Origin: Pseudomonas shahriarae
GTDB taxonomy: Bacteria > Pseudomonadota > Gammaproteobacteria > Pseudomonadales > Pseudomonadaceae
NCBI RefSeq assembly: GCF_014268455.2
Contig: NZ_CP077085.1
Location: forward strand, 5,435,001 to 5,499,000
DNA: 64,000 nucleotides
Reading direction: 5' to 3'
Shown here: positions 1 to 64,000 of the stretch, in pieces
How the letters are laid out: the number at the start of each line of letters is the position of its first letter
Numbering within the stretch: position 1 is the first letter of the stretch
Program-made: the position numbers and the translations under genes
The notes under the pieces: model-generated
What the model was told of the DNA's origin: nothing
The model's input: the letters and a program-made list of their open reading frames with translations, nothing else
Database searches by the model: none

Positions 1-394
1 TCACCCCGGCCCACTCCAGACGGGTATTACGCGCGCCCCAGAAATATCCACAGAGCAAGGTAAACAACGGCACCGTCGCCACGGCCAGCGCAGCGACACC
101 GGAAGTCACGCCGCTGTGTTCAGCCACACTCACTGCGCCATTACCGAAGGTCAGCAGCAAGATGCCGATCATGCCCGCGGCCTTCCACTGCGCCCAGGTC
201 GGTGCCGGCACCCCGCGCCAGCGCAGGTAGCCATACATCAGCGCCCCCGCAGTACAGAAGCGAATCCCCGCCAACATCAGCGGCGGCCAGTACTCCACGC
301 CAATACGGATCACCAGGTAGGTAGACCCCCAAATCACATACAGCGCAAAAAAAGCTGCGATCAACGGTAAGGGAAAACGACGTGGGCCAGGCAT
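1..394 (-). CDS. EamA/DMT-family exporter, N-terminal part only
   Basis: This reading frame is open from an ATG at 394 to the left edge of the window, so only the first ~131 residues are visible. They contain hydrophobic helices typical of the drug/metabolite transporter superfamily, starting with FALYVIWGSTYLVIR near residue 16, the usual first helix of EamA proteins of the YedA/RhaT type. A second helix follows at LMLAGIRFCTAG and more lie near TSGVAALAVATVPLFTLL. The family exports small metabolites or amino acids across the inner membrane. It is divergent from the Lrp/AsnC regulator that starts at 555, a common arrangement in which the regulator controls the exporter. The substrate cannot be read from the sequence. 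Confidence 0.85.
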   Translation of the reverse strand, partial: MPGPRRFPLPLIAAFFALYVIWGSTYLVIRIGVEYWPPLMLAGIRFCTAGALMYGYLRWRGVPAPTWAQWKAAGMIGILLLTFGNGAVSVAEHSGVTSGVAALAVATVPLFTLLCGYFWGARNTRLEWAGV

Positions 395-554
395 GGGCAG
401 CTCTGCAGCAGGACAAGGGATCGTTATTTTAGAAATCCACACCAGTAAACATAAGTTACAAAACCTGTTTAAAGCGCCCATACACTTTTCAAATCATGGT
501 TATCAGGGCTATAAGCCTTGTATTCGAAAGCCCGCCATTGCCAGAGCCTTATTC

Positions 555-1013
555 ATGGACAAATACGATCGCATGCTTCTCAGCGCCCTGCTCAAGGATG
601 GGCGCGCCACTTACGCGCAACTGGCCCGCACCGTAAACCTCTCCGCCCCCGCCGTGGCTGAACGCGTGGCCAAGCTGGAGGCCAGCGGAGTGATCACCGG
701 TTACCAGGCCAAGGTCGACCTGTCCAAGATCGGCCTGCCGATCCAGTGCACGATTGAACTGCGCTTGACCAAAAACGGCAGCCAGAAAGTCTACGACGCG
801 CTGGCAGAAATCCCCGAACTGACCGAATGCCATCGGGTCACCGGCGACCCGTGCGTGATCATGCAGGCGGCGGTGGGTTCGATGCCGGAACTGGAAAGCC
901 TGATCAACAGGGTGGCGAAATTCGGGTTCAGCAAAACCTCGATCATCTTGTCGAGCGCCGTAGAGCGGCGGTTGCCGTTGGGGTATTTGGAGGGAAAGAA
1001 TGGCGGCGCCTGA
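555..1013 (+). CDS. Lrp/AsnC family transcriptional regulator
   Basis: The protein is 152 residues, the normal Lrp/AsnC length. An N-terminal winged helix-turn-helix (MDKYDRMLLSALLKDGR, then YAQLARTVNLSAPAVAERV) is followed by a RAM/AsnC ligand-binding domain with the usual CHRVTGDPC and later GFSKTSIILSS segments. The frame is open upstream to about 393, but the family N-terminus and length point to ATG 555. It probably binds an amino acid and controls its own gene and the divergent EamA exporter at 1-394, through the AT-rich 160-bp spacer between them. The ligand is unknown. The 123-bp REP array starts right after the stop codon. Confidence 0.9.
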   Translation: MDKYDRMLLSALLKDGRATYAQLARTVNLSAPAVAERVAKLEASGVITGYQAKVDLSKIGLPIQCTIELRLTKNGSQKVYDALAEIPELTECHRVTGDPCVIMQAAVGSMPELESLINRVAKFGFSKTSIILSSAVERRLPLGYLEGKNGGA

Positions 1014-1019
1014 GCGAGC

Positions 1020-1405
1020 GCTATCGCGGGCAAGCCCGGCTCCCACAGTTGACCCGATTGCCCGGACTGGATGCGATCCCATGTGGGAGCTGGCTTGCCT
1101 GCGATAGCGGTGTATCAGGCCAAAATATCTCAACTGACACACCACCATCGCGAGCACACCCGGCCCCACAGCTAACCCGATTGCCCGGGCTGGATGCGAT
1201 CCCATGTGGGAGCTGGCTTGCCTGCGATAGCGGTGTATCAGGCCAAAATATCTCAACTGACACACCACCATCGCGAGCACACCCGGCCCCACAGCTAACC
1301 CGATTGCTTGGGCTGGATGCGATCCCATGTGGGAGCTGGCTTGCCTGCGATAGCGGTGTATCAGCCACGAATACACCAACTGGCCTACCCACACCCGACG
1401 CCCAC
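1020..1405. repeat. 123-bp tandem repeat array built on REP sequence, about three copies
   Basis: A unit with an exact 123-bp period is repeated about three times: the marker CCCGATTGC recurs at 1053, 1176 and 1299. Each unit carries a REP arm (GTGGGAGCTGGCTTGCCTGC then GATAGCGG) and a degenerate opposite arm (CACCATCGCGAGCACACCCG). The last copy diverges after about 1365 and half an arm precedes the first copy at 1022. Copies differ by only a few bases (for example CCCGGACTGG, CCCGGGCTGG, CTTGGGCTGG), so the amplification is recent. Because 123 is divisible by 3, the array opens long repetitive reading frames on both strands; these are not genes. It fills the 420-bp gap between the Lrp gene and the exonuclease gene. 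Confidence 0.9.
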
Positions 1406-1436
1406 ATTTTGCTCTTTATCGTTCTGAGAATCGGGA

Positions 1437-2048
1437 TCAGAACCCGCGATGTTTCTTCAGATGGTCATTGATCTTCGCTGCCGGCACTTTTTGCAGGCTG
1501 CACAGCAGATCATGGGTCAACTCGCGCAAGCCGTGGGTGCGGCGCAGTTCCTGGGCCAGGTGGGCGGTGAGGTTGGCCGCCATTTCAGCATCCGCCATCG
1601 CCCGGTGAGCCTTGCCGGTGTGGGGCAATTGCGCATAAGACGTCAGGGTGCCGAGTTTGTGGTTGGGCGCCGTGGGCATCAGCCGGCGGGCCAGGAGCAG
1701 CGAGCAGGCGAATTTTTGCAGGCGGGTGCGGCGGATCAGGCCCAGTTCGAAGTCCCAGAACTTCTGGTCGAACGCGGCGTTGTGCGCCAGTAGCGGCGTG
1801 GTGCCAACAAATTCATTGACCTCGTTCATCACCCGCTCGGCCGGCGGCGCGCTGCGCAGCATGGCATTGCTGATGCCGGTCAGCTGCTCGATAAACCCCG
1901 GCACGCGCACACCGGCGTTCATCAGGCTCTGGTAGCGGTCCACGATCTGGCCCTGCTCCAGGATGACCACGGCGATTTCCGTGGCCCGGCAACTGCTGCT
2001 CGGCGAGATGCCGGTGGTTTCAAAGTCGATGACCGCTATACGTTCCAA
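1437..2048 (-). CDS. DnaQ-like 3'-5' exonuclease (DEDDh)
   Basis: 203 residues. All DEDDh exonuclease motifs are visible: ExoI VIDFETTG (Asp8, Glu10), ExoII HNAAFD (Asp94) and ExoIII HRAMADAE (His148, Asp153). This is the fold of the DNA polymerase III epsilon subunit and of RNase T, which removes nucleotides from 3' ends using two metal ions. There is no clamp-binding or polymerase-binding extension, so this is one of the stand-alone DnaQ-like enzymes rather than dnaQ itself. The start is a TTG at 2048; no ATG lies close enough downstream to keep the ExoI motif. Substrate (DNA or RNA) is not evident. Confidence 0.88.
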   Translation of the reverse strand: MERIAVIDFETTGISPSSSCRATEIAVVILEQGQIVDRYQSLMNAGVRVPGFIEQLTGISNAMLRSAPPAERVMNEVNEFVGTTPLLAHNAAFDQKFWDFELGLIRRTRLQKFACSLLLARRLMPTAPNHKLGTLTSYAQLPHTGKAHRAMADAEMAANLTAHLAQELRRTHGLRELTHDLLCSLQKVPAAKINDHLKKHRGF

Positions 2049-2073
2049 ACCTGTTCCAACCCCATCTGAAAAT

Positions 2074-2550
2074 CTATTTGAGCAACAACGCGCCTTCGAT
2101 AGGCACGTAGCGACTGGCCGCGCGGATCAACGAATTGGCCGTCAGCCCCGGCACGCCGTAGGCCACGGCTTCGACGCCATGTTTATGGATGATGCGGTCG
2201 AGCAACATATCGAAATCGCCATCACCCGAGGCCAGCACCACTTCGTCGACATGGGCGGCGGCGTCCATGATGTCGATGGTGATGCCCACGTCCCAGTCGC
2301 CCTTGGCCGAGCCATCGCTGCGCTGGATGTACGGCTTGAGCTTCACGGTAAAGCCCAGGTTGCGCAGGATCTGCTGGAATTGCTGCTGCTTGCTGTCGCC
2401 ACGGTCGATGGCATAGGCGTACGCCTCGACGATCTGCCCGCGCTGGCTGATATCGGCCCACAGGGCGGCGTAGTTGAAGTGGCAGCCATAGGCCTGGCGC
2501 ACGGTGTAATAGAGGTTCTGCACATCGGCGAACACTGCAATTTTTTTCAC
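2074..2550 (-). CDS. NYN domain (LabA/DUF88-type) putative ribonuclease
   Basis: 158 residues beginning with GTG at 2550, preceded by GAGG at a good distance. The NYN/PIN-like fold is indicated by conserved acids: VFADVQN (Asp9), KGDWDVGI (Asp85, Asp87) and LASGDGDFD (Asp110, Asp112), which in this family form a metal-binding pocket for RNA cleavage. The segment VDEVVLASGDGDF is the usual beta-strand and loop of the LabA subfamily. It lies 25 bp upstream of the exonuclease gene on the same strand, so the two nuclease-like genes may be co-transcribed. Function in Pseudomonas is not established. Confidence 0.85.
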   Translation of the reverse strand: MKKIAVFADVQNLYYTVRQAYGCHFNYAALWADISQRGQIVEAYAYAIDRGDSKQQQFQQILRNLGFTVKLKPYIQRSDGSAKGDWDVGITIDIMDAAAHVDEVVLASGDGDFDMLLDRIIHKHGVEAVAYGVPGLTANSLIRAASRYVPIEGALLLK

Positions 2551-2623
2551 CGTATATCCTCATCGCACTGGCGGACGTGATGGCCCGCAAAGGTCGCCAG
2601 TATGCCAGCCAAGAGGAGGTTTC

Positions 2624-2660
2624 CGAGAAAAATCAGACCGGGGCGACAGCGCGCCCCGGT
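2624..2660 (-). terminator. Rho-independent terminator after the DUF2076 gene
   Basis: A perfect 9-bp GC-rich stem (ACCGGGGCG at 2637-2645 with CGCCCCGGT at 2652-2660) closes a 6-base loop. Read on the minus strand it is followed by a short U-rich stretch (CTGATTTTTC). It sits 11 bp after the stop of the minus-strand gene at 2671 and separates it from the NYN gene. Confidence 0.85.
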
Positions 2661-2670
2661 TCAGTGGGTG

Positions 2671-3393
2671 TCAGACGAAGGAGTCGTCGTCGCCAAAGAA
2701 GGAAGAATCGTCGGCATAACCGCTGTCGGCGCTGTCATTGTCAGCGAAACGCTGCTCGTCATTGCCCCAGCCGCCGTTGTCACTGGCAGGCGCCGGCTCT
2801 TCGCGAACGATCTCTTCCACCACCTGCGGCTGCTGGTTGTGGCTGAACAGGCTGCTGATGCCTTGGGCCAGCATCACACCCCCGGCCACCCCGGCGGCGG
2901 TTTTCAGGGCGCCACCAAGAAAACCACCACCTGCGGGCGCCGCCTGCTGGGGTTGCTGATAGTTCTGTTGCTGGATGCCAAAGCTCTGTTGCGGCGTCGG
3001 CGCGCTGAAGCCGGGCCGAGTCGGCTCGCGCCAACCACCCGCGCCAGAGGCCGGCGCGCTCGGCGCAGGCTGCGGCTCGCGGGAGCTGCCGCCAAAGATG
3101 CTCGACAGGAACCCACCACCGCTGGTGGCCGGCTGCGTTGTCTTGGCCCGTTGCAGTTCATCCTGCAATTGCTGGATCTGTTGCGCCTGCTGCTTGTTCT
3201 GCGCATCCAGGCTTTTGATCGCGGCTTCCTGCACCAGAATCGCCTGGGTCATGAAATACCCGGCGGCCGGTTGGCGAGTGATGTGCTCCTTGATCCGCGC
3301 TTCTGCCTGGGCGTCGCGGGGGGCTGAGTCCGTTTCGGCTTGCTGCAACCGTGAAAACAGTCCGTCGATCAGGGTTTGCTCTTCGCTGTTCAT
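2671..3393 (-). CDS. DUF2076 family protein
   Basis: 240 residues. The start at ATG 3393 has a GAGGT Shine-Dalgarno sequence; the frame is open upstream to 3486 but the family begins MNSEEQTLIDGLF. The N-terminal third is helical and charged (coiled-coil-like, about residues 55-85, KQQAQQIQQLQDELQ). The middle is rich in Pro, Gly, Ser and Gln. A glycine-rich helical hydrophobic patch (GGFLGGALKTAAGVAGGVML) lies near residue 170, and the C-terminus is very acidic (repeated Asp, with SFFGDDDSFV at the end). The family is periplasmic or membrane-associated by prediction only; no function is established. It is a single-gene unit with its own terminator. Confidence 0.85.
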   Translation of the reverse strand: MNSEEQTLIDGLFSRLQQAETDSAPRDAQAEARIKEHITRQPAAGYFMTQAILVQEAAIKSLDAQNKQQAQQIQQLQDELQRAKTTQPATSGGGFLSSIFGGSSREPQPAPSAPASGAGGWREPTRPGFSAPTPQQSFGIQQQNYQQPQQAAPAGGGFLGGALKTAAGVAGGVMLAQGISSLFSHNQQPQVVEEIVREEPAPASDNGGWGNDEQRFADNDSADSGYADDSSFFGDDDSFV

Positions 3394-3562
3394 GGCGACC
3401 TCGTTAGATTGCCGGTAAAAATCTGCGTCCCGCCCGCAATGGGCAAGGTACGCCACCAGTAATGGGGCTGGCCCGCAGCGTTTCAATGATCTTTACCCAA
3501 GGTTTACGTTTGTCGGTGATCGGTTAAAGTGTCCGCTGCTTTTTCCGCCTGTGATGACTTTG

Positions 3563-4225
3563 ATGAATCCGTTGACCGTTCTGCGCGACTCTTTCTACTT
3601 TTTCCAGCGCAACCTGGGCGCCATCGTGCAGTTGTGCCTGCCCTTGGTGATCCTCGAGGCCGTGCTGCAACAAGTGCTCGATCGCACCCTGGGCCCGGAG
3701 GCGTTTACCGGCTACAGCATGATCGTGGGTTTGCTGGTGTATCCGCTGTACACCGCCGCCCTGATCCTGTTTCTCGACGCCCGCAGCCGTGGCGAGTCGC
3801 CGCGCACCGCCGCCGTGCTGGCCATGGCGCTGACCTTGTGGCCACGCTACGCGTTGCTGACGGCCATGAGCACCCTGCTGATCCTGCTGGGGCTGTCGTT
3901 GTATTTCCTGCCGGGGCTGTGGCTGATGGTCACCCTGGCCTTCGCCGAGTACTTGCTGGTGCTGCGCGGGATGCCCGCGCTGGCGGCGATGAAGGAAAGT
4001 TTCCGTCTGACCCGTGGGCATTTTCTGCGCATCCTGGTCTGCCTGTTGTGCGTGATGACCCCACTGTGGCTGCTCAAGGGTGCCAGCGTCGCAGCCTGGC
4101 CCGACCCGCAGAACCCGCTGCTGGCGGTGCTGATCGACAGTGCCCATAGCTTCTTGCAGCTGTTTACCAGCGTAGTGCTGTTCCGCCTGTTCATGCTGAT
4201 CGCCGGTGATGCCGACGCTCGCTAA
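3563..4225 (+). CDS. YciC-like multi-helix inner-membrane protein
   Basis: 220 residues from ATG 3563; GTG 3551 and ATG 3554 in the same frame are alternatives and none has a clear Shine-Dalgarno sequence. The protein is strongly hydrophobic with about five or six transmembrane segments (LCLPLVILEAVL, MIVGLLVYPLYTAALILF, YALLTAMSTLLILLGLSLYF and a C-terminal SVVLFRLFMLIAG). The N-terminus VLRDSFYFFQRNLG resembles the start of UPF0259/YciC membrane proteins, which have no settled role. It is followed 72 bp later by the phosphatase-like gene at 4298 on the same strand. Confidence 0.75.
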   Translation: MNPLTVLRDSFYFFQRNLGAIVQLCLPLVILEAVLQQVLDRTLGPEAFTGYSMIVGLLVYPLYTAALILFLDARSRGESPRTAAVLAMALTLWPRYALLTAMSTLLILLGLSLYFLPGLWLMVTLAFAEYLLVLRGMPALAAMKESFRLTRGHFLRILVCLLCVMTPLWLLKGASVAAWPDPQNPLLAVLIDSAHSFLQLFTSVVLFRLFMLIAGDADAR

Positions 4226-4297
4226 CGTGCTCCCTGGGCTCCCGGCCACCGGTCGGGTATGCTCGGGGCCTGTCCCGCAGCGCCATAAGGCGAGCCG

Positions 4298-5386
4298 ATG
4301 ACCCGTTTACTGCGTAAAACCCTGGTAGGCCTGCTGATCCTCGCAGGCTTGCTGACGGCCCTGATCTACAGCCTGACCTGGCGCCCCGCCGACAAACAGA
4401 CCCTACCCGTCAGCTGCGTGGCCCCGCGTGCGCCGACGCTGCTGCCCGGCCAGGCACTCAAGGTGATGACCTGGAACGTGCAATACCTGGCGGGCAAGAA
4501 CTATGTGTTCTGGTACGACACCCCCGACGGCAGTGGCCCGGACGAGCGCCCCACCCCTGAAGACATGGCCTCCAGCCTGGACGAAGTGGCGCGGGTGATC
4601 CGTGACGAGCAACCGGACGTACTGTTGCTGCAGGAACTGGACGAAGGCGCCAAGCCATCCCACTACCAGGACCAACTGGCGCTGCTTCAGGAGCGACTGG
4701 TGGACCTCTACCCGTGCAGCGTCGAGGCCTTCGACTGGAAAGCCGACTTTGTGCCCGACCGGCATATCTTCGGCAGTGTCGGCCGCAAGCTGGTGACCCT
4801 CAGCCGCTACCAGATCGAACATGCCGAACGCCTGCAACTGCCGGTGGCCCCGGCCAACCTGATCAGCCGTCAGTTCCAACCCAAGCCCGCGCTGCTGCTC
4901 AGTTACCTGCCGTTGAGCGACGGCGGCCAACTGGCGGTGCTCAACACCCGCCTGGACAACGCCGCACCCGGCCACAGCGCGGTGCGCGAGCAGGTCGAGG
5001 CGACCATCAAGCTGCTGGATAAATTCGAAAGCCGGGGCACGCCGTGGCTGATTGGCGGGGATTTCAATCTGTTGCCCCTGGGGCAGTTCCTGCGCCTGGA
5101 CGCCGACAGACGCGGGCAGTATTCGCCGGACAGTGAGCTGCATCTGTTGTGGGACAAATACCCGATGGTCCCCAGCAACAGTCAATCCAGCGGGATCGAC
5201 CGCGACCAGTGGCTGACCCACTTCCCCAATGACCCGGGCCTCGATGGGCCGGACCGTACGGTGGATTATCTGTTCTATAGCCCGAGGCTGAAGAAGGTTG
5301 AAGCGCGGGTGCGGCAGGACGATACATTGCGTATCTCCAATCATTTGCCGGTGATTGCACGGTTCCTGCTGCCCGCCGCGCAATAG
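4298..5386 (+). CDS. Endonuclease/exonuclease/phosphatase family protein
   Basis: 362 residues with an N-terminal membrane anchor or uncleaved signal (LVGLLILAGLLTALIYSLTW). The EEP fold motifs follow: VMTWNVQYLAG near residue 53, LLLQELDEG near residue 109 (metal-binding Glu), LNTRLDNAAPGHSAVRE, GGDFNLLP near residue 252 and SNHLPVIARF at the C-terminus (catalytic His). The family hydrolyses phosphodiester or phosphate-ester bonds in nucleic acids, sphingomyelin or inositol phosphates. The anchor suggests that it acts on the periplasmic face, but the substrate is not shown. The start has AAGGCGAG upstream. A REP doublet follows the stop. Confidence 0.85.
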   Translation: MTRLLRKTLVGLLILAGLLTALIYSLTWRPADKQTLPVSCVAPRAPTLLPGQALKVMTWNVQYLAGKNYVFWYDTPDGSGPDERPTPEDMASSLDEVARVIRDEQPDVLLLQELDEGAKPSHYQDQLALLQERLVDLYPCSVEAFDWKADFVPDRHIFGSVGRKLVTLSRYQIEHAERLQLPVAPANLISRQFQPKPALLLSYLPLSDGGQLAVLNTRLDNAAPGHSAVREQVEATIKLLDKFESRGTPWLIGGDFNLLPLGQFLRLDADRRGQYSPDSELHLLWDKYPMVPSNSQSSGIDRDQWLTHFPNDPGLDGPDRTVDYLFYSPRLKKVEARVRQDDTLRISNHLPVIARFLLPAAQ

Positions 5387-5420
5387 CCCACAGCACACAA
5401 CCCGATGTGGAATAGGGTTG

Positions 5421-5511
5421 GTGTAGGAGCTGGCTTGCCTGCGATAGCGCTGGGTCAGTTGGCCAGGTTCTGGCGGACAGATCGCTATCGCAGGCCAGCC
5501 AGCTCCTACAT
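5421..5511. repeat. REP doublet (inverted pair)
   Basis: Two REP arms face each other: TGTAGGAGCTGGCTTGCCTG then CGATAGCG at 5422-5449, and the inverse CGCTATCGCAGGCCAGCCAG then CTCCTACA at 5483-5510. It lies between convergent genes. Confidence 0.9.
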
Positions 5512-5528
5512 TCAGATATTAAGCACGA

Positions 5529-8036
5529 TTACTTGCGCGGCTTGATCCGCGCGGTCGCTTCTGCCACCAACGGGTCATCGGGCCAGTAATGCTTGGGATA
5601 CCGCCCCTTCAGATCCTTCTTCACCTCGGCGTAGGTACTGCGCCAGAAGTTCGCCAGATCCTGGGTCACCTGCACCGGACGCCGCGCTGGCGATAACAAG
5701 TGCAACTTCACCACCTGCCGTCCACCGGCGATGCGCGGGGTATCGGCCAGGCCAAACAGTTCCTGCAGGCGCACCGCGAGAATCGGCGGATGCTCGCTAT
5801 AGTCCAGGCGCACCGATGAGCCCGAAGGCACCTTCAAATGATGGGGCGCCAGTTCGTCCAGGCGCTGGGGCAGCGGCCAGGGCAGCAGGTTATGCAGGAA
5901 GCTGGAAAGATCCAGGTTGGCGAAATGGCTCAAGCGCGAGACCTTGCCCAGGTACGGCATCAGCCAATGTTCCAGGCTGGCGAGCAACGCGCTGTCACTG
6001 ACGTCGGGCCATTCGCCGGGCTTGCCGGAGTCCAGTTGGCGCAGCAGCATGACACGGGCCTGCCACTGGCGCAGCTCCGGGGTCCAGGGCAGCAGTTCCA
6101 GGCCTTTGCGCCGCACCAGGTTGACAAGCGCCTGGCTGCGGGCGGACTCGTCCAGGCCGGTCAGCGGCTCGCGGCTGAGTACCAGTTCACCGACCTTGCG
6201 CTGGCGTTCGGCACGCAACACGCCTTCGCGCTCGTCCCAATCCAGCTGGTCGAAAGAGCGCACCTGTTCGGCCAATACCGAGTCGAACAGCGTCGGGTCG
6301 AAGTCTGCAGCCAGGTAAATCCGCTCTTCACGCTGGCCCTGGCGGCTGCCCAGGTCGGCGATGACCAGCCACGGCTGCTTCATCAGGCTGTCAGCTTCGG
6401 CAAACAGCGCGGCGCGCCCATTGGCCAGACGATATTCGGCACCGCCCGCACGGCGTTGTTGGGCCACCCGGTCCGGGTAGGCCAGCGCCAGCAGCGCCCC
6501 CAGCCAGCGCGGGTGATCGGGATCAGCCACCGGCTGTTCGGCCTTGCCTCTTAGATAGCCGCGATATTGCCGGGCCAATTGCCGGGCCCGCTGTACGCCG
6601 CCTTGAGTACCACGGGCGCGTTCCTCGCCGGACAACAAGGCCAGGCGACTGTGCACATCCGCACCGGCACCGCGCAAGATGTCGCGCTCGCCCAGCAGCG
6701 CGGCGACATCACACGCCATGTTCGCCAGCCCCAAGTCCTGGCCGCGCAACAACAAATGGGCGATACGCGGGTGCGCCGGCAGGCTGGCCATTTTCTGTCC
6801 GTGGGGGGTCAAGGTCGCGTCCTTGAGCGCCCCCAGGCGTTCGAGCAAGTCCTGGGCCTGGGCATAAGCGGCAGTGGGTGGCACATCGAGCCACACCAAT
6901 TGTGCTGGCGTCACGCCCCAGCGCGCCAGTTGCAGGGCCAGGCCGGCCAGGTCTGCCGAGAGAATTTCCGCGCTGCCATAGGCCGCCAGCCCTTCATGCT
7001 GGTCCTCGGACCACAACCGATAGCACACGCCCGGCTCCAGCCGCCCGGCCCGGCCGGCACGCTGGGTGGCGCTGGCGCGGGAGATGCGCTGGGTGTCGAG
7101 ACGGCTCATGCCGCTGCCGGGGTCGAAACGCGGAACCCGCGCCAGCCCGGCGTCGATCACCACCCGCACGCCATTGATGGTCAGGCTGGTCTCGGCAATG
7201 TTAGTGGCCAGTACCACCTTGCGCTTGCCCGCCGGCGCCGGGTCGATGGCCGCTCGCTGCGCTGCCAGGTCAAGCTCGCCATGCAGCGGGCACAGCAGCA
7301 CATCGCCGCGCTCACCGAGGGCATCCGCCAACTGTTGATGGACCCGGCGAATCTCCGCCTGCCCCGGCAGGAACACCAGCACGCTGCCGGTTTCGTCGTG
7401 CAGGGCTTCAAGAATGGTCTGCACCAACCGCGGCTCGATAAATTCCCCAGGCTGGAACGGCCGCCCCCAGCGCATCTGCACCGGGTACATGCGCCCTTCA
7501 CTGCGCAGGATCGGCGCGTCGTCGAGCAGCCCCGACAGGCGTTCACCTTCAAGGGTGGCGGACATCAGCAGGATTTTCAGCGGTTGTTCATCGCGAAACA
7601 GCTCGCGGCCATTGAGGCTCAGGGCCAGCGCCAGGTCGGCGTCGAGGCTACGCTCGTGGAATTCGTCGAAGATCAGCAGACCCACGCCATCCAGTGCCGG
7701 GTCATCCTGCAGGCGCCGGGTGAGGATGCCTTCGGTGACCACTTCAATACGGGTGTTGGGGCCGACCTTGCTGTCCAGGCGGATCCGGTAGCCGACGGTT
7801 TCCCCGACCTTTTCCCCCAGCTCACTGGCCAGGCGTTCGGCTGCGGCGCGGGCGGCGAGCCGGCGGGGCTCAAGCATCAGGATGGTTTGCCCGGCCAGCC
7901 AGGTTTCGTGCAACAGCGCCAACGGCACCCGCGTGGTCTTACCGGCGCCGGGCGGTGCTTCGAGCACGGCTTCATGGCGCGTCGCCAAGGCTTCACGCAA
8001 GGCGGGTAAAACATCATCGATTGGCAACGAATTCAT
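5529..8036 (-). CDS. hrpB: ATP-dependent helicase HrpB
   Basis: 835 residues, the usual HrpB length. The DEAH/RHA-type helicase core shows Walker A (APPGAGKT, residues 27-34), motif II DEFH (residues 124-127), SATLEGERL (motif III), NIAETSLTI and QRAGRAGR (motif VI), then HA2 and the HrpB C-terminal domain ending in a basic tail (KPRK). It is an RNA-helicase-like enzyme whose cell role remains unclear. The frame is open to 8132, but MNSLPIDDVLPALREAL at 8036 is the family start. It is convergent with the gene ending at 5386. Confidence 0.95.
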   Translation of the reverse strand: MNSLPIDDVLPALREALATRHEAVLEAPPGAGKTTRVPLALLHETWLAGQTILMLEPRRLAARAAAERLASELGEKVGETVGYRIRLDSKVGPNTRIEVVTEGILTRRLQDDPALDGVGLLIFDEFHERSLDADLALALSLNGRELFRDEQPLKILLMSATLEGERLSGLLDDAPILRSEGRMYPVQMRWGRPFQPGEFIEPRLVQTILEALHDETGSVLVFLPGQAEIRRVHQQLADALGERGDVLLCPLHGELDLAAQRAAIDPAPAGKRKVVLATNIAETSLTINGVRVVIDAGLARVPRFDPGSGMSRLDTQRISRASATQRAGRAGRLEPGVCYRLWSEDQHEGLAAYGSAEILSADLAGLALQLARWGVTPAQLVWLDVPPTAAYAQAQDLLERLGALKDATLTPHGQKMASLPAHPRIAHLLLRGQDLGLANMACDVAALLGERDILRGAGADVHSRLALLSGEERARGTQGGVQRARQLARQYRGYLRGKAEQPVADPDHPRWLGALLALAYPDRVAQQRRAGGAEYRLANGRAALFAEADSLMKQPWLVIADLGSRQGQREERIYLAADFDPTLFDSVLAEQVRSFDQLDWDEREGVLRAERQRKVGELVLSREPLTGLDESARSQALVNLVRRKGLELLPWTPELRQWQARVMLLRQLDSGKPGEWPDVSDSALLASLEHWLMPYLGKVSRLSHFANLDLSSFLHNLLPWPLPQRLDELAPHHLKVPSGSSVRLDYSEHPPILAVRLQELFGLADTPRIAGGRQVVKLHLLSPARRPVQVTQDLANFWRSTYAEVKKDLKGRYPKHYWPDDPLVAEATARIKPRK

Positions 8037-8196
8037 ACTGGCTCCAAAGCAGAGCGGCGAGTATAACGGCGAACGGCTGGATATCGGTGCTCTCTCAGGC
8101 GCGGCCATGTCCCTTTGGAAGGGCTCCCACATTAGAGGGGTGGCACCTGGTAGATCTGCTTTATAGTCACACCCTACAAGTGTTCAGGAGAGTCTC

Positions 8197-8616
8197 ATGC
8201 GTATTGCTTCCCGTGTCATCGGCGGTGTTCTGGCCGTCACCCTGTTGAGCCAGCTGACGGCCTGCGGTTCGATTTTCTATCCTGATCGCCGTGGCCAGAT
8301 CGACGGCAAGATCGACCCGGCAATTGCCGTGCTCGACGCGGTCGGCCTGCTGTTTTATGTGATCCCCGGCCTGATCGCCTTTGGCGTGGACTTCGCCACC
8401 GGCGCAATTTACTTCGAGCCCGGCAAAACCGCACAAGTGGCCCCCGAAAAACTGCAAGAAGCCATCGGCGCCGACGGCAAGGTGGATAACACCAAGCTGC
8501 AAACCATCATCGAGCACGAAACCGGCCGCAACCTGCCGCTGGACGACCCGCGCCTGATCCAGTTCAAGGGCAGCGTGCAACAACTCGCGTCCCTCGGCCT
8601 GCAACCTGCTGCGTAA
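8197..8616 (+). CDS. Small lipoprotein of unknown function
   Basis: 139 residues with a lipoprotein signal: RVIGGVLAVTLLSQLTACGS, Cys at about residue 23, then SIFYPDRRGQIDGKIDP. A hydrophobic segment AVGLLFYVIPGLIAFGVDFATGA lies in the middle, and the C-terminal half (APEKLQEAIGADGK) is helical and charged. The start has AGGAGAG upstream. It lies 15 bp before the CDF transporter gene, so the two are likely co-transcribed. I recognise it only as a conserved Pseudomonas-type lipoprotein and cannot name a function. Confidence 0.8.
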   Translation: MRIASRVIGGVLAVTLLSQLTACGSIFYPDRRGQIDGKIDPAIAVLDAVGLLFYVIPGLIAFGVDFATGAIYFEPGKTAQVAPEKLQEAIGADGKVDNTKLQTIIEHETGRNLPLDDPRLIQFKGSVQQLASLGLQPAA

Positions 8617-8631
8617 GGACCTGATTGCCCC

Positions 8632-9525
8632 ATGAACACCAGCACCGAACACGCCCGGCTATTGCGCCTGGCCACCCGCGCCTCGGTCGGCGTGGCCAGT
8701 ATTCTGATTATCGGCAAAGCCATCGCCTGGTGGTTCAGTGGTTCGGTGAGCATGTTGGCCGGGCTGACCGATTCGCTGCTCGACGGCGTGACGTCACTGC
8801 TCAACCTGCTGGCGGTGCACTACGCGCTGCGCCCGGCGGATGATGATCACCGCTACGGACATGGCAAGGCGGAATCCCTGGCGGGCATGGCCCAGGCGCT
8901 GTTTATCGCCGGCAGCGCGGTATTGATCGCCTTCCAGGCGTACCAACGCCTGCAGCACCCGGAACCCGTGGGCGCGCCCTGGCTGAGTATTGCAGTGATT
9001 GTGATGTCGCTGGTGCTGACCGTGGCGCTGCTGGCCGTGCAACACCGGGTGATCCGCGAAACCGGCTCGAACGCGGTGCGCGCCGACTCGCTGCACTACC
9101 GTTCCGACTTGCTGCTCAATGGCAGCATTCTATTGGCGCTGGTGCTGGCGGCCTTCGGCTGGCATCAGGTCGATGCCTGGTTTGGCCTGGCGATCGCCCT
9201 GTACATCTTGTGGAGCGCGATCCAGATCGCCCGGGAAAGCTTTGCCGTGCTGATGGACGAAGAACTGCCGGCAGACGTCAGCCAGCACATGCTGGAACTG
9301 GCCTGTAGCGTGCCCGGCGTACTGGGTGCCCATGATTTGCGCACGCGGATTTCCGGCAACCACTGGTTTGTGCAGTTGCATCTGGAGTTGCCGGGGGAGT
9401 TGAGCTTGTCGGTAGCCCATGGCATCAGCGACCAGGCCGCCGATGCCATCCATCAGGCCTACCCACGGGCCGAGGTGCTGGTGCACGCCGACCCGCAGGA
9501 AGTGGTCACGGGCAGCAAGGCCTAG
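8632..9525 (+). CDS. Cation diffusion facilitator (FieF-type)
   Basis: 297 residues with six predicted membrane helices and a C-terminal cytoplasmic domain. The metal-binding residues of CDF transporters are in place: TDSLLDGVTS in helix 2 (two Asp), HRYGHGKAESLAG in the loop, and HYRSDLLLNGSIL in helix 5 (His/Asp). The C-terminal domain ends in a segment with AHDLRTRISGNHWFVQLHLEL. Such proteins export Zn2+ or Fe2+ in exchange for protons. The stop overlaps the stop of the convergent gene through the shared palindrome CTAG (9522-9525). Confidence 0.92.
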   Translation: MNTSTEHARLLRLATRASVGVASILIIGKAIAWWFSGSVSMLAGLTDSLLDGVTSLLNLLAVHYALRPADDDHRYGHGKAESLAGMAQALFIAGSAVLIAFQAYQRLQHPEPVGAPWLSIAVIVMSLVLTVALLAVQHRVIRETGSNAVRADSLHYRSDLLLNGSILLALVLAAFGWHQVDAWFGLAIALYILWSAIQIARESFAVLMDEELPADVSQHMLELACSVPGVLGAHDLRTRISGNHWFVQLHLELPGELSLSVAHGISDQAADAIHQAYPRAEVLVHADPQEVVTGSKA

Positions 9526-10505
9526 TAGGTCACCTGGTACCCGCGACTGCTCAGGCAGTTGCCCTGGGCCTGGCGGTAGGTTTGCACCACCGCCGGCGCA
9601 GGCGCGTAGGTGACGGTCTGGGGGTCGAAGCCGCTTTGCTGCACCGCCCAGCGATAGCAATCGTAACCGTCCTGCTGCACCTGGGCGGGAGATTGGCCAT
9701 TGGCGGGATAGGCCACCACGTCATACCCGTTGCCCTGGGGCGTCGGCTGCGGCGGCATGGCCACCGGCGGTTGCACCACCACGTACTGCTGGGTGCTGGT
9801 CTCGTAGCTGTAATAGGCGCCAGCGGCGAGGAAAAACAGCGCACTGCCGACCCACACTTCCCGCGCATAGTCCGGCAGGTAATGCACGCGGATCCCATAG
9901 GGTGGCGTGACTACGACGTAGCGCGGGCCCTGGGGCCGGTACCAATAGCCGCCCGAGAAAAAGTAATCCTGGCCGCGATAGGGCACACGGTAATTGCGGT
10001 CGGGGAAGCGGTCCACCGTGTAGCCGGGCCGATACTGCGGGCCGGGGCCCCAGCCGTTGCCATGGCCGTCGGGGCGGCCTGGCCAGCGGTTATCATTGGG
10101 GTGGCCGTTGTAGCCAGGCCGCGAGCCAGGGCCACCGGTTTGCCAATGCGGGTTGCCATCATTGCGCCGGGGAATGTCACGGTAGTTGCCCTGGCGCGGC
10201 TCCTGGGTCTGGCCCACGGAATCGGGCCGGCCCTGGATCGGCAGATTGCTCCCCGCCTGCGGTGCCGGGCGCGGCGCTTCATTACCTTGAGGGCGAGCCT
10301 GCCACTGGCCGTTCTGGCCGGCGCGCTCTACCGGTTGGTTTTGCGGGCGCGGCTGGCTGTGTTCCGGCCCCCGCTCATGCGGTCCACCACCGCCCTGCGG
10401 GCCTTGCCCCTGGCGGGGTGCGTTGTCTCGTTCGTCGGCCATCACCTGCGTGCCCAAGGTGACCATCAACACACCTACACCTGCCAAACGCCAGATGCGC
10501 TTCAT
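9522..10505 (-). CDS. Secreted DUF6515-type protein, proline/glycine-rich
   Basis: 327 residues from ATG 10505, chosen because GAGGA lies just upstream. An N-terminal signal peptide (RIWRLAGVGVLMVTLGTQVMA) is followed by about 130 residues very rich in Gln, Pro, Arg, Gly and Asn, a low-complexity region. A folded domain with many Tyr follows (FFSGGYWYRPQGPRYVVVTPP), a short hydrophobic segment (SALFFLAAGAYYSY), and a Cys-containing C-terminus with DGYDCYRWAVQQSGFDPQ. It is likely periplasmic or outer-membrane associated, with unknown function. A strong minus-strand terminator 97 bp upstream (10602-10636) may belong to its leader. Confidence 0.8.
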   Translation of the reverse strand: MKRIWRLAGVGVLMVTLGTQVMADERDNAPRQGQGPQGGGGPHERGPEHSQPRPQNQPVERAGQNGQWQARPQGNEAPRPAPQAGSNLPIQGRPDSVGQTQEPRQGNYRDIPRRNDGNPHWQTGGPGSRPGYNGHPNDNRWPGRPDGHGNGWGPGPQYRPGYTVDRFPDRNYRVPYRGQDYFFSGGYWYRPQGPRYVVVTPPYGIRVHYLPDYAREVWVGSALFFLAAGAYYSYETSTQQYVVVQPPVAMPPQPTPQGNGYDVVAYPANGQSPAQVQQDGYDCYRWAVQQSGFDPQTVTYAPAPAVVQTYRQAQGNCLSSRGYQVTY

Positions 10506-10601
10506 GCTATTCCTCACTGCGGATTAGGGCCTGTGCATGAGACTGGAAAAGCCGGGCCCGGTTCTGCGACAGGTTATCAGTCACCAGCACAATTTTCGCC
10601 G

Positions 10602-10636
10602 GCAAAAGAAAAGGGGCGACCCGTCGGTCGCCCCTT
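10602..10636 (-). terminator. Strong intrinsic terminator with no obvious gene before it
   Basis: A perfect 11-bp stem (AAGGGGCGACC at 10611-10621 with GGTCGCCCCTT at 10626-10636, loop of 4). Read on the minus strand it runs into TTTTCTTTTG. It lies upstream of the start of the minus-strand gene at 10505 and downstream of a 280-bp stretch with no convincing coding sequence. It therefore ends either an unannotated small RNA or a prematurely stopped leader of that gene. Confidence 0.85.
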
Positions 10637-10815
10637 GAGAACTTCGTCCTGGCTCAACGCTTATGACGTTGGCTCACCTCACGCCGTCTTGTGGACAGTG
10701 TGCAGCCCGGGGGCCGGCACAACCCGGTGGGGTTGGCGGGCCGCAGCCGGCCTGATTGGGCGGGCTGCTGTGGACTCTATGTCCGGGCAGTGATTCTGTT
10801 GGTAATCATAGGCGT
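10637..10815 (-). ncRNA. Candidate small RNA or leader RNA ending at the 10602 terminator
   Basis: The 416-bp space between 10506 and 10922 has no supported protein gene. On the minus strand, upstream of the strong terminator, there are short self-complementary elements (GGAC...GTCC near 10770, GGCCG...CGGCC near 10745, CAACG...CGTTG near 10665). A TATGAT element lies at about 10808, but I see no convincing -35 box. This is consistent with a structured RNA of about 200 nt, or with a regulated leader of the gene at 9522-10505. I do not recognise the family. A 10-codon reading frame starting ATGATTACCAAC lies in it. Confidence 0.3.
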
Positions 10816-10860
10816 GAGGGCCCGACAGATGATTGCGAAGATTGCGTCAATAAACAGTGC

Positions 10861-10890
10861 TTGCGCAATTTTTAACCCTGGATAGATAAT
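10861..10890 (+). promoter_or_regulatory. Candidate sigma-70 promoter of the second Lrp gene
   Basis: TTGCGC (10861-10866) and GATAAT (10885-10890) are separated by 18 bp, about 33 bp upstream of the ATG at 10923, in an AT-rich stretch. Confidence 0.4.
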
Positions 10891-10922
10891 TCGCAGCAAT
10901 AGTTACGACAAAGGCCAGCCCC

Positions 10923-11402
10923 ATGAGCAAACTTGACCGATACGACCTGAGTATTTTGGCGGAATTACAGCGCGACGCGAGGATCTCCAACCAGGAGCTG
11001 GCCGAGCGGATCGGCCTGTCACCGTCACCCTGCTCACGCCGGGTCAAGCAATTGGAGGACGACGGCTACATCTCACGCCAGGTCGCCCTGCTCGACCGCA
11101 AGATGCTGGGCCTGAGCCTCACGGCCTACGTGTTGATCGGCATGGACCGACACACGCCCGAACGTTTCGAGAACTTTGAAGCGGCGATCCGCACCTTGCC
11201 GCAAGTGTTGGAATGCAGCCTGGTCACCGGGATGGATGCCGACTATCAGCTGAAGGTGGTGGTGCCGGATATGGACCACTATCAAAAACTGCTGCTGGGG
11301 CACCTGACCCGGATTGAGGGCGTGACCAGCGTGCGCTCCAGCTTTGTGCTGAACCAGGTGCTCAACAGCACGGAGTTACCGTTGACTCACCTGCGGACCT
11401 AA
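10923..11402 (+). CDS. Lrp/AsnC family transcriptional regulator
   Basis: 159 residues. The N-terminal helix-turn-helix (MSKLDRYDLSILAELQRDAR, then LAERIGLSPSPCSRRVKQLE) carries the SPSPCSRR recognition helix found in the Lrp branch. The C-terminal RAM domain contains CSLVTGMDADYQLKVVVPDM, matching the usual ligand-binding G-D-DY pattern. AAGG precedes the ATG. No target gene is adjacent downstream; the divergent region upstream holds the possible small RNA. It differs clearly from the Lrp at 555 and is not a recent duplicate. Confidence 0.92.
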   Translation: MSKLDRYDLSILAELQRDARISNQELAERIGLSPSPCSRRVKQLEDDGYISRQVALLDRKMLGLSLTAYVLIGMDRHTPERFENFEAAIRTLPQVLECSLVTGMDADYQLKVVVPDMDHYQKLLLGHLTRIEGVTSVRSSFVLNQVLNSTELPLTHLRT

Positions 11403-11419
11403 GACGCCCCACCCATCCC

Positions 11420-11491
11420 ATGTGGGAGCGGGCTTGCCCGCGATAGCGGTCTTGCAGGCACACCGCTATCGCAGGCAAGCCAGCTGCCACT
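11420..11491. repeat. REP doublet with arms from two families
   Basis: The left arm TGTGGGAGCGGGCTTGCCCG then CGATAGCGG is of the GGGCTTGCCCG type. The right arm CCGCTATCGCAGGCAAGCCA then GCTGCCAC is of the GGCTTGCCTG type. The spacer between arms is short. Confidence 0.85.
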
Positions 11492-11602
11492 TTTTGCCCA
11501 TGTTCAGGCAATGACATCAGGGTGCGACGCACCGACGCAGGTCAACTTTGAACCTGCCCCCTTGCCTTATACTCCGCGCCTGCCTTTGTCGGAAACTGCC
11601 CA

Positions 11603-11821
11603 ATGAATTCGATTGACCCCGTGCTGTTTGAAGAGTGGATGATGACCGGCCTGGTCACCATCCTGATCATTTTCATGGGCTTTATCGTCTGGGACCTGGC
11701 GAAGAAATCCAAGGCCGGGCGCTTTGGCTCGCTGATTCTGTTCTTCGTGCTGGGCCTGGGCGTGGCCGCGTTTATCATCAAGAGCGTGGTGATCGGCCTG
11801 ATTGAGTCCGGGGCTTTATAA
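11603..11821 (+). CDS. DUF2788 small membrane protein
   Basis: 72 residues with two hydrophobic helices ([17 protein letters not shown] and [20 protein letters not shown]) separated by a short basic loop (KKSKAGR), so the loop is predicted on the cytoplasmic side. The N-terminus is acidic. This matches DUF2788 proteins, which are widespread in gamma-proteobacteria without a known role. GGAA lies upstream of the ATG. Its TAA stop directly abuts the TAA of the convergent rluE gene (TTATAA, 11816-11821), leaving no space for a separate terminator. Confidence 0.85.
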
Positions 11822-12451
11822 GCGCGCCGGCACTTCGCGGTACTGGCCTTGGCCCAGGCCTTCAATCGACCAGTCGCCGATTTTCACCCGCACCAGACGC
11901 AAGGTCGGCAAGCCCACGGCGGCGGTCATGCGCCGTACTTGACGGTTGCGCCCCTCGCGAATCACCAGCTCCAGCCAATAGGTCGGGATGTTTTTACGAA
12001 AACGTACCGGCGGGTTGCGCGGCCAGAGTACCGGCTCGTCCAGTCGCCGGGCTTCAGCCGGCAAGGTCATGCCATCGTTCAACTCCACACCGGCGCGCAG
12101 ACGTTGCAGATGCTCCTCGGTGGGCTCGCCCTCCACCTGCACCCAATAGGTTTTCGCCAGTTTGTGCTTGGGGTCGGCAATCCGCGCCTGTAACTGGCCA
12201 TCGTTGGTCAGCAGCAACAGGCCTTCACTGTCCCGGTCCAGGCGCCCAGCCGGGTAGATGCCCGGGATATCAATAAAATCCTTGAGCGTGGCGCGACCGC
12301 CTTCGTCACTGAACTGGGTCAGCACATCAAAAGGTTTATTGAACAGGATCAGCTTCGGCTCGGCCGGCGGCGCCTTGGCGACACGGCGAGCAGCGGCATG
12401 GGGAGGTTTCACGCCAGGGCGGCGCGAGTCAGGGCGGGCAGGACGGGACAT
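11816..12451 (-). CDS. rluE: 23S rRNA pseudouridine synthase RluE-type
   Basis: 211 residues. The family catalytic motif [20 protein letters not shown] carries the nucleophilic Asp (about residue 78) and is preceded by a [15 protein letters not shown] strand. The C-terminus has [13 protein letters not shown], the conserved RNA-binding stretch. Absence of an N-terminal S4 domain and the Q-F-S pattern fit the RluE (23S U2457) group better than RluB or RsuA. The first ~30 residues are basic and Pro/Ala-rich and probably disordered. The specific target is assigned by similarity only. Confidence 0.88.
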
Positions 12452-12521
12452 GGCAATGGAACATCTAACGGTCAGGACCGACCATGCTAGTGGCCTGACC
12501 GTTAAATAACCACCCCGCTAT

Positions 12522-13985
12522 TTAGCGGAACGGCGGCTCGTCAAAGCTGCGCAGCTTGCGCGAGTGCAACGAGTTGAGCTCGGTGCGCAACAAGTCCACT
12601 GCCTCGATACCGATCTTCAAGTGCTGGCTCACAGCCCGTTCATAGAACGCGTTGGCCGAACCTGGCAACTTGATTTCACTGTGCAACGGCTTATCCGACA
12701 CGCACAGCAATGTGCCGTAAGGCACCCGCAAACGGTAGCCTTGCGCGGCGATGGTGCCGCTCTCCATATCCACGGCCACGGCGCGGGACAGGTTGATCAG
12801 CGGCCGCTCCTGGGCCCAGCGCAGTTCCCAGTTGCGATCGTCGTAGGTCAACACGGTACCGGTGCGCAGGCGCTTTTTCAGTTGCTCGCCCTTCTCGCCC
12901 GTGACGTTAGCCGCCGCTTGTTGCAATGCCATCTGCACTTCGGCCAGGGCCGGGATCGGAATGTTCGGCGGCACCACGCGGTCGAGAATGCCGTCGCGCC
13001 GCATATAAGCGTGGGCCAGCACATAGTCACCGATGGTCTGGGATTGGCGCAGGCCACCACAGTGGCCAATCATCAGCCAGCAATGGGGACGCAACACCGC
13101 CAGGTGGTCGGTGATGTTCTTGGCGTTGGACGGGCCGACACCGATGTTGACCAGGGTCACGCCGTGACCGTCACTGGCCTGCAAGTGGTAGGCCGGCATC
13201 TGATAACGGTGCCAGACCACGCCTGCGGCGATGGCAGACGCTTCACCATGGTCCATGCCTTTTTCGATGATCACATTGCCCGGCAACACCATGCGGATAA
13301 AGCGTGGGTCGCTGCGCAACTGTTCCAAGCCATGGACGATGAACTGGTCGACATAGCGGTGGTAGTTGGTCAGCAGAATCCATGGCTGCACATGGCGCCA
13401 GTCGCTGCCGGTGTAGTGCACCAGGCGACGCAGGGAAAAGTCCACGCGGGCCGCATCGAACAGTGCCAGGGGCAGTGGGTCGGTGTTTTCCCAGTCATAC
13501 AGGCCATCGGCGATGCCATCGGTGGCGGCAGACAGGTCGGTGCTGGGGAACACCCGTGCCAGGGTCGCGGCCGTTACACCGGAGCCGGCCAGTTCATCGC
13601 CCTGCTCGACCACGTACGGATAAGGGATGTTCTGCTGGCTGACGCCCACTTCCACCGTCACGGTGAAGTCGTGCATCAGCGGCACCAGTTGTTCCAGCAG
13701 GTATTTGCGAAACGCTGACGGATGGGTGACGGTGACGCTGTAAGTGCCCGGCAACTGCACCTTGGCATACGCGCGGGTGGTCTGTGGGACTTCGCCGTGG
13801 CAGTGGTAGGTCAGGCGCAGTTCCGGATAGCGAAACAGAGCACGCTGTGCGGCGTCGGGCTCGACGCGATCCTTGAGGTATTGCTTGAGGGCCTGGTTGA
13901 GCGCGCCGGTAGCACGCTCATGCAGAGCCGCCAGCCGGTCCACGGCCTCTTCGGCGGTTTGAACGACAACAAAAGCTTCGGTCAC
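12522..13985 (-). CDS. amn: AMP nucleosidase
   Basis: 487 residues, the full length of bacterial AMP nucleosidases. The N-terminal AMP-nucleosidase domain (to about residue 180) precedes a nucleoside-phosphorylase-like domain with LVNIGVGPSNAKNITDHLAV, the GHCGGLR loop and AVDMESGTIAAQGYRLRVPY, the purine/ribose-binding part. It splits AMP into adenine and ribose 5-phosphate. The start is a GTG at 13985, preceded by AGGAAG at a good distance. It stands alone between rluE and a REP doublet and is probably a single-gene unit. Confidence 0.93.
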   Translation of the reverse strand: MTEAFVVVQTAEEAVDRLAALHERATGALNQALKQYLKDRVEPDAAQRALFRYPELRLTYHCHGEVPQTTRAYAKVQLPGTYSVTVTHPSAFRKYLLEQLVPLMHDFTVTVEVGVSQQNIPYPYVVEQGDELAGSGVTAATLARVFPSTDLSAATDGIADGLYDWENTDPLPLALFDAARVDFSLRRLVHYTGSDWRHVQPWILLTNYHRYVDQFIVHGLEQLRSDPRFIRMVLPGNVIIEKGMDHGEASAIAAGVVWHRYQMPAYHLQASDGHGVTLVNIGVGPSNAKNITDHLAVLRPHCWLMIGHCGGLRQSQTIGDYVLAHAYMRRDGILDRVVPPNIPIPALAEVQMALQQAAANVTGEKGEQLKKRLRTGTVLTYDDRNWELRWAQERPLINLSRAVAVDMESGTIAAQGYRLRVPYGTLLCVSDKPLHSEIKLPGSANAFYERAVSQHLKIGIEAVDLLRTELNSLHSRKLRSFDEPPFR

Positions 13986-14087
13986 GGTAGGCTTCCTGTT
14001 TTCTTACATGCAGGAGGTCATCTTGCCTGCATCGCTGCCAGACGCAAACTCTGAATTGGAATGCCCACTGAAGATCAATGCAACCGC

Positions 14088-14176
14088 TGTAGGAGCTGGC
14101 TTGCCTGCGATGGCAGCGGGTCAGCCAATATAGAGGTGGCTGACCCGCTGCCATCGCAGGCAAGCCAGCTCCCAGA
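14088..14176. repeat. REP doublet with perfect 36-bp inverted arms
   Basis: The left arm begins GGAGCTGGCTTGCCTGCGAT and continues to TCAGCCA; the right arm is its exact reverse complement over 36 bp, with a 9-base loop (ATATAGAGG). On the plus strand it is followed by GATTTTTT. It separates two minus-strand genes. Confidence 0.92.
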
Positions 14177-14193
14177 TTTTTTACCGGTTTTAT

Positions 14194-15843
14194 TCAGAGA
14201 GACGGAGTTGAGCGGGTGACGATGGCCTGCACATCCACGCCTCGTGGCAAGGTGCCATATACCCGCCCCGACGACTCGCCCAAGCGGCTGGCTATAAACC
14301 CATCGCTGACACTGGCATTGCCCGCCTCCAGCAGCAATTTGGCCTGCAGGGCCACGGCAATATCCTCGGTCAACTGCCGCGCCCGGTACTGGATATCCTG
14401 GGTGTCCATAAACGCCGACTTCAATTGCTCGATATGTCGGGCCAGGCGTTTATCGCCATGCCCATCGCCCAGTTCGACAAACAATGTCTCCAGCACACCG
14501 GGCTCTTTCGACAAGGCCCGCAGCACGTCCAGGCATTGCACGTTGCCGGAACCTTCCCACGTCGAATTGACCGGCGCCTCACGGTACAGGCGCGGCAGGA
14601 TGCTGTCCTCGACATAGCCGGCGCCGCCCATGCATTCGGCGGCTTCGTTGATCATCGCCGGCGCACGCTTGCAGATCCAATACTTGCCCACCGCCGTCAC
14701 CAGCCGCGCGAACTTGGCTTCCTGCTCATCGGCCAGATGGTCCAGCGCCCGGCCCATACGCAGGCTCAAGGCCAGGGCCGCTTCACTTTCCAGGGCCAGG
14801 TCCGCCAGCACGTTCTGCATCAACGGCTGTTCACTGAGCACGCGGCCACCAACCAAACGATGGGCGCAATGATGGCTGGCCTGGGTCAGCGCCTGGCGCA
14901 TCAAGGAACTGGAGCCAACCATGCAGTCGAAACGGGTCATGGCCACCATCTCGATAATGGTCGGTACGCCACGGCCTTCTTCGCCGACCATCCACGCCAG
15001 GGCGCCGCGGAATTCGACTTCGCTGGAGGCGTTGGAGCAGTTGCCGAGTTTGTTTTTAAGGCGCTGGATATAGAACTGGTTACGCGTATCGTCCGGGCGC
15101 TGCCGGGGCAGTAGGAAACAGGTCAAACCCTTGTCAGTCTGAGCCAGGGTCAGGAAGGCGTCGCACATCGGCGCCGAACAGAACCACTTATGGCCCACCA
15201 GCTCATAGGGTTGGCCTGGGCCGCCGGCGCCCACGGGGTAGGCGCGGGTGGTATTGGCCCGGACATCGGTGCCGCCCTGTTTCTCGGTCATGGCCATGCC
15301 GATGGTTGCGCCGGCTTTATGGGCGATGCCGACATTGCGCGGGTCGTATTCAGTGTTGAGGATTTTCGGCAGCCAGGTGTCAGCCAGATCCGGCTGCAGG
15401 CGCAGGGCCGGCACGCAGGCGAAGGTCATGGTCAGCGGGCACCCCGTGCCAGCTTCGGCCTGGCTATGCAGGTAGGTCATGGCCGCGCGGGCGACATGGG
15501 CACCCGCCTGGGGATGGGCCCAGGGCAGCGAAGGCAGGCCATGCTCGACGGCGGTGCGCATCAGTTCGTGATAGGCCGGATGAAACTCCACCAGATCAAT
15601 GCGGTGACCATAGCGATCATGGCTGTTGAACACCGGCTTGTTCTGATTCGCCAGGAACCCCGCCGCCATCAGTGGCCCACCCGCCAAGGCGCCGTAGGCG
15701 TCGATGCGGGCCTCGGCCCAGCCTGCCCCAAAGCGCCGCGACCACTCCTGCAAGGGCAGGTCGAGGCGATACAAATTGGCGCCATCGAGTGACGGTGGCT
15801 GGTTGGTAACGTCGTGGGTTTCGGCGAACTGGTGCAGATTCAT
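14194..15843 (-). CDS. Acyl-CoA dehydrogenase, AidB-type
   Basis: 549 residues, longer than ordinary acyl-CoA dehydrogenases (~380) and matching the AidB/isovaleryl-CoA-dehydrogenase-like group. Visible features: an N-terminal AidB extension (QPPSLDGANLYRLDLPLQEW), a middle domain with GMAMTEKQGGTDVRANTT (flavin and substrate contacts), and MNEAAECMGG-type C-terminal contacts, here MINEAAECMGGAGYVEDS, followed by TWEGSGNVQCLDVLRAL. E. coli AidB binds DNA and is linked to alkylation protection; whether this one acts on acyl-CoA or DNA is not shown. The start has AGGAGG upstream. Confidence 0.9.
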   Translation of the reverse strand: MNLHQFAETHDVTNQPPSLDGANLYRLDLPLQEWSRRFGAGWAEARIDAYGALAGGPLMAAGFLANQNKPVFNSHDRYGHRIDLVEFHPAYHELMRTAVEHGLPSLPWAHPQAGAHVARAAMTYLHSQAEAGTGCPLTMTFACVPALRLQPDLADTWLPKILNTEYDPRNVGIAHKAGATIGMAMTEKQGGTDVRANTTRAYPVGAGGPGQPYELVGHKWFCSAPMCDAFLTLAQTDKGLTCFLLPRQRPDDTRNQFYIQRLKNKLGNCSNASSEVEFRGALAWMVGEEGRGVPTIIEMVAMTRFDCMVGSSSLMRQALTQASHHCAHRLVGGRVLSEQPLMQNVLADLALESEAALALSLRMGRALDHLADEQEAKFARLVTAVGKYWICKRAPAMINEAAECMGGAGYVEDSILPRLYREAPVNSTWEGSGNVQCLDVLRALSKEPGVLETLFVELGDGHGDKRLARHIEQLKSAFMDTQDIQYRARQLTEDIAVALQAKLLLEAGNASVSDGFIASRLGESSGRVYGTLPRGVDVQAIVTRSTPSL

Positions 15844-15931
15844 GACGGGCCTCCTGATAAAAGGCCGCGTTGATTGAGGCCTTGAATTCAGTTAAGCATC
15901 GTCACTGCGCTTAAAAAAGTGGCATAAGCGC

Positions 15932-18301
15932 CTAACTGCCGGCGCTTTCACCCTCTAACGGGCACAGCAGGCGGCGCTGCAACACGGCTTGCAACAGCTC
16001 GAAACGCACCGGCTTGAGCAACTGCTCGGTCGGGCCGACGCCGTGACAATGCTGGCGGGCGCTGCCTTGCAGGGCGTCGCTCAGGGCGATCACCGGCAGC
16101 TCGCCGCACCCTGGCAAGGCCCGGATCTGGCAGCACAGGGAGAAGCCATCTTCGGGCACATCCAGCAACACCGCATCAAACGCCCCCTCCTGCAGCATCG
16201 CCAGGGCCGTGGGGCCACTGTCCGCGACTTTCACCCGGTAACCGAGCTTGAGCAACATGCCACGCAAGACCAACTGGGTGACGCAATTGTCCTCCACCAG
16301 CAATACCGTGCAGTCTTGTGGCGCGCGGTGCAGGTCCACGGCCCGGGCCGGCTCCGGCGGCACCGCGATAACGGCAACCTCCAGCTGGAATCGGCTGCCC
16401 TTACGCGGTTCGGAATGATGGGTCAGGCGCCCGCCGAGCAACTCGATCAACTGCCGGCAGATCGCCAGGCCAATGCCCAGGCCGCCATATTCGCGAGTGG
16501 TCGAGCCGTCCACCTGGAAGAAGCGCTGATACAGGGTCGCCTCATCCAGTTGCGCAAAGCCAATCCCGGAGTCGCTAACGATAAACGTCAGATGCAAATG
16601 GCCATCCGCCTGGGGCAGGCCCACTACGCGCACGCGCACCGCACCGTCGTGGGTGAACTTGAAGGCGTTATCCAGCAGGCATTCCAGGCACTGCATCAAT
16701 TTGCCTGCATCGCCGTCCAGGCGATCCGGCAACTCACTCGCCACGTCGATGGAGAACGCCAACCCCTTGCTCTGGGCATTGCCCAGGAACTGCTGACGCA
16801 AGGTATCAAGTACCCCGCGCAGGCTGAACACCTGCGGTTGCACACTGAGGCGACCGGCTTGCAGCTCGGTGAGGGTGAGGATGCCATTGACCATGCGCAT
16901 CATGTCCCGCGCAGAGCCGGCGGCGGTTTGCTGGTACTGCGCCAGGTCGCCGGCCAGAGGCTCGGTCTGCATCAGTTCCAACGACCCAATCACCCCGTTC
17001 ATCGGGGTGCGCAGTTCATGGGTCAGGGTCGCGAGGAATTCGTCTTTCAACTGGTTGCTGTGGGCCAGTTGCTGGTTGAGCACTTCCAGTTTCTGGCTGG
17101 CATCAAACAGGATTTGCGCCTGCTGTTCGCGCATCGCGTTGATCCGGTCGGCCAGGGCCAGGGACAACAGGGCGACTTCAATGGCCGAGCCGATCTGACT
17201 GGAGTACATGGTGAGAAACACATTGGGCAGGTAGCCCAGCACCATCAGCGTGTTGATCACCCCGCCGATCAGGAACGCCGACCAGGCGATGATGAAATAC
17301 CGCGCCACACGCTGGCCACAGCACCAGGCCTTGATCCCGGCGACAAAGATGGTCACGGTGAAAACCAGGGCCAGCGCGGTCGCCAGGCGCAGGGCCAGGG
17401 CGTAGCTGGTCATCAGCGACAACACCATCACCACCGCCCCCGTCCCCACCAGCACCAGCAGCACCCGGTCCAGCCAGCGGCTGTAGAGAGCAGTGTGCAG
17501 GAAGCTGCGGGCAAACAGGCTGCCGAACAACGCGGAGGCGCCGATCAGGAACGGCGTCGCCGCATTCGCCCACCAGGGGTTGTCGGGCCAGAAATACTCC
17601 ACGGCCGCGCCATTCACCGAGAGCTGGTACATGCCGAACGAAGCGATATAGAGGATGTAATAGAGGTAGCTGGTGTCGCGCACGCTGAGGTAGATAAACA
17701 GGTTGTACACCAGCATGCCCAGCAGCACACCGTAGATCAGGCCCAGCACATACAGGCGCAGCGGCTGATCTTCCAGGTACGCGGTGCTCGACCACAGGGT
17801 CAGCGGCGCCTGGATCGAACCCTCGCTTTGCAGGCGCAGATAGAGGGTTTTCTGCTCGCCCGCACTGAAGTCGACGGTGAACAGGTAATTGTTCTGGCGA
17901 ATCTCACGGCTGGCAAAGGGCAATGCATCCCCGGTACGCCCGGCCAGGCGATAGTCGCCGTCACCCTCGGGCAGGTACAACTCAAGATGATCAAGGGGCG
18001 GATAGGCCAGCTCCAGCAGCCAGGTGCGCAGGGCGTCGGGATCCTTGGGCAGGTAATGCAGGTCGACCTTGAGCCAGAACGCCGAGCGCGAATAGCCGGC
18101 ATTCAAGGTGTCTTTATCGTGCGGGGTGTAGCGACTGGCGAGTGCCGCTGAACGGGCCTCGGCGATGGTGAGATTGCCGCTTGGATCTTCGAGTACTTGC
18201 ATGACCCGGCCCAGGGGAAGACTTCGGGTGGTTTCATTGAACTCGACGGCGCCGGCCAGCATCGGCAGCCCGCACAAGAGAAACATCAGCAAATAGCGCA
18301 T
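15932..18301 (-). CDS. ladS: Hybrid sensor kinase LadS
   Basis: 789 residues with the LadS layout: signal peptide (1-18), periplasmic 7TMR-DISM extracellular domain (about 25-175), seven membrane helices (about 182-385), a coiled linker, HisKA with LATLTHELRTPMNGVIG (His428), ATPase with LLDNAFKFT, DSGIG and GGLGIGLAI, and a C-terminal receiver (about 663-780; Asp714, Lys763). In P. aeruginosa LadS sits next to thiD and feeds the GacS/GacA-RsmY/Z pathway that promotes biofilm and represses type III secretion; the same neighbour here supports the name. The receiver is odd: the loop after Asp714 (DVPEDG) is about three residues shorter than usual. Confidence 0.88.
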   Translation of the reverse strand: MRYLLMFLLCGLPMLAGAVEFNETTRSLPLGRVMQVLEDPSGNLTIAEARSAALASRYTPHDKDTLNAGYSRSAFWLKVDLHYLPKDPDALRTWLLELAYPPLDHLELYLPEGDGDYRLAGRTGDALPFASREIRQNNYLFTVDFSAGEQKTLYLRLQSEGSIQAPLTLWSSTAYLEDQPLRLYVLGLIYGVLLGMLVYNLFIYLSVRDTSYLYYILYIASFGMYQLSVNGAAVEYFWPDNPWWANAATPFLIGASALFGSLFARSFLHTALYSRWLDRVLLVLVGTGAVVMVLSLMTSYALALRLATALALVFTVTIFVAGIKAWCCGQRVARYFIIAWSAFLIGGVINTLMVLGYLPNVFLTMYSSQIGSAIEVALLSLALADRINAMREQQAQILFDASQKLEVLNQQLAHSNQLKDEFLATLTHELRTPMNGVIGSLELMQTEPLAGDLAQYQQTAAGSARDMMRMVNGILTLTELQAGRLSVQPQVFSLRGVLDTLRQQFLGNAQSKGLAFSIDVASELPDRLDGDAGKLMQCLECLLDNAFKFTHDGAVRVRVVGLPQADGHLHLTFIVSDSGIGFAQLDEATLYQRFFQVDGSTTREYGGLGIGLAICRQLIELLGGRLTHHSEPRKGSRFQLEVAVIAVPPEPARAVDLHRAPQDCTVLLVEDNCVTQLVLRGMLLKLGYRVKVADSGPTALAMLQEGAFDAVLLDVPEDGFSLCCQIRALPGCGELPVIALSDALQGSARQHCHGVGPTEQLLKPVRFELLQAVLQRRLLCPLEGESAGS

Positions 18302-18588
18302 AGAGCCCCAGCGTGGCCTGTCCGGTTATGTCAAAAGCCCCCCATTCCTTTTGAGATGACGTACACCGGCGATACATTTAAGTTGTTTGGATCCACTCTA
18401 GCATAGCCGGTAAAGGCCAAAAGACACCATTGAAATAATTTTTTGAAAGGCTCTAGCCCGGGCCTTTCAGCGCACTAATTGCTAGAAATGGATGATGGCT
18501 TATAGCCATTTACCAGTGTATTTCGGCGTCAAATACCAGCACTGCCCGACAGCCACGCAAAAAGCGTTTGGTGGTAAGCTCGCGCACC

Positions 18589-19386
18589 ATGAATATCTAC
18601 AGCTCTCGCCCCGTTGTCCTCTGTCTCTCCGGCCATGATCCCAGTGGTGGCGCCGGCTTGCAGGCAGATATCGAAGCCCTGCTCGCCCAAGGCTGTCATG
18701 CGGCCCCGGCCGTGACCGCGCTGACCGTGCAGAACACCGTGAATGTCAGCGATTTCCGCGTGCTCGACCGCGAGTGGGTATTGGCCCAGGCCAACGCCGT
18801 GCTCGGTGACTCCGAAGTCGCGGCGGTCAAGCTGGGCATGCTCGGGTCCACGGTGATGGTCGATACCGTGGTCGAACTGCTCCAGCAGCACCCGCACCTG
18901 CCGGTGGTCTGCGACCCGGTGCTGCGCGCCGGCGGCGGCGGTAGCCTGGGCAAGGACGAGGTCGGCTATGCGATGCGCGAGCGGCTGTTGCCCTTGTCGC
19001 TGATTGCCACGCCCAACCTGCCTGAGGCGCGCATCCTCGCCGAACTGCCCAACGGCACGGCGGATGAATGCGCCGAGAAACTGCTGCCGTTTATCAAGCA
19101 CCTGTTGATCACCGGCGGCCATGGCGACGAGCATGAGGTGCACAATCGCCTCTACAGCCGCGACGGCACACGCCACACGTTTACCTGCCAGCGCCTGCCC
19201 GGCAGCTATCACGGCTCCGGTTGCACTCTGGCCAGCGCCCTGGCCGGCCGCCTGGCCCAGGGTCAAAGCCTGGCCAGCGCCGTGGAGTCGGCACTCAATT
19301 ACACCTGGCGCACCCTGCGGGACGCCGAACAACTGGGCCAGGGGCAATTTGTGCCGCGTCGCCTGCCATTGGATTTCTGTTCGTAA
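18589..19386 (+). CDS. thiD: Hydroxymethylpyrimidine/phosphomethylpyrimidine kinase ThiD
   Basis: 265 residues from ATG 18589 (the frame is open to 18568). The ribokinase-like motifs of ThiD are present: LSGHDPSGGAGLQADI at residues 14-29, KLGMLGS, VCDPVLRAGGGG, and the C-terminal GSYHGSGCTLASALAG with the anion-hole GSGC. It phosphorylates HMP to HMP-PP in two steps for thiamine synthesis. It is followed 18 bp later by thiE and then hemL, all on one strand, so the three form a likely operon. I saw no TPP riboswitch in the 287 bp upstream. Confidence 0.94.
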   Translation: MNIYSSRPVVLCLSGHDPSGGAGLQADIEALLAQGCHAAPAVTALTVQNTVNVSDFRVLDREWVLAQANAVLGDSEVAAVKLGMLGSTVMVDTVVELLQQHPHLPVVCDPVLRAGGGGSLGKDEVGYAMRERLLPLSLIATPNLPEARILAELPNGTADECAEKLLPFIKHLLITGGHGDEHEVHNRLYSRDGTRHTFTCQRLPGSYHGSGCTLASALAGRLAQGQSLASAVESALNYTWRTLRDAEQLGQGQFVPRRLPLDFCS

Positions 19387-19404
19387 TATCAAGGGGCCTG
19401 CTCG

Positions 19405-20028
19405 ATGAAACTACGTGGCCTGTACGCCATTACCGACAGCCAACTATTGGCCGGTAAGTTCCTGTCCTACGTCGAGGCCGCGCTGGAAGGCGGCGTGACC
19501 TTGCTGCAATACCGCGACAAGAGCAGCGACGAGGCCCGTCGCCTGCGCGAAGCCGAGGCTCTGCGTGAACTGTGCTCGCGCTACAAGACCCATCTGATCA
19601 TCAATGACGATGCCGAACTGGCCGCGCGCCTGGGCGTCGGCGTTCACCTGGGGCAGACCGACGGCCCGCTGACACCGGCCCGGGCGTTACTCGGGCGCAA
19701 TGCCATTATCGGCTCCACCTGCCACAGCCAGATCGAACTGGCCGAACAGGCTGCGCGCGAAGGTGCCAGCTATGTTGCCTTTGGCCGCTTCTTCAACTCC
19801 ACGACCAAACCCGGTGCACCCGCAGCCACCGTTGAAATGCTGGCCCAGGCCCGCGCGCGCCTGCAGGTGCCGATCTGCGTGATCGGCGGCATCACCCTGG
19901 AAAACGCCGCGCCCCTGGTGGAGCACGGTGCCGACCTGCTGGCAGTGGTCCACGGCCTGTTCGGTGCCGACAGCCCCCAGAACGTGACGCGCCGCGCCCG
20001 CGCCTTCAACGAACTCCTCAAATCCTGA
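19405..20028 (+). CDS. thiE: Thiamine-phosphate synthase ThiE
   Basis: 207 residues, normal length. TIM-barrel motifs of ThiE are clear: [15 protein letters not shown] (pyrophosphate contacts), [50 protein letters not shown] and [19 protein letters not shown]. It joins HMP-PP and the thiazole phosphate to give thiamine phosphate, the step after ThiD. It lies 18 bp after thiD and 17 bp before hemL, and AAGGGG precedes the ATG. Confidence 0.95.
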
Positions 20029-20045
20029 ATTCAGAGAGCCTGCCC

Positions 20046-21329
20046 ATGTCTCGTTCCGAAACGTTGTTTGCCAATGCCCAGAAACACATCCCCGGCGGTG
20101 TGAACTCCCCCGTGCGTGCGTTCAAGAGCGTCGGCGGCACGCCGTTGTTCTTCAAGCACGCCGAAGGCGCCTACGTCACCGACGAAGATGACAAGCGCTA
20201 TGTGGACTACGTGGGTTCCTGGGGCCCGATGATCCTCGGCCACAGCCACCCCGACGTGCTGGACGCAGTGCGCAAGCAGTTGGAGCACGGCCTGTCCTAC
20301 GGCGCGCCCACCGCCATGGAAACCGAAATGGCCGACCTGGTGTGCTCGATCGTGCCGTCGATGGAGATGGTGCGCATGGTCAGCTCCGGCACCGAAGCGA
20401 CCATGAGCGCGATTCGCCTGGCCCGTGGGTTCACCGGCCGTGACAGCATCATCAAGTTCGAAGGCTGCTACCACGGCCACTCCGACAGCCTGCTGGTCAA
20501 GGCCGGCTCCGGCCTGCTGACCCAGGGCGTTCCGAGTTCGGCTGGCGTGCCAGCTGCGTTTGCCAAGCACACTCTGACCTTGCCGTTCAACGACATCGGC
20601 GCCGTCGAGCAAATGCTCAGCGAAGTCGGTCAGGAGGTGGCGTGCATCATCGTCGAGCCGGTGGCGGGCAACATGAACTGTGTACCGCCGGCCCCGGGGT
20701 TCCTCGAAGGCTTGCGTGAGCAGTGCGATAAACACGGTGTGGTATTGATCTTCGACGAAGTGATGACCGGCTTTCGCGTTGCCCTCGGCGGCGCCCAGGC
20801 TCACTACGGCGTAACGCCGGACCTGAGCACCTTCGGCAAAATCATCGGCGGCGGCATGCCGGTAGGCTGCTTCGGCGGCAAGCGCGAGATCATGCAGCAC
20901 ATCGCGCCGCTGGGCCCGGTCTACCAGGCCGGCACCCTGTCCGGTAACCCGCTGGCCATGGCCGCCGGCCTGACCACCCTGCGCCTGATCAGCCGCCCTG
21001 GCTTCCATGCCGAGCTGAGCGACTACACCACGCGTTTGCTGGACGGCCTGCAACAACGCGCCGATGCAGCGGGTATCCCGTTCGTCACGACCCAGGCCGG
21101 TGGCATGTTCGGCCTGTATTTCAGCGGTGCCGACGACATCGTGACCTTTGACGATGTGATGGGCAGCGATGCCAACCTGTTCAAGCGTTTCTTCCACCTG
21201 ATGCTCGAAGGTGGCGTGTACCTGGCACCAAGTGCCTTTGAAGCCGGCTTCACCTCCATCGCCCATGGCGACGCCGAGCTGAAACTGACCCTGGATGCTG
21301 CCGAGCGCGCCTTCGCCGCACTGAAGTAA
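20046..21329 (+). CDS. hemL: Glutamate-1-semialdehyde 2,1-aminomutase
   Basis: 427 residues. PLP-dependent class-III aminotransferase motifs: [15 protein letters not shown] at the N-terminus, [16 protein letters not shown], the [17 protein letters not shown] loop, [12 protein letters not shown] and [16 protein letters not shown] carrying the PLP lysine. It makes 5-aminolevulinate, the first committed haem precursor in the C5 pathway. Last gene of the thiD-thiE-hemL group; a clear terminator follows at 21342. Confidence 0.96.
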
Positions 21330-21341
21330 GACAGCCACAAC

Positions 21342-21372
21342 CTGACGTCGCCCCTGGCGGCGTCAGATTTGT
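21342..21372 (+). terminator. Rho-independent terminator after hemL
   Basis: An 11-bp stem (CTGACGTCGCC with GGCGGCGTCAG, one G-T wobble, loop CCT) is followed by ATTTGTT, 12 bp after the hemL stop. Confidence 0.8.
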
Positions 21373-21465
21373 TACCTTGCTTACAGAAATTTCCTCGTTT
21401 TTTCGAGAAAACACCTGCAATCCGGCAGATAACTTGCCCACGCAGCAGAAAAACGAGTAAAGACT

Positions 21466-21495
21466 TTGTAAGCAGAGGCCTGCTTATTTCATAAT
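21466..21495 (+). promoter_or_regulatory. Candidate sigma-70 promoter of the Sel1 gene
   Basis: TTGTAA (21466-21471) and CATAAT (21490-21495) with an 18-bp spacer, about 60 bp upstream of the ATG at 21555 and after the hemL terminator. Confidence 0.45.
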
Positions 21496-21554
21496 GCGCG
21501 CTTATTGGATCCCCACGTGGCTCCGCGCGCCCCGTCAGAGGTAAGTCGATTCCC

Positions 21555-22109
21555 ATGAAACGCACCGGCCGCACCCTGGTTCTGGGCTGCCTGTTGCTCC
21601 TTCAACCGCTGCTTGCACATGCACAAGCGGGCGGCAACTCGTTGTTGATCCCAGCGATGGGTCGTTGCACCCTCAATACTCAGTCCGACAGCCAGGCCGA
21701 GGCGCTGAGCGCCTGCCAAACCCTGGCCGATGGCGGGGATGCGCAGGCGCAATACGAGTTGGGCGAATTCTTCTACGACGACAAAAACCCTGCCCGCGAC
21801 CTGAACAAAGCCTTGAGCTTCTTCGAAAAAGCCTCGCTGCAAGGCCATGCCCAGGCGCAGTTCAAGCTGGGCAGCATGTTCTTCCATGGCGAAGGCGTGC
21901 CGGCCAACAACGTGCAGGCGTATATCGTGCTGAAGATGGCGGCGGTCAACGGCGCCGAAGATGCCCTCGACACCGCAGACGAAGTGGCCGAGCACATGCA
22001 GCGCGATGAGCTGGAAGTGGCGACCCAGGTGCTGGGGCAGATTTTCCGCAATTACCTGCAGGAATTGCAGAGTGCGGATGGGCGTTCGCCCTTTTCGCCG
22101 CTGCCCTGA
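21555..22109 (+). CDS. Secreted Sel1-repeat (TPR-like) protein
   Basis: 184 residues. An N-terminal signal peptide (TLVLGCLLLLQPLLAHA) is followed by Sel1-like repeats: DAQAQYELGEFFYDDKNPAR, then HAQAQFKLGSMFFHGEGVPA and the following NNVQAYIVLKMAAVNG. Such repeats form helical scaffolds for protein contacts, here in the periplasm. It has its own promoter and lies after the hemL terminator. Its stop is only 4 bp from the stop of the convergent deacylase gene, which marks one edge of the likely inserted cluster at 22.1-28.5 kb. Confidence 0.87.
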   Translation: MKRTGRTLVLGCLLLLQPLLAHAQAGGNSLLIPAMGRCTLNTQSDSQAEALSACQTLADGGDAQAQYELGEFFYDDKNPARDLNKALSFFEKASLQGHAQAQFKLGSMFFHGEGVPANNVQAYIVLKMAAVNGAEDALDTADEVAEHMQRDELEVATQVLGQIFRNYLQELQSADGRSPFSPLP

Positions 22110-22113
22110 CCTG

Positions 22114-23226
22114 TCAAGGCGATAACAGGTCGCCCTGTCGATAGGCCCTGACACCCGCGACATGGGCAATCGTCATACCCGCCGTCGCCATCCGCCGTAA
22201 CGAGCGCACATACAACATCCCCCCATGAGCACAGACCACCGGTGTCGAGCGGTCGGTGATCGGATCAATGATCTCGGCGACCCGCTGCCCCTCCTGTAGG
22301 GCGTCGCCAACCCTGGCGCAAAACACGATCAGCCCAGGCGCCAGACTCACTATCGGCTCCACCCCCGCCAGCGGTGTGGGTGGGTTAAGCAGAGGGGGCA
22401 GTTGCGGTACCAGGCCCTCAATGGCTCCTATATAGGTCAGGTAATCAATCAGCGCCTGGCTGTCCCGGCGCGCCAGCCCGTGATCCACATCGGCCACACC
22501 GCGCAACTCCACGGTTACCGCGAAGCCCGGCGGCTGAATACGTCCGGCAAAGCGCGCCTGCATCTGCCTCCAGAACAGTGTGAAACACTCGTCGAACGAT
22601 TGCCCCCCCGCCTCGTGCGCCATGAAACAGGCTTCGGCACCCAGGTAGCGCGCCAGAGGCTCGACTTGTGGCCAGAAGTCCGGCGCCAGGTACAGGTGCT
22701 GCACCGCTTCGAAGTCGCAATGCAGGTCCAGCACCATATCCGCGTCATAGGCGAGGGTTTGCAAGGTCAGGCGCAGGGATTGCAGTTGCGTCGTGGGGAC
22801 CTGACGGGCCAGGACGGCTTTCAGGCTTGCGCGGATCAGATGCAGGTTGCGGACAGGGTCATCGGTCAGTTTCGCGCCCACTTCATCGCCCACCTGCTGA
22901 CTGAGGTCGAGGAAAAACCGATTGAAGTTCTCCCGGCTTTCGTTATCGAAGCGCCCCTGGGGCACGTCCATCAACACCTGCTCCAAACCCAACGGGTTGG
23001 CGACGGGTACCAACACAATGTGTCGACGCAGCGCGCCCGATGCCTCAAGAGCGGCCAGCCGTTGCTTGAGATGCCAGAGCACCAACATGCCCGGCAACTC
23101 ATCGGCGTGCAGGGAAGATTGGATATAGATTTTTCCGCAGGACGCCGGCGGTCCGTAATGAAAGCTGTAAATCTGCCGGGACATGCCCGGCACCGCCGCC
23201 AACAGTTCATGTCGTTCTATTTGCAT
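22114..23226 (-). CDS. Succinylglutamate desuccinylase/aspartoacylase-family deacylase
   Basis: 370 residues, M14-type zinc hydrolase of the AstE/ASPA group. Zinc ligands appear as SLHADELPG (His..Glu, about residues 38-46) and VLDLHCD (second His), the substrate-binding Arg region as SRENFNRFF, and the catalytic Glu as VTVELRG. A beta-rich C-terminal domain follows. Known members remove an acyl group from N-acyl amino acids (N-succinylglutamate, N-acetylaspartate). It starts 9 bp after the permease gene with a strong AGGAGGT, the last gene of the cluster, so it probably acts on the transported compound or its oxidation product. No other AST-pathway gene is nearby, so it is unlikely to be astE itself. 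Confidence 0.85.
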   Translation of the reverse strand: MQIERHELLAAVPGMSRQIYSFHYGPPASCGKIYIQSSLHADELPGMLVLWHLKQRLAALEASGALRRHIVLVPVANPLGLEQVLMDVPQGRFDNESRENFNRFFLDLSQQVGDEVGAKLTDDPVRNLHLIRASLKAVLARQVPTTQLQSLRLTLQTLAYDADMVLDLHCDFEAVQHLYLAPDFWPQVEPLARYLGAEACFMAHEAGGQSFDECFTLFWRQMQARFAGRIQPPGFAVTVELRGVADVDHGLARRDSQALIDYLTYIGAIEGLVPQLPPLLNPPTPLAGVEPIVSLAPGLIVFCARVGDALQEGQRVAEIIDPITDRSTPVVCAHGGMLYVRSLRRMATAGMTIAHVAGVRAYRQGDLLSP

Positions 23227-23235
23227 ATCGACCTC

Positions 23236-23946
23236 CTATCGGCCGGGTCCCAAAAAGCTCAACCAGCGCCGCTCCGCCAGGCGGAACAGCCCCACCAGGG
23301 CAAACGTGGTCAACAGGTAAAGGAGCGCGGCAATGGCAAAGGACTCAAACGTAAGGAACGTCGTGGAACTCGCATCCCGCGCCACTTTCAGAAGGTCCGC
23401 AACCGTGGCCGTAAAGGCCAGCGTCGTAGAATGCAGCATGAAAATCACTTCATTGCTGTAGTAGGGCAATGAACGACGCACCACGGCGGGCATGACCAGG
23501 TAAACGTAGAGCTTCCAGCCGCCAAACCCCAGGGCTCGAGCGGCCTCGACTTCGCCACGGGGCATGGCGCGAATGGCCCCGGCGAATATTTCGGTGGTGT
23601 AGGCACAGGTATTGAGGGCAAAGGCCAGTACGGTGCAATTGAGCGCGTCGCGAAAAAAAGCATCCAGCAATGGCTGTTCGCGTACTGCAGCAATACTGTA
23701 AATGCCGGTGTAACAGATCAATAACTGGATATAGAGCGGCGAACCACGAAACAGGTACGTGAAGCATTGCACCGGCCAGCGCAGCCGCCGCCGGCATGCA
23801 ACCCGGGCAATGGACAAGGGCAGCGCCGCGATGAATCCCAGGCATAGCGACAGGCTGGTCAACCACAAGGTCATCGCCAGCCCAGTGAGCTGTTCGCCGT
23901 CGGTGTAGAGAAAGGGTCGCCAGTACTCCTGGATCAGCTCGATCAT
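23236..23946 (-). CDS. Polar-amino-acid ABC permease (HisM/ArtM-like)
   Basis: 236 residues with five or so membrane helices and the BPD_transp_1 signature: the EAA loop EVEAARALGFGGWKLYVYLVMP lies in the middle (about residues 140-160), where the permease touches the ATPase. The sequence resembles the HisM side of histidine/arginine/octopine-type importers. Its ATG overlaps the stop of the upstream permease gene (ATGA at 23943-23946), implying coupled translation. No ATPase gene is present in the cluster. Confidence 0.9.
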   Translation of the reverse strand: MIELIQEYWRPFLYTDGEQLTGLAMTLWLTSLSLCLGFIAALPLSIARVACRRRLRWPVQCFTYLFRGSPLYIQLLICYTGIYSIAAVREQPLLDAFFRDALNCTVLAFALNTCAYTTEIFAGAIRAMPRGEVEAARALGFGGWKLYVYLVMPAVVRRSLPYYSNEVIFMLHSTTLAFTATVADLLKVARDASSTTFLTFESFAIAALLYLLTTFALVGLFRLAERRWLSFLGPGR

Positions 23947-24662
23947 AGCCGGATCTCGCTGCTGTAACGGCGCTCAAGCCAACGCAACAGCGCGTTGGAC
24001 ACACTGCTCAGCAAGAGATAGATCAGCGCCGCAAACAGCAGAAAACCCAAGAGCTGCTGACTGCCCTTGCCCGCCATTTGCGCCACCTTCACCAGATCGG
24101 CCAAGCCAATGATCGATACCAGCGCCGTGGCCTTGAGCAAGACCATCCAGTTATTCCCAAGGCCTGGCAAAGCGAACCGCATCATCTGCGGGAACACCAC
24201 ATACACAAAGCCCTGCCAGGGAGTCAGGCCCAATGCCTTGGCAGCATTCGCTTGCCCACCGGGCACCGCCAGCAAGGCCCCACGGAACGTCTCGGTAAAG
24301 TAAGCCCCATAGACAAACCCCAGGGTAATAACCCCCGCGCTAAACGGGTCGATTTCTATGTAGGCCCATTCCAAGGCGTTTGTCAGGCGACTCAGCCCGG
24401 TTTGTAGACCATAGAAAATCAGCAGCATCAGCAGTAAATCCGGCACCCCTCGGATAAGCGTGGTGTAAAGCTGGGCCGAGAAGCGCCAGCCCCACACTCT
24501 GGACAATTTCGCGCACGCCCCGATCAAGCCAAAGACCAGCCCCAGCAGCAGGGATAACAACGCCAGCTTGAGTGTGAGCCAGATGCCTTGCAGTAACAGG
24601 GGGCCATAGCCCAGCAGGCTCGTCATGAAGTGCGCGGCGACCGGCAATAATGGTTCAAACAT
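23943..24662 (-). CDS. Polar-amino-acid ABC permease (HisQ/ArtQ-like)
   Basis: 239 residues from ATG 24662, chosen because AAGGAGC lies upstream; the frame is open to 24758. Membrane helices are LLLQGIWLTLKLALLSLLLG and others; the EAA-type loop is GGQANAAKALGLTPWQGFVY. It is the HisQ-like partner of the permease at 23236-23946. Together they should form the membrane channel for the ligand brought by the binding protein encoded 31 bp upstream. Confidence 0.9.
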   Translation of the reverse strand: MFEPLLPVAAHFMTSLLGYGPLLLQGIWLTLKLALLSLLLGLVFGLIGACAKLSRVWGWRFSAQLYTTLIRGVPDLLLMLLIFYGLQTGLSRLTNALEWAYIEIDPFSAGVITLGFVYGAYFTETFRGALLAVPGGQANAAKALGLTPWQGFVYVVFPQMMRFALPGLGNNWMVLLKATALVSIIGLADLVKVAQMAGKGSQQLLGFLLFAALIYLLLSSVSNALLRWLERRYSSEIRL

Positions 24663-24693
24663 AAGTGCCCGCTCCTTACTTGATAAAGAGCGG

Positions 24694-25464
24694 TCAATTG
24701 CCGCTGAACATGTCCATGCCGTCGAAGTACTGGTCTTGCAGGCGGGCATAGGTGCCATCCGTGTGCAGCGCCGCCAACCCCTGGTCCAGCATGCCTTTCA
24801 AGGCGGCGTTGCCCTTGGCGAGACCGATGGCACTTTTTGCTGGCATCAATTCGCTTTCAATCACAGGACCAAGGACAAAACCGGCACCACGGGGCGAGCG
24901 TAAAAATCCGCTGCGGGCTTGCTGTGCGTCTTGTAGCGAAGCCTGCAAACGCCCCGTTATCAGATCGGCATAGACTTGCTCCTGGTCGGGATAGGCCACC
25001 ACCTTCATGCCCGCCTTGGCCAGCACTTGCTTGGCATAGACCTCCTGGATGGAGCCTTGCAAATAGCCGACAGATTGACCGCTGGGCGCCTCCAGGCGGG
25101 TACCTTGCCTGTACACCATGGCAGTCGGGCTGGAGAACACTTCGGAGGTGAAATCAATCACCTTCAGGCGTGCGGCAGTAATGCTCATCGAGGCCAGTAT
25201 GGCGTCGATCTTCCCGGCCTTGAGGCTTGGGATCATAGCGTCGTAGTCAATCTCGACCCACTGGCAACGGACATCCAGGTGTGCACAGATAGCGTTGCCG
25301 ATATCAACTTCAAAACCGACCAGTTGACCGGTGTTGTCTTTATAGGCAAAGGGCGCGTAGTTGGGGTCAACGCCAAAGCGAATAACTTCGTAGTTTTTGG
25401 CAAGTACCGAACCATTGAATAAAAAAATAATAGACAGCGATAACATCAGGACTATTTTTTTCAT
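24694..25464 (-). CDS. Periplasmic amino-acid-binding protein of an ABC importer (HisJ/ArgT-like)
   Basis: 256 residues. Signal peptide KKIVLMLSLSIIFLFNGSVLA, then a family-3 solute-binding protein with IRFGVDPNYAPFAYKD, VGFEVDIGNAICAHLDVRC (the Asp and the Cys pair typical of HisJ/ArgT: Cys...Cys spaced by a few residues) and MSITAARLKVIDFTSEV, where the Arg of T-x-x-R binds the alpha-carboxylate in relatives. This suggests a ligand with an amino-acid head group, probably basic. GAGGAA precedes the ATG. It is only 36 bp downstream of the flavoprotein gene, and the start region is unusually AT-rich for this genome. Confidence 0.9.
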   Translation of the reverse strand: MKKIVLMLSLSIIFLFNGSVLAKNYEVIRFGVDPNYAPFAYKDNTGQLVGFEVDIGNAICAHLDVRCQWVEIDYDAMIPSLKAGKIDAILASMSITAARLKVIDFTSEVFSSPTAMVYRQGTRLEAPSGQSVGYLQGSIQEVYAKQVLAKAGMKVVAYPDQEQVYADLITGRLQASLQDAQQARSGFLRSPRGAGFVLGPVIESELMPAKSAIGLAKGNAALKGMLDQGLAALHTDGTYARLQDQYFDGMDMFSGN

Positions 25465-25500
25465 TGTTTTATTCCTCGTTATTTGTAGAACAACAGAACG

Positions 25501-27558
25501 CTACATAACCTCCAGACATGTAATTTCTCGACGCATGAATAATGAGCCGGCAGGGGCGTCAAATTCTCGCGCCTGGCGATGACCGCCATACACCGCCGCC
25601 GCTATGGTCCCCGGCGCCAGGCAGTCACCTATCGGGAGCAGAGTCTGGATACCGGCTTCTCGCAACTCTTCGTCAGGCCGGTCGAGCGCCCGGAACAAAG
25701 CCTGCTCGGGCTCGCGGGACGTCACCAGTAACAGCGAGGCCACAGCAATCACACGAGGCCGACCGGTATAGACACAGCTGGCAATCACACCATCAGACGT
25801 CACCGTCATCAGCGAGTGGGAAGCGATAATGGTGACATCCAGTTCTAGCAGGCGACGCTGGATGCGATGTTGTTCAAGGGTGTTATGGGTCCAGGCCGCA
25901 ACATCCGCTGCCGGGGTGACGAAGACAACCTCCACGCCCTGGGCCACCAACCGCTCGGCCAGCACGCTGCCCATGTAGTAATGATCGTCGTCGAACAACA
26001 GCACTGGCGAAGGGGCAAGCGCACCGCCCATCACATCATCCGGGGTCAGGATCGGCAGGCTTTCCAGTCCGGGCAAGGCCTGACGCAGCGCCCTGCCCAG
26101 GCCATCACGACGCCAGCGAGCGCCGGTCGCAATAAAAACGTGCGCGGCGGCGAAGTCCAGTACGTCTTGAGCCTCCAGGGGGCTTTGCCGATAGATCTGC
26201 ACCCTGTCCATGCGGCTCAGGGCATCCAGCCGATAGTCGATCACCCGCGACCAACTCGACAACCCGGGCAATTTTGACTCAAGCGCCACACGCCCGCCCA
26301 GGGTCCGCGAGCTCTCCACCAAGGCGACCTCCATGCCGCGCGCGCCCAGCACACGCGCACATTCAAGCCCGGCGGGCCCTGCACCGACCACCAGGGCGCG
26401 GCTTGAGCTGCGTGCAGGGCTCACCGACTCGGGGTGCCAGCCCCGCCGCCATTCTTCGCCCATGGTCGGGTTCTGCGTGCATCGCAAGGGCGTACTGGTG
26501 TGGTCGCCACTGACGCAGACATTGCAGCCAATGCATTCGCGGATCTCATCCATCCGCCCTTCTTCAATCTTCTTGGGCAGGAACGGGTCGGCAATCGACG
26601 GGCGGGCAGCACCGATCAGGTCCAGCACGCCACGTCTGACCAGGGAAACCATGGTATCCGGCGAGGTAAAACGCCCCACACCCACCAGCGGTTTGCTGGT
26701 CAACGCCTTCAGCCCGGATAAAAAGGTCTCTTGATAACCTTCGCTGGCAAAACGCGAGGTCATGCTGTCGTTCGACCAGTCGGCCACATTGATATCCCAC
26801 AGGTCTGGCAAGTCAGCCAGCATGGTGAAGATTTCGGCCCCCTCCCCTTCGTGGGACAGGCCAGCGGCGATCTGCTCATCCACCGCCAACCGCACAGCGA
26901 CCGCACACCGGTCGCCCACCGCGTCCCGAGTGTCTTCAATCAACTCGCGCAACAAGCGCACGCGATTCTCCAACACCCCTCCGTACTCATCGGTACGACG
27001 GTTGTTGCGCGGTGTCAGAAAATGAAACGGCAAGCCCAGATCGTGGCCGGCGTACACATAGACGATATCGAAACCCGCCGAGCGCGCCCGCAAGGCGGCC
27101 GCCCGATGCATCTGACGCAGTTGCCTGATATCCGCAAGACTCATGGCCCGCGCCTGGACCGGGTCATACCCTCGCACTGGAGTGTCAGAGGGGGCCCACG
27201 GCACTTCGCGGCTGTAGCGATTCGGCGCGGAGTAGCCATTGAACGCCAGTTCAACGCCTGCCAGTGAACCGTGCTGGTGGACCGCCTCACACATGCGCGC
27301 CAGCGCCGGTATATCTCGCTCGTCCCACAACCGTGCTTCTATATAAGGAGAAAACTCGCTGTATGGGCTGATCTCGCACTCCTCCGTACAAACTACGCCC
27401 CATCCTCCCTGGGCCTTGATGCCACGCATACTCGCCATGGCGGAGGGGTGCACATGCCCCATACCGTTGCAATGAGGCACTTGATAAAAGCGGTTACGGG
27501 TGCGAACCGGTCCTATTTGAACTGATTCAAAAAGAATGTCATACCGAGGATCGCGCAC
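25501..27558 (-). CDS. Trimethylamine/histamine-dehydrogenase-like iron-sulfur flavoprotein
   Basis: 685 residues from GTG 27558, chosen because GGGAG precedes it and it puts the flavin-linking Cys at residue 30 as in trimethylamine dehydrogenase (TMADH). An upstream TTG at 27600 lacks a good ribosome site. An old-yellow-enzyme-like barrel (1-340) has RNRFYQVPHC (Cys30, covalent FMN link in TMADH), Tyr169 and His172 (VYVYAGH), Trp261 and Asp264. CIGCNVC plus Cys360 bind a 4Fe-4S cluster. The C-terminal part binds ADP/FAD-like nucleotide (VVGAGPAGLECARVL). Residues that form the TMADH amine bowl are changed: Tyr60 is Glu60 and Trp355 is Asp352, the latter as in histamine dehydrogenase. It probably oxidises a cationic amine. 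Confidence 0.85.
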   Translation of the reverse strand: MRDPRYDILFESVQIGPVRTRNRFYQVPHCNGMGHVHPSAMASMRGIKAQGGWGVVCTEECEISPYSEFSPYIEARLWDERDIPALARMCEAVHQHGSLAGVELAFNGYSAPNRYSREVPWAPSDTPVRGYDPVQARAMSLADIRQLRQMHRAAALRARSAGFDIVYVYAGHDLGLPFHFLTPRNNRRTDEYGGVLENRVRLLRELIEDTRDAVGDRCAVAVRLAVDEQIAAGLSHEGEGAEIFTMLADLPDLWDINVADWSNDSMTSRFASEGYQETFLSGLKALTSKPLVGVGRFTSPDTMVSLVRRGVLDLIGAARPSIADPFLPKKIEEGRMDEIRECIGCNVCVSGDHTSTPLRCTQNPTMGEEWRRGWHPESVSPARSSSRALVVGAGPAGLECARVLGARGMEVALVESSRTLGGRVALESKLPGLSSWSRVIDYRLDALSRMDRVQIYRQSPLEAQDVLDFAAAHVFIATGARWRRDGLGRALRQALPGLESLPILTPDDVMGGALAPSPVLLFDDDHYYMGSVLAERLVAQGVEVVFVTPAADVAAWTHNTLEQHRIQRRLLELDVTIIASHSLMTVTSDGVIASCVYTGRPRVIAVASLLLVTSREPEQALFRALDRPDEELREAGIQTLLPIGDCLAPGTIAAAVYGGHRQAREFDAPAGSLFMRREITCLEVM

Positions 27559-27651
27559 AGGGCTACTCCCGAACGAATAAGTCCGTTGATAAAGGCTCAA
27601 AGAGCTATATAAAAATCAGTCGTGCGTTAACAGTCGAATTGCAACGCAGGT

Positions 27652-28512
27652 TCAACTTTGTACATAACCTACAAATGTTTGATGCAACTGTGCGATTGAA
27701 CGCAAATACTCTTCCATCTCTGGACCGAGCTTTTTCGACATATCGTTAATCAACAAATGGGTCAGGGACAACATGGTCGACGTCGAGTCCCATAGCAGCT
27801 CAAGCTCCGTGGACACCCGGAATACCTCGTCGGCATTTTGCTCGGCCCACTCGCAAAAGTTATCGGTAATCAGCGTGACGGGAATATTGCGGCTGCGAGC
27901 CTCGCGACATAACAGCAGTGATTGGCGCGAATAACGTCGCGCTTCATAGACAATCAGCATCGAACCGGCCGGGGAAGCGAGCAATACCTCGCCGAAATGA
28001 CCGGAGGCGCCATCCAGCAGATGCACGCCACGGCGCAGATACTGCAGCATATGAGCCATGGAACAGGCGGTACCGCGCTCAGTCCCGAAACCGGCGACAA
28101 AAATCTGCGGTGTTTGCGCAAGCCTGCTGGTCACTGCCTGCCAGGGAACGGTACGGGTGTATTCATAAACCCGCACCAGGGCCGCGATTTCCAACTCCAG
28201 GCTGCGGGCCAACGAACGCTGGCTATCAGAACCCTCCTGCTGGAAAGCGCGCAGCCGGTCGCCGATCAACCAGGGGCTATCGCCCAAGTCATCCTTGAGT
28301 TCGTTCTTGAGGTCTTTGAAATGCTTGTAGCCCACGGCGCGACAGAAGCGGCCAACGGTGGACTCACTGATGGCAAGCTTCTGCGCCACCATCGCCGAGT
28401 TCTCGAAGGGCAGATCCCTCAAGTTCGACAAAATATAAGCCGCCAGCGCGCGATAGGAAGGCGATCTGGATGACAGCTGCTGTTGGAGGCGTGTTTTTAT
28501 AGGTGTGTTCAT
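27652..28512 (-). CDS. RpiR-family transcriptional regulator (HTH_6 + SIS)
   Basis: 286 residues from ATG 28512 (AGAGGA upstream). The N-terminal HTH_6 domain has AAYILSNLRDLPF and AQKLAISESTVGRFCRAVGY (recognition helix). A SIS domain follows from about residue 120 (IFVAGFGTERGTACSMAHML, then VYEARRYSRQSLLLCREARS and NIPVTLITDNFCEWAEQNAD). SIS domains bind phosphosugars in many relatives, but RpiR members also control amino-acid and amine genes. It lies 93 bp upstream of the flavoprotein gene on the same strand and is the likely regulator of the cluster down to 22114. Confidence 0.9.
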   Translation of the reverse strand: MNTPIKTRLQQQLSSRSPSYRALAAYILSNLRDLPFENSAMVAQKLAISESTVGRFCRAVGYKHFKDLKNELKDDLGDSPWLIGDRLRAFQQEGSDSQRSLARSLELEIAALVRVYEYTRTVPWQAVTSRLAQTPQIFVAGFGTERGTACSMAHMLQYLRRGVHLLDGASGHFGEVLLASPAGSMLIVYEARRYSRQSLLLCREARSRNIPVTLITDNFCEWAEQNADEVFRVSTELELLWDSTSTMLSLTHLLINDMSKKLGPEMEEYLRSIAQLHQTFVGYVQS

Positions 28513-28538
28513 GGCGTCCTCTGCGCATGAGCACAAAC

Positions 28539-28582
28539 TGATATTTTTCTATCACTCAGTCAATACGTGACAGATAACTATC
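28539..28582. promoter_or_regulatory. Candidate operators: two GATA/TATC inverted repeats upstream of the RpiR gene
   Basis: TGATA-N6-TATCA at 28539-28554 and GATA-AC-TATC at 28573-28582 lie in the AT-rich region between the RpiR gene and the DUF1820 gene. The spacing and the shared half-site suggest regulator binding, possibly by RpiR itself. I do not find the same site before the flavoprotein gene. Confidence 0.25.
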
Positions 28583-28620
28583 AGAACAATCCTACAAATC
28601 AGGGTCTGGAGCCCAGCGTT

Positions 28621-28947
28621 CTACTTTTCCGGCATCGGCATCGGAAACGGCATGACATTGCTCACACCCCGCGCCTCGCTGATCTTGGGCGTGCCCAGGC
28701 GCTCGACTTCGTCGATGCGCACAATCGAATGCATCGGCACAAAACTGCGCACCACGCCTTCGAACTGGGCCTTGAGCTTTTCCTCGCCCGGATCGACGAC
28801 CAGCTGCGTGCGCTCGCCAAAGACGAACTCTTCCACTTCCAGGAAGCCCCACAGATCACTTTGATAGATCTGTTTGGCGTACATTTCGAACACCTGGCCC
28901 TGGTTAAGGAAAATCACCTTGTAGATTGGAGCTTCACGTTTGGTCAT
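28621..28947 (-). CDS. DUF1820 family protein
   Basis: 108 residues from ATG 28947; the frame runs on to 29028 but the family begins MTKREAPIYKVIFLNQGQ. The pattern IYKVIFLNQGQVFEMYAKQI, then GFLEVEEFVFGE and VVRSFVPMHSIVRIDEVERL is characteristic of this small family in gamma-proteobacteria, which has no known function. It is divergent from miaB, as I recall for other Pseudomonas. It lies outside the inserted cluster. Confidence 0.85.
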   Translation of the reverse strand: MTKREAPIYKVIFLNQGQVFEMYAKQIYQSDLWGFLEVEEFVFGERTQLVVDPGEEKLKAQFEGVVRSFVPMHSIVRIDEVERLGTPKISEARGVSNVMPFPMPMPEK

Positions 28948-29041
28948 GGGGGGCGGGCAGCACATCGGCGGATATAAATGAGGGCGCGAACTATAGCATG
29001 GCACCCGATGCACAGTGCTAGGAACCAATGGGCATGCCCCC

Positions 29042-29047
29042 TATAAT
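29042..29047 (+). promoter_or_regulatory. Candidate -10 box of the miaB promoter
   Basis: A perfect TATAAT lies 38 bp upstream of the miaB ATG; the -35 position (TAGGAA, about 29019) is weak. Confidence 0.4.
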
Positions 29048-29079
29048 GCGCGGTTCTTTACCACCAGTTGACGATTCCC

Positions 29080-30408
29080 ATGGCCAAGAAGCTTTACATC
29101 GAAACCCACGGTTGCCAGATGAACGAGTACGACAGCTCGCGCATGGTCGATCTGCTGGGTGAACATCAGGCCCTGGAAGTCACGGCTCGCGCCGAAGATG
29201 CCGACGTGATCCTGCTCAATACCTGCTCGATCCGCGAACGGGCCCAGGACCGGGTCTACTCGCAGCTGGGCCGCTGGCGTGAACTGAAACTGGCCAACCC
29301 GGACATGGTGATCGCCGTCGGTGGTTGCGTGGCCAGCCAGGAAGGCGCGGCCATTCGCGACCGCGCACCCTATGTCGACGTGGTCTTCGGCCCGCAGACC
29401 CTGCACCGCCTGCCGGAAATGATCGACGCTGCGCGTATCACCAAGTTGCCGCAGGTGGACGTCTCGTTTCCGGAAATCGAAAAGTTCGACCACCTGCCCG
29501 AGCCACGCATCGACGGCCCGAGCGCCTATGTGTCAGTGATGGAAGGTTGCAGCAAGTACTGCACCTTCTGCGTGGTGCCTTATACCCGGGGCGAAGAAGT
29601 CAGCCGACCGTTCGACGATGTGCTGGCGGAAATCATCCACCTGGCCGAAAACGGCGTGCGTGAAGTGACCCTGCTGGGGCAGAACGTCAACGGCTATCGC
29701 GGCCAGACCCACGATGGGCGCCTGGCGGACCTGGCCGAGCTGATTCGCGTGGTCGCGGCGGTAGACGGTATCGAGCGGATTCGCTACACCACCTCGCACC
29801 CGCTGGAGTTCTCCGACAGCCTGATCCAGGCCCACGCCGAAGTGCCGGAGCTGGTCAAGCACCTGCATTTGCCGGTGCAATCGGGCTCGGACCGCATCCT
29901 CTCGGCGATGAAGCGCAACCACACGGCCCTGGAGTACAAGTCCAAGCTGCGCAAACTGCGCGCCGCCGTGCCGGGCATCTGCATCAGTTCGGACTTTATC
30001 GTTGGTTTCCCTGGCGAGACCGAGAAGGACTTCCAGCAGACCATGAAGCTGATTGAAGACGTCGGTTTCGACTTCTCCTACTCCTTCGTCTACAGCCAGC
30101 GCCCCGGCACACCGGCTGCCGACCTGGTCGACGAAACCCCGGAGGAGCTGAAAAAGGAGCGCCTCAACGCCTTGCAGCATCGCCTCAACCAGCAAGGTTT
30201 CGAGATCAGCCGACAAATGGTCGGCTCGACCCAGCGCATCCTGGTCACCGATTACTCGAAGAAAGACCCGGGCGAGTTGCAGGGACGTACCGAGAACAAT
30301 CGGATCGTCAATTTCCGTTGCGACAACCCGACGCTGATCGGCCAGTTCGCCGACGTGCACATCGACGCGGCGCAACCGCACTCGCTGCGCGGCTCACTGA
30401 TCCAGTAA
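29080..30408 (+). CDS. miaB: tRNA-2-methylthio-N6-dimethylallyladenosine synthase MiaB
   Basis: 442 residues from ATG 29080 ([19 protein letters not shown]). The N-terminal UPF0004 domain carries three cluster Cys (ETHGC, LLNTC, VGGC). The radical-SAM motif is [25 protein letters not shown] domain forms the C-terminus. The enzyme adds a methylthio group to i6A37 of tRNAs that read U-starting codons. The start is preceded by a TATAAT box at 29042. It is followed by a REP doublet and then ybeZ. Confidence 0.96.
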
Positions 30409-30440
30409 CCCATCAATACTCCTGACTGGTGGAGATCAAA

Positions 30441-30531
30441 ATGTGGGAGCGGGCTTGCTCGCGAAGGCAGTGGATCAGTGACAGATGCATTGACTGACAC
30501 ACCGCCTTCGCGAGCAAGCCCGCCCCCACAT
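30441..30531. repeat. REP doublet (inverted pair)
   Basis: ATGTGGGAGCGGGCTTGCTC then GCGAAGGC at 30441-30468, and the inverse GCCTTCGCGAGCAAGCCCGC then CCCCACAT at about 30504-30531. It lies between miaB and ybeZ. Confidence 0.88.
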
Positions 30532-30633
30532 GGGAACCGCGCAGCATTCCGATAACTTAAGTGCTTTCGCACACCGGCGGCTGGCGTTATCCTCTATTTC
30601 ACCTAAACAGCCAAAGGGCGGCTAAAAGCAACC

Positions 30634-31638
30634 TTGAACGCACCCATAGCAGAACCCCATCGTTTCCTCCTCGAGCCGTTTGAGGCTCGTCGTTTCGCCA
30701 ATCTGTGCGGACAGTTCGACGAGCACCTGCGCCTGATCGAACAACGCCTGAGCATCGAGATCCGCAACCGCGGCAATCAATTCGAGCTGATTGGCGAACC
30801 CCAGCACACCACGTCTGCAGAAAACCTGCTGCGTCGCCTCTACCGCGAAACCAAGGGTAGCGAGCTGTCGCCGGAAACCGTGCACCTGTACCTGCAGGAA
30901 TCCGCCGTGGAAGACCTGGCCAACAACCCGGTGGCCGAAGCCAGCGTGGCGCTGCGTACCAAAAAAGGCATGATTCGCCCGCGCGGCTTGAATCAGCAGC
31001 GCTATGTCAAAGAAATCCTCGGCAACGACATCAACTTCGGCATCGGCCCGGCCGGTACCGGCAAGACCTACCTGGCCGTGGCCTGTGCGGTAGACGCCCT
31101 GGAGCGCGAACAGGTGCGACGCATCCTGTTGGTGCGCCCGGCGGTGGAAGCTGGCGAGAAACTGGGCTTTCTGCCCGGCGACCTGGCCCAGAAGATCGAC
31201 CCGTACCTGCGCCCGCTGTACGACGCACTGTATGAAATGCTCGGCTTCGAATACGTGGCCAAGCTGATCGAGCGCCAGGTGATCGAGATCGCCCCGCTGG
31301 CCTATATGCGCGGTCGCACGTTGAACAACAGCTTCATCATCCTCGACGAAAGCCAGAACACCACGGTCGAGCAGATGAAGATGTTCCTGACCCGTATCGG
31401 TTTCGGCTCCACCGCCGTGATCACTGGCGATATCACCCAGGTCGACCTGCCCAAGGGCACCAAGTCGGGCCTGGGCCAGGTGATCGAGGTGCTCAAGGAC
31501 GTGCCGGGGATCAGCTTTACCCACTTCATGCCCAAGGATGTGGTGCGTCACCCGCTGGTGCAGCGCATTGTCGAGGCCTACGAGCGCTTCGAACACCGCG
31601 ACGACGGGCTGTCGAAGGACAACCGCCGCGATGCTTGA
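30634..31638 (+). CDS. ybeZ: PhoH-like ATPase YbeZ
   Basis: 334 residues. The PhoH P-loop domain shows Walker [15 protein letters not shown] near residue 138 and Walker [12 protein letters not shown] near residue 235, with [20 protein letters not shown] and [14 protein letters not shown] as family signatures. It is thought to work with the RNase YbeY, encoded immediately downstream, in rRNA or RNA handling. The start is TTG at 30634 (homologs begin MNAPI); the ribosome-binding site is not strong. The last bases overlap ybeY by 8 bp. Confidence 0.93.
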
Positions 31639-32089
31639 GCTTGATCTGCAACTGGCCACTGAAGCGCCAGCCCCCAGCGAAGAACAGTTCCGCCAATGGT
31701 GCACACTGGCCCTGCGCCAGCGCAGCGCCGACTCGGAACTGACCATCCGTCTGGTGGACGAACCTGAAGGCCGCGAGCTGAATCACACCTGGCGCCAGAA
31801 AGACTACGCGACCAATGTGCTGTCGTTCCCCGCCGATGTGCCGGATGAACTGCTGGATATCCCGCTGCTGGGTGACCTGGTGATCTGCGTCGCGGTGGTG
31901 GAGCGCGAGGCAAAGGAACAAGGCAAGGCCCTGGAGGCCCACTGGGCCCACTTGGTCATGCACGGCTGCTTGCATCTGTTGGGTTACGACCATATAGATG
32001 ATGAAGAAGCCGAAGAAATGGAAGCACTGGAACGAACGTTGCTTGCAGAGTTGGGTCATCCTGACCCCTATGCAGACGACGAACACTAA
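31631..32089 (+). CDS. ybeY: Endoribonuclease YbeY
   Basis: 152 residues from ATG 31631. The zinc site [11 protein letters not shown] (three His, H-x3-H-x5-H) and the preceding [15 protein letters not shown] are the family signature. YbeY takes part in 16S rRNA 3' maturation and 70S quality control. The ATG overlaps the ybeZ stop by 8 bp, so the two are translationally linked. The C-terminus DPYADDEH is short and acidic. Confidence 0.95.
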
Positions 32090-32131
32090 TCGACACTCAA
32101 CTGAAACAATCAAGGATTTAGAGTAATCGCT

Positions 32132-32971
32132 ATGAGCGAAGACCGATCGAGCAACGGGCAAAAGTCATGGCTGGGTAAACTGACCCAGGCTTTTGCCCAC
32201 GAGCCGAAAAACCGCCAGGAGCTGCTGGAGCTGCTGCGCGAGGCCCATCAGAACAAGTTGCTGGACAGCGAAGCGCTGGCCATCGTCGAAGGCGCCATCC
32301 AGGTGGCTGACCTGCAGGTTCGGGACATCATGGTCCCGCGCTCGCAGATGATCAGCATCAAGGCGACCCAGACCCCACGGGAATTCCTCCCGGCCGTGAT
32401 CGACTCGGCGCACTCGCGCTACCCGGTGATCGGCGAAAGCCATGACGACGTCATGGGTGTCCTGCTGGCCAAGGACCTGCTGCCGCTGATCCTCAAGGAG
32501 AACGGCGACAGCTTCAACATCAAGGACCTGCTGCGTCCTGCGACCTTCGTGCCTGAATCCAAGCGCCTGAATGTGCTGCTGCGCGAGTTCCGCGCCAACC
32601 ACAATCACATGGCCATCGTCATTGACGAATACGGCGGTGTCGCCGGCCTGGTGACCATCGAAGACGTGCTGGAACAGATCGTCGGCGATATCGAAGACGA
32701 ACACGACGTTGAAGAAGACAGCTACATCAAGCCGCTGCCCAGCGGTGACTTCCTGGTCAAGGCGCTGACGCCGATCGAGAACTTCAACGAGTTCTTCGAC
32801 AGCGAATTCTCCGACGATGAGTTCGACACTGTCGGTGGCCTGGTGATGAGTGCGTTTGGTCACTTGCCCAAGCGTAACGAAACCACCGAGATCGGCGCCT
32901 ATCGCTTCCGCATCCTGAATGCCGATAGCCGTCGCATCCACCTGATCCGCCTGACACCTATTGCCCGCTAA
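32132..32971 (+). CDS. corC: HlyC/CorC-family CBS protein (CorC/YbeX)
   Basis: 279 residues. Two CBS domains (IMVPRSQMISIKATQTPREF to LLAKDLLPLIL, and FVPESKRLNVLLREF to MAIVIDEYGGVAGLVTIEDV) are followed by a CorC_HlyC transporter-associated domain (FNEFFDSEFSDDEFDTVGGL). There is no membrane domain, so it is the soluble CorC/YbeX type, linked in enterobacteria to cobalt/magnesium efflux with CorA and to ribosome health with YbeY. It lies 42 bp after ybeY and 8 bp before lnt. Confidence 0.93.
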   Translation: MSEDRSSNGQKSWLGKLTQAFAHEPKNRQELLELLREAHQNKLLDSEALAIVEGAIQVADLQVRDIMVPRSQMISIKATQTPREFLPAVIDSAHSRYPVIGESHDDVMGVLLAKDLLPLILKENGDSFNIKDLLRPATFVPESKRLNVLLREFRANHNHMAIVIDEYGGVAGLVTIEDVLEQIVGDIEDEHDVEEDSYIKPLPSGDFLVKALTPIENFNEFFDSEFSDDEFDTVGGLVMSAFGHLPKRNETTEIGAYRFRILNADSRRIHLIRLTPIAR

Positions 32972-32979
32972 GGACTGAT

Positions 32980-34503
32980 ATGCGCCGTCTCACCGCACCC
33001 GGCTGGCCCGGTAACCTGCTGGCCGTGGTGGCCGGTGCTATCACCACCCTGGCGCTGGCGCCGTTCGATATATGGCCGCTGGCGCTGGTGGCGGTCGGGG
33101 TGTTCTATGCCGGGATGCGCCAACTGACACCCCGCCAGGCCTTCGGGCGTGGCTGGTGTTTCGGCTTTGGCCTGTTTGGCGCGGGCACCAGTTGGATCTA
33201 CTACAGCATCCATCACTTTGGCGGCGCGTCGGTGTTGCTGGCCGGGCTGTTGATGCTCGCGTTCACCGCCGCGATTGCGCTGTTCTTTGCCCTGCCCGCC
33301 TGGCTCTGGGCGCGCTGGCTGCGCCGTAACGAAGCGCCGCTGGCCGATGCCCTGGCGTTTGCCGCGCTATGGGTGGGCCAGGAAGCGTTTCGCGGCTGGT
33401 TCCTCACCGGTTTCCCTTGGTTGTACTCCGGTTACAGTCAACTCGACGGCCCGCTGGCCGGGCTCGCGCCGCTGGGCGGGGTGTGGCTGATTTCGTTTGC
33501 CCTGGCCTTGAGCGCGGCACTGCTCGTCAACCTGCCGCGTTTGCTGGCAGCCAGGCGCAACGCGTTTATCGGCGCAGGCCTGGTGCTGCTGGTTGCGCCC
33601 TGGGCCATTGGCCTGGGGCTCAAGCACTACGCCTGGACCAGCCCCGCCGGTGAACCGCTGACCGTCGCGGCGATCCAGGGCAATGTCGAGCAGAGCATGA
33701 AGTGGGACCCGGCCCAGCTCAACGCGCAACTGGCGCTGTACCGCGACATGAGTTTTGCCTCCAAGCGCGTGGACCTGCTGATCTGGCCGGAAACCGCCGT
33801 GCCGGTGCTCAAGGAGTCCGTCGAGGGCTACCTGGGGATGATGGGCAAATTCGCTGCCGACCGGAACGCGGCGATGATCACCGGCGTGCCGATCCGCCAG
33901 GAAGTACGCCATGAGAAGCGCTACTTCAATGGCATCACCGTGGTCGGTCAAGGCGATGGCACCTATTTGAAGCAGAAGCTGGTGCCCTTTGGCGAGTACG
34001 TACCGCTGCAGGATGTATTGCGCGGGCTGATCGCGTTCTTCGACCTGCCGATGTCGGACTTCGCCCGCGGGCCTGAGGACCAGGCCATGCTGCAAGCCAA
34101 GGGTTATCAGATCGCGCCGTATATCTGCTACGAAGTGGTCTATCCGGAGTTCGCCGCCGGCCTCGCCGCCCGCAGCGACTTACTGCTGACCATCAGCAAT
34201 GACACCTGGTTCGGCACCTCCATTGGCCCCTTGCAGCACCTGCAAATGGCCCAAATGCGCGCCCTCGAAGCCGGCCGCTGGATGATCCGTGCCACCAACA
34301 ACGGCGTGACCGGCCTAATCAACCCGTTCGGGCAGATTACCGAGCAGATCCCGCAGTTCGAGCGCGGCATTCTCTACGGCGAGGTCGTACCGATGCACAA
34401 CCTGACGCCGTACCTGCAATGGCGTTCGTGGCCGCTGATCATCCTGTGCCTGGGGCTGTTTGGCTGGGCCCTGCTGGCCGGGCGCATGGCCAAGACCGTC
34501 TGA
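32980..34503 (+). CDS. lnt: Apolipoprotein N-acyltransferase Lnt
   Basis: 507 residues. About six N-terminal membrane helices (to about residue 210) are followed by a nitrilase-like periplasmic domain with the catalytic triad in DLLIWPETAVPVL (Glu271), KQKLVPFGEYVPL (Lys) and APYICYEVVYPEF (Cys383), then a last helix (WPLIILCLGLFGWALLAG). It adds the third acyl chain to outer-membrane lipoproteins, several of which are encoded in this window (lptE, rlpA, the C13 peptidase). AAGGACTGAT precedes the ATG. Confidence 0.96.
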   Translation: MRRLTAPGWPGNLLAVVAGAITTLALAPFDIWPLALVAVGVFYAGMRQLTPRQAFGRGWCFGFGLFGAGTSWIYYSIHHFGGASVLLAGLLMLAFTAAIALFFALPAWLWARWLRRNEAPLADALAFAALWVGQEAFRGWFLTGFPWLYSGYSQLDGPLAGLAPLGGVWLISFALALSAALLVNLPRLLAARRNAFIGAGLVLLVAPWAIGLGLKHYAWTSPAGEPLTVAAIQGNVEQSMKWDPAQLNAQLALYRDMSFASKRVDLLIWPETAVPVLKESVEGYLGMMGKFAADRNAAMITGVPIRQEVRHEKRYFNGITVVGQGDGTYLKQKLVPFGEYVPLQDVLRGLIAFFDLPMSDFARGPEDQAMLQAKGYQIAPYICYEVVYPEFAAGLAARSDLLLTISNDTWFGTSIGPLQHLQMAQMRALEAGRWMIRATNNGVTGLINPFGQITEQIPQFERGILYGEVVPMHNLTPYLQWRSWPLIILCLGLFGWALLAGRMAKTV

Positions 34504-34538
34504 CAGACACCCAAGACCCAATGTGGCAGCGGGCTTTT

Positions 34539-34628
34539 TGTGGGAGCGGGCTTGCCCGCGATGGCGGTGTATCAGTCAGCATTTTTAGTGACTGACCCAC
34601 CGCCATCGCGGGCAAGCCCGCTCCCACA
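34539..34628. repeat. REP doublet (inverted pair) plus a degenerate half-copy
   Basis: TGTGGGAGCGGGCTTGCCCG then CGATGGCGG at 34539 and its inverse CCGCCATCGCGGGCAAGCCC then GCTCCCACA ending at 34628. A damaged half-arm ATGTGGCAGCGGGCTT lies at 34521-34536. It lies between convergent lnt and the YdcF-like gene. Confidence 0.9.
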
Positions 34629-34654
34629 CAAGCCCCATATGTTGATTTGCGGCG

Positions 34655-35416
34655 TTAACGATAGAACAGGCGGTAACCTACCTGCCCCACCGCCTCATTG
34701 ATCAACTGCCCGCTCTGCCAGATCGACTTGAATTCCGGCATCCAGCCGCCCAGCGGCCGGGCATTGTCCACCCCCAGGAAGCCGACCGGCGCCGGCACCA
34801 CGGTAAAGCCGGCCTTCTCGAAGCTCCACACCGAACGCGGCATATGCCAGGCCTGGGTCACGACTACCACGCGCTTGACGCCCTGGGGCAACAGGATTTC
34901 GGCACTCATCTGCGCATTTTCCCAGGTGGTGCGGCTGCGCTCTTCCTTCCAGCGCACGGCCACGCCAAAGTCTTGCTGCATCGACACCGCCATCAACTGC
35001 GCCTCGCTGGGCGGCGTGCCGTAGTGCAGGCCGCCGCTGGTCAGCACCGGCAGCCCGGACGCCTTGGCCAATCGCGCCGCGTAGCGCTGGCGCTCCAGGC
35101 CAATACCGGTCGGCTGATCGGCGCCCCAGGCCGGATCACCGCGCTCGCGGCCCGAGCCCAGCACCACAATGGCATCGGCCCGTTCTGCCAGGCTGGCCCA
35201 GTCTTCCACGGCCAATGGCGGCTCGGTTTCCAAGGCGCGTGCGCCCCACTCCACCATCACCGGCAAGCTGATCAGCCACATCCCGCCAAACCCGAGGGCA
35301 AAGCACACGCCGGCCAAGCGTGGACGGGTGCGGCGAAACCACCAGGCAAGGGCCAGCAGTAGCAAGAGAATGCCGGGCGGCAGCAATAATTGTTTGATGA
35401 AATAACGAATAGGCAT
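34655..35416 (-). CDS. YdcF/ElyC-family (DUF218) membrane protein
   Basis: 253 residues. Two N-terminal helices (LLLPPGILLLLLALAWWF and VCFALGFGGMWLISLPVMV) are followed by a DUF218 domain: ADAIVVLGSGRERGDPAWG, GLPVLTSGGLHYG, MSAEILLPQGVKRVVVVTQA and HMPRSVWSFEKAGF. Relatives such as ElyC (YcbC) affect cell-envelope synthesis. GGAGATG precedes the ATG. The conserved His of HMPRS is intact. It is convergent with lnt across a REP doublet. Confidence 0.88.
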   Translation of the reverse strand: MPIRYFIKQLLLPPGILLLLLALAWWFRRTRPRLAGVCFALGFGGMWLISLPVMVEWGARALETEPPLAVEDWASLAERADAIVVLGSGRERGDPAWGADQPTGIGLERQRYAARLAKASGLPVLTSGGLHYGTPPSEAQLMAVSMQQDFGVAVRWKEERSRTTWENAQMSAEILLPQGVKRVVVVTQAWHMPRSVWSFEKAGFTVVPAPVGFLGVDNARPLGGWMPEFKSIWQSGQLINEAVGQVGYRLFYR

Positions 35417-35500
35417 CGAGCATCTCCAAAGATGCCCGAAGCCTAAGGTGTAACGGGGTTTAGCGACAATCTTTACCAGCGGTGGATAACGCTGATCAAG

Positions 35501-35818
35501 TTACTTGAATCGCACAGACCGCAGCTTTTCCGGGCCGCGGCCGGCCGACAAGTCCTTGAGCCATACCACCTTGGACGATCGCACCGCTTCCCTGGCTGGC
35601 ACAGGAGCCACCCATTGCGGGATCGGGCGCGCGTTCAAGTCCAGGTAGGCCTTGATCACTTCAAACTCTGCAGGGCTCAAGCCTCGCAGTTCCAGCTCAT
35701 CAGGCCGTTCGTCACGCAATCGGCCTGCGGTTCTTGCTGCGTCCAGTGCTCGACCCAAGCGGTCGATCAGTCCTTCATACACTTCCGGTTTCGTTCTCAT
35801 TCGCTGCAAATCAACCAT
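35501..35818 (-). CDS. Conserved small protein of unknown function
   Basis: 105 residues, start with a clear GAGGTGAGGGG site before ATG 35818. The first half is helical and charged (MRTKPEVYEGLIDRLGRALD); a motif LRGLSPAEFEVIKAYLDLNA follows; the C-terminus is basic (VWLKDLSAGRGPEKLRSVRF). No signal peptide or membrane segment. It is divergent from leuS. I do not recognise a domain. It looks like a real gene because of the Shine-Dalgarno sequence and codon use, with unknown role. Confidence 0.6.
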   Translation of the reverse strand: MVDLQRMRTKPEVYEGLIDRLGRALDAARTAGRLRDERPDELELRGLSPAEFEVIKAYLDLNARPIPQWVAPVPAREAVRSSKVVWLKDLSAGRGPEKLRSVRFK

Positions 35819-35840
35819 CCCCTCACCTCATTAAAGATAA

Positions 35841-38687
<2,847 letters not shown>

Positions 38688-38695
38688 TCGGATCG

Positions 38696-38721
38696 GGCGC
38701 CAGGGCAAGAGCCCTGGCGCC
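38696..38721 (+). other. Perfect 11-bp hairpin between leuS and lptE
   Basis: GGCGCCAGGGC (38696-38706) pairs with GCCCTGGCGCC (38711-38721) around the loop AAGA. No U-tract follows on either strand, so it looks like an mRNA structure in the operon (a processing or stabilising hairpin, or a weak terminator) rather than a standard terminator. Confidence 0.7.
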
Positions 38722-38777
38722 GAACAAAACCTCCAGGGCCTCGATAAGGCCCACATGGTTTCAAGGGGAGCAATAAA

Positions 38778-39383
38778 ATGATCAAACGCAACCTGCTGGT
38801 TATGGGCCTTGCCGTACTGCTGAGCGCTTGCGGCTTCCAGCTGCGCGGCACCGGCACCACGGAACTGGCGATCAAGGAATTGGATGTCAGCGCGCGCAAC
38901 GCCTATGGCGAAACCGTGACCCAGCTGCGCCAAACCCTGGAAAACAGCGGCGTCAAAGTCTATACCGGAGCGCCTTACAAGCTGGTACTGGTCGACGAAA
39001 AAGAAACCCAGCGTAACCTCAGCTACGCCAGTGCCGGCCGCTCTTCGGATATCGAGATGAGCAACGTGCTGTTTTTCCAGATCCAGGGCCGCGACCAGTT
39101 GCCGCTGATCAGCGACAAGCTGCAGGTGCAGAAAGTCGTGACGCATGACGGCAACAACCTGGTCGGTTCCGACACTGAGGTCAATCAGGTGCTCAGTGAA
39201 ATGCGCCGTGACCTGGTCCAGCGTATGGTCCTGCGCCTGCAGATGATCAGCCCGGCCCAGCTCGATGCCCTGCAGCAGACTGCCGACGCCAAGGCCAAGG
39301 CGGATGCGGAGGCGCTGAAAGCCGCGCAGGACTATGAAAACAGCATTCCCAAGCAATCGCCTGTTGAAGTCCCTGCCGAGTAA
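38778..39383 (+). CDS. lptE: LPS-assembly lipoprotein LptE
   Basis: 201 residues. Lipoprotein signal VMGLAVLLSACGFQLRGTG with the lipobox LSAC (Cys18). LptE plugs the LptD barrel in the outer membrane during lipopolysaccharide insertion. Central segments NVLFFQIQGRDQLP and EVNQVLSEMRRDLVQRMVL match the family. The last 35 residues (QTADAKAKADAEALKAAQDY) are a charged Ala/Lys-rich tail. GGGGAG lies upstream. It is between leuS and holA. Confidence 0.93.
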   Translation: MIKRNLLVMGLAVLLSACGFQLRGTGTTELAIKELDVSARNAYGETVTQLRQTLENSGVKVYTGAPYKLVLVDEKETQRNLSYASAGRSSDIEMSNVLFFQIQGRDQLPLISDKLQVQKVVTHDGNNLVGSDTEVNQVLSEMRRDLVQRMVLRLQMISPAQLDALQQTADAKAKADAEALKAAQDYENSIPKQSPVEVPAE

Positions 39384-39387
39384 ACCA

Positions 39388-39412
39388 GACGGGGCGCGTC
39401 ATGCGCCCCGTC
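39388..39412 (+). other. Perfect 10-bp hairpin just before holA
   Basis: GACGGGGCGC (39388-39397) pairs with GCGCCCCGTC (39403-39412) around GTCAT. No T-rich tail follows. The holA ATG is 10 bp after the stem and has no Shine-Dalgarno sequence, so the structure may affect holA translation. Confidence 0.7.
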
Positions 39413-39422
39413 CATCCAGCCT

Positions 39423-40460
39423 ATGAAACTCGCCCCCGCCCAACTCGCCAAACACCTGCAAGGCAACCTCGCGCCTGTGTACATCGTCAGTGGCGATGAT
39501 CCGCTGTTGTGCCAGGAAGCCGCCGACACCATTCGCCAGGCTGCGCGCCAGCAAGGCTTTGATGAACGCCAGGTGTTCAGCGCCGACGCCAGCTTCGACT
39601 GGGGCACCCTGCTCCAGGCCGGGGCCAGCATGTCGCTGTTTGCCGAAAAACGCCTGCTGGAACTGCGCCTGCCCTCGGGCAAGCCCGGCGACAAAGGCGC
39701 GGCGGCCCTGATGGAATACTGCGCCCGCCCCGCCGAGGACACGCTGTTGCTGATCAGCCTGCCCAAGCTCGATGGCAGCGCGCAGAAAACCAAATGGGGC
39801 AAGGCGCTGGTGGAAGGGGCACAGACCCAGTTCATCCAGATCTGGCCGGTGGACAGCAGTCAGTTGCCGCAATGGATTCGCCAACGCCTGTCGCAAGCCG
39901 GATTGTCTGCCAGCCAGGACGCGGTCGAACTGATCGCGGCCCGGGTTGAAGGCAACCTATTGGCGGCGGCCCAGGAAATCGAAAAGCTCAAGCTGATGGC
40001 CGAAGGTGGCCAGATCACCGTCGAGACCGTGCAGGGCGCGGTGGCCGACAGCGCACGCTTTGACGTATTCGGGCTGGTGGACGCAATCCTCAACGGTGAT
40101 GCGGCCCACGCCTTGCGCATGCTCGAAGGGCTGCGCGGTGAAGGGGTCGAGCCGCCGGTGATTCTCTGGGCGCTGGCCCGGGAACTGCGCTTGCTGGCCA
40201 ATATCGCCCTGCAGTACAGCCAGGGCACCCCTCTGGACAAGGCCTTCAGCCAGGCCCGCCCGCCGGTGTGGGACAAGCGCAAGCCCCTGATGAGCAAGGC
40301 CCTGCAACGGCACTCGGCGCAACGCTGGGCGCAATTGTTGCTCGAAGCCCAACGCATCGACGCGCAGATCAAGGGCCAGGCCGCAGGGTCGCCGTGGATG
40401 AGCTTGAGCCGTTTGTCGCTGCTGATGTCCGGCCAGCGCCTGGCACTGCCCGCCGAATAG
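39423..40460 (+). CDS. holA: DNA polymerase III subunit delta
   Basis: 345 residues. The AAA+-like clamp-loader delta fold is indicated by VYIVSGDDPLLCQEAADTIR at the N-terminus, SMSLFAEKRLLELRLPSGKPG, then LLISLPKLDGSAQKTKWGKAL and the C-terminal collar helices (VILWALARELRLLANIAL, WAQLLLEAQRIDAQIKGQ). It opens the beta clamp during loading. No Shine-Dalgarno sequence lies before the ATG; a hairpin does, see 39388. The last gene of leuS-lptE-holA. Confidence 0.94.
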   Translation: MKLAPAQLAKHLQGNLAPVYIVSGDDPLLCQEAADTIRQAARQQGFDERQVFSADASFDWGTLLQAGASMSLFAEKRLLELRLPSGKPGDKGAAALMEYCARPAEDTLLLISLPKLDGSAQKTKWGKALVEGAQTQFIQIWPVDSSQLPQWIRQRLSQAGLSASQDAVELIAARVEGNLLAAAQEIEKLKLMAEGGQITVETVQGAVADSARFDVFGLVDAILNGDAAHALRMLEGLRGEGVEPPVILWALARELRLLANIALQYSQGTPLDKAFSQARPPVWDKRKPLMSKALQRHSAQRWAQLLLEAQRIDAQIKGQAAGSPWMSLSRLSLLMSGQRLALPAE

Positions 40461-40488
40461 CACGCTCGCCCAACCACCACAAAACCAA

Positions 40489-40575
40489 TGTAGGAGCTGG
40501 CTTGCCTGCGATGCAGGCGCCTCGGTGTGTCAGTCACGCGGTGGTGATGCCATCGCAGGCAAGCCAGCTCCTACA
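40489..40575. repeat. REP doublet (inverted pair)
   Basis: TGTAGGAGCTGGCTTGCCTG then CGATG at 40489 and its inverse CATCGCAGGCAAGCCAGCTC then CTACA ending at 40575. It fills part of the gap between holA and arfA. Confidence 0.9.
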
Positions 40576-40695
40576 GTTTTGATCGTCGCCGTATTCAGGT
40601 TTTTGATATTTCCTACATCGCGCCGGGCTGGACAGCCGGCAGACTTCGGCAGATGATTTGCACCGCATCACCCACCCCATCGGAGAGTCCCGATC

Positions 40696-40860
40696 ATGAG
40701 CAAAAAGCCATCCAAGCATGGCCCCAACAAGGCCAAATCCATCATCGCCCAGCCGTTGTTCCGCAGTCGCCAGGAACGCGCCGGCAAAGGCAAAGGCAGC
40801 TACCGCCGCGAAGCCTTCCAGTCTAATAGCTGGGAGGCTTCTTACTTTCTGGCTGCCTGA
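40696..40860 (+). CDS. arfA: Alternative ribosome-rescue factor ArfA
   Basis: A 54-residue gene, missed by length-filtered gene calls. The translation starts MSKKPSKHGPNKAKSII and has the ArfA core PLFRSRQERAGKGKGSYRRE followed by SNSWEAS. ArfA enters the A site of ribosomes stalled on non-stop mRNA and recruits release factor RF2. GGAGAG lies before the ATG. In E. coli the arfA mRNA carries a hairpin near its 3' end; here a small stem around the stop codon (GCTGCC-TGAA-GGCAAGC) could play that part, but it is weak. It lies just ahead of the lytic transglycosylase gene. Confidence 0.92.
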   Translation: MSKKPSKHGPNKAKSIIAQPLFRSRQERAGKGKGSYRREAFQSNSWEASYFLAA

Positions 40861-40921
40861 AGGCAAGCGCCCCTCTGGCATGATAAGGTCTGCACCTGAT
40901 TCGTATTTCCTGGACCTGTGC

Positions 40922-42247
40922 ATGCCCTCTAGTCTTTCCCGTCGTTGGCACCTTCGCCAATTGATTGCTGCCTCCAGCCTGATCCTGTTAGTCGCCTGCG
41001 CCGAAAAACCCACCGCCGCCGACGCTCAGCCCCTGCCCACGCTCCAGACCGCACCGGTTGCCGCCCCCGCCATAGTTGCGCCCCTGGCCGTGACCAATCT
41101 CGATATCCAACCGACCCAGACCTTCGCCGAATGGCAGGCAGGTTTTCGCGTCGAGGCCCTGAAGGCCGGTATCACCCCGACGGTATTCGACACCGCCTTC
41201 GCCAACGTCACCCCCGACATGGCGGTCATCCGCGCCGACCGCAGCCAGCCGGAATTTTCCCGCCCGGTGTGGGAATACCTCAACGGTGCCTTGTCGGCGC
41301 TGCGCGTACGCAATGGCCAGGCCTTGCTGATCAAGCACGCCGATATCCTGCAAAGCATCGAACAGCGCTACGGCGTTGATCGCCAGGTGCTGGTCTCGGT
41401 GTGGGGCATGGAAAGTAACTTCGGTTCGTTCCAGGGCAATAACTCGGTGATCCGCTCCCTGGCGACCCTGGCCTATGAAGGCCGCCGCCCGGCATTCGCC
41501 CAGGCGCAGTTGCTGGCCGCGCTGCAAATCATCCAGCACGGTGACATTCCAGCCGAACAGATGCGCGGCTCGTGGGCCGGCGCCATGGGCCAGACCCAGT
41601 TCATACCGACCACCTACAACACCCACGCCGTGGACTTCGACGGCGACGGTCGCCGCGACATCTGGAACAGCTCGGCCGACGCCCTCGCCTCCACTGCGCA
41701 CTACCTGCAAAGCTCGGGCTGGCAGAAAGGCCAGCCGTGGGGCTTTGAGGTGCAGCAATTGCCGACAAACTTCGATTACGCCCTGGCTGATGGCGTGGTG
41801 CGCAAGCCGGTCGGCGAATGGTTGAAGCTGGGCCTGCAGGTGCCGGCCGGTGCCAGCGTGCCGCCCAACGTAGAAACGCTGTCGGCCGCCCTGCTGCTGC
41901 CGGCCGGCCATCGTGGCCCGGCGTTCCTGGTGCTGGATAACTTCCGCGCAATCCTCAAGTACAACAACTCGTCGTCATACGCCCTGGCGGTCGGCCTGTT
42001 GTCCGAGCGTTTTGGCGGCGGTGGGGTGATTCGCGGCGATTGGCCAACCGATGAACTGCCACTGACCCGCTCCCAGCGCATCGAGTTGCAGACGGTGTTG
42101 AGCGCCAATGGCTATGAGGCCGGCAACCCGGACGGGATTATCGGCGCCAATACGCGCAAGGCGATTCGTGCGGCGCAGCAGTCGTTGGGCTGGCCGGCGG
42201 ATGGATATCCGACGGTGAAGTTGTTGGAGTCGTTGCGTAGCCGCTAG
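40922..42247 (+). CDS. Lytic murein transglycosylase with PG-binding domain (SltB3-like)
   Basis: 441 residues from ATG 40922. Lipoprotein signal IAASSLILLVACAEKP (lipobox LVAC, Cys26). Family-3 lytic transglycosylase domain with the catalytic Glu in VSVWGMESNFGSFQG (Glu164), AGAMGQTQFIPTTYN and DFDGDGRRDIWNSSADALAS. A C-terminal peptidoglycan-binding domain (LQTVLSANGYEAGNPDGIIG) follows. It cuts glycan strands with 1,6-anhydro ends. Its domain order matches P. aeruginosa SltB3, as I recall. The frame is open to 40718, over arfA, but the lipoprotein start is clear. Confidence 0.9.
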   Translation: MPSSLSRRWHLRQLIAASSLILLVACAEKPTAADAQPLPTLQTAPVAAPAIVAPLAVTNLDIQPTQTFAEWQAGFRVEALKAGITPTVFDTAFANVTPDMAVIRADRSQPEFSRPVWEYLNGALSALRVRNGQALLIKHADILQSIEQRYGVDRQVLVSVWGMESNFGSFQGNNSVIRSLATLAYEGRRPAFAQAQLLAALQIIQHGDIPAEQMRGSWAGAMGQTQFIPTTYNTHAVDFDGDGRRDIWNSSADALASTAHYLQSSGWQKGQPWGFEVQQLPTNFDYALADGVVRKPVGEWLKLGLQVPAGASVPPNVETLSAALLLPAGHRGPAFLVLDNFRAILKYNNSSSYALAVGLLSERFGGGGVIRGDWPTDELPLTRSQRIELQTVLSANGYEAGNPDGIIGANTRKAIRAAQQSLGWPADGYPTVKLLESLRSR

Positions 42248-42263
42248 ATCGGTGTAGGGCGAC

Positions 42264-42322
42264 TGCCGCTCCCACACTTGGAATGCAATTCCCTGTGGGA
42301 GCCAGCTTGCTCGCGATAGCGT
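42264..42322. repeat. Degenerate REP arms, outward facing
   Basis: A partial arm CCGCTCCCACAC at 42266 is followed by a better arm CTGTGGGAGCCAGCTTGCTC then GCGATAGCG at 42293-42321. The arms point away from each other, unlike the usual doublets here. Confidence 0.6.
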
Positions 42323-42342
42323 GCCGACAGGCGGCAAAACAC

Positions 42343-43275
42343 TCAGAGCCTAGACACCACATCCTGCTCCAGCACCAGCCGCTGTTCCCCCGCATCCAGG
42401 CGCACCAAGGCGCCCATCGGCAAGGTCAGATTGGGGTCGCAATGGCCGCTGCGCCAGCCGGACAGGACCGGAATACAGAACGGTTGGAAGGTCTGTTTCA
42501 ACAGCCGCTCCAGCGCGACGTTATCCACTCCCGCCACATCCCCCACCAGCACACCGCGCACCTGCGCCAGCTTGCCCGCCAGGCGCAAGTGCGTCAGCAG
42601 GCGGTCGATGCGATAGATTGGCTCGTTGACGTCCTCGATAAACAGGATGATGCCCTCGGCATCAAGCTCGAAGGGCGTGCCCATCACCGCCGCGATCATC
42701 GACAGGTTGCCCCCCAGCAAGCGCCCACAGGCGATGCCAGGCTCAATGGTGGTCAGCGGGTACGCCACTGGGTGCGCCAGCACACTGCCAGCGCCCAGCT
42801 GGCCGCGCAGCAGGCTGAACAGTGATGACTCAGTGGGCTGTTGCTTGTCACCGAGCAGGTCGGCATTGAGCATCGGGCCGTGGAAGGTCACGAAGCCGGC
42901 GTAGCGGCTGATCGCCAAGTGCAGCGCGGTGATATCGCTGTAGCCGACGAAGGGCTTGGGATTGGCTGCCAGCAGCTCGAAATCCACGCTATCGAGCAAG
43001 CGTGGGGTGCCGTAGCCACCGCGCAGACAGAAGATGGCGTCGATCTCGGGGTCGGCGAAGGCAGCGTGCAGGTCGCGCAGGCGTACTTTATCGCTGCCGG
43101 CCAGATAGCCATCGCGCTCATACACCCCCGAGAAAATCCGCAGCTCGTAGCCACGGGCGCGCATCCATTGCCCGGCCTTTTCAACATCCAGCGCGGCGGG
43201 GCCAGCGGGGGCAATGAGGCCGATCACACCTTCGGCGCGCAGGGCGGGTACGGCGGTGGCAAGCGGGTTAGTCAT
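42343..43275 (-). CDS. ldcA: LD-carboxypeptidase (S66 family)
   Basis: 310 residues. Motifs: VIGLIAPAGPAALDVEKA at the N-terminus, CLRGGYGTPRLLDSVDFELL, the nucleophile Ser in KPFVGYSDITALHLAI, and GIILFIEDVNEPIYRIDR (catalytic Glu) then a His toward the C-terminus (GWRSGHCDPNLTLPMG). It removes the terminal D-Ala from murein tetrapeptides during recycling in the cytoplasm. AGGGAG precedes the ATG. It is convergent with the lytic transglycosylase, a related role in wall turnover. Confidence 0.92.
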   Translation of the reverse strand: MTNPLATAVPALRAEGVIGLIAPAGPAALDVEKAGQWMRARGYELRIFSGVYERDGYLAGSDKVRLRDLHAAFADPEIDAIFCLRGGYGTPRLLDSVDFELLAANPKPFVGYSDITALHLAISRYAGFVTFHGPMLNADLLGDKQQPTESSLFSLLRGQLGAGSVLAHPVAYPLTTIEPGIACGRLLGGNLSMIAAVMGTPFELDAEGIILFIEDVNEPIYRIDRLLTHLRLAGKLAQVRGVLVGDVAGVDNVALERLLKQTFQPFCIPVLSGWRSGHCDPNLTLPMGALVRLDAGEQRLVLEQDVVSRL

Positions 43276-43310
43276 CCTTGGTTCTCCCTATTCTGTACAG
43301 CACAACGAAC

Positions 43311-43398
43311 TGTGGGAGCGGGCTTGCCCGCGATGCACACGCCTCGGTGTATCAGTTGCACCGAGGCGATGCTATCGCGGGCAAGCCCGCTCCCACAC
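43311..43398. repeat. REP doublet (inverted pair)
   Basis: TGTGGGAGCGGGCTTGCCCG then CGATGC at 43311 and its inverse GCTATCGCGGGCAAGCCCGC then TCCCACA ending at 43398, between ldcA and lipA. Confidence 0.9.
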
Positions 43399-43448
43399 AA
43401 ACCAGCCCCCCTACACGCCCATCCACACAAATGGATCGGCGCCAAGGT

Positions 43449-44474
43449 TTAGGAAACCAGGCTAGCCTTGACCAGCTTGGCCTGTTCGTCGGCGTGGTAC
43501 GACGAACGTACCAGCGGGCCCGACGCGACGTTCTTGAAGCCCATCTTGTAGCCTTCTTCGGCAAACCAGGCAAAGGTGTCCGGGTGCACAAAACGCTGCA
43601 CCGGCAAGTGGCTGCGCGATGGTTGCAGGTACTGGCCGAGGGTCAGCATGTCGATGTCGTGTTCGCGCATGCGCTTCATGACTTCGATGACTTCTTCGTC
43701 GGTTTCGCCCAGGCCCAGCATCAGCCCGGACTTGGTCGGGATGTGCGGCATCATCTGCTTGAATTTCTGCAGCAGGGTCAGCGACCACTGGTAGTCCGAA
43801 CCCGGACGCGCAGCCTTGTACAGGCGCGGAACGGTTTCCAGGTTGTGGTTGAACACATCTGGCGGCTCGGCGGCGGTAATTTCCAGGGCGACGTCCATAC
43901 GGCCACGGTAGTCCGGGACCAGGGTCTCGAGCATCACGTTCGGCGACAGTTTGCGGATTTCGCGGATGCAGTCGGCAAAGTGCTGGGCACCGCCGTCGCG
44001 CAGGTCATCGCGGTCTACCGAGGTGATCACCACGTACTTGAGTTTCAGGTCGGCGATGGCGATGGCCAGGCTTTCCGGCTCGTTGACGTCCAGTGGCTTC
44101 GGCCGGCCATGGCCAACGTCGCAGAACGGGCAACGACGGGTGCAGATGTCACCCATGATCATGAAGGTCGCGGTGCCGCCGGAGAAGCACTCGCCCAGGT
44201 TCGGGCAGGAGGCCTCTTCGCACACACTGTGCAGCTTGTGCTTACGCAGCAGCGCCTTGATACGGTCGACTTCCGGCGAGACCGGGATGCGCACGCGGAT
44301 CCAGTCGGGCTTTTTCGGCAGTTCGGTGGTCGGAATGATCTTCACCGGGATGCGTGCAACCTTCTCGGCGCCGCGCAGCTTGACGCCGGCTTCCACCTTG
44401 GCACGCGGAGCCGGGGCCGGACGCTCGGTAATGTCCAGCGTCGGGATCATGGTTTGCACAACATCAGTAGTCAT
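43449..44474 (-). CDS. lipA: Lipoyl synthase
   Basis: 341 residues. The auxiliary cluster Cys are in [13 protein letters not shown] (C-x4-C-x5-C) and the radical-SAM cluster in [17 protein letters not shown] (C-x3-C-x2-C). The C-terminal R-S-S-Y-H-A ([11 protein letters not shown]) holds the conserved Ser. It inserts two sulfurs into protein-bound octanoyl groups, using the product of LipB, encoded 1 bp upstream (TGATATG). The first 45 residues are a variable extension. Confidence 0.97.
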
Positions 44475-44475
44475 A

Positions 44476-45123
44476 TCAGTCGATTCCGCCCGTCAGGGTC
44501 GTCTGCTCAGCATAGTCGAGGTGTTTGACGAGCTGCGCGCGCAGCCGGGCACTTACCTCGGCAAATTCTAGGGGTGTTGCGTGATCACTCAACTGGGTCA
44601 TGGCCAAACCGGCGTAACCACAGGGATTGATCCGGCGAAACGGCGCCAGGTCCATGTCCACGTTCAGGGCCAGGCCATGAAAGGAACAGCCATGGCGGAT
44701 GCGCAGGCCCAGGGAGGCGATTTTCGCGCCGTCGACATACACACCTGGAGCATCGGGCTTGGCCACGGCAGTCACACCATAACTGGCCAGCAGCTCGATC
44801 AGGCAGTTTTCCATGCGACTGACCAGCTCACGCACGCCGTAACCCAGCTTGCGCACATCCAGCAGCAAATAAGCCACCAGTTGTCCGGGCCCATGGTAAG
44901 TCACTTGACCACCTCGGTCGACCTGCACCACCGGAATATCACCCGGAAGTAGTAGATGCTCAGCCTTGCCAGCCTGGCCCTGGGTGAATACCGGCGGGTG
45001 TTCCACCAGCCAGATTTCGTCGGGAGCCGAGCTGCCGCGCTCATTGGTAAAGCGCTGCATGGCGTGCCAGACCGGCTCGTACGCCATCTGGCCGAGCTCG
45101 CGAAAGCCCAGGACCTGCGACAT
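44476..45123 (-). CDS. lipB: Octanoyl-[ACP]:protein N-octanoyltransferase LipB
   Basis: 215 residues. Motifs: [20 protein letters not shown] (His), [20 protein letters not shown] (Lys) and [20 protein letters not shown] (catalytic Cys). It moves octanoate from ACP to lipoyl domains for LipA to modify. The ATG at 45123 shares its A with the stop of ybeD (TGATG), which fixes the start and suggests coupling; GTG 45126 is less likely. It lies upstream of lipA in a ybeD-lipB-lipA order on one strand. Confidence 0.96.
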
Positions 45124-45398
45124 CACAACACCATATGTACGAAACCGGTGGCTCGCAGTTCGCTGTTGATGTCGTAAAGCTGGTCTTGACCGGTCGCAAC
45201 GATGTGCAACTGGATCGTGGTGTACTTACCGTTGGTGCTCAAGCGCTCATCCACACGGTTGTCGTTGATCGTTGCGTGTTTACGCATGATCTCGAGGATC
45301 TTGTCTTTGTTGCCCACACCGGTATCGCTGATCACCTTGACGGGATAGTCCGTCACCGGGAATTCGATCTTTGGCGCCTTTACTTCTTTATCGGTCAT
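45123..45398 (-). CDS. ybeD: YbeD-like DUF493 protein
   Basis: 91 residues from ATG 45398 ([20 protein letters not shown]); the frame is open to 45554. The DUF493 pattern runs [20 protein letters not shown], then [20 protein letters not shown] and the end segment [18 protein letters not shown]. It is a small ferredoxin-like regulatory-type fold found next to lipB in many proteobacteria, with unclear function. The stop overlaps the lipB start. A hairpin terminator at 45436-45468 separates it from dacC. Confidence 0.92.
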
Positions 45399-45435
45399 GG
45401 CGAAACGGCCTCGTAAGCGGTAAGCCGTGGCGACG

Positions 45436-45468
45436 GGCAAAGCCCCGCGTCGGATCAACGCGGGGCCT
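45436..45468 (-). terminator. Terminator-like hairpin after dacC
   Basis: GCCCCGCGT (45442-45450) pairs perfectly with ACGCGGGGC (45458-45466). On the minus strand it is followed by TTTGCCC, a weak T-tract, 16 bp after the dacC stop. It may separate dacC from ybeD-lipB-lipA transcription. Confidence 0.6.
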
Positions 45469-45483
45469 TGCGGGTGCACACAA

Positions 45484-46641
45484 TCAGTTGAACAAGCCGT
45501 AGAAGAATAGACGGATGCTATCCCACACGCGGCGGAAGATACCACCTTCCTCAACGGCGTCGAGCGCGATCAGATCGGCGCTGTGTACGACTTTGTCGTC
45601 CAGCTTCACTTCGACTTTACCGATCACATCGCCCTTGGCGATTGGCGCGGTCAGTTGTGGGTTCATGGTCATGCTGGCAGCCAGTTTCTTCAGCTGGCCT
45701 TTAGGCATGGTCAGGGTCAGGTCGTCAGCCAGGCCGGCCTTGACTTGACGCTCGGTGCCTTTCCACACAGGAGCCTGGGCCAGTTCGGCACCCTTCTGGT
45801 AGAAGGTCTGGGTTTCGAAGAAACGGAAGCCATAGGTCAGCAGCTTCTGGGTTTCCGCCGCACGGGCCTGTTCGCTGTTGGTGCCGAACACCACGGCGAT
45901 CAGACGTTGGCCGTCACGCACAGCCGAGGACACCATGCAGTAGCCGGCTTCGTCGGTATGCCCGGTTTTCAGGCCGTCGACGGTCTTGTCGCGCCACAGC
46001 AACAGGTTGCGGTTAGGCTGCTTGATGTTGTTCCAGAAGAACTCTTTCTGGGAGTAGATGGCGTAGTGCACCGGGTCGACACGAATGATCGCGCGCGCCA
46101 GGATCGCCATGTCATGGGCCGACGAGTAGTGGTCTGGGTTTGGCAGGCCGGTCGGGTTCATGAAGTGACTGTTGGTCATGCCCAGGTCAGTCACGGTTTT
46201 GTTCATCATGTCGGCAAATGCATCTTCGCTGCCGGCAATGTGTTCGGCCAGGGCGACGCTGGCGTCGTTACCGGACTGGATGATGATGCCGTGCAGCAGG
46301 TCGCTGACGGAGACCTGGGAGCCGACCTTGATGAACATCCGCGAACCGCCGGTGCGCCAGGCGTTTTCGCTGACGGTCACCGGATCGTTTTCACCGATCT
46401 GGCCGCGACGGATTTCCAGGGTCGCGATATAGGCGGTCATCAGCTTGGTCAGGCTGGCCGGCGGCAGGCGCTGGTCACCGTTGTTTTCGACCAGCACGTT
46501 GCCGCTGGCGGCATCCATGAGCACGTAGGACTTGGCAGCCAGTTGCGGTGGTGCTGGCATCATTTCGACGGCCCAGGCAGCGGGCGCAATGATCAGCGGG
46601 ACAAGCAGGCACAGGCGTTTGGCTAAGGTGGTGATGTTCAT
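45484..46641 (-). CDS. dacC: D-alanyl-D-alanine carboxypeptidase (PBP5/6, DacC-type)
   Basis: 385 residues from ATG 46641 (GAGAGACGG upstream). A signal peptide (LCLLVPLIIAPAAWA) precedes a penicillin-binding domain: SLTK (Ser63, Lys66), SGN (123-125) and KTG (225-227). A PBP5 C-terminal beta domain and a weak amphipathic C-terminal helix (RVWDSIRLFFYGLFN) anchor it to the membrane outer face. It trims the last D-Ala from pentapeptides. It lies 182 bp downstream of rlpA in the same direction; a hairpin at 46671-46688 is in its leader. Confidence 0.95.
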   Translation of the reverse strand: MNITTLAKRLCLLVPLIIAPAAWAVEMMPAPPQLAAKSYVLMDAASGNVLVENNGDQRLPPASLTKLMTAYIATLEIRRGQIGENDPVTVSENAWRTGGSRMFIKVGSQVSVSDLLHGIIIQSGNDASVALAEHIAGSEDAFADMMNKTVTDLGMTNSHFMNPTGLPNPDHYSSAHDMAILARAIIRVDPVHYAIYSQKEFFWNNIKQPNRNLLLWRDKTVDGLKTGHTDEAGYCMVSSAVRDGQRLIAVVFGTNSEQARAAETQKLLTYGFRFFETQTFYQKGAELAQAPVWKGTERQVKAGLADDLTLTMPKGQLKKLAASMTMNPQLTAPIAKGDVIGKVEVKLDDKVVHSADLIALDAVEEGGIFRRVWDSIRLFFYGLFN

Positions 46642-46823
46642 CCGTCTCTCGAAATTGCTTATGGAAACTTGCCCTCGCGGGCAAAACATTCAGACAGCCC
46701 GTCACCAGGCTGTCGCGTATTCAGTTGCCAGCTCAACCCTTGCCTTCGGGTTTTTATTATTCGAAGAGCCTGCAACCAGGGCCCCGGCGCGCAAGCGCGC
46801 CAGCACCCTCGATCCGCTACTGC

Positions 46824-47819
46824 TTATTCGGCGCCGACCACGCTGGGCTGGCCCAGGTTGGCCAATCGCACGCTGTTCTGTACCTGGGCAATCTCACCCG
46901 CCGAGCCGATGGGGCCCAGGCGTACCCGGTGCAGGGTCTGCTGGTTACGCACAATGGAGCTGATAAAGACCGGCGCGCTGACCATCCCGCTGAGCTTGGA
47001 CCTTAACAGTTCTGCCGCATCCGGGTTGGCGAAAGCGCCGACTTGCAGGTACTGCCCGCCCGCTGCATTGCCCGGCGCCGCCTGTGGCACGGCCACGACT
47101 GGCGCGGCGTGCTGCTGGGGCGGCGGCGTCCACTGCTCGACCTTGCCTGCCGAAGCGGTGATCTGCGGTTGTGCGCTCTGTGGTTCGTTGAGCATCAATG
47201 GCGCTGGCTTGCCGCGCTGGGCCCAGTACTGGGCCGGGTCGATGCCTTCAACCTTGACCCGCGCCGTGCCGGATTCGGCATAGCCGAGTTTTTTCGCGGC
47301 TGCGTAGGACAAGTCGATGATGCGGTCGGAGTAGAACGGCCCACGGTCGTTGACCCGCAGGATTACCACGCGGTTGTTGTCCAGGTTGGTCACCCGTACA
47401 TAGGCCGGCAGCGGCAAGGTCTTGTGGGCCGCGCTCATGCCGTACAGGTCATACACCTCGCCGTTGGCGGTGTTCTGCCCGTGGAACTTGGTGCCGTACC
47501 AGGACGCGGTACCCGACTGCACATAGTTCTTGGATTCCTGCAGCGGAAAGTAGGTCTTGCCCAGTACCGTGTAGGGGTTGGCCTTATAGTTGCCGGTATG
47601 CAGGGTCGGCGTGGCATCCGGGATGCGCGAGACGTCAACGTCCCACCACGGCGCGCCGTCCTTGTGAGCCCGGTTGATATCCAGCCCCGGCTGCGCGCGG
47701 ACTACCGGGCCACCGGCCTTCTGCGCCGGCGCACGGCTGGTGGAGCAACTGACAACCAGCAAGGACAATGCGGCAAGCGCCACCAGCTTGAGCGGTTTAT
47801 TGATCGGCGATACCCGCAT
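46824..47819 (-). CDS. rlpA: Septal-ring lytic transglycosylase RlpA
   Basis: 331 residues. Lipoprotein signal LKLVALAALSLLVVSCSTSR (Cys25). Central double-psi beta-barrel with YVQSGTASWYGTKFHGQNTA and RVNDRGPFYSDRIIDLSYAA (Asp/His for glycan cleavage), a Pro/Gln-rich linker, and a C-terminal SPOR domain (GGQYLQVGAFANPDAAELLR) that binds denuded glycan at the septum. Its ATG shares bases with the mltB stop (TAATG at 47817-47821). It follows mltB and rodA in a cell-elongation/division gene run. Confidence 0.94.
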   Translation of the reverse strand: MRVSPINKPLKLVALAALSLLVVSCSTSRAPAQKAGGPVVRAQPGLDINRAHKDGAPWWDVDVSRIPDATPTLHTGNYKANPYTVLGKTYFPLQESKNYVQSGTASWYGTKFHGQNTANGEVYDLYGMSAAHKTLPLPAYVRVTNLDNNRVVILRVNDRGPFYSDRIIDLSYAAAKKLGYAESGTARVKVEGIDPAQYWAQRGKPAPLMLNEPQSAQPQITASAGKVEQWTPPPQQHAAPVVAVPQAAPGNAAGGQYLQVGAFANPDAAELLRSKLSGMVSAPVFISSIVRNQQTLHRVRLGPIGSAGEIAQVQNSVRLANLGQPSVVGAE

Positions 47820-48835
47820 TACTTGACGCCCCGTGCTTGAACCAGCATGTCTGACAGCTGATGTACGGCCATGGCGTACATCACACTGCGGTTATAACGC
47901 GTGATTGCGTAAAAATTCTTCAGGCCCATCCAGTATTCCGGGCCGTCTGCGCCCTCCAGGCGAAAGGCGGTAACCGGTATATCATCGCGCAGCGCATCAT
48001 GACTTGACCAGCCCAGCGCCCGCAACTCCCCGACGGTTTTCACCGGCTCGATGCCCTGGGTCAGGCCTTCATCGGCGCGATCGCCCGTGACATCGGCGCG
48101 AATCACCACCGGCTCGCCAGCCACCCAGCCGTGACGTTTGAAGTAGCTGGCAACACTGCCGATGGCATCATCGGGGTTGCTCCAGATATTGATATGGCCA
48201 TCACCGTCGAAATCCACGGCGTAGGCGCGAAAGCTGCTCGGCATGAACTGTGGCAGGCCCATGGCCCCGGCGTACGAGCCTTTGAGGGTCAATGGGTCGA
48301 TCTGCTCTTCACGGGCCAGCAGCAGGAACTCGCGCAGTTCCTTGCGGAAGAATTCGGCACGGGGCGGGTAATCGAAGCCCAGGGTCGACAAGGCGTCGAT
48401 CACCCGGAAACTGCCGGTATTGCGCCCGTAAAAGGTTTCAACGCCGATAATCGACACGATCACCTGGGCCGGCACGCCATATTCCTGCTCGGCACGGGCC
48501 AGTACGGCCTCGTGCTGGCGCCAGAAGTCCACACCCCGCGCCACCCGGGCGTCGGTGAGAAACATCGGGCGATAGTCCTTCCACTGTTTGACGCGCTCGG
48601 CGGGGCGAGAGATCGCGTCGAGGATCGACTGCTTGCGCTGAGCCTCGCGGAACACGCCCATCAGTTGTTCGCCGGCGAAACCATAGTCACGCGTCATCTC
48701 GCCGACAAACTCGGCGACCTGGGGCGAGCCGTCGTAATCGCCGGCCAGGGCTGGCTGTGCAGCGCCAAAGGCGCCCACCAAGCCCAGACAGGACGCATAC
48801 CGAGCAGCCCAGCCACGCATTGCTTGCATTGACAT
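47819..48835 (-). CDS. mltB: Lytic murein transglycosylase B
   Basis: 338 residues from ATG 48835; AAGGTG lies 4 bp upstream, and ATG 48829 or 48865 are other choices. Signal peptide (CLGLVGAFGAAQPALA) without a lipobox, so it is a soluble periplasmic SltB1-type form. Catalytic Glu133 in SIIGVETFYGRNTGSFRVID, plus AGAMGLPQFMPSSFRAYAVD and DFDGDGHINIWSNPDDAIGS. It cuts glycan strands. The stop overlaps the rlpA start. Confidence 0.93.
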   Translation of the reverse strand: MSMQAMRGWAARYASCLGLVGAFGAAQPALAGDYDGSPQVAEFVGEMTRDYGFAGEQLMGVFREAQRKQSILDAISRPAERVKQWKDYRPMFLTDARVARGVDFWRQHEAVLARAEQEYGVPAQVIVSIIGVETFYGRNTGSFRVIDALSTLGFDYPPRAEFFRKELREFLLLAREEQIDPLTLKGSYAGAMGLPQFMPSSFRAYAVDFDGDGHINIWSNPDDAIGSVASYFKRHGWVAGEPVVIRADVTGDRADEGLTQGIEPVKTVGELRALGWSSHDALRDDIPVTAFRLEGADGPEYWMGLKNFYAITRYNRSVMYAMAVHQLSDMLVQARGVK

Positions 48836-48846
48836 CTTCACCTTAT

Positions 48847-49992
48847 TCAAACCTGTGCGATCCACTTGCGATGGGTATGGATCGACATCAAGACCCCAAA
48901 CGCTGACAGTAATGTCACCAACGAAGTTCCGCCGTAGCTAATGAACGGCAACGGCACCCCAACCACCGGCAGCAGGCCACTGACCATACCGATGTTGACG
49001 AAAACGTAAACAAAAAAAGTCATTGTCAGCGCGCCGGCAAGCAATTTGCCGAACAACGTCTGCGCTTGCGCGGTAATCACCAAGCCACGCCCGATCAACA
49101 GCAAGTAGATCAGCAACAGTGCGCAGATGCCCACCAGGCCGAACTCCTCACCCATCACCGCGATAATAAAGTCGGTGTGGCTTTCCGGCAGGAAGTCCAG
49201 GTGCGACTGGGTGCCCAGCAACCAGCCCTTGCCAAACACGCCACCGGAACCGATGGCCGCCTTGGACTGGATGATGTTCCAGCCGGTGCCCAGCGGATCG
49301 CTCTCAGGGTCGAGGAAGGTCAGGACCCGCTGCTTCTGATAGTCGTGCATGAAGAAGAACCACATGGCGACAGCCACCGGCACGGCCGCCACCAGCACAC
49401 TGACGATCCAGCGCCAGCGCAGGCCGCCCATGAACAACACGAATGCACCGCCGGCAAGAATCAGCAGGCCGGTGCCGAGGTCCGGCTGGCGCACGATCAG
49501 AATGAACGGAATGCCGATCAGGATCAGGCTGATCCCCACATGCTTGAGCTGCGGCGGCAAGGTGCGCTTGGCCAGGTACCAGGCGATGGTGGCCGGCATG
49601 AGGATTTTCATGAATTCCGACGGCTGGAAGCGAATCACCCCCGGGATATTGATCCAACGGGTGGCGCCCATGGCGTTGTGCCCCATGACGTCCACCACCA
49701 CCAGCAGCAGCACCCCGACGACATACCCCAGCGGCACCCAGCGCGCCATGAAGCGCGGCTCCAACTGGGCGATAACCACCATCGACAACAGGCCCAGGCC
49801 AAACGAGGACGCCTGCTTGATCAACAGGTCCCAGTTCTTGCCACTGGCCGAATACAGCACGAACAGGCTACCGGCTGCCAGGGTCAGCAGCAGGATCAGC
49901 AACGGGCCATCAATGTGCATGCGTTGCAACAAGGTGGCGCGGCGGCGCATCACATCCTCACTGGAGAGAATGCGGTCGAAATTACTCTTCAC
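48847..49992 (-). CDS. rodA: Rod-shape SEDS peptidoglycan polymerase RodA
   Basis: 381 residues from GTG 49992 with GGAGG at spacing 9; it overlaps the mrdA end by 11 bp. Ten membrane helices, with the SEDS signatures WINIPGVIRFQPSEFMKILM and QPDLGTGLLILAGGAFVLFM and the C-terminal GVPLPFISYGGTSLVTLLSA. RodA polymerises lipid II during elongation and works with PBP2, encoded just upstream. The frame runs on to 50067 inside mrdA but the GTG is well placed. Confidence 0.95.
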   Translation of the reverse strand: MKSNFDRILSSEDVMRRRATLLQRMHIDGPLLILLLTLAAGSLFVLYSASGKNWDLLIKQASSFGLGLLSMVVIAQLEPRFMARWVPLGYVVGVLLLVVVDVMGHNAMGATRWINIPGVIRFQPSEFMKILMPATIAWYLAKRTLPPQLKHVGISLILIGIPFILIVRQPDLGTGLLILAGGAFVLFMGGLRWRWIVSVLVAAVPVAVAMWFFFMHDYQKQRVLTFLDPESDPLGTGWNIIQSKAAIGSGGVFGKGWLLGTQSHLDFLPESHTDFIIAVMGEEFGLVGICALLLIYLLLIGRGLVITAQAQTLFGKLLAGALTMTFFVYVFVNIGMVSGLLPVVGVPLPFISYGGTSLVTLLSAFGVLMSIHTHRKWIAQV

Positions 49993-51877
49993 GGGCCGTA
50001 GCCTCCGCGCTTGAAGGGTTGGCAAACTCAGGCTTGAGCTTGCCGTCCTGGTCCAGCAACCAGGCATCCATGATCTGGCGCACCACCGGGGCGGCCACGC
50101 CGGAACCGGACTCGCCGTTCTCGACCATCACCGCCACGGTGATTTTCGGGTTGTCGGCCGGGGCGAAACCGACGAACAAGGCGTGGTCGCGATGGCGTTC
50201 CTGGACTTTGGAGCGGTCGTATTTCTCGCCCTGCTTGATTGCGACCACCTGGGCAGTCCCGCTCTTGCCGGCAATCCGATACTGCGCGCCAATGGCCGCC
50301 TTGCGCGCCGTGCCTCGCGCGCCGTGCATCACTTGTTGCATGCCGTGGTTGACCTTGGTCCAGTCGGACGGGTCGCGCAGGACGATGTCGGGGATCGGGT
50401 TTTCATCCACCGGCTGTTCACCCTCGATGGTCTTGGCCAGGTGCGGACGAATCCACTTGCCTTTGCTGGCCACCAGCGCCGTGGCCTGGGCCAGTTGCAA
50501 GGGCGTGGCCTGCATATAGCCCTGGCCGATCCCCAGGATCAGCGTCTCACCGGGGAACCAGGCCTGGCGCCGGGTGGCGCGCTTCCACTCGCGGGACGGC
50601 ATCAGGCCAGGGGACTCTTCAAACATATCCAGGGACACTTTCTGACCGAGGCCGAACTTGCCCATGTAGGTCGATAAACGATCAATCCCCAGCTTGTGGG
50701 CCAGGTCATAGAAGTAGGTGTCGTTGGAACGCATGATCGCCATATCCAGATCCACATAGCCGTCGCCGGTACGGTTCCAGTTACGGTATTTGTGATCGTA
50801 GTTGGGCAACATGTAGTAACCCGGATCGTAGACCCGGCTGGAAGCAGTCACGACACCGGCATCCAGGCCGGCAATCGCCACCGCTGGCTTGATGGTCGAA
50901 CCCGGTGGATACAGACCGCGCAGCACCCGGTTGAACAACGGCCGGTCGATGGAATCACGCAACTCGGCATAGGCCTTGAAGCTGATCCCGGTGACAAACA
51001 GGTTGGGGTCGAAACTCGGCTGGCTGACCATGGCCAGGACCTCGCCGGTGTTCGGGTCCAGCGCGACCACCGCACCACGACGCCCGCCGAGGGCCATTTC
51101 CGCGGCCTCCTGCAGCTTGATATCCAGGCTCAGAACAATGTCCTTGCCGGGAATCGGGTCGGTGCGCTTGAGCACCCGCAGCACGCGGCCACGGGCGTTG
51201 GTCTCGACCTCCTCGTAACCCACCTGGCCGTGCAGCTCCGGCTCGTAGAAGCGCTCGATACCGGTCTTGCCGATATGGTGGGTGCCGCTGTAATTGACCG
51301 GATCGAGGGTTTTCAGCTCTTTTTCGTTGATCCGCCCCATATAACCGACCGAGTGGGCAAAGTGCGCCCCCTGCGGGTAATGCCGCACCAGTTGCGCCAC
51401 CACCTCCACCCCCGGCAGGCGGAACTGGTTCACGGCGATCCTGGCGATCTGCTCTTCAGTCAGCTCAAACAGGATCGGCACCGGTTCAAACGGGCGCCGC
51501 CCCTGCTTCATGCGCTTCTCGAAGATCGCCCGGTCTTCCGGCGTCAGTTGCAGCACCTCGACAATCACATCGAGGATCTGCTGCCAGTCACCGGACCGTT
51601 CGCGGGTCATGCTCAGGCTGAAACTGGGCCGGTTATCGGCAATCACCACGCCATTGCGGTCGAAAATCAGGCCACGGGTCGGCGGGATCGGCTGCACATG
51701 CACCCGGTTGTTTTCCGACAACGTGGAGTGATACTCGTACTGGATCACCTGCAGGTAATACAGACGGGCGATCAACACGCACATCAACGCCACCACCGCG
51801 ATCGCGCCAAAGATCACACGCGCGCGTACAAGACGTGCGTCTTTCTCGTGGTCCTTGATGCGGATCGGCTGGGTCAT
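49982..51877 (-). CDS. mrdA: Penicillin-binding protein 2 (MrdA)
   Basis: 631 residues. Single N-terminal membrane helix (VIFGAIAVVALMCVLIARLY), a PBP dimerisation domain (TRGLIFDRNGVVIADNRPSF) and the transpeptidase domain: STIK (Ser327, Lys330) in YPPGSTIKPAVA, SND (Ser384) and KSGT in IAGKSGTAQVVAI. It crosslinks side-wall peptidoglycan as RodA's partner. The stop overlaps the rodA start. It follows rlmH by 15 bp. Confidence 0.96.
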   Translation of the reverse strand: MTQPIRIKDHEKDARLVRARVIFGAIAVVALMCVLIARLYYLQVIQYEYHSTLSENNRVHVQPIPPTRGLIFDRNGVVIADNRPSFSLSMTRERSGDWQQILDVIVEVLQLTPEDRAIFEKRMKQGRRPFEPVPILFELTEEQIARIAVNQFRLPGVEVVAQLVRHYPQGAHFAHSVGYMGRINEKELKTLDPVNYSGTHHIGKTGIERFYEPELHGQVGYEEVETNARGRVLRVLKRTDPIPGKDIVLSLDIKLQEAAEMALGGRRGAVVALDPNTGEVLAMVSQPSFDPNLFVTGISFKAYAELRDSIDRPLFNRVLRGLYPPGSTIKPAVAIAGLDAGVVTASSRVYDPGYYMLPNYDHKYRNWNRTGDGYVDLDMAIMRSNDTYFYDLAHKLGIDRLSTYMGKFGLGQKVSLDMFEESPGLMPSREWKRATRRQAWFPGETLILGIGQGYMQATPLQLAQATALVASKGKWIRPHLAKTIEGEQPVDENPIPDIVLRDPSDWTKVNHGMQQVMHGARGTARKAAIGAQYRIAGKSGTAQVVAIKQGEKYDRSKVQERHRDHALFVGFAPADNPKITVAVMVENGESGSGVAAPVVRQIMDAWLLDQDGKLKPEFANPSSAEATAREE

Positions 51878-51892
51878 CAGGCAGGGCGCAGA

Positions 51893-52360
51893 CTATTTGT
51901 GGTAAGGGTGCCCGGACAGGACTGTCCAGGCGCGATACAGCTGTTCACCAATCAGAATCCGCACCAGCGGATGGGGCAACGTCAGGGGCGACAGCGACCA
52001 GCGCTGATCGGCCCGCGCGCAGACTTCCGGCGCCAACCCCTCGGGGCCGCCGACCATGAAGTTGACCGTGCGCGAATCCAGGCGCCAGCGATCCAGTTCC
52101 ACCGCCAACTGCTCGGTGCTCCAGGGTTTGCCGTGCACCTCAAGGGTGACGATGCGCTCGTTGGCACCGACCTTGGCCAGCATCGCCTCGCCTTCCTGAC
52201 GGATAAAGCGCGCCACATCGGCGTTCTTGCCCCGGGTGTTGAGGGGTATTTCCACCAGTTCCAGAGCCAATTCGGATGGCAGACGCTTGGCATATTCATG
52301 CCAGCCTTCTTCCACCCACTTGGGCATGCGTGAACCGACAGCGATCAGACGCAGGCGCAC
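51893..52360 (-). CDS. rlmH: 23S rRNA (pseudouridine1915-N3) methyltransferase RlmH
   Basis: 155 residues, the exact family size. SPOUT-type knot: [20 protein letters not shown] at the N-terminus, [20 protein letters not shown] (SAM-binding GGPEG), [20 protein letters not shown] and [15 protein letters not shown] at the C-terminus. It methylates m3-pseudouridine 1915 of 23S rRNA. GTG start with AAGGAA upstream. It lies between rsfS and mrdA. Confidence 0.96.
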
Positions 52361-52369
52361 AGCCGTTCC

Positions 52370-52864
52370 TTATTCCTGGTCTTTGTTGAGCTTGTCGAAG
52401 TGCGCGTGACCGACTTCAGGGCTGTGGTGCTTGCCATCGGCAGCACGGCTCTGCTCGGCGCCTTTCCACAGACGCTCCAGGTCGTAGAACTGGCGAGCGT
52501 TGCTGGTCATCATGTGTACGATCACGGTGTCCAGGTCAGCCAGCACCCAGTCGCTATCGCCCTTGCCTTCTTCACCCAGTGGCTTGACGCCCTGGGCTTT
52601 GACGGCTTCGCGAACCTTGTCCAGCATCGCGCCGATCTGGCGGTTGGAGGTACCGGTGGCGATGATCATGAAGTCGGTGATGCTTTGCTTGTCGCGCACG
52701 TCCAGGACCTGGATGTCCTGGGCCTTCACGTCTTCCAGGGCGGCTACGGCCAGCGCGACCAGCGCTTCGCCTTCAGGGGCCGGGACCAGCAGGGCTTCCA
52801 CTGGCAACGGTGCGCTCTTGAACGTGCCTTTGCGCTTAACTTTGCTTACGTCTTTGTTCGTCAT
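52370..52864 (-). CDS. rsfS: Ribosomal silencing factor RsfS
   Basis: 164 residues; typical RsfS is about 110, so there are extensions at both ends. The core is EALVALAVAALEDVKAQDIQ, TDFMIIATGTSNRQIGAMLD and DWVLADLDTVIVHMMTSNAR, with FYDLERLW. An extra 30-residue basic start (MTNKDVSKVKRKGTF) and a charged His-rich tail (KHHSPEVGHAHFDKLNKDQE) flank it. It binds L14 on the 50S subunit and blocks subunit joining when nutrients run out. A start further in, before EGEALVALAV, is possible, but I see no ATG there. It lies 9 bp ahead of rlmH. Confidence 0.9.
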   Translation of the reverse strand: MTNKDVSKVKRKGTFKSAPLPVEALLVPAPEGEALVALAVAALEDVKAQDIQVLDVRDKQSITDFMIIATGTSNRQIGAMLDKVREAVKAQGVKPLGEEGKGDSDWVLADLDTVIVHMMTSNARQFYDLERLWKGAEQSRAADGKHHSPEVGHAHFDKLNKDQE

Positions 52865-52934
52865 ATAAAACTCGTTTTGCTCATTAGTTCGGGCGCTTCA
52901 ATACACGACTATTCGTGCCTTCAAGCGCGCCTTT

Positions 52935-53579
52935 TCAGTTCGACGCACGGTAAAGCCCGTGCGCATCGATGTAGGCCAGGACCGCGTCAGGCACCAGGAA
53001 ACGTACCGACTTACCGCTGGCCAGCAGTTGACGGATCTGGGTGGCGGACACCGCAAGCGGGGTCTGCCAGACGAATGCAATATTCCCGCTCGGCCCGGTC
53101 AGGGCCTGTGGGTCACTTACCGACCGCGCTGCCAGCAGGTTGCGCAAGGCATCCGGCGGTTCGCTGTCGGCATCCGGGCGTTGCAAAACCAGGATGTGGC
53201 AATGCTGGAGCAACTCTTCCCAGCGATGCCAAGTGGGCAGTCCGCAAAATGCGTCCCAGCCCAAAAGCAGAAACAACTGGTCATCGGCGGCCAACTCGGC
53301 CCGCGTCTGTTCCAGGGTGTCGATAGTGTAGGACGGTTTATCGCGTTTGAGCTCGCGGTCGTCCACCACCAACGGGGCAATCCCGGCCACCGCACACTGC
53401 ACCATCGCCAGGCGCTCCTGCGCGCTGACCTGCGGTGTGTCCCGGTGCGGCGGCCTGGCATTGGGGATCAGCCGCAGCTCTTGCAGCCCGAGGGTATCCG
53501 CCACTTCCAGGGCACTGCGCAAATGGCCGATGTGCACGGGGTCGAAGGTACCGCCGAGCAGCCCGATGCGTTTACCCAT
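52935..53579 (-). CDS. nadD: Nicotinate-mononucleotide adenylyltransferase
   Basis: 214 residues from ATG 53579, whose first A is shared with the proA stop (TGATG); TTG 53582 is less likely. Motifs: [20 protein letters not shown] (HxGH nucleotide-binding), [21 protein letters not shown] and the C-terminal [20 protein letters not shown] (SxTxxR). It makes deamido-NAD in NAD synthesis. It is upstream of rsfS by 70 bp in the same direction. Confidence 0.95.
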
Positions 53580-54844
53580 CAAGTGCGCACATGACCATCG
53601 CCAAAGACCACGTACTTCTCGCTGGTCAGGCCTTCCAGGCCCACCGGGCCACGGGCATGCAGCTTGTCCGTGGAAATCCCGATCTCCGCCCCCAGGCCGT
53701 ACTCGAAGCCGTCGGCAAAACGCGTCGAGGCGTTGATCATCACCGAAGCAGAGTCTACTTCGGTGAGGAAACGCCGGGCATCGCTGAAATGCTCGGAAAC
53801 AATGGCGTCGGTATGCTTGGAGCCGTAGGTATTGATGTGCTCGATGGCCTGGTCCAGGTCATCGACGATACGAATCGACAGGATCGGCGCCGTGTATTCG
53901 GTGTACCAGTCCTGCTCGGTGGCTTCGATCACGTCGCTGCCCAGCAATGCCCGGGTACGCTCGCAACCCCGCAACTCCACGCCTTTGTCACGGTAGATTG
54001 CAGCCAGCGGCGGCAACACGCGCTCGGCAATGCCGGCGTGGACCAACAGGGTTTCCATGGTGTTGCACGGCGCGTAGCGGTGGGTCTTGGCGTTATCGGC
54101 AATGCGGATCGCCTTGTCGAGATCGGCCGCCACGTCGATAAACACATGGCAGACGCCATCCAGGTGCTTGATAACTGGCACCTTGGCATCGCGGCTGACA
54201 CGTTCGATCAGGCCCTTGCCGCCGCGTGGAACAATTACGTCGACAAACTCCGGCATGGTGATCAGCGCCCCGACGGCGGCGCGGTCGGTGGTTTCCACCA
54301 CTTGCACCACTTCAGCCGGCAACTCGGCCACGGCCAGGCCTTGCTGGATGCAGGCGGCGATGGCGCGGTTGGAATGGATCGCTTCGGAGCCGCCGCGCAG
54401 GATGGTGGCGTTGCCGGACTTCAGGCACAGGCTCGCGGCGTCGATGGTCACGTTGGGCCGCGACTCATAGATGATGCCGATCACGCCCAGGGGCACACGC
54501 ATCTTGCCGACCTGGATACCTGACGGCAGGTAGCGCATGTCGCGGATCTCACCGATGGGGTCCGGCAGCTTGGCCACCTGGCGCAAGCCTTCGATCATGT
54601 CGTCGATACGGGCCGGCGTCAGCGCCAGGCGATCCAGCAATGCCGGCTCCAGACCATTGGCCCGGCCGTTGGCCAGGTCCAGCTCGTTGGCAGCGGTCAA
54701 CTCGGAGCGCGAGGCATCCAGAGCATCGGCGGCCGCCAGCAGGGCACGGTTCTTCTGCGCGGTGCTCGCACGGGCGATCAACCGCGAGGCCTGACGGGCA
54801 GCGCGACCCAGGCGGGTCATGTAGTCAAGAACGGACTCAGTCAT
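53579..54844 (-). CDS. proA: Gamma-glutamyl-phosphate reductase
   Basis: 421 residues from ATG 54844 ([18 protein letters not shown]); the frame is open to 54865. Aldehyde-dehydrogenase fold with [60 protein letters not shown], and the catalytic Cys in [20 protein letters not shown]. It makes glutamate semialdehyde for proline synthesis. The C-terminal segment is [20 protein letters not shown]. The first gene of the run proA-nadD-rsfS-rlmH-mrdA-rodA-mltB-rlpA-dacC. Confidence 0.96.
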
Positions 54845-55021
54845 GGTCTGGTGGGGTCTTGGCAAAGAGGAAAGCGGCAGATTATAGCTGTCGCGCCGTC
54901 CTACGGACAGCGGTGAGGGGCGGATGGTCGAAATGAACTGTAAAAACTCGACGTTCAGCGGTGATTAAGGCTGAAGTTGATATCATCCTGTCACATTTGG
55001 CCTGCGCAACCGTCCATCGTC

Positions 55022-55705
55022 ATGTCCAGTTCTCCCCCAAAGCTCCCCGCCAACCCCCTGCCGGATGGCTTTTTCGACCGCGACGCGCAAACGCTCGCGA
55101 AAGATTTGCTGGGCAAAGTCATCCGCCATCGGGTCGGCGAGTTGTGGCTGTCGGCGCGAATTATTGAAACCGAAGCCTATTATTTGGCCGAAAAAGGCAG
55201 CCATGCGTCCCTCGGCTACACAGAAAAGCGTAAGGCTTTGTTTCTGGATGGCGGCCACATCTATATGTACTACGCCCGTGGCGGTGACTCCCTGAACTTC
55301 AGTGCCCAGGGGCCAGGCAATGCCGTGCTGATCAAGTCGGCCTACCCCTGGGTGGATGAGGTATCAGGGCCTGCCAGCCTGGCGCAAATGCTCCTCAACA
55401 ACCCCGACGCCAGCGGCCGTCCGCGCCCGGCCCAGAAGCTTTGCGCCGGGCAAACCCTGCTGTGCAAGGCCCTGGGTTTAAAGGTGCCAATGTGGGACGC
55501 CAAGCGCTTCGACCAGGAGCGGCTGTACGTCGAGGATGTGGGCCTGGCCCCCACGCAGATTATCCAGACCACCCGCCTGGGCATTCCCGGCGGGCGCGAT
55601 GAACACCTGATGTATCGCTTTGTCGATGGCGGCTATGCGCCCTATTGCACACGGAACCCGTTGCGACGCGGCCAGGTCGAAGGCCGCGATTACGTTTTGA
55701 TTTGA
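55022..55705 (+). CDS. DNA-3-methyladenine glycosylase (Mpg/AAG family)
   Basis: 227 residues from ATG 55022; the frame is open to 54977. AAG-family motifs: PDGFFDRDAQTLAKDLLGKV at the N-terminus, IIETEAYYLAEKGSHASLGY (the catalytic Glu and the DNA-contact region), YMYYARGGDSLNFSAQGPGN and VLIKSAYPWVD, ending with RFVDGGYAPYCTRNPLRRGQ. It excises alkylated or deaminated purines. It is a stand-alone gene, divergent from proA across 177 bp. Confidence 0.93.
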   Translation: MSSSPPKLPANPLPDGFFDRDAQTLAKDLLGKVIRHRVGELWLSARIIETEAYYLAEKGSHASLGYTEKRKALFLDGGHIYMYYARGGDSLNFSAQGPGNAVLIKSAYPWVDEVSGPASLAQMLLNNPDASGRPRPAQKLCAGQTLLCKALGLKVPMWDAKRFDQERLYVEDVGLAPTQIIQTTRLGIPGGRDEHLMYRFVDGGYAPYCTRNPLRRGQVEGRDYVLI

Positions 55706-55729
55706 AATATGCCCTGCAGGAATGGGCTT

Positions 55730-55818
55730 ATGGGGGAGCGGGCTTGCTCGCGATAGCATCACCTCGGTCTGTCAGTCATACCGAGTCGCCTGCATCGCGA
55801 GCAAGCCCGCTCCCACAC
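55730..55818. repeat. REP doublet (inverted pair)
   Basis: TGGGGGAGCGGGCTTGCTCG then CGATAGC at 55730 and its inverse TGCATCGCGAGCAAGCCCGC then TCCCACA ending at 55818. It separates the glycosylase gene from the DedA-PAP2 gene. Confidence 0.9.
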
Positions 55819-55864
55819 AAGCTCGCCCCTATAGAGGGACATCACCACTGATGGAGAGGATTGT

Positions 55865-57181
55865 ATGGGCCCATGGCTCGATGGCATTACTGGCTGGCTG
55901 ACCCTTAACCCGCAATGGCTGGCCGCGGCGGTGTTTATCGTCGCCTTTGTGGAATGCCTGGCCATCGCCGGGATTATCGTGCCAGGCACGGTGCTGCTGT
56001 TTGCGATTGCCGCACTGGCCGGCAGCGGCGCGCTGTCCCTGAGTGAAACCCTGCTGCTGGGCTTGCTCGGCGGGCTTTTGGGCGACGGAATTTCCTACTA
56101 CCTGGGCCGGCATTTCCACCAGAACATCCGGCGCCTGCCCGGCTTGCGCCATCATCCCGAGTGGATGGACGGGGCCGAGGCCTACTTCCAGAAGTACGGC
56201 ATCGTCAGCCTGCTGGTAGGACGCTTCATCGGCCCATTGCGCCCCATGCTGCCCATGGTCGCCGGGATGTGTGATATGCCGTTCCCGCGCTTTGCCGCCG
56301 TCAGCGTGCTGGCCGCCACCGGCTGGTCAATCGCCTATCTGTTGCCGGGCTGGGCCGCCGGCGCGGCGTTTCGGTTGCCGCTGCCCGAAGGGTTCTGGCC
56401 CGAGGCCGGGGTGGTTGCCGCGTGCCTGGCCGTGTTGTTCGGCATCGCCCTCAACAGCACCTTGCGCGGCCATCGCCGGGCCACGTTGTGGATGGGCTGC
56501 GCCAGCCTGGCGTTGTTGATCGCGATGTTTATCGGTTATCCGTACCTGAACCATTTTGACCAGGGTTTGATGGCCCTGGTCCAGGAACACCGAGGCCCGG
56601 CGATGGACCGGATCATGGTGATGACCACCCAGTTGGGCGAGTTCAAGAAGATGTTCGTCGCCAGCGCGGTGCTGACCGGCCTGCTGCTGCTGGCGCGACA
56701 ATGGCGCCAGGCGATTTTCGTCGGTGCCACCCTGCTCGGGGCCGCGCTGATCAACACCGGGAGCAAGCTGTTCTTTGCCCGCGGCCGGCCAGAAATCCTC
56801 GTCGACCCGCTGACCAGCTTCAGCATGCCCAGCGGTCACGCCTCTGGCTCGTTTGCGTTCTTCCTCGCGCTGGCGGTGCTGGCCGGTCGCGGCCAACCGA
56901 CCCGCATGCGCCTGGCATGGCTGCTATTGGGCGCCATTCCGGCCGCTGCCATTGCGTTGTCGCGGGTATATCTGGGGGCCCACTGGCCGAGTGATATCCT
57001 CGCCGGCACCTTGCTGGCCATGACGGTCTGCGCCTTCAGCCTGACCTTGAGCCAGCGCCACAGCCTGCTGCCGCCCATGGCGCCGAAGGTATGGTGGTTG
57101 ATCGTGCCGGGGTGCGTGGCGGTCCTGGGGTTCTTTGCCCTGACCGGCACCTCCCATGCCCTGCTGCGCTACGCTTATTGA
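55865..57181 (+). CDS. DedA-PAP2 fusion membrane protein
   Basis: 438 residues, two membrane domains joined in one chain. The N-terminal half is DedA/SNARE-associated: CLAIAGIIVPGTVLLFAIAA, LLGGLLGDGISYYLGRHFHQ, RFIGPLRPMLPMVAGMCDMP and VLAATGWSIAYLLPGWAAGA. The C-terminal half is a PAP2/LpxT-type phosphatase: KLFFARGRPE, FSMPSGHASGSFAFF and SRVYLGAHWPSDILAG, the three catalytic motifs in order. It likely recycles undecaprenyl-type or phospholipid pyrophosphates at the outer face of the membrane, with the DedA part acting as flippase or scaffold. GGAGAGG precedes the ATG. Confidence 0.92.
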   Translation: MGPWLDGITGWLTLNPQWLAAAVFIVAFVECLAIAGIIVPGTVLLFAIAALAGSGALSLSETLLLGLLGGLLGDGISYYLGRHFHQNIRRLPGLRHHPEWMDGAEAYFQKYGIVSLLVGRFIGPLRPMLPMVAGMCDMPFPRFAAVSVLAATGWSIAYLLPGWAAGAAFRLPLPEGFWPEAGVVAACLAVLFGIALNSTLRGHRRATLWMGCASLALLIAMFIGYPYLNHFDQGLMALVQEHRGPAMDRIMVMTTQLGEFKKMFVASAVLTGLLLLARQWRQAIFVGATLLGAALINTGSKLFFARGRPEILVDPLTSFSMPSGHASGSFAFFLALAVLAGRGQPTRMRLAWLLLGAIPAAAIALSRVYLGAHWPSDILAGTLLAMTVCAFSLTLSQRHSLLPPMAPKVWWLIVPGCVAVLGFFALTGTSHALLRYAY

Positions 57182-57182
57182 G

Positions 57183-57389
57183 CTAGGCCGGGCCGACCCA
57201 GTCCACGGGAGCGTGACGCCGTTCGGCGCAGCGCTCCCGGCGCTCCAGCAACATTTCATCGGCAATTTCGGCAGCCCGCTCGGCAATGTATTCGGGGCCG
57301 CGATCGCGGGCCTGCTGAATCACTTGCGCGGTCACACTGACAAAAAATGCGTCCCAGACCAGTTGCTCCGATGGCGATAATCGAATCAT
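57183..57389 (-). CDS. Small acidic/helical protein of unknown function
   Basis: 68 residues from ATG 57389, chosen over ATG 57395 because AGGGA is at a proper distance. The sequence is helical and charged: LSPSEQLVWDAFFVSVTAQV, then QQARDRGPEYIAERAAEIAD and MLLERRERCAERRHAPVDW. No signal peptide or membrane segment. It ends 2 bp from the stop of the convergent DedA-PAP2 gene. I cannot assign a function. Confidence 0.6.
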   Translation of the reverse strand: MIRLSPSEQLVWDAFFVSVTAQVIQQARDRGPEYIAERAAEIADEMLLERRERCAERRHAPVDWVGPA

Positions 57390-57496
57390 GTTCATTCCCT
57401 GATAGTGGTGGCGGAGCCTCCACTATTTCAGGCGATGGGCACGCGGCAACGATGAAAAATCCGAAGCGGTCACGGATTATTCCGAGATAACGGCAC

Positions 57497-58087
57497 TCAA
57501 GCGAACAGCTCGCCCTGCAATTCATCCAGCAGCACCTGAATCGCATCCAGGCGCAGCACCGGATCGTCGAGCTGCAGCAGCTCGATCTTGTCGGCGTCGG
57601 TAAACGGCAACAGGTAGGCCAGGCGGTTGCCCAGTTCCTGCTGCCCGTGCACGTCGGCGCCCATATCCAGTGAGGCGACCATCGGATGCTCGGCCAATGC
57701 CTGCAGCAGGGCCAACAGGTCGGCGTCTTCCTCATCCAACGGGCGCTCGGGCTGCTCTTGCAGCCACTCGACATCGGCGACCAGTAGTTGATCGCGCTGG
57801 ACCTGCGCCTCCCGCACCCGAAACCTGCGCCCACCCTCGACACGGATCCCCAGCAGGCCATTGTCCTGCTGCTTGAAATCCCGAATCAGCGCTTCGCACC
57901 CCATCAATGCATAGCCGTCCGGCGCGAGACCGACTTCCTGGCCATCGAGGATGCACACCACGCCAAAGCCTTCGCCCTTTTTCATACAGCGACTGATCAT
58001 GTCCAGGTAGCGCGCCTCGAACAGCTGCAGGTCGAGTGTGCAACCTGGAAACAGCACAGTATTGAGAGGGAACAGCGCCAGACTCAT
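57497..58087 (-). CDS. LON peptidase substrate-binding (N-terminal Lon-like) domain protein
   Basis: 196 residues: only the Lon N-terminal substrate-binding domain, without ATPase or protease parts. It begins SLALFPLNTVLFPGCTLDLQ and LFEARYLDMISRCMKKGEGF, then GVVCILDGQEVGLAPDG and RVEGGRRFRVREAQVQRDQL. In bacteria such stand-alone proteins are of uncertain role. AAGGAACG precedes the ATG at 58087. It lies 21 bp after lrgB in the same direction and may be in that unit. Confidence 0.88.
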   Translation of the reverse strand: MSLALFPLNTVLFPGCTLDLQLFEARYLDMISRCMKKGEGFGVVCILDGQEVGLAPDGYALMGCEALIRDFKQQDNGLLGIRVEGGRRFRVREAQVQRDQLLVADVEWLQEQPERPLDEEDADLLALLQALAEHPMVASLDMGADVHGQQELGNRLAYLLPFTDADKIELLQLDDPVLRLDAIQVLLDELQGELFA

Positions 58088-58108
58088 AAAGCGTTCCTTA
58101 AACCCGAC

Positions 58109-58825
58109 TTAAATCGCCAAAGACACGGCCAATGGCAGGAATACTGCCGTAGCCACGCCCATCAAACTCATCGCCAATGCCGCAAAGGCGCCACACTCCT
58201 CGCTTTCCTGCAAGGCCACCGAGGTGCCGACCGCGTGGGCGGTCATGCCCAGGGCCATGCCCCGCGCCTCCGGGGTGTGCACGCCCAGATACGACAGAAA
58301 GGCCGGCCCGATCATCGCCCCGATGACCCCGGTGATCAGCACGAACACCGCCGCCAGTGCCGCGACGCCGCCGATCTGCTCGGCCACCAGCATGGCGATG
58401 GGCGAGGTCACCGACTTGGGCGCCATGGTCATCAGCACCATGTGTTCGGCGCCAAACCACCAACCCAGCCCAATGCACAGGCCAGTGGCAAACACGCCCC
58501 CCACCACCAGCGTAGTAAAAATCGGCCAGAACAACTGGCGAATCCGTCGCAGGTTCAGGTACAGCGGCACCGCCAGTGCCACGGTGGCCGGGCCCAGCAG
58601 GATGCTCATGATCTCGGTACTTTTGCGGTATTCGACATAGGTCAGGCCGCACCCCAGCAACACGCCGATCACCAGCAACATCGAGACCAGCACCGGTTGC
58701 AGGAAGATCCAGCGAGTTTTCTCGAACCCCGCCAGCACCAGTTGATAGGCGCCCAGGGTAATGCCGATGCCAAACAAGGGATGGTGGATCACCGCAGCCC
58801 ACGCGCCCTGCCAATCGAAGGTCAT
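58109..58825 (-). CDS. lrgB: LrgB/CidB-family inner-membrane protein
   Basis: 238 residues, multi-helix. Signature stretches: LFGIGITLGAYQLVLAGFE, IMSILLGPATVALAVPLYLN, MTMAPKSVTSPIAMLVAEQI and EARGMALGMTAHAVGTSVAL. Together with the LrgA-type protein encoded just upstream it forms a holin-like pair; related pairs export metabolites (glycolate/pyruvate) or influence autolysis. Its ATG overlaps the lrgA stop (ATGA, 58822-58825). Confidence 0.92.
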   Translation of the reverse strand: MTFDWQGAWAAVIHHPLFGIGITLGAYQLVLAGFEKTRWIFLQPVLVSMLLVIGVLLGCGLTYVEYRKSTEIMSILLGPATVALAVPLYLNLRRIRQLFWPIFTTLVVGGVFATGLCIGLGWWFGAEHMVLMTMAPKSVTSPIAMLVAEQIGGVAALAAVFVLITGVIGAMIGPAFLSYLGVHTPEARGMALGMTAHAVGTSVALQESEECGAFAALAMSLMGVATAVFLPLAVSLAI

Positions 58826-59184
58826 TGCCCCTCCTCCCGCTGTGCCTGGCGCTTGACCAGCTTTTGCATGAGCACGCCGACAAAGGCCATGGCAATCACC
58901 AGCGACAACACCAGCGCCCCGACGATGGCCCAGAAGTCGGCGGCAATGTCCTTGGCATACACCATCACCCCCACTGCCGGCGGCACCAGCAGCAACGGCA
59001 GGTAACGCAACAGGCTGCCGGCCGCCAGGCTCAGTGGCTCACCGACCTCGCCGCGCCACACCAGATACGCCAGCAGCAACAGCAGGCCGACAATCGGCCC
59101 CGGCAAAACCGGCAGGAACAAGTGATTGATTGCCGTGCCCAGCAATTGAAACAACACCAGCCATGTCAAACCGCGTAACAACAT
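58822..59184 (-). CDS. lrgA: LrgA/CidA-family membrane protein
   Basis: 120 residues, four helices. Motifs LRGLTWLVLFQLLGTAINHL, LPVLPGPIVGLLLLLAYLVW (the LrgA GPI-type loop) and PLLLVPPAVGVMVYAKDIAA. Small and holin-like in size. GGGGGAG precedes the ATG. It is translated before and coupled to lrgB. Known pairs take part in cell lysis control or carboxylate export; the role in Pseudomonas is not settled. Confidence 0.92.
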   Translation of the reverse strand: MLLRGLTWLVLFQLLGTAINHLFLPVLPGPIVGLLLLLAYLVWRGEVGEPLSLAAGSLLRYLPLLLVPPAVGVMVYAKDIAADFWAIVGALVLSLVIAMAFVGVLMQKLVKRQAQREEGQ

Positions 59185-59391
59185 GGGTTTTTCTCCCCCA
59201 AAAGCCCGTGGGCATTATAAGCACGCCGCTCCTATGAACAGGCATTCGCCAAAAGCATGGTGGGTTGACCGGGCCATTTGCCCATGATGATCTACATTGG
59301 TTCTCTGCAAACCACCTAAAACAACAACCCCCTGCCGGCGCCAGCGTGCCCGTGCCGCCAGGGAGAGATAGATGAACCAAGGAGAGTCGCA

Positions 59392-59847
59392 ATGCCCTTT
59401 GTACCTGTAGCGCAACTCAATGAATATGTCGGCAAGGAACTGGGACGTTCCGCATGGCTCACCATCGACCAGGAGCGTATCAACCTGTTCGCGGAAGCGA
59501 CCGGCGATTTTCAGTTCATCCACGTCGACCCGGTAAAAGCCGCCCAGACTCCGTTTGGCAGCACCATCGCCCATGGCTTTCTGTCGCTGTCGCTGATCCC
59601 CAAATTGATCGAAGACATCCTGATCATGCCCGAGGGTTTGAAGATGGCGGTCAACTACGGCCTGGACAGCGTGCGCTTTATCCAGCCGGTGAAAGTCAAC
59701 TCCAAGGTACGCCTGGCGGTGACCCTCACCGACGCCACCGAGAAAAAGCCTGGCCAGTGGCTGCTCAAGGCCAGCTGCACCCTGGAAATCGACGGCCAGG
59801 AAAAACCGGCCTACATCGCCGAGTCGCTGTCACTGTGCTTCGTCTGA
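59392..59847 (+). CDS. MaoC-type (R)-specific enoyl-CoA hydratase-like protein
   Basis: 151 residues, a single hot-dog domain with the hydratase-2 motif INLFAEATGDFQFIHVDPVK (catalytic Asp/His) and GSTIAHGFLSLSLIPKLIED. Such enzymes hydrate trans-2-enoyl-CoA to (R)-3-hydroxyacyl-CoA, a supply step for polyhydroxyalkanoate or fatty-acid metabolism. AAGGAG precedes the ATG. A degenerate REP follows at 59854. Confidence 0.9.
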   Translation: MPFVPVAQLNEYVGKELGRSAWLTIDQERINLFAEATGDFQFIHVDPVKAAQTPFGSTIAHGFLSLSLIPKLIEDILIMPEGLKMAVNYGLDSVRFIQPVKVNSKVRLAVTLTDATEKKPGQWLLKASCTLEIDGQEKPAYIAESLSLCFV

Positions 59848-59853
59848 CACACC

Positions 59854-59908
59854 TGTAGGAGCCGGCCTGCCGGCGATAGCGCCAGCAGCCGCGCCATCGC
59901 CGACAAGT
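59854..59908. repeat. Degenerate REP element
   Basis: CTGTAGGAGCCGGCCTGCCG then GCGATAGCGC at 59854 and a poor inverse GCGCCATCGCCGACAAGTCC to 59908. Confidence 0.6.
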
Positions 59909-59985
59909 CCTTATTCGCACACAGACCACTAGGTATAGCTTCCCCCGCTGCGGCATACTCGGCGCTCAATTACCCGGATCCCGCT

Positions 59986-61704
59986 ATGCGCCCACTCGTC
60001 CCCCTTGCTCTCGCCTTGTTGCTCACCGCTTGCGGCGACGGCGAATCCCTGTTGCCGCCCGATGCCCGGCTGCCGGACGGTGGGCGTTATCGCGGGGATG
60101 TAGTCGATGGGCTGCTGCAAGGCCAGGGCCGGGTGGACTACCCCAACGGCAGTTGGTACGCCGGGCAATTCGACAAAGGCCAATGGCACGGCCAGGGCGA
60201 ATGGCATGGCAGCAATGGCGAGGTTTATAAAGGCCAGTTCCAGCAGGGCCTGTTCGATGGCCAGGGCACCCTGACCACGGCGGCCAACACCTACGTCGGC
60301 GGCTTCAAGCAAGGCCGGCGCAACGGCGAAGGCACCCTCAAAGAGGGGCAAATGACCTATCGCGGCGAATTCAAAGACGACCAATACTCCGGCCTCGGCC
60401 GCCTGGAACTGCCCGACGGCAGCCAGTACCAGGGCCAATTTGCCCACGGCAAGCCCAACGGCGAAGGCCAGCGCAACGACGACAGCGGCAACCAGTTCAG
60501 CGGCCGTTTCGTCAATGGCCAACTGGAAGGCAACGGTACCTTCAACAGCGCCGAAGGCGACATGTACGTCGGCCACTTCAAGCAGAACCAACTCAACGGC
60601 AAGGGTCGTTACGAAAACGCCGACGGCGACGTGTGGACCGGTGAGTTCCGCGAAGGCGCCCTGAGCGGCAAGGGTGAGCTGACCGGCGTGGACGGCAGCC
60701 ATTACATCGGGTACTTCAGTGACTGGCGCTTTACCGGTGAGGGGCGCCTGAACCTCAGCGATGGCAGCTTCTACATCGGCGGCTTCGACAACGACAGCTA
60801 TCACGGCCAAGGCACCCTGGTACTCACCGATGGCACGGTGCAAGCAGGGACCTGGGCCAACGGCCTGCGCGTACGCGATGCCGACGGCAAGCTGTTGCCC
60901 GACACCCTGGAAGTCGGGGTGCTGGCCCAGGGCCGCTTGCTCGACGACGCCCTCGCCGCCGTGCCGGCATCCACCCCGGCTGTCGAGCTGTACAGCCTGG
61001 TGGTGGCCGGTGACGGCAAGCAAAGCGTATTCCTGCGCGAGGCCGACTACGTCAGCAACCTACTGAGCAGCCGCTTCGGCGCCCGCGGGCAGATCCGCCT
61101 GGTCAACCACCGCGACCATATCGCCTACCGCCCGATGGCGACCCGCGAAAGCCTGCGCCGCGCCGTGCAGACCCTGGCCGAGCGCGCCGGCCCCGAAGAC
61201 CTGGTGTTTATCTACCTGACCAGCCACGGCACCCACGAACATCAACTGGTGCTCGACCAACCGCGCATGGAGCTGGCCGACCTGCCGAGCGACGAGCTGG
61301 CGGCGGTGATGGCGCCGCTGAAAAACCGCGACAAAGTCATCGTGATTTCCGCCTGCTACTCCGGCGGTTTCATCCCGGCGCTCAAGGATGAACACACCCT
61401 GATCATGACCGCCTCCCGCGCCGACCGCGTGTCGTTTGGCTGCTCGGAAGAAGCCGACTTCACCTACTTTGGCGACGCCCTGTTCGCCCAGGCCCTGACC
61501 CAGACCGACGATTTGCTGCACGCCTTCAAGCTGGCCCAACGGCATGTGACCGAACGGGAAATGGCGGACAACTTCGAAGCCTCCGAACCACAGATCTGGG
61601 CCCCCAAGAGTGTGATCGCCCGTTGGCAACAATTACGTAAACAGCAGGCACGAAAGGCGCTGGAAAGCGTCTCTATCAATAGCAAGGAAGCAAAGAGCAA
61701 CTAA
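59986..61704 (+). CDS. Lipoprotein with MORN repeats and a caspase-like C13 peptidase domain
   Basis: 572 residues. Lipoprotein signal VPLALALLLTACGDGES (lipobox LTAC, Cys16). About eleven MORN repeats follow from about residue 30 to 300, each like GQFDKGQWHGQGEW or GEFKDDQYSGLGRL. The C-terminal part (about 325-535) is a C13/legumain-type cysteine peptidase: FIYLTSHGTHE (His414) and VIVISACYSGGFIPAL (Cys457), the His-Cys dyad of the CD clan. MORN repeats usually bind lipid or protein, so this looks like a membrane-tethered surface or periplasmic processing protease. The start is ATG 59986; no clear Shine-Dalgarno sequence. Confidence 0.9.
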   Translation: MRPLVPLALALLLTACGDGESLLPPDARLPDGGRYRGDVVDGLLQGQGRVDYPNGSWYAGQFDKGQWHGQGEWHGSNGEVYKGQFQQGLFDGQGTLTTAANTYVGGFKQGRRNGEGTLKEGQMTYRGEFKDDQYSGLGRLELPDGSQYQGQFAHGKPNGEGQRNDDSGNQFSGRFVNGQLEGNGTFNSAEGDMYVGHFKQNQLNGKGRYENADGDVWTGEFREGALSGKGELTGVDGSHYIGYFSDWRFTGEGRLNLSDGSFYIGGFDNDSYHGQGTLVLTDGTVQAGTWANGLRVRDADGKLLPDTLEVGVLAQGRLLDDALAAVPASTPAVELYSLVVAGDGKQSVFLREADYVSNLLSSRFGARGQIRLVNHRDHIAYRPMATRESLRRAVQTLAERAGPEDLVFIYLTSHGTHEHQLVLDQPRMELADLPSDELAAVMAPLKNRDKVIVISACYSGGFIPALKDEHTLIMTASRADRVSFGCSEEADFTYFGDALFAQALTQTDDLLHAFKLAQRHVTEREMADNFEASEPQIWAPKSVIARWQQLRKQQARKALESVSINSKEAKSN

Positions 61705-61733
61705 GCTGAAACTGTATCAAGGGGGGAAACACT

Positions 61734-62375
61734 ATGTACTTGACGCCTCAGCATATATTGCTTGCCGGAGCCTCGGGCTTGACCGGGGAACATCTGCTGG
61801 ACCGCCTGCTCAACGAGCCTACCGTCACCCGCGTATTGGCGCCCAGCCGCCGGCCACTGGCCGAACACCCGCGCCTGGAAAACCTGGTCGGCGACCCCAG
61901 CACATTGCTGCCACAACTGAGCGGCCGGGTCGACCTGGCCTTCTGCTGCCTGGGCACCACGCTTAAGCAGGCAGGTTCCGAGCAGGCGTTCCGCGCCGTA
62001 GACCTGGACCTGGTGGTGGCGTTCGGCAAGCGCGCCCGGGAGATGGGTGCACGGCATCTGATCGTGATCAGCGCGATAGGCGCCGACCCCAAATCCTCGG
62101 TGTTCTATAACCGGGTCAAGGGTGAGATGGAGCAGGCCTTGCAGGCTCAGGGCTGGCCACAACTGACCATCGTGCGGCCCTCGCTGCTACTGGGCGAGCG
62201 CCTGGAGACACGCTTGGCGGAGAAACTCGCAGGGCCGTTGTCGCGGCTGATTCCCGGCAAGTATCGTGGCATCGAAGTGTGCGAGCTGGCCCGGGCCATG
62301 TGGCGCCTGGCCCTGGAGGAGCAGGACGGGGTGCGGATTGTCGAGTCGGATGAGTTGCGTAAGCTCGGCAAGTGA
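61734..62375 (+). CDS. NAD(P)-binding Rossmann-fold oxidoreductase (HTATIP2-like)
   Basis: 213 residues of an atypical short-chain-dehydrogenase-like fold: [20 protein letters not shown] (GxxGxxG), [57 protein letters not shown] with the Tyr-x3-Lys like YNRVKGEME, and [19 protein letters not shown]. Relatives of this HTATIP2/NmrA-type group have varied roles. AAGGGG precedes the ATG. It lies 29 bp after the C13 gene, possibly in the same unit. Confidence 0.88.
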
Positions 62376-62389
62376 ATCTGCGGTGACCG

Positions 62390-62480
62390 GGCGGGCCTCA
62401 TCGCGGGCAAGCCCGGCTCCCCCATGAATGCATTCACCGATCAAATGGGGGAGCTGGCTTGCCTGCGATGGGGCCCGCCC
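62390..62480. repeat. Outward-facing REP pair inside an imperfect palindrome
   Basis: TCATCGCGGGCAAGCCCGGC then TCCCCCAT near 62398 and ATGGGGGAGCTGGCTTGCCT then GCGATG ending about 62470. The outer sequences GGGCGGGCC (62391) and GGGCCCGCCC (62471) extend the pairing. The order of arms is the opposite of the other doublets in this window. Confidence 0.75.
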
Positions 62481-62502
62481 AGACCACAACTATCGCTACA
62501 GG

Positions 62503-62787
62503 CTACAACCCACCCGTCGCATTAAACCCAACCCCCAATACCGTCAACGCCGACAGCGGCAACAGCAGCGTGTCGAGCAGCGCGCTGGCCGGCAGGTCGA
62601 GGCCCGGGTAGCTCGGCGCTTCGGCGCCAAAACGGTCCATGGCACAGCAACCACCCTGCATCGCATACAGATCCAGGCGCGTGCCCGCATACACCACCGG
62701 CGCACCGGGTTTCGCCGCATCCAGGGTGCGTACGGTGGCGCAGCCTGCCAGTTGCAGGCCCAGCACGATCAGCAGGACTTTATTCAT
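62503..62787 (-). CDS. YceK/YidQ-type small lipoprotein
   Basis: 94 residues. Signal [20 protein letters not shown] (lipobox LAGC, Cys16), then [40 protein letters not shown]. This matches the DUF1375/YceK-YidQ group: short outer-membrane lipoproteins of unknown function. Its ATG lies inside the end of ubiX (8-bp overlap), so translation is probably coupled. Confidence 0.85.
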
Positions 62788-63409
62788 CGCTGCTCAAATG
62801 ATGCTCACCCCAGCGCGGCAACATGTCCTGGGGGATGTTCAGCAAGTTGAGAATCCGTGCCACCACGAAATCCACCAGGTCATCAATGGTCTGCGGCTGG
62901 TGATAAAAGCCCGGCGACGCCGGCAGGATGGTCACGCCCATATTCGACAGTTTGAGCATGTGCTCCAGGTGAATGCTCGAATACGGCGCCTCGCGCGGCA
63001 CCAGGATCAACTGGCGGCGCTCCTTCAAGGTCACGTCCGCCGCGCGCTCGATCAGATTGTTGCAGGCACCGGTGGCGATCGCCGACAGGGTGCCGGTGGA
63101 ACACGGCACCACCACCATTGCCGCCGGCGCACCGGAGCCGGAGGCCACGGGCGACATCCAGTCTTCCTTGCCATAGACCTTGATCTGCCCCGCCGCCGCA
63201 CCGGTGTATTCGGTCAGGAAGGCCTGCATCATCTGCACCTTGGGCGGCAGCGAGACGTCAGTCTCGGTGGCCATCACCAATTGCGCAGCCTTGGAAATCA
63301 GGAAATGCACCTCGCGGTCTTCGCGCACCAGGCAATCGAGCAAACGCAAGCCATAGGGCGCGCCGGAGGCGCCGGTCATCGCCAGGGTGATGCGCTCCGG
63401 CCCGCTCAT
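62780..63409 (-). CDS. ubiX: Flavin prenyltransferase UbiX
   Basis: 209 residues from ATG 63409. UbiX motifs: [20 protein letters not shown] (FMN phosphate), [57 protein letters not shown] and [20 protein letters not shown]. It makes prenylated FMN for the UbiD decarboxylase in ubiquinone synthesis. The ATG overlaps the mpl stop (ATGA at 63406-63409). Confidence 0.95.
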
Positions 63410-64000
63410 TGCAGCGCCTCGGCGAGTTTGCCGTGCAGGCCGCCAAAGCCGCCATTGCTCATGATCACCACGTGGGTACCGGGCTTGGCCTGGCTTTTGA
63501 CCCGTTCGATGATGCCTTCCAGGGAGTCGCTGACAATCGACGGCACCGTGCAAAGCCTGGCCACGGCTGCCAGGTCCCAACCCAGGTTGGCTGGCGCGTA
63601 CCACACCACCTGGTCGGCATCGTTGACGCTTTCCGGCAGGCCATCACGGTGCGCGCCCAGCTTCATGGAGTTGGACCGCGGCTCGATAATCGCAATCACC
63701 GGCGCATCGCCAACGCGCTTGCGCAGGCCGTCGAGGGTGGTGGCAATCGCCGTGGGGTGGTGGGCGAAGTCGTCGTAGATGGTAATCCCGTTCACTTCGG
63801 CGACCTTTTCCATACGCCGCTTGACGCTCTTGAACGCGCTCAGCGCGGCAATGCCCATGGCCGGTACCACGCCGACATGCCGGGCTGCAGCCAGGGTCAC
63901 CAGGGCGTTGGCGACGTTATGCTGGCCGGTCATGTCCCAATCGACGATGCCTTGGGCCTCGCCCTCAAACAGCACTTCGAATTGGCTACCATCCTCGCTC
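63406..64000 (-). CDS. mpl: UDP-N-acetylmuramate:L-Ala-D-Glu-mDAP ligase Mpl, C-terminal part
   Basis: About 198 residues are visible; the gene runs past the right edge. Mur-ligase central and C-terminal parts: [60 protein letters not shown] (family signature), [16 protein letters not shown], and the last segment [20 protein letters not shown]. Mpl reattaches recycled murein tripeptide to UDP-MurNAc. It is upstream of ubiX with overlapping stop/start. Confidence 0.95.

Follow-up and report, generated by a model that had tools for sequence, protein, structure and literature searches.

A patchily distributed Pseudomonas gene cluster combining an aot-type transport block with a histamine dehydrogenase-like flavoenzyme

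Genes and composition of the locus

In the window studied here, that is the whole stretch of 64,000 nucleotides of Pseudomonas shahriarae DNA, five packed structural genes and the gene of an RpiR regulator occupy positions 22114-28512 of the minus strand. Their products match, in order of coordinates, the Pfam families AstE_AspA_cat, BPD_transp_1 (twice), SBP_bac_3, Oxidored_FMN with Pyr_redox_2, and HTH_6 with SIS. The features are as follows:

21555..22109, plus strand: Sel1-repeat gene, left border, outside the cluster (Pfam; matched in 99 of 99 genomes)
22114..23226, minus strand: CphZ/AotO-type M14 zinc hydrolase (beta-aspartyl dipeptidase family), 370 aa (AstE_AspA_cat; PDB 8ein/8eip best)
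23236..23946, minus strand: ABC permease, AotM/HisM type, 236 aa (NF011651 HisM; 76% to the genome's own aot-type permease)
23943..24662, minus strand: ABC permease, AotQ/HisQ type, 239 aa from an internal ATG (HisQ best NCBIfam; Pfam; 67% to own permease)
24694..25464, minus strand: periplasmic binding protein, AotJ/LAO type, 256 aa (SBP_bac_3; ligand-site positions; 54% to own AotJ-type protein)
25501..27558, minus strand: flavoenzyme of the histamine/trimethylamine dehydrogenase family, 685 aa from GTG (PDB 3k30, 6de6; Cys and catalytic residues)
27652..28512, minus strand: RpiR-family regulator, 286 aa (HTH_6 and SIS; 81% copy in one other carrier)
28568..28583, minus strand: predicted RpiR operator TGATAG-TTAT-CTGTCA, 55 bp before the RpiR start
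28621..28953, minus strand: DUF1820 gene, right border, outside the cluster (Pfam; neighbour of Sel1 at 27 of 30 loci)

The underlying open reading frames, all on the minus strand, span 22114-23226, 23236-23946, 23943-24758, 24694-25464, 25501-27600 and 27652-28536. The AotQ/HisQ-type frame opens at 24758, and it is its internal ATG at 24662 that yields the gap reported in the initial annotation; the intergenic distances then are 36, 31, -4 and 9 bp, and the tight packing of five genes and a regulator on one strand described there agrees with these coordinates. The RpiR frame opens at 28536, with an ATG at 28512, while translation of the flavoenzyme probably starts at GTG 27558, because a GGGAG resembling a ribosome-binding site and the leader DNA before this codon are conserved in relatives. 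Two AT-rich spots pointed out earlier are equally real, the GC content being 31.4% at 25380-25500 (start of the binding protein gene) and 40.6% at 28500-28600 (regulator promoter) versus 61.9% in the window. GC3 of the six cluster genes (65-74%) is lower than that of thiD, thiE, hemL, sel1, miaB and phoH (77-83%), but the flanking DUF1820 gene (74%) and ybeY (70%) fall within the same range.

Insertion site, exchange and ancestry

The flavoenzyme finds a match at E <=1e-150 in 19 of 398 Pseudomonas genomes, own genome included. Sixteen of these matches, again with the own genome, are at least 80% identical and mark the carriers of the cluster, whereas the remaining three are 58-61% copies in other surroundings. 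In all 16 carriers, the five structural genes lie between the Sel1 gene and DUF1820/miaB, in G343 as an inverted block. The order Sel1, DUF1820, miaB, which the initial annotation held to be interrupted here, is indeed uninterrupted at 27 of 30 Sel1 loci and the other three carry the cluster, these loci being the best matches of a 99-genome search and thus nearest relatives rather than a random sample. The view of an inserted, patchy cluster likewise stood up: on the question set beforehand, its presence in most Pseudomonas, the answer was only 16 of 398. The cluster sits at a fixed chromosomal site in a few fluorescent Pseudomonas species. As a separate observation, palindromes that we take to be REP-like were seen by eye in three of the four empty Sel1-DUF1820 gaps viewed (L108, L111 and L112, not L116); they are perhaps the reason why this spot accepts insertions.

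In close relatives the cluster is either divergent or absent. The flank DNA groups the own genome with G052 and G032 (support 100/99), yet the site of G032 is empty, and the cluster of G052 groups with the RpiR-less copies in their clade of 13 (100/100), away from the version of the own genome. Forcing the cluster tree to unite the own genome and G052 was rejected (p-AU 1.4e-58), as was forcing the flank DNA into the clade of the 13 RpiR-less carriers (p-AU 1.2e-4), while a clade of the two RpiR carriers in the cluster tree was not (p 0.112); the groups were chosen after inspection of both trees. This conflict between flank and cluster trees shows that versions have been swapped between species at one fixed site.

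Where four of the genes come from can be read from the genome itself, which holds a complete aot-type operon at 1.546-1.550 Mb (binding protein, two permeases, AotO-type hydrolase and ATPase), with identities to the cluster products of 54% (binding protein), 67% and 76% (permeases) and 65% (hydrolase); a remoter hydrolase (41%) beside a permease (46%) is located at 4.696 Mb. When 52 hydrolases were placed in a tree, all 25 of the cluster type grouped as a single clade (100/100) inside the AotO-type proteins, the exact attachment being uncertain with a very long outgroup branch. Judging from these comparisons, binding protein, permeases and hydrolase can firmly be regarded as a diverged copy of the aot-type J-Q-M-O block without its ATPase. 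The arginine/ornithine operon aotJQMOP-argR of Pseudomonas, which we take to run from PA0888 onward (the name and order of O being partly assumed), matches the cluster in J-Q-M-O gene order and homology. However, that operon has its own ATPase (aotP) and ArgR, whereas the cluster lacks the former, has RpiR in place of the latter, is joined to the flavoenzyme, and has diverged in the binding protein and the hydrolase loop; no argR-sized ORF occurs in the 9.5 kb examined at the own aot-type operon. In P. aeruginosa, growth on arginine and ornithine is lost or impaired when aotJ, aotQ, aotM or aotP is mutated (available part of PMC2542419), and AotJ binds L-arginine (available part of PMC6829864).

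The importer had been called incomplete, and no ABC ATPase gene was found in the 64-kb window among the 114 genome matches listed (150 of 199 candidates scored), nor on the site maps of the 15 other carriers. In 13 of these, the gaps between cluster and flank measure 7-278 bp; that of G373 houses RpiR, and the 783-bp gap of G343 is without a recognised gene. The AotM/HisM-type permease passes the NF011651 HisM subfamily cut-off (380 vs 306 bits), the AotQ/HisQ-type one reaches 283 bits with HisQ, under the cut-off of 319. Both retain the loop expected to touch the ATPase, the motif of which we presume, in a sequence close to that of the aot-type pair, so that AotP acting in trans is plausible. 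The missing ATPase, the patchy distribution (16/398) and the lack of the regulator in 14 of 16 carriers could also mean that an accessory cluster without selected function as a unit is being lost. We regard this as quite improbable, since the five structural genes keep their relative order and are free of internal stops in all 16 carriers, and since the version at the site has been swapped between species.

The RpiR regulator and its predicted operator

The regulator has the HTH_6 and SIS domains of RpiR/MurR proteins. Among the 16 carriers, only the window and G373 have this gene at the site (81% identical). In G343 tblastn found none there, and reading the translation of the 783-bp gap by eye revealed none either; a search of its whole genome gave an RpiR relative at other places only. 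The 13 same-orientation RpiR-less carriers keep an alignable RpiR promoter region, 11 of them with the start ATG, which points to a deletion of the gene body; among these 13, only G139 has an RpiR relative elsewhere in the genome.

Relatives of 55-61% identity occur in 61 of 297 other genomes (E 1e-90). By eye, in two 20-kb regions and seven short loci, they adjoin a LAO-type binding protein, opposite a gene that looks like Ldh_2, and the operon of the one region scanned with Pfam (L169) contains permeases, a DAO flavoprotein, an ATPase and Ldh_2. This is reminiscent of the D-lysine operon of P. putida, which we take to span PP_3591 to PP_3597, its RpiR gene number being partly assumed too. 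The D-lysine genes PP3591, PP3593 and PP3596 resemble the operons of the RpiR relatives (available part of PMC6034422). Common to these operons and the cluster are the RpiR protein (55-61%), a promoter palindrome and an ABC importer for cationic amino acids; the cluster differs from them in that they carry a D-amino-acid-dehydrogenase-like enzyme and an Ldh_2 protein, and neither an HDH-like nor a CphZ-type gene was seen in the scanned region of L169.

The palindrome TGACAG-N4-CTGTCA lies before the RpiR genes of 12 of 12 relatives within two mismatches, nine times exactly (L166, L167, L170-L179), in promoters that were taken from the best RpiR matches and from which the motif was read off before scoring; we predict it to be the operator of the D-lysine-like operons. 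The window promoter deviates from it at one position, a fit that 0 of 300 Markov shuffles reached; that of G373 deviates at three (reached by 20 of 300), and those of the 13 RpiR-less carriers at three to five. A looser pattern, TGAYAGNNNNCTRTCA, has its single match in the 6.05-Mb genome at 28568-28583; with roughly one match per genome expected by chance on our estimate, the evidence lies in the position and not in the count. As a minor observation, G139 has a tandem array at L168:12708-19253, made up of seven similar ORFs in succession (307-316 aa), the starts of which (MSTPPAGTTQKRL.SRNDYLAPLPIPTGE) are nearly identical.

Ligand, enzymes and proposed pathway

The LAO-type NCBIfam models match the binding protein below their cut-offs. 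Positions D11, Y14, S70, S72, R77 and D161 of lysine/arginine/ornithine-binding protein, whose ligand roles we presume, are conserved in the window protein. At S69 all 16 carriers have Ala; at F52 the window protein alone among them has Tyr, and at T121 it and one other carrier have Ile, as does the own AotJ-type protein. From these residues, the ligand likely has an alpha-amino-acid head and a cationic tail.

The hydrolase matches no NCBIfam family at E 0.001, including any curated model of AstE (succinylglutamate desuccinylase), and its best PDB structures are those of CphZ (8ein/8eip), a beta-Asp-Arg/Lys dipeptidase, with 32% identity in structural alignment; the deacylase, initially called AstE-like, thus is better placed with CphZ. 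Fold and homology are common to both, and the catalytic Glu and the conserved CphZ motif positions are retained (the zinc ligands being our presumption). In 18 of 19 cluster copies, however, loop residues 98-99 are R/E, differing from AotO and CphZ. A cyanophycin-degrading module was not supported, as cyanophycinase was above cut-off in 0 of 17 genomes, with weak matches below it in two.

Uptake of a basic amino acid in free form, such as D-lysine, D-arginine, ornithine or an N-methylated derivative, with the flavoenzyme oxidising the side-chain amine and the CphZ-type gene as a passenger, would suit a binding protein of the lysine/arginine/ornithine type and a regulator whose closest relatives are in D-lysine-like operons. 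Moreover, an L-glutamate-gamma-semialdehyde dehydrogenase, above the NCBIfam cut-off, is encoded near the Burkholderia relative (75%), as expected if ornithine yields that aldehyde. We nevertheless consider this rather unlikely: all 16 carriers have the hydrolase gene, free of internal stops, and its product has a cluster-specific loop, which suggests that it is used, and a site for the amino-acid carboxylate was not identified in the flavoenzyme (without modelling).

By sequence, the PDB entries closest to the flavoenzyme are the histamine dehydrogenases 3k30 and 6de6 (50-52% identity in structural alignment), with which it shares the Cys of 6-S-Cys-FMN, the Tyr/His/Asp triad and the Cys residues of the 4Fe-4S cluster. 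Its structure model (pLDDT 79, residues 83-89 and 356-390 below 50, rmsd 22 A over both domains) is too poor for pocket modelling and served for entry titles, Z and identities alone. The positions of the histamine pocket, including Gln65 and Asn115, were taken from PMC10180351. W275, E88 and D366 are retained, which together with the proximity to the solved enzymes would speak for a true histamine dehydrogenase and a cluster for histamine (or agmatine) utilisation. We downgraded this reading to improbable on tree position and pocket residues: Gln65 is Glu, Asn115 Ser and Tyr181 Leu (Glu and Leu at 65 and 181 being frequent across the wider family), the enzyme differs from N. simplex HDH at 65, 74, 77, 115 and 181, and in a quick tree of 98 rows the window clade falls outside the clade of both characterised enzymes, which are joined at SH-aLRT 90 only, and pairs with an uncharacterised third clade. 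In addition, the binding protein retains an amino-acid carboxylate position needless for histamine. The label TMADH-like given at first holds for the family, but not for the closest relatives or the aromatic bowl of trimethylamine dehydrogenase, presumably Tyr60, Trp264 and Trp355: here, position 60 is Glu, Trp264 is kept and no Trp lies near 355. HisD of P. geniculata (6l6j), a 6-hydroxypseudooxynicotine amine oxidase, is on a long separate branch and is without Cys at the position aligned to the flavin Cys.

Our preferred reading, to which we give a probability of roughly 40%, is that the aot-type J-Q-M-O copy, the HDH-like dehydrogenase and RpiR together serve import, amide cleavage and oxidative deamination of a basic conjugate, the most likely function being to scavenge a basic amino acid or amine held in amide linkage. 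The binding protein would capture a compound that pairs an alpha-amino-acid head with a cationic tail, for example a basic amino acid or amine conjugated through a beta-aspartyl or other amide bond, and the permease pair would import it with an ATPase encoded elsewhere in the genome, most likely AotP. The CphZ-type hydrolase would then release aspartate (or another acid) and the basic amine or amino acid, and the flavoenzyme would convert the freed amine to aldehyde and ammonia, passing electrons via the 4Fe-4S cluster to ETF, whereas RpiR would bind the palindrome ahead of its own gene and control the operon. Anatomy and ancestry are firm; from them we infer the pathway, namely AotP in trans, substrate, step order, ETF, operator binding and the sign of regulation. 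The route suggested initially, in which an N-modified basic amino acid or diamine is taken up, deacylated and oxidatively deaminated, fits these parts, except that its deacylase is of CphZ and not AstE type. A more specific version, a dedicated pathway for isopeptide-linked biogenic amines (beta-aspartyl-agmatine, -putrescine or -histamine), in which the neofunctionalised aotJQM/CphZ set imports and splits the conjugate and an HDH-like enzyme of new specificity oxidises the amine, appears unlikely; if true, it would add a nutrient class new for Pseudomonas.

The cluster is a novel arrangement of known parts, and in searches of the open-licence literature we recognised no description of it. A transport-plus-dipeptidase block for arginine conjugates has here been duplicated and coupled with a flavin amine dehydrogenase, in a position where species exchange versions. 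Candidate substrates form a small set, the amide conjugates of basic amines and amino acids; a predicted operator is available as well, and natural alleles can be compared among close relatives that carry the cluster with RpiR, carry it without RpiR or have an empty site.

At 75 other HDH-like loci, several on short contigs, no common partner gene was found, and a CphZ-type hydrolase within 8 kb occurred in none (tblastn 1e-12, half length); a glutamine-synthetase-like gene was present in seven and a class-III aminotransferase in 11. By eye, the six loci of the nearest sister clade (one on a 3.7-kb contig) showed no neighbours in common. In marine alphaproteobacteria (L038, L042, L045, L058, L077), two to four HDH/TMADH-like genes lie close together, the pocket of one paralogue being very different, and polyamine-transport-like genes are near four of these five loci. 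Pandoraea and Burkholderia (L013, L014) possess a module of HDH-like, glutamine-synthetase-like, amidohydrolase and FGase-like genes with another RpiR.
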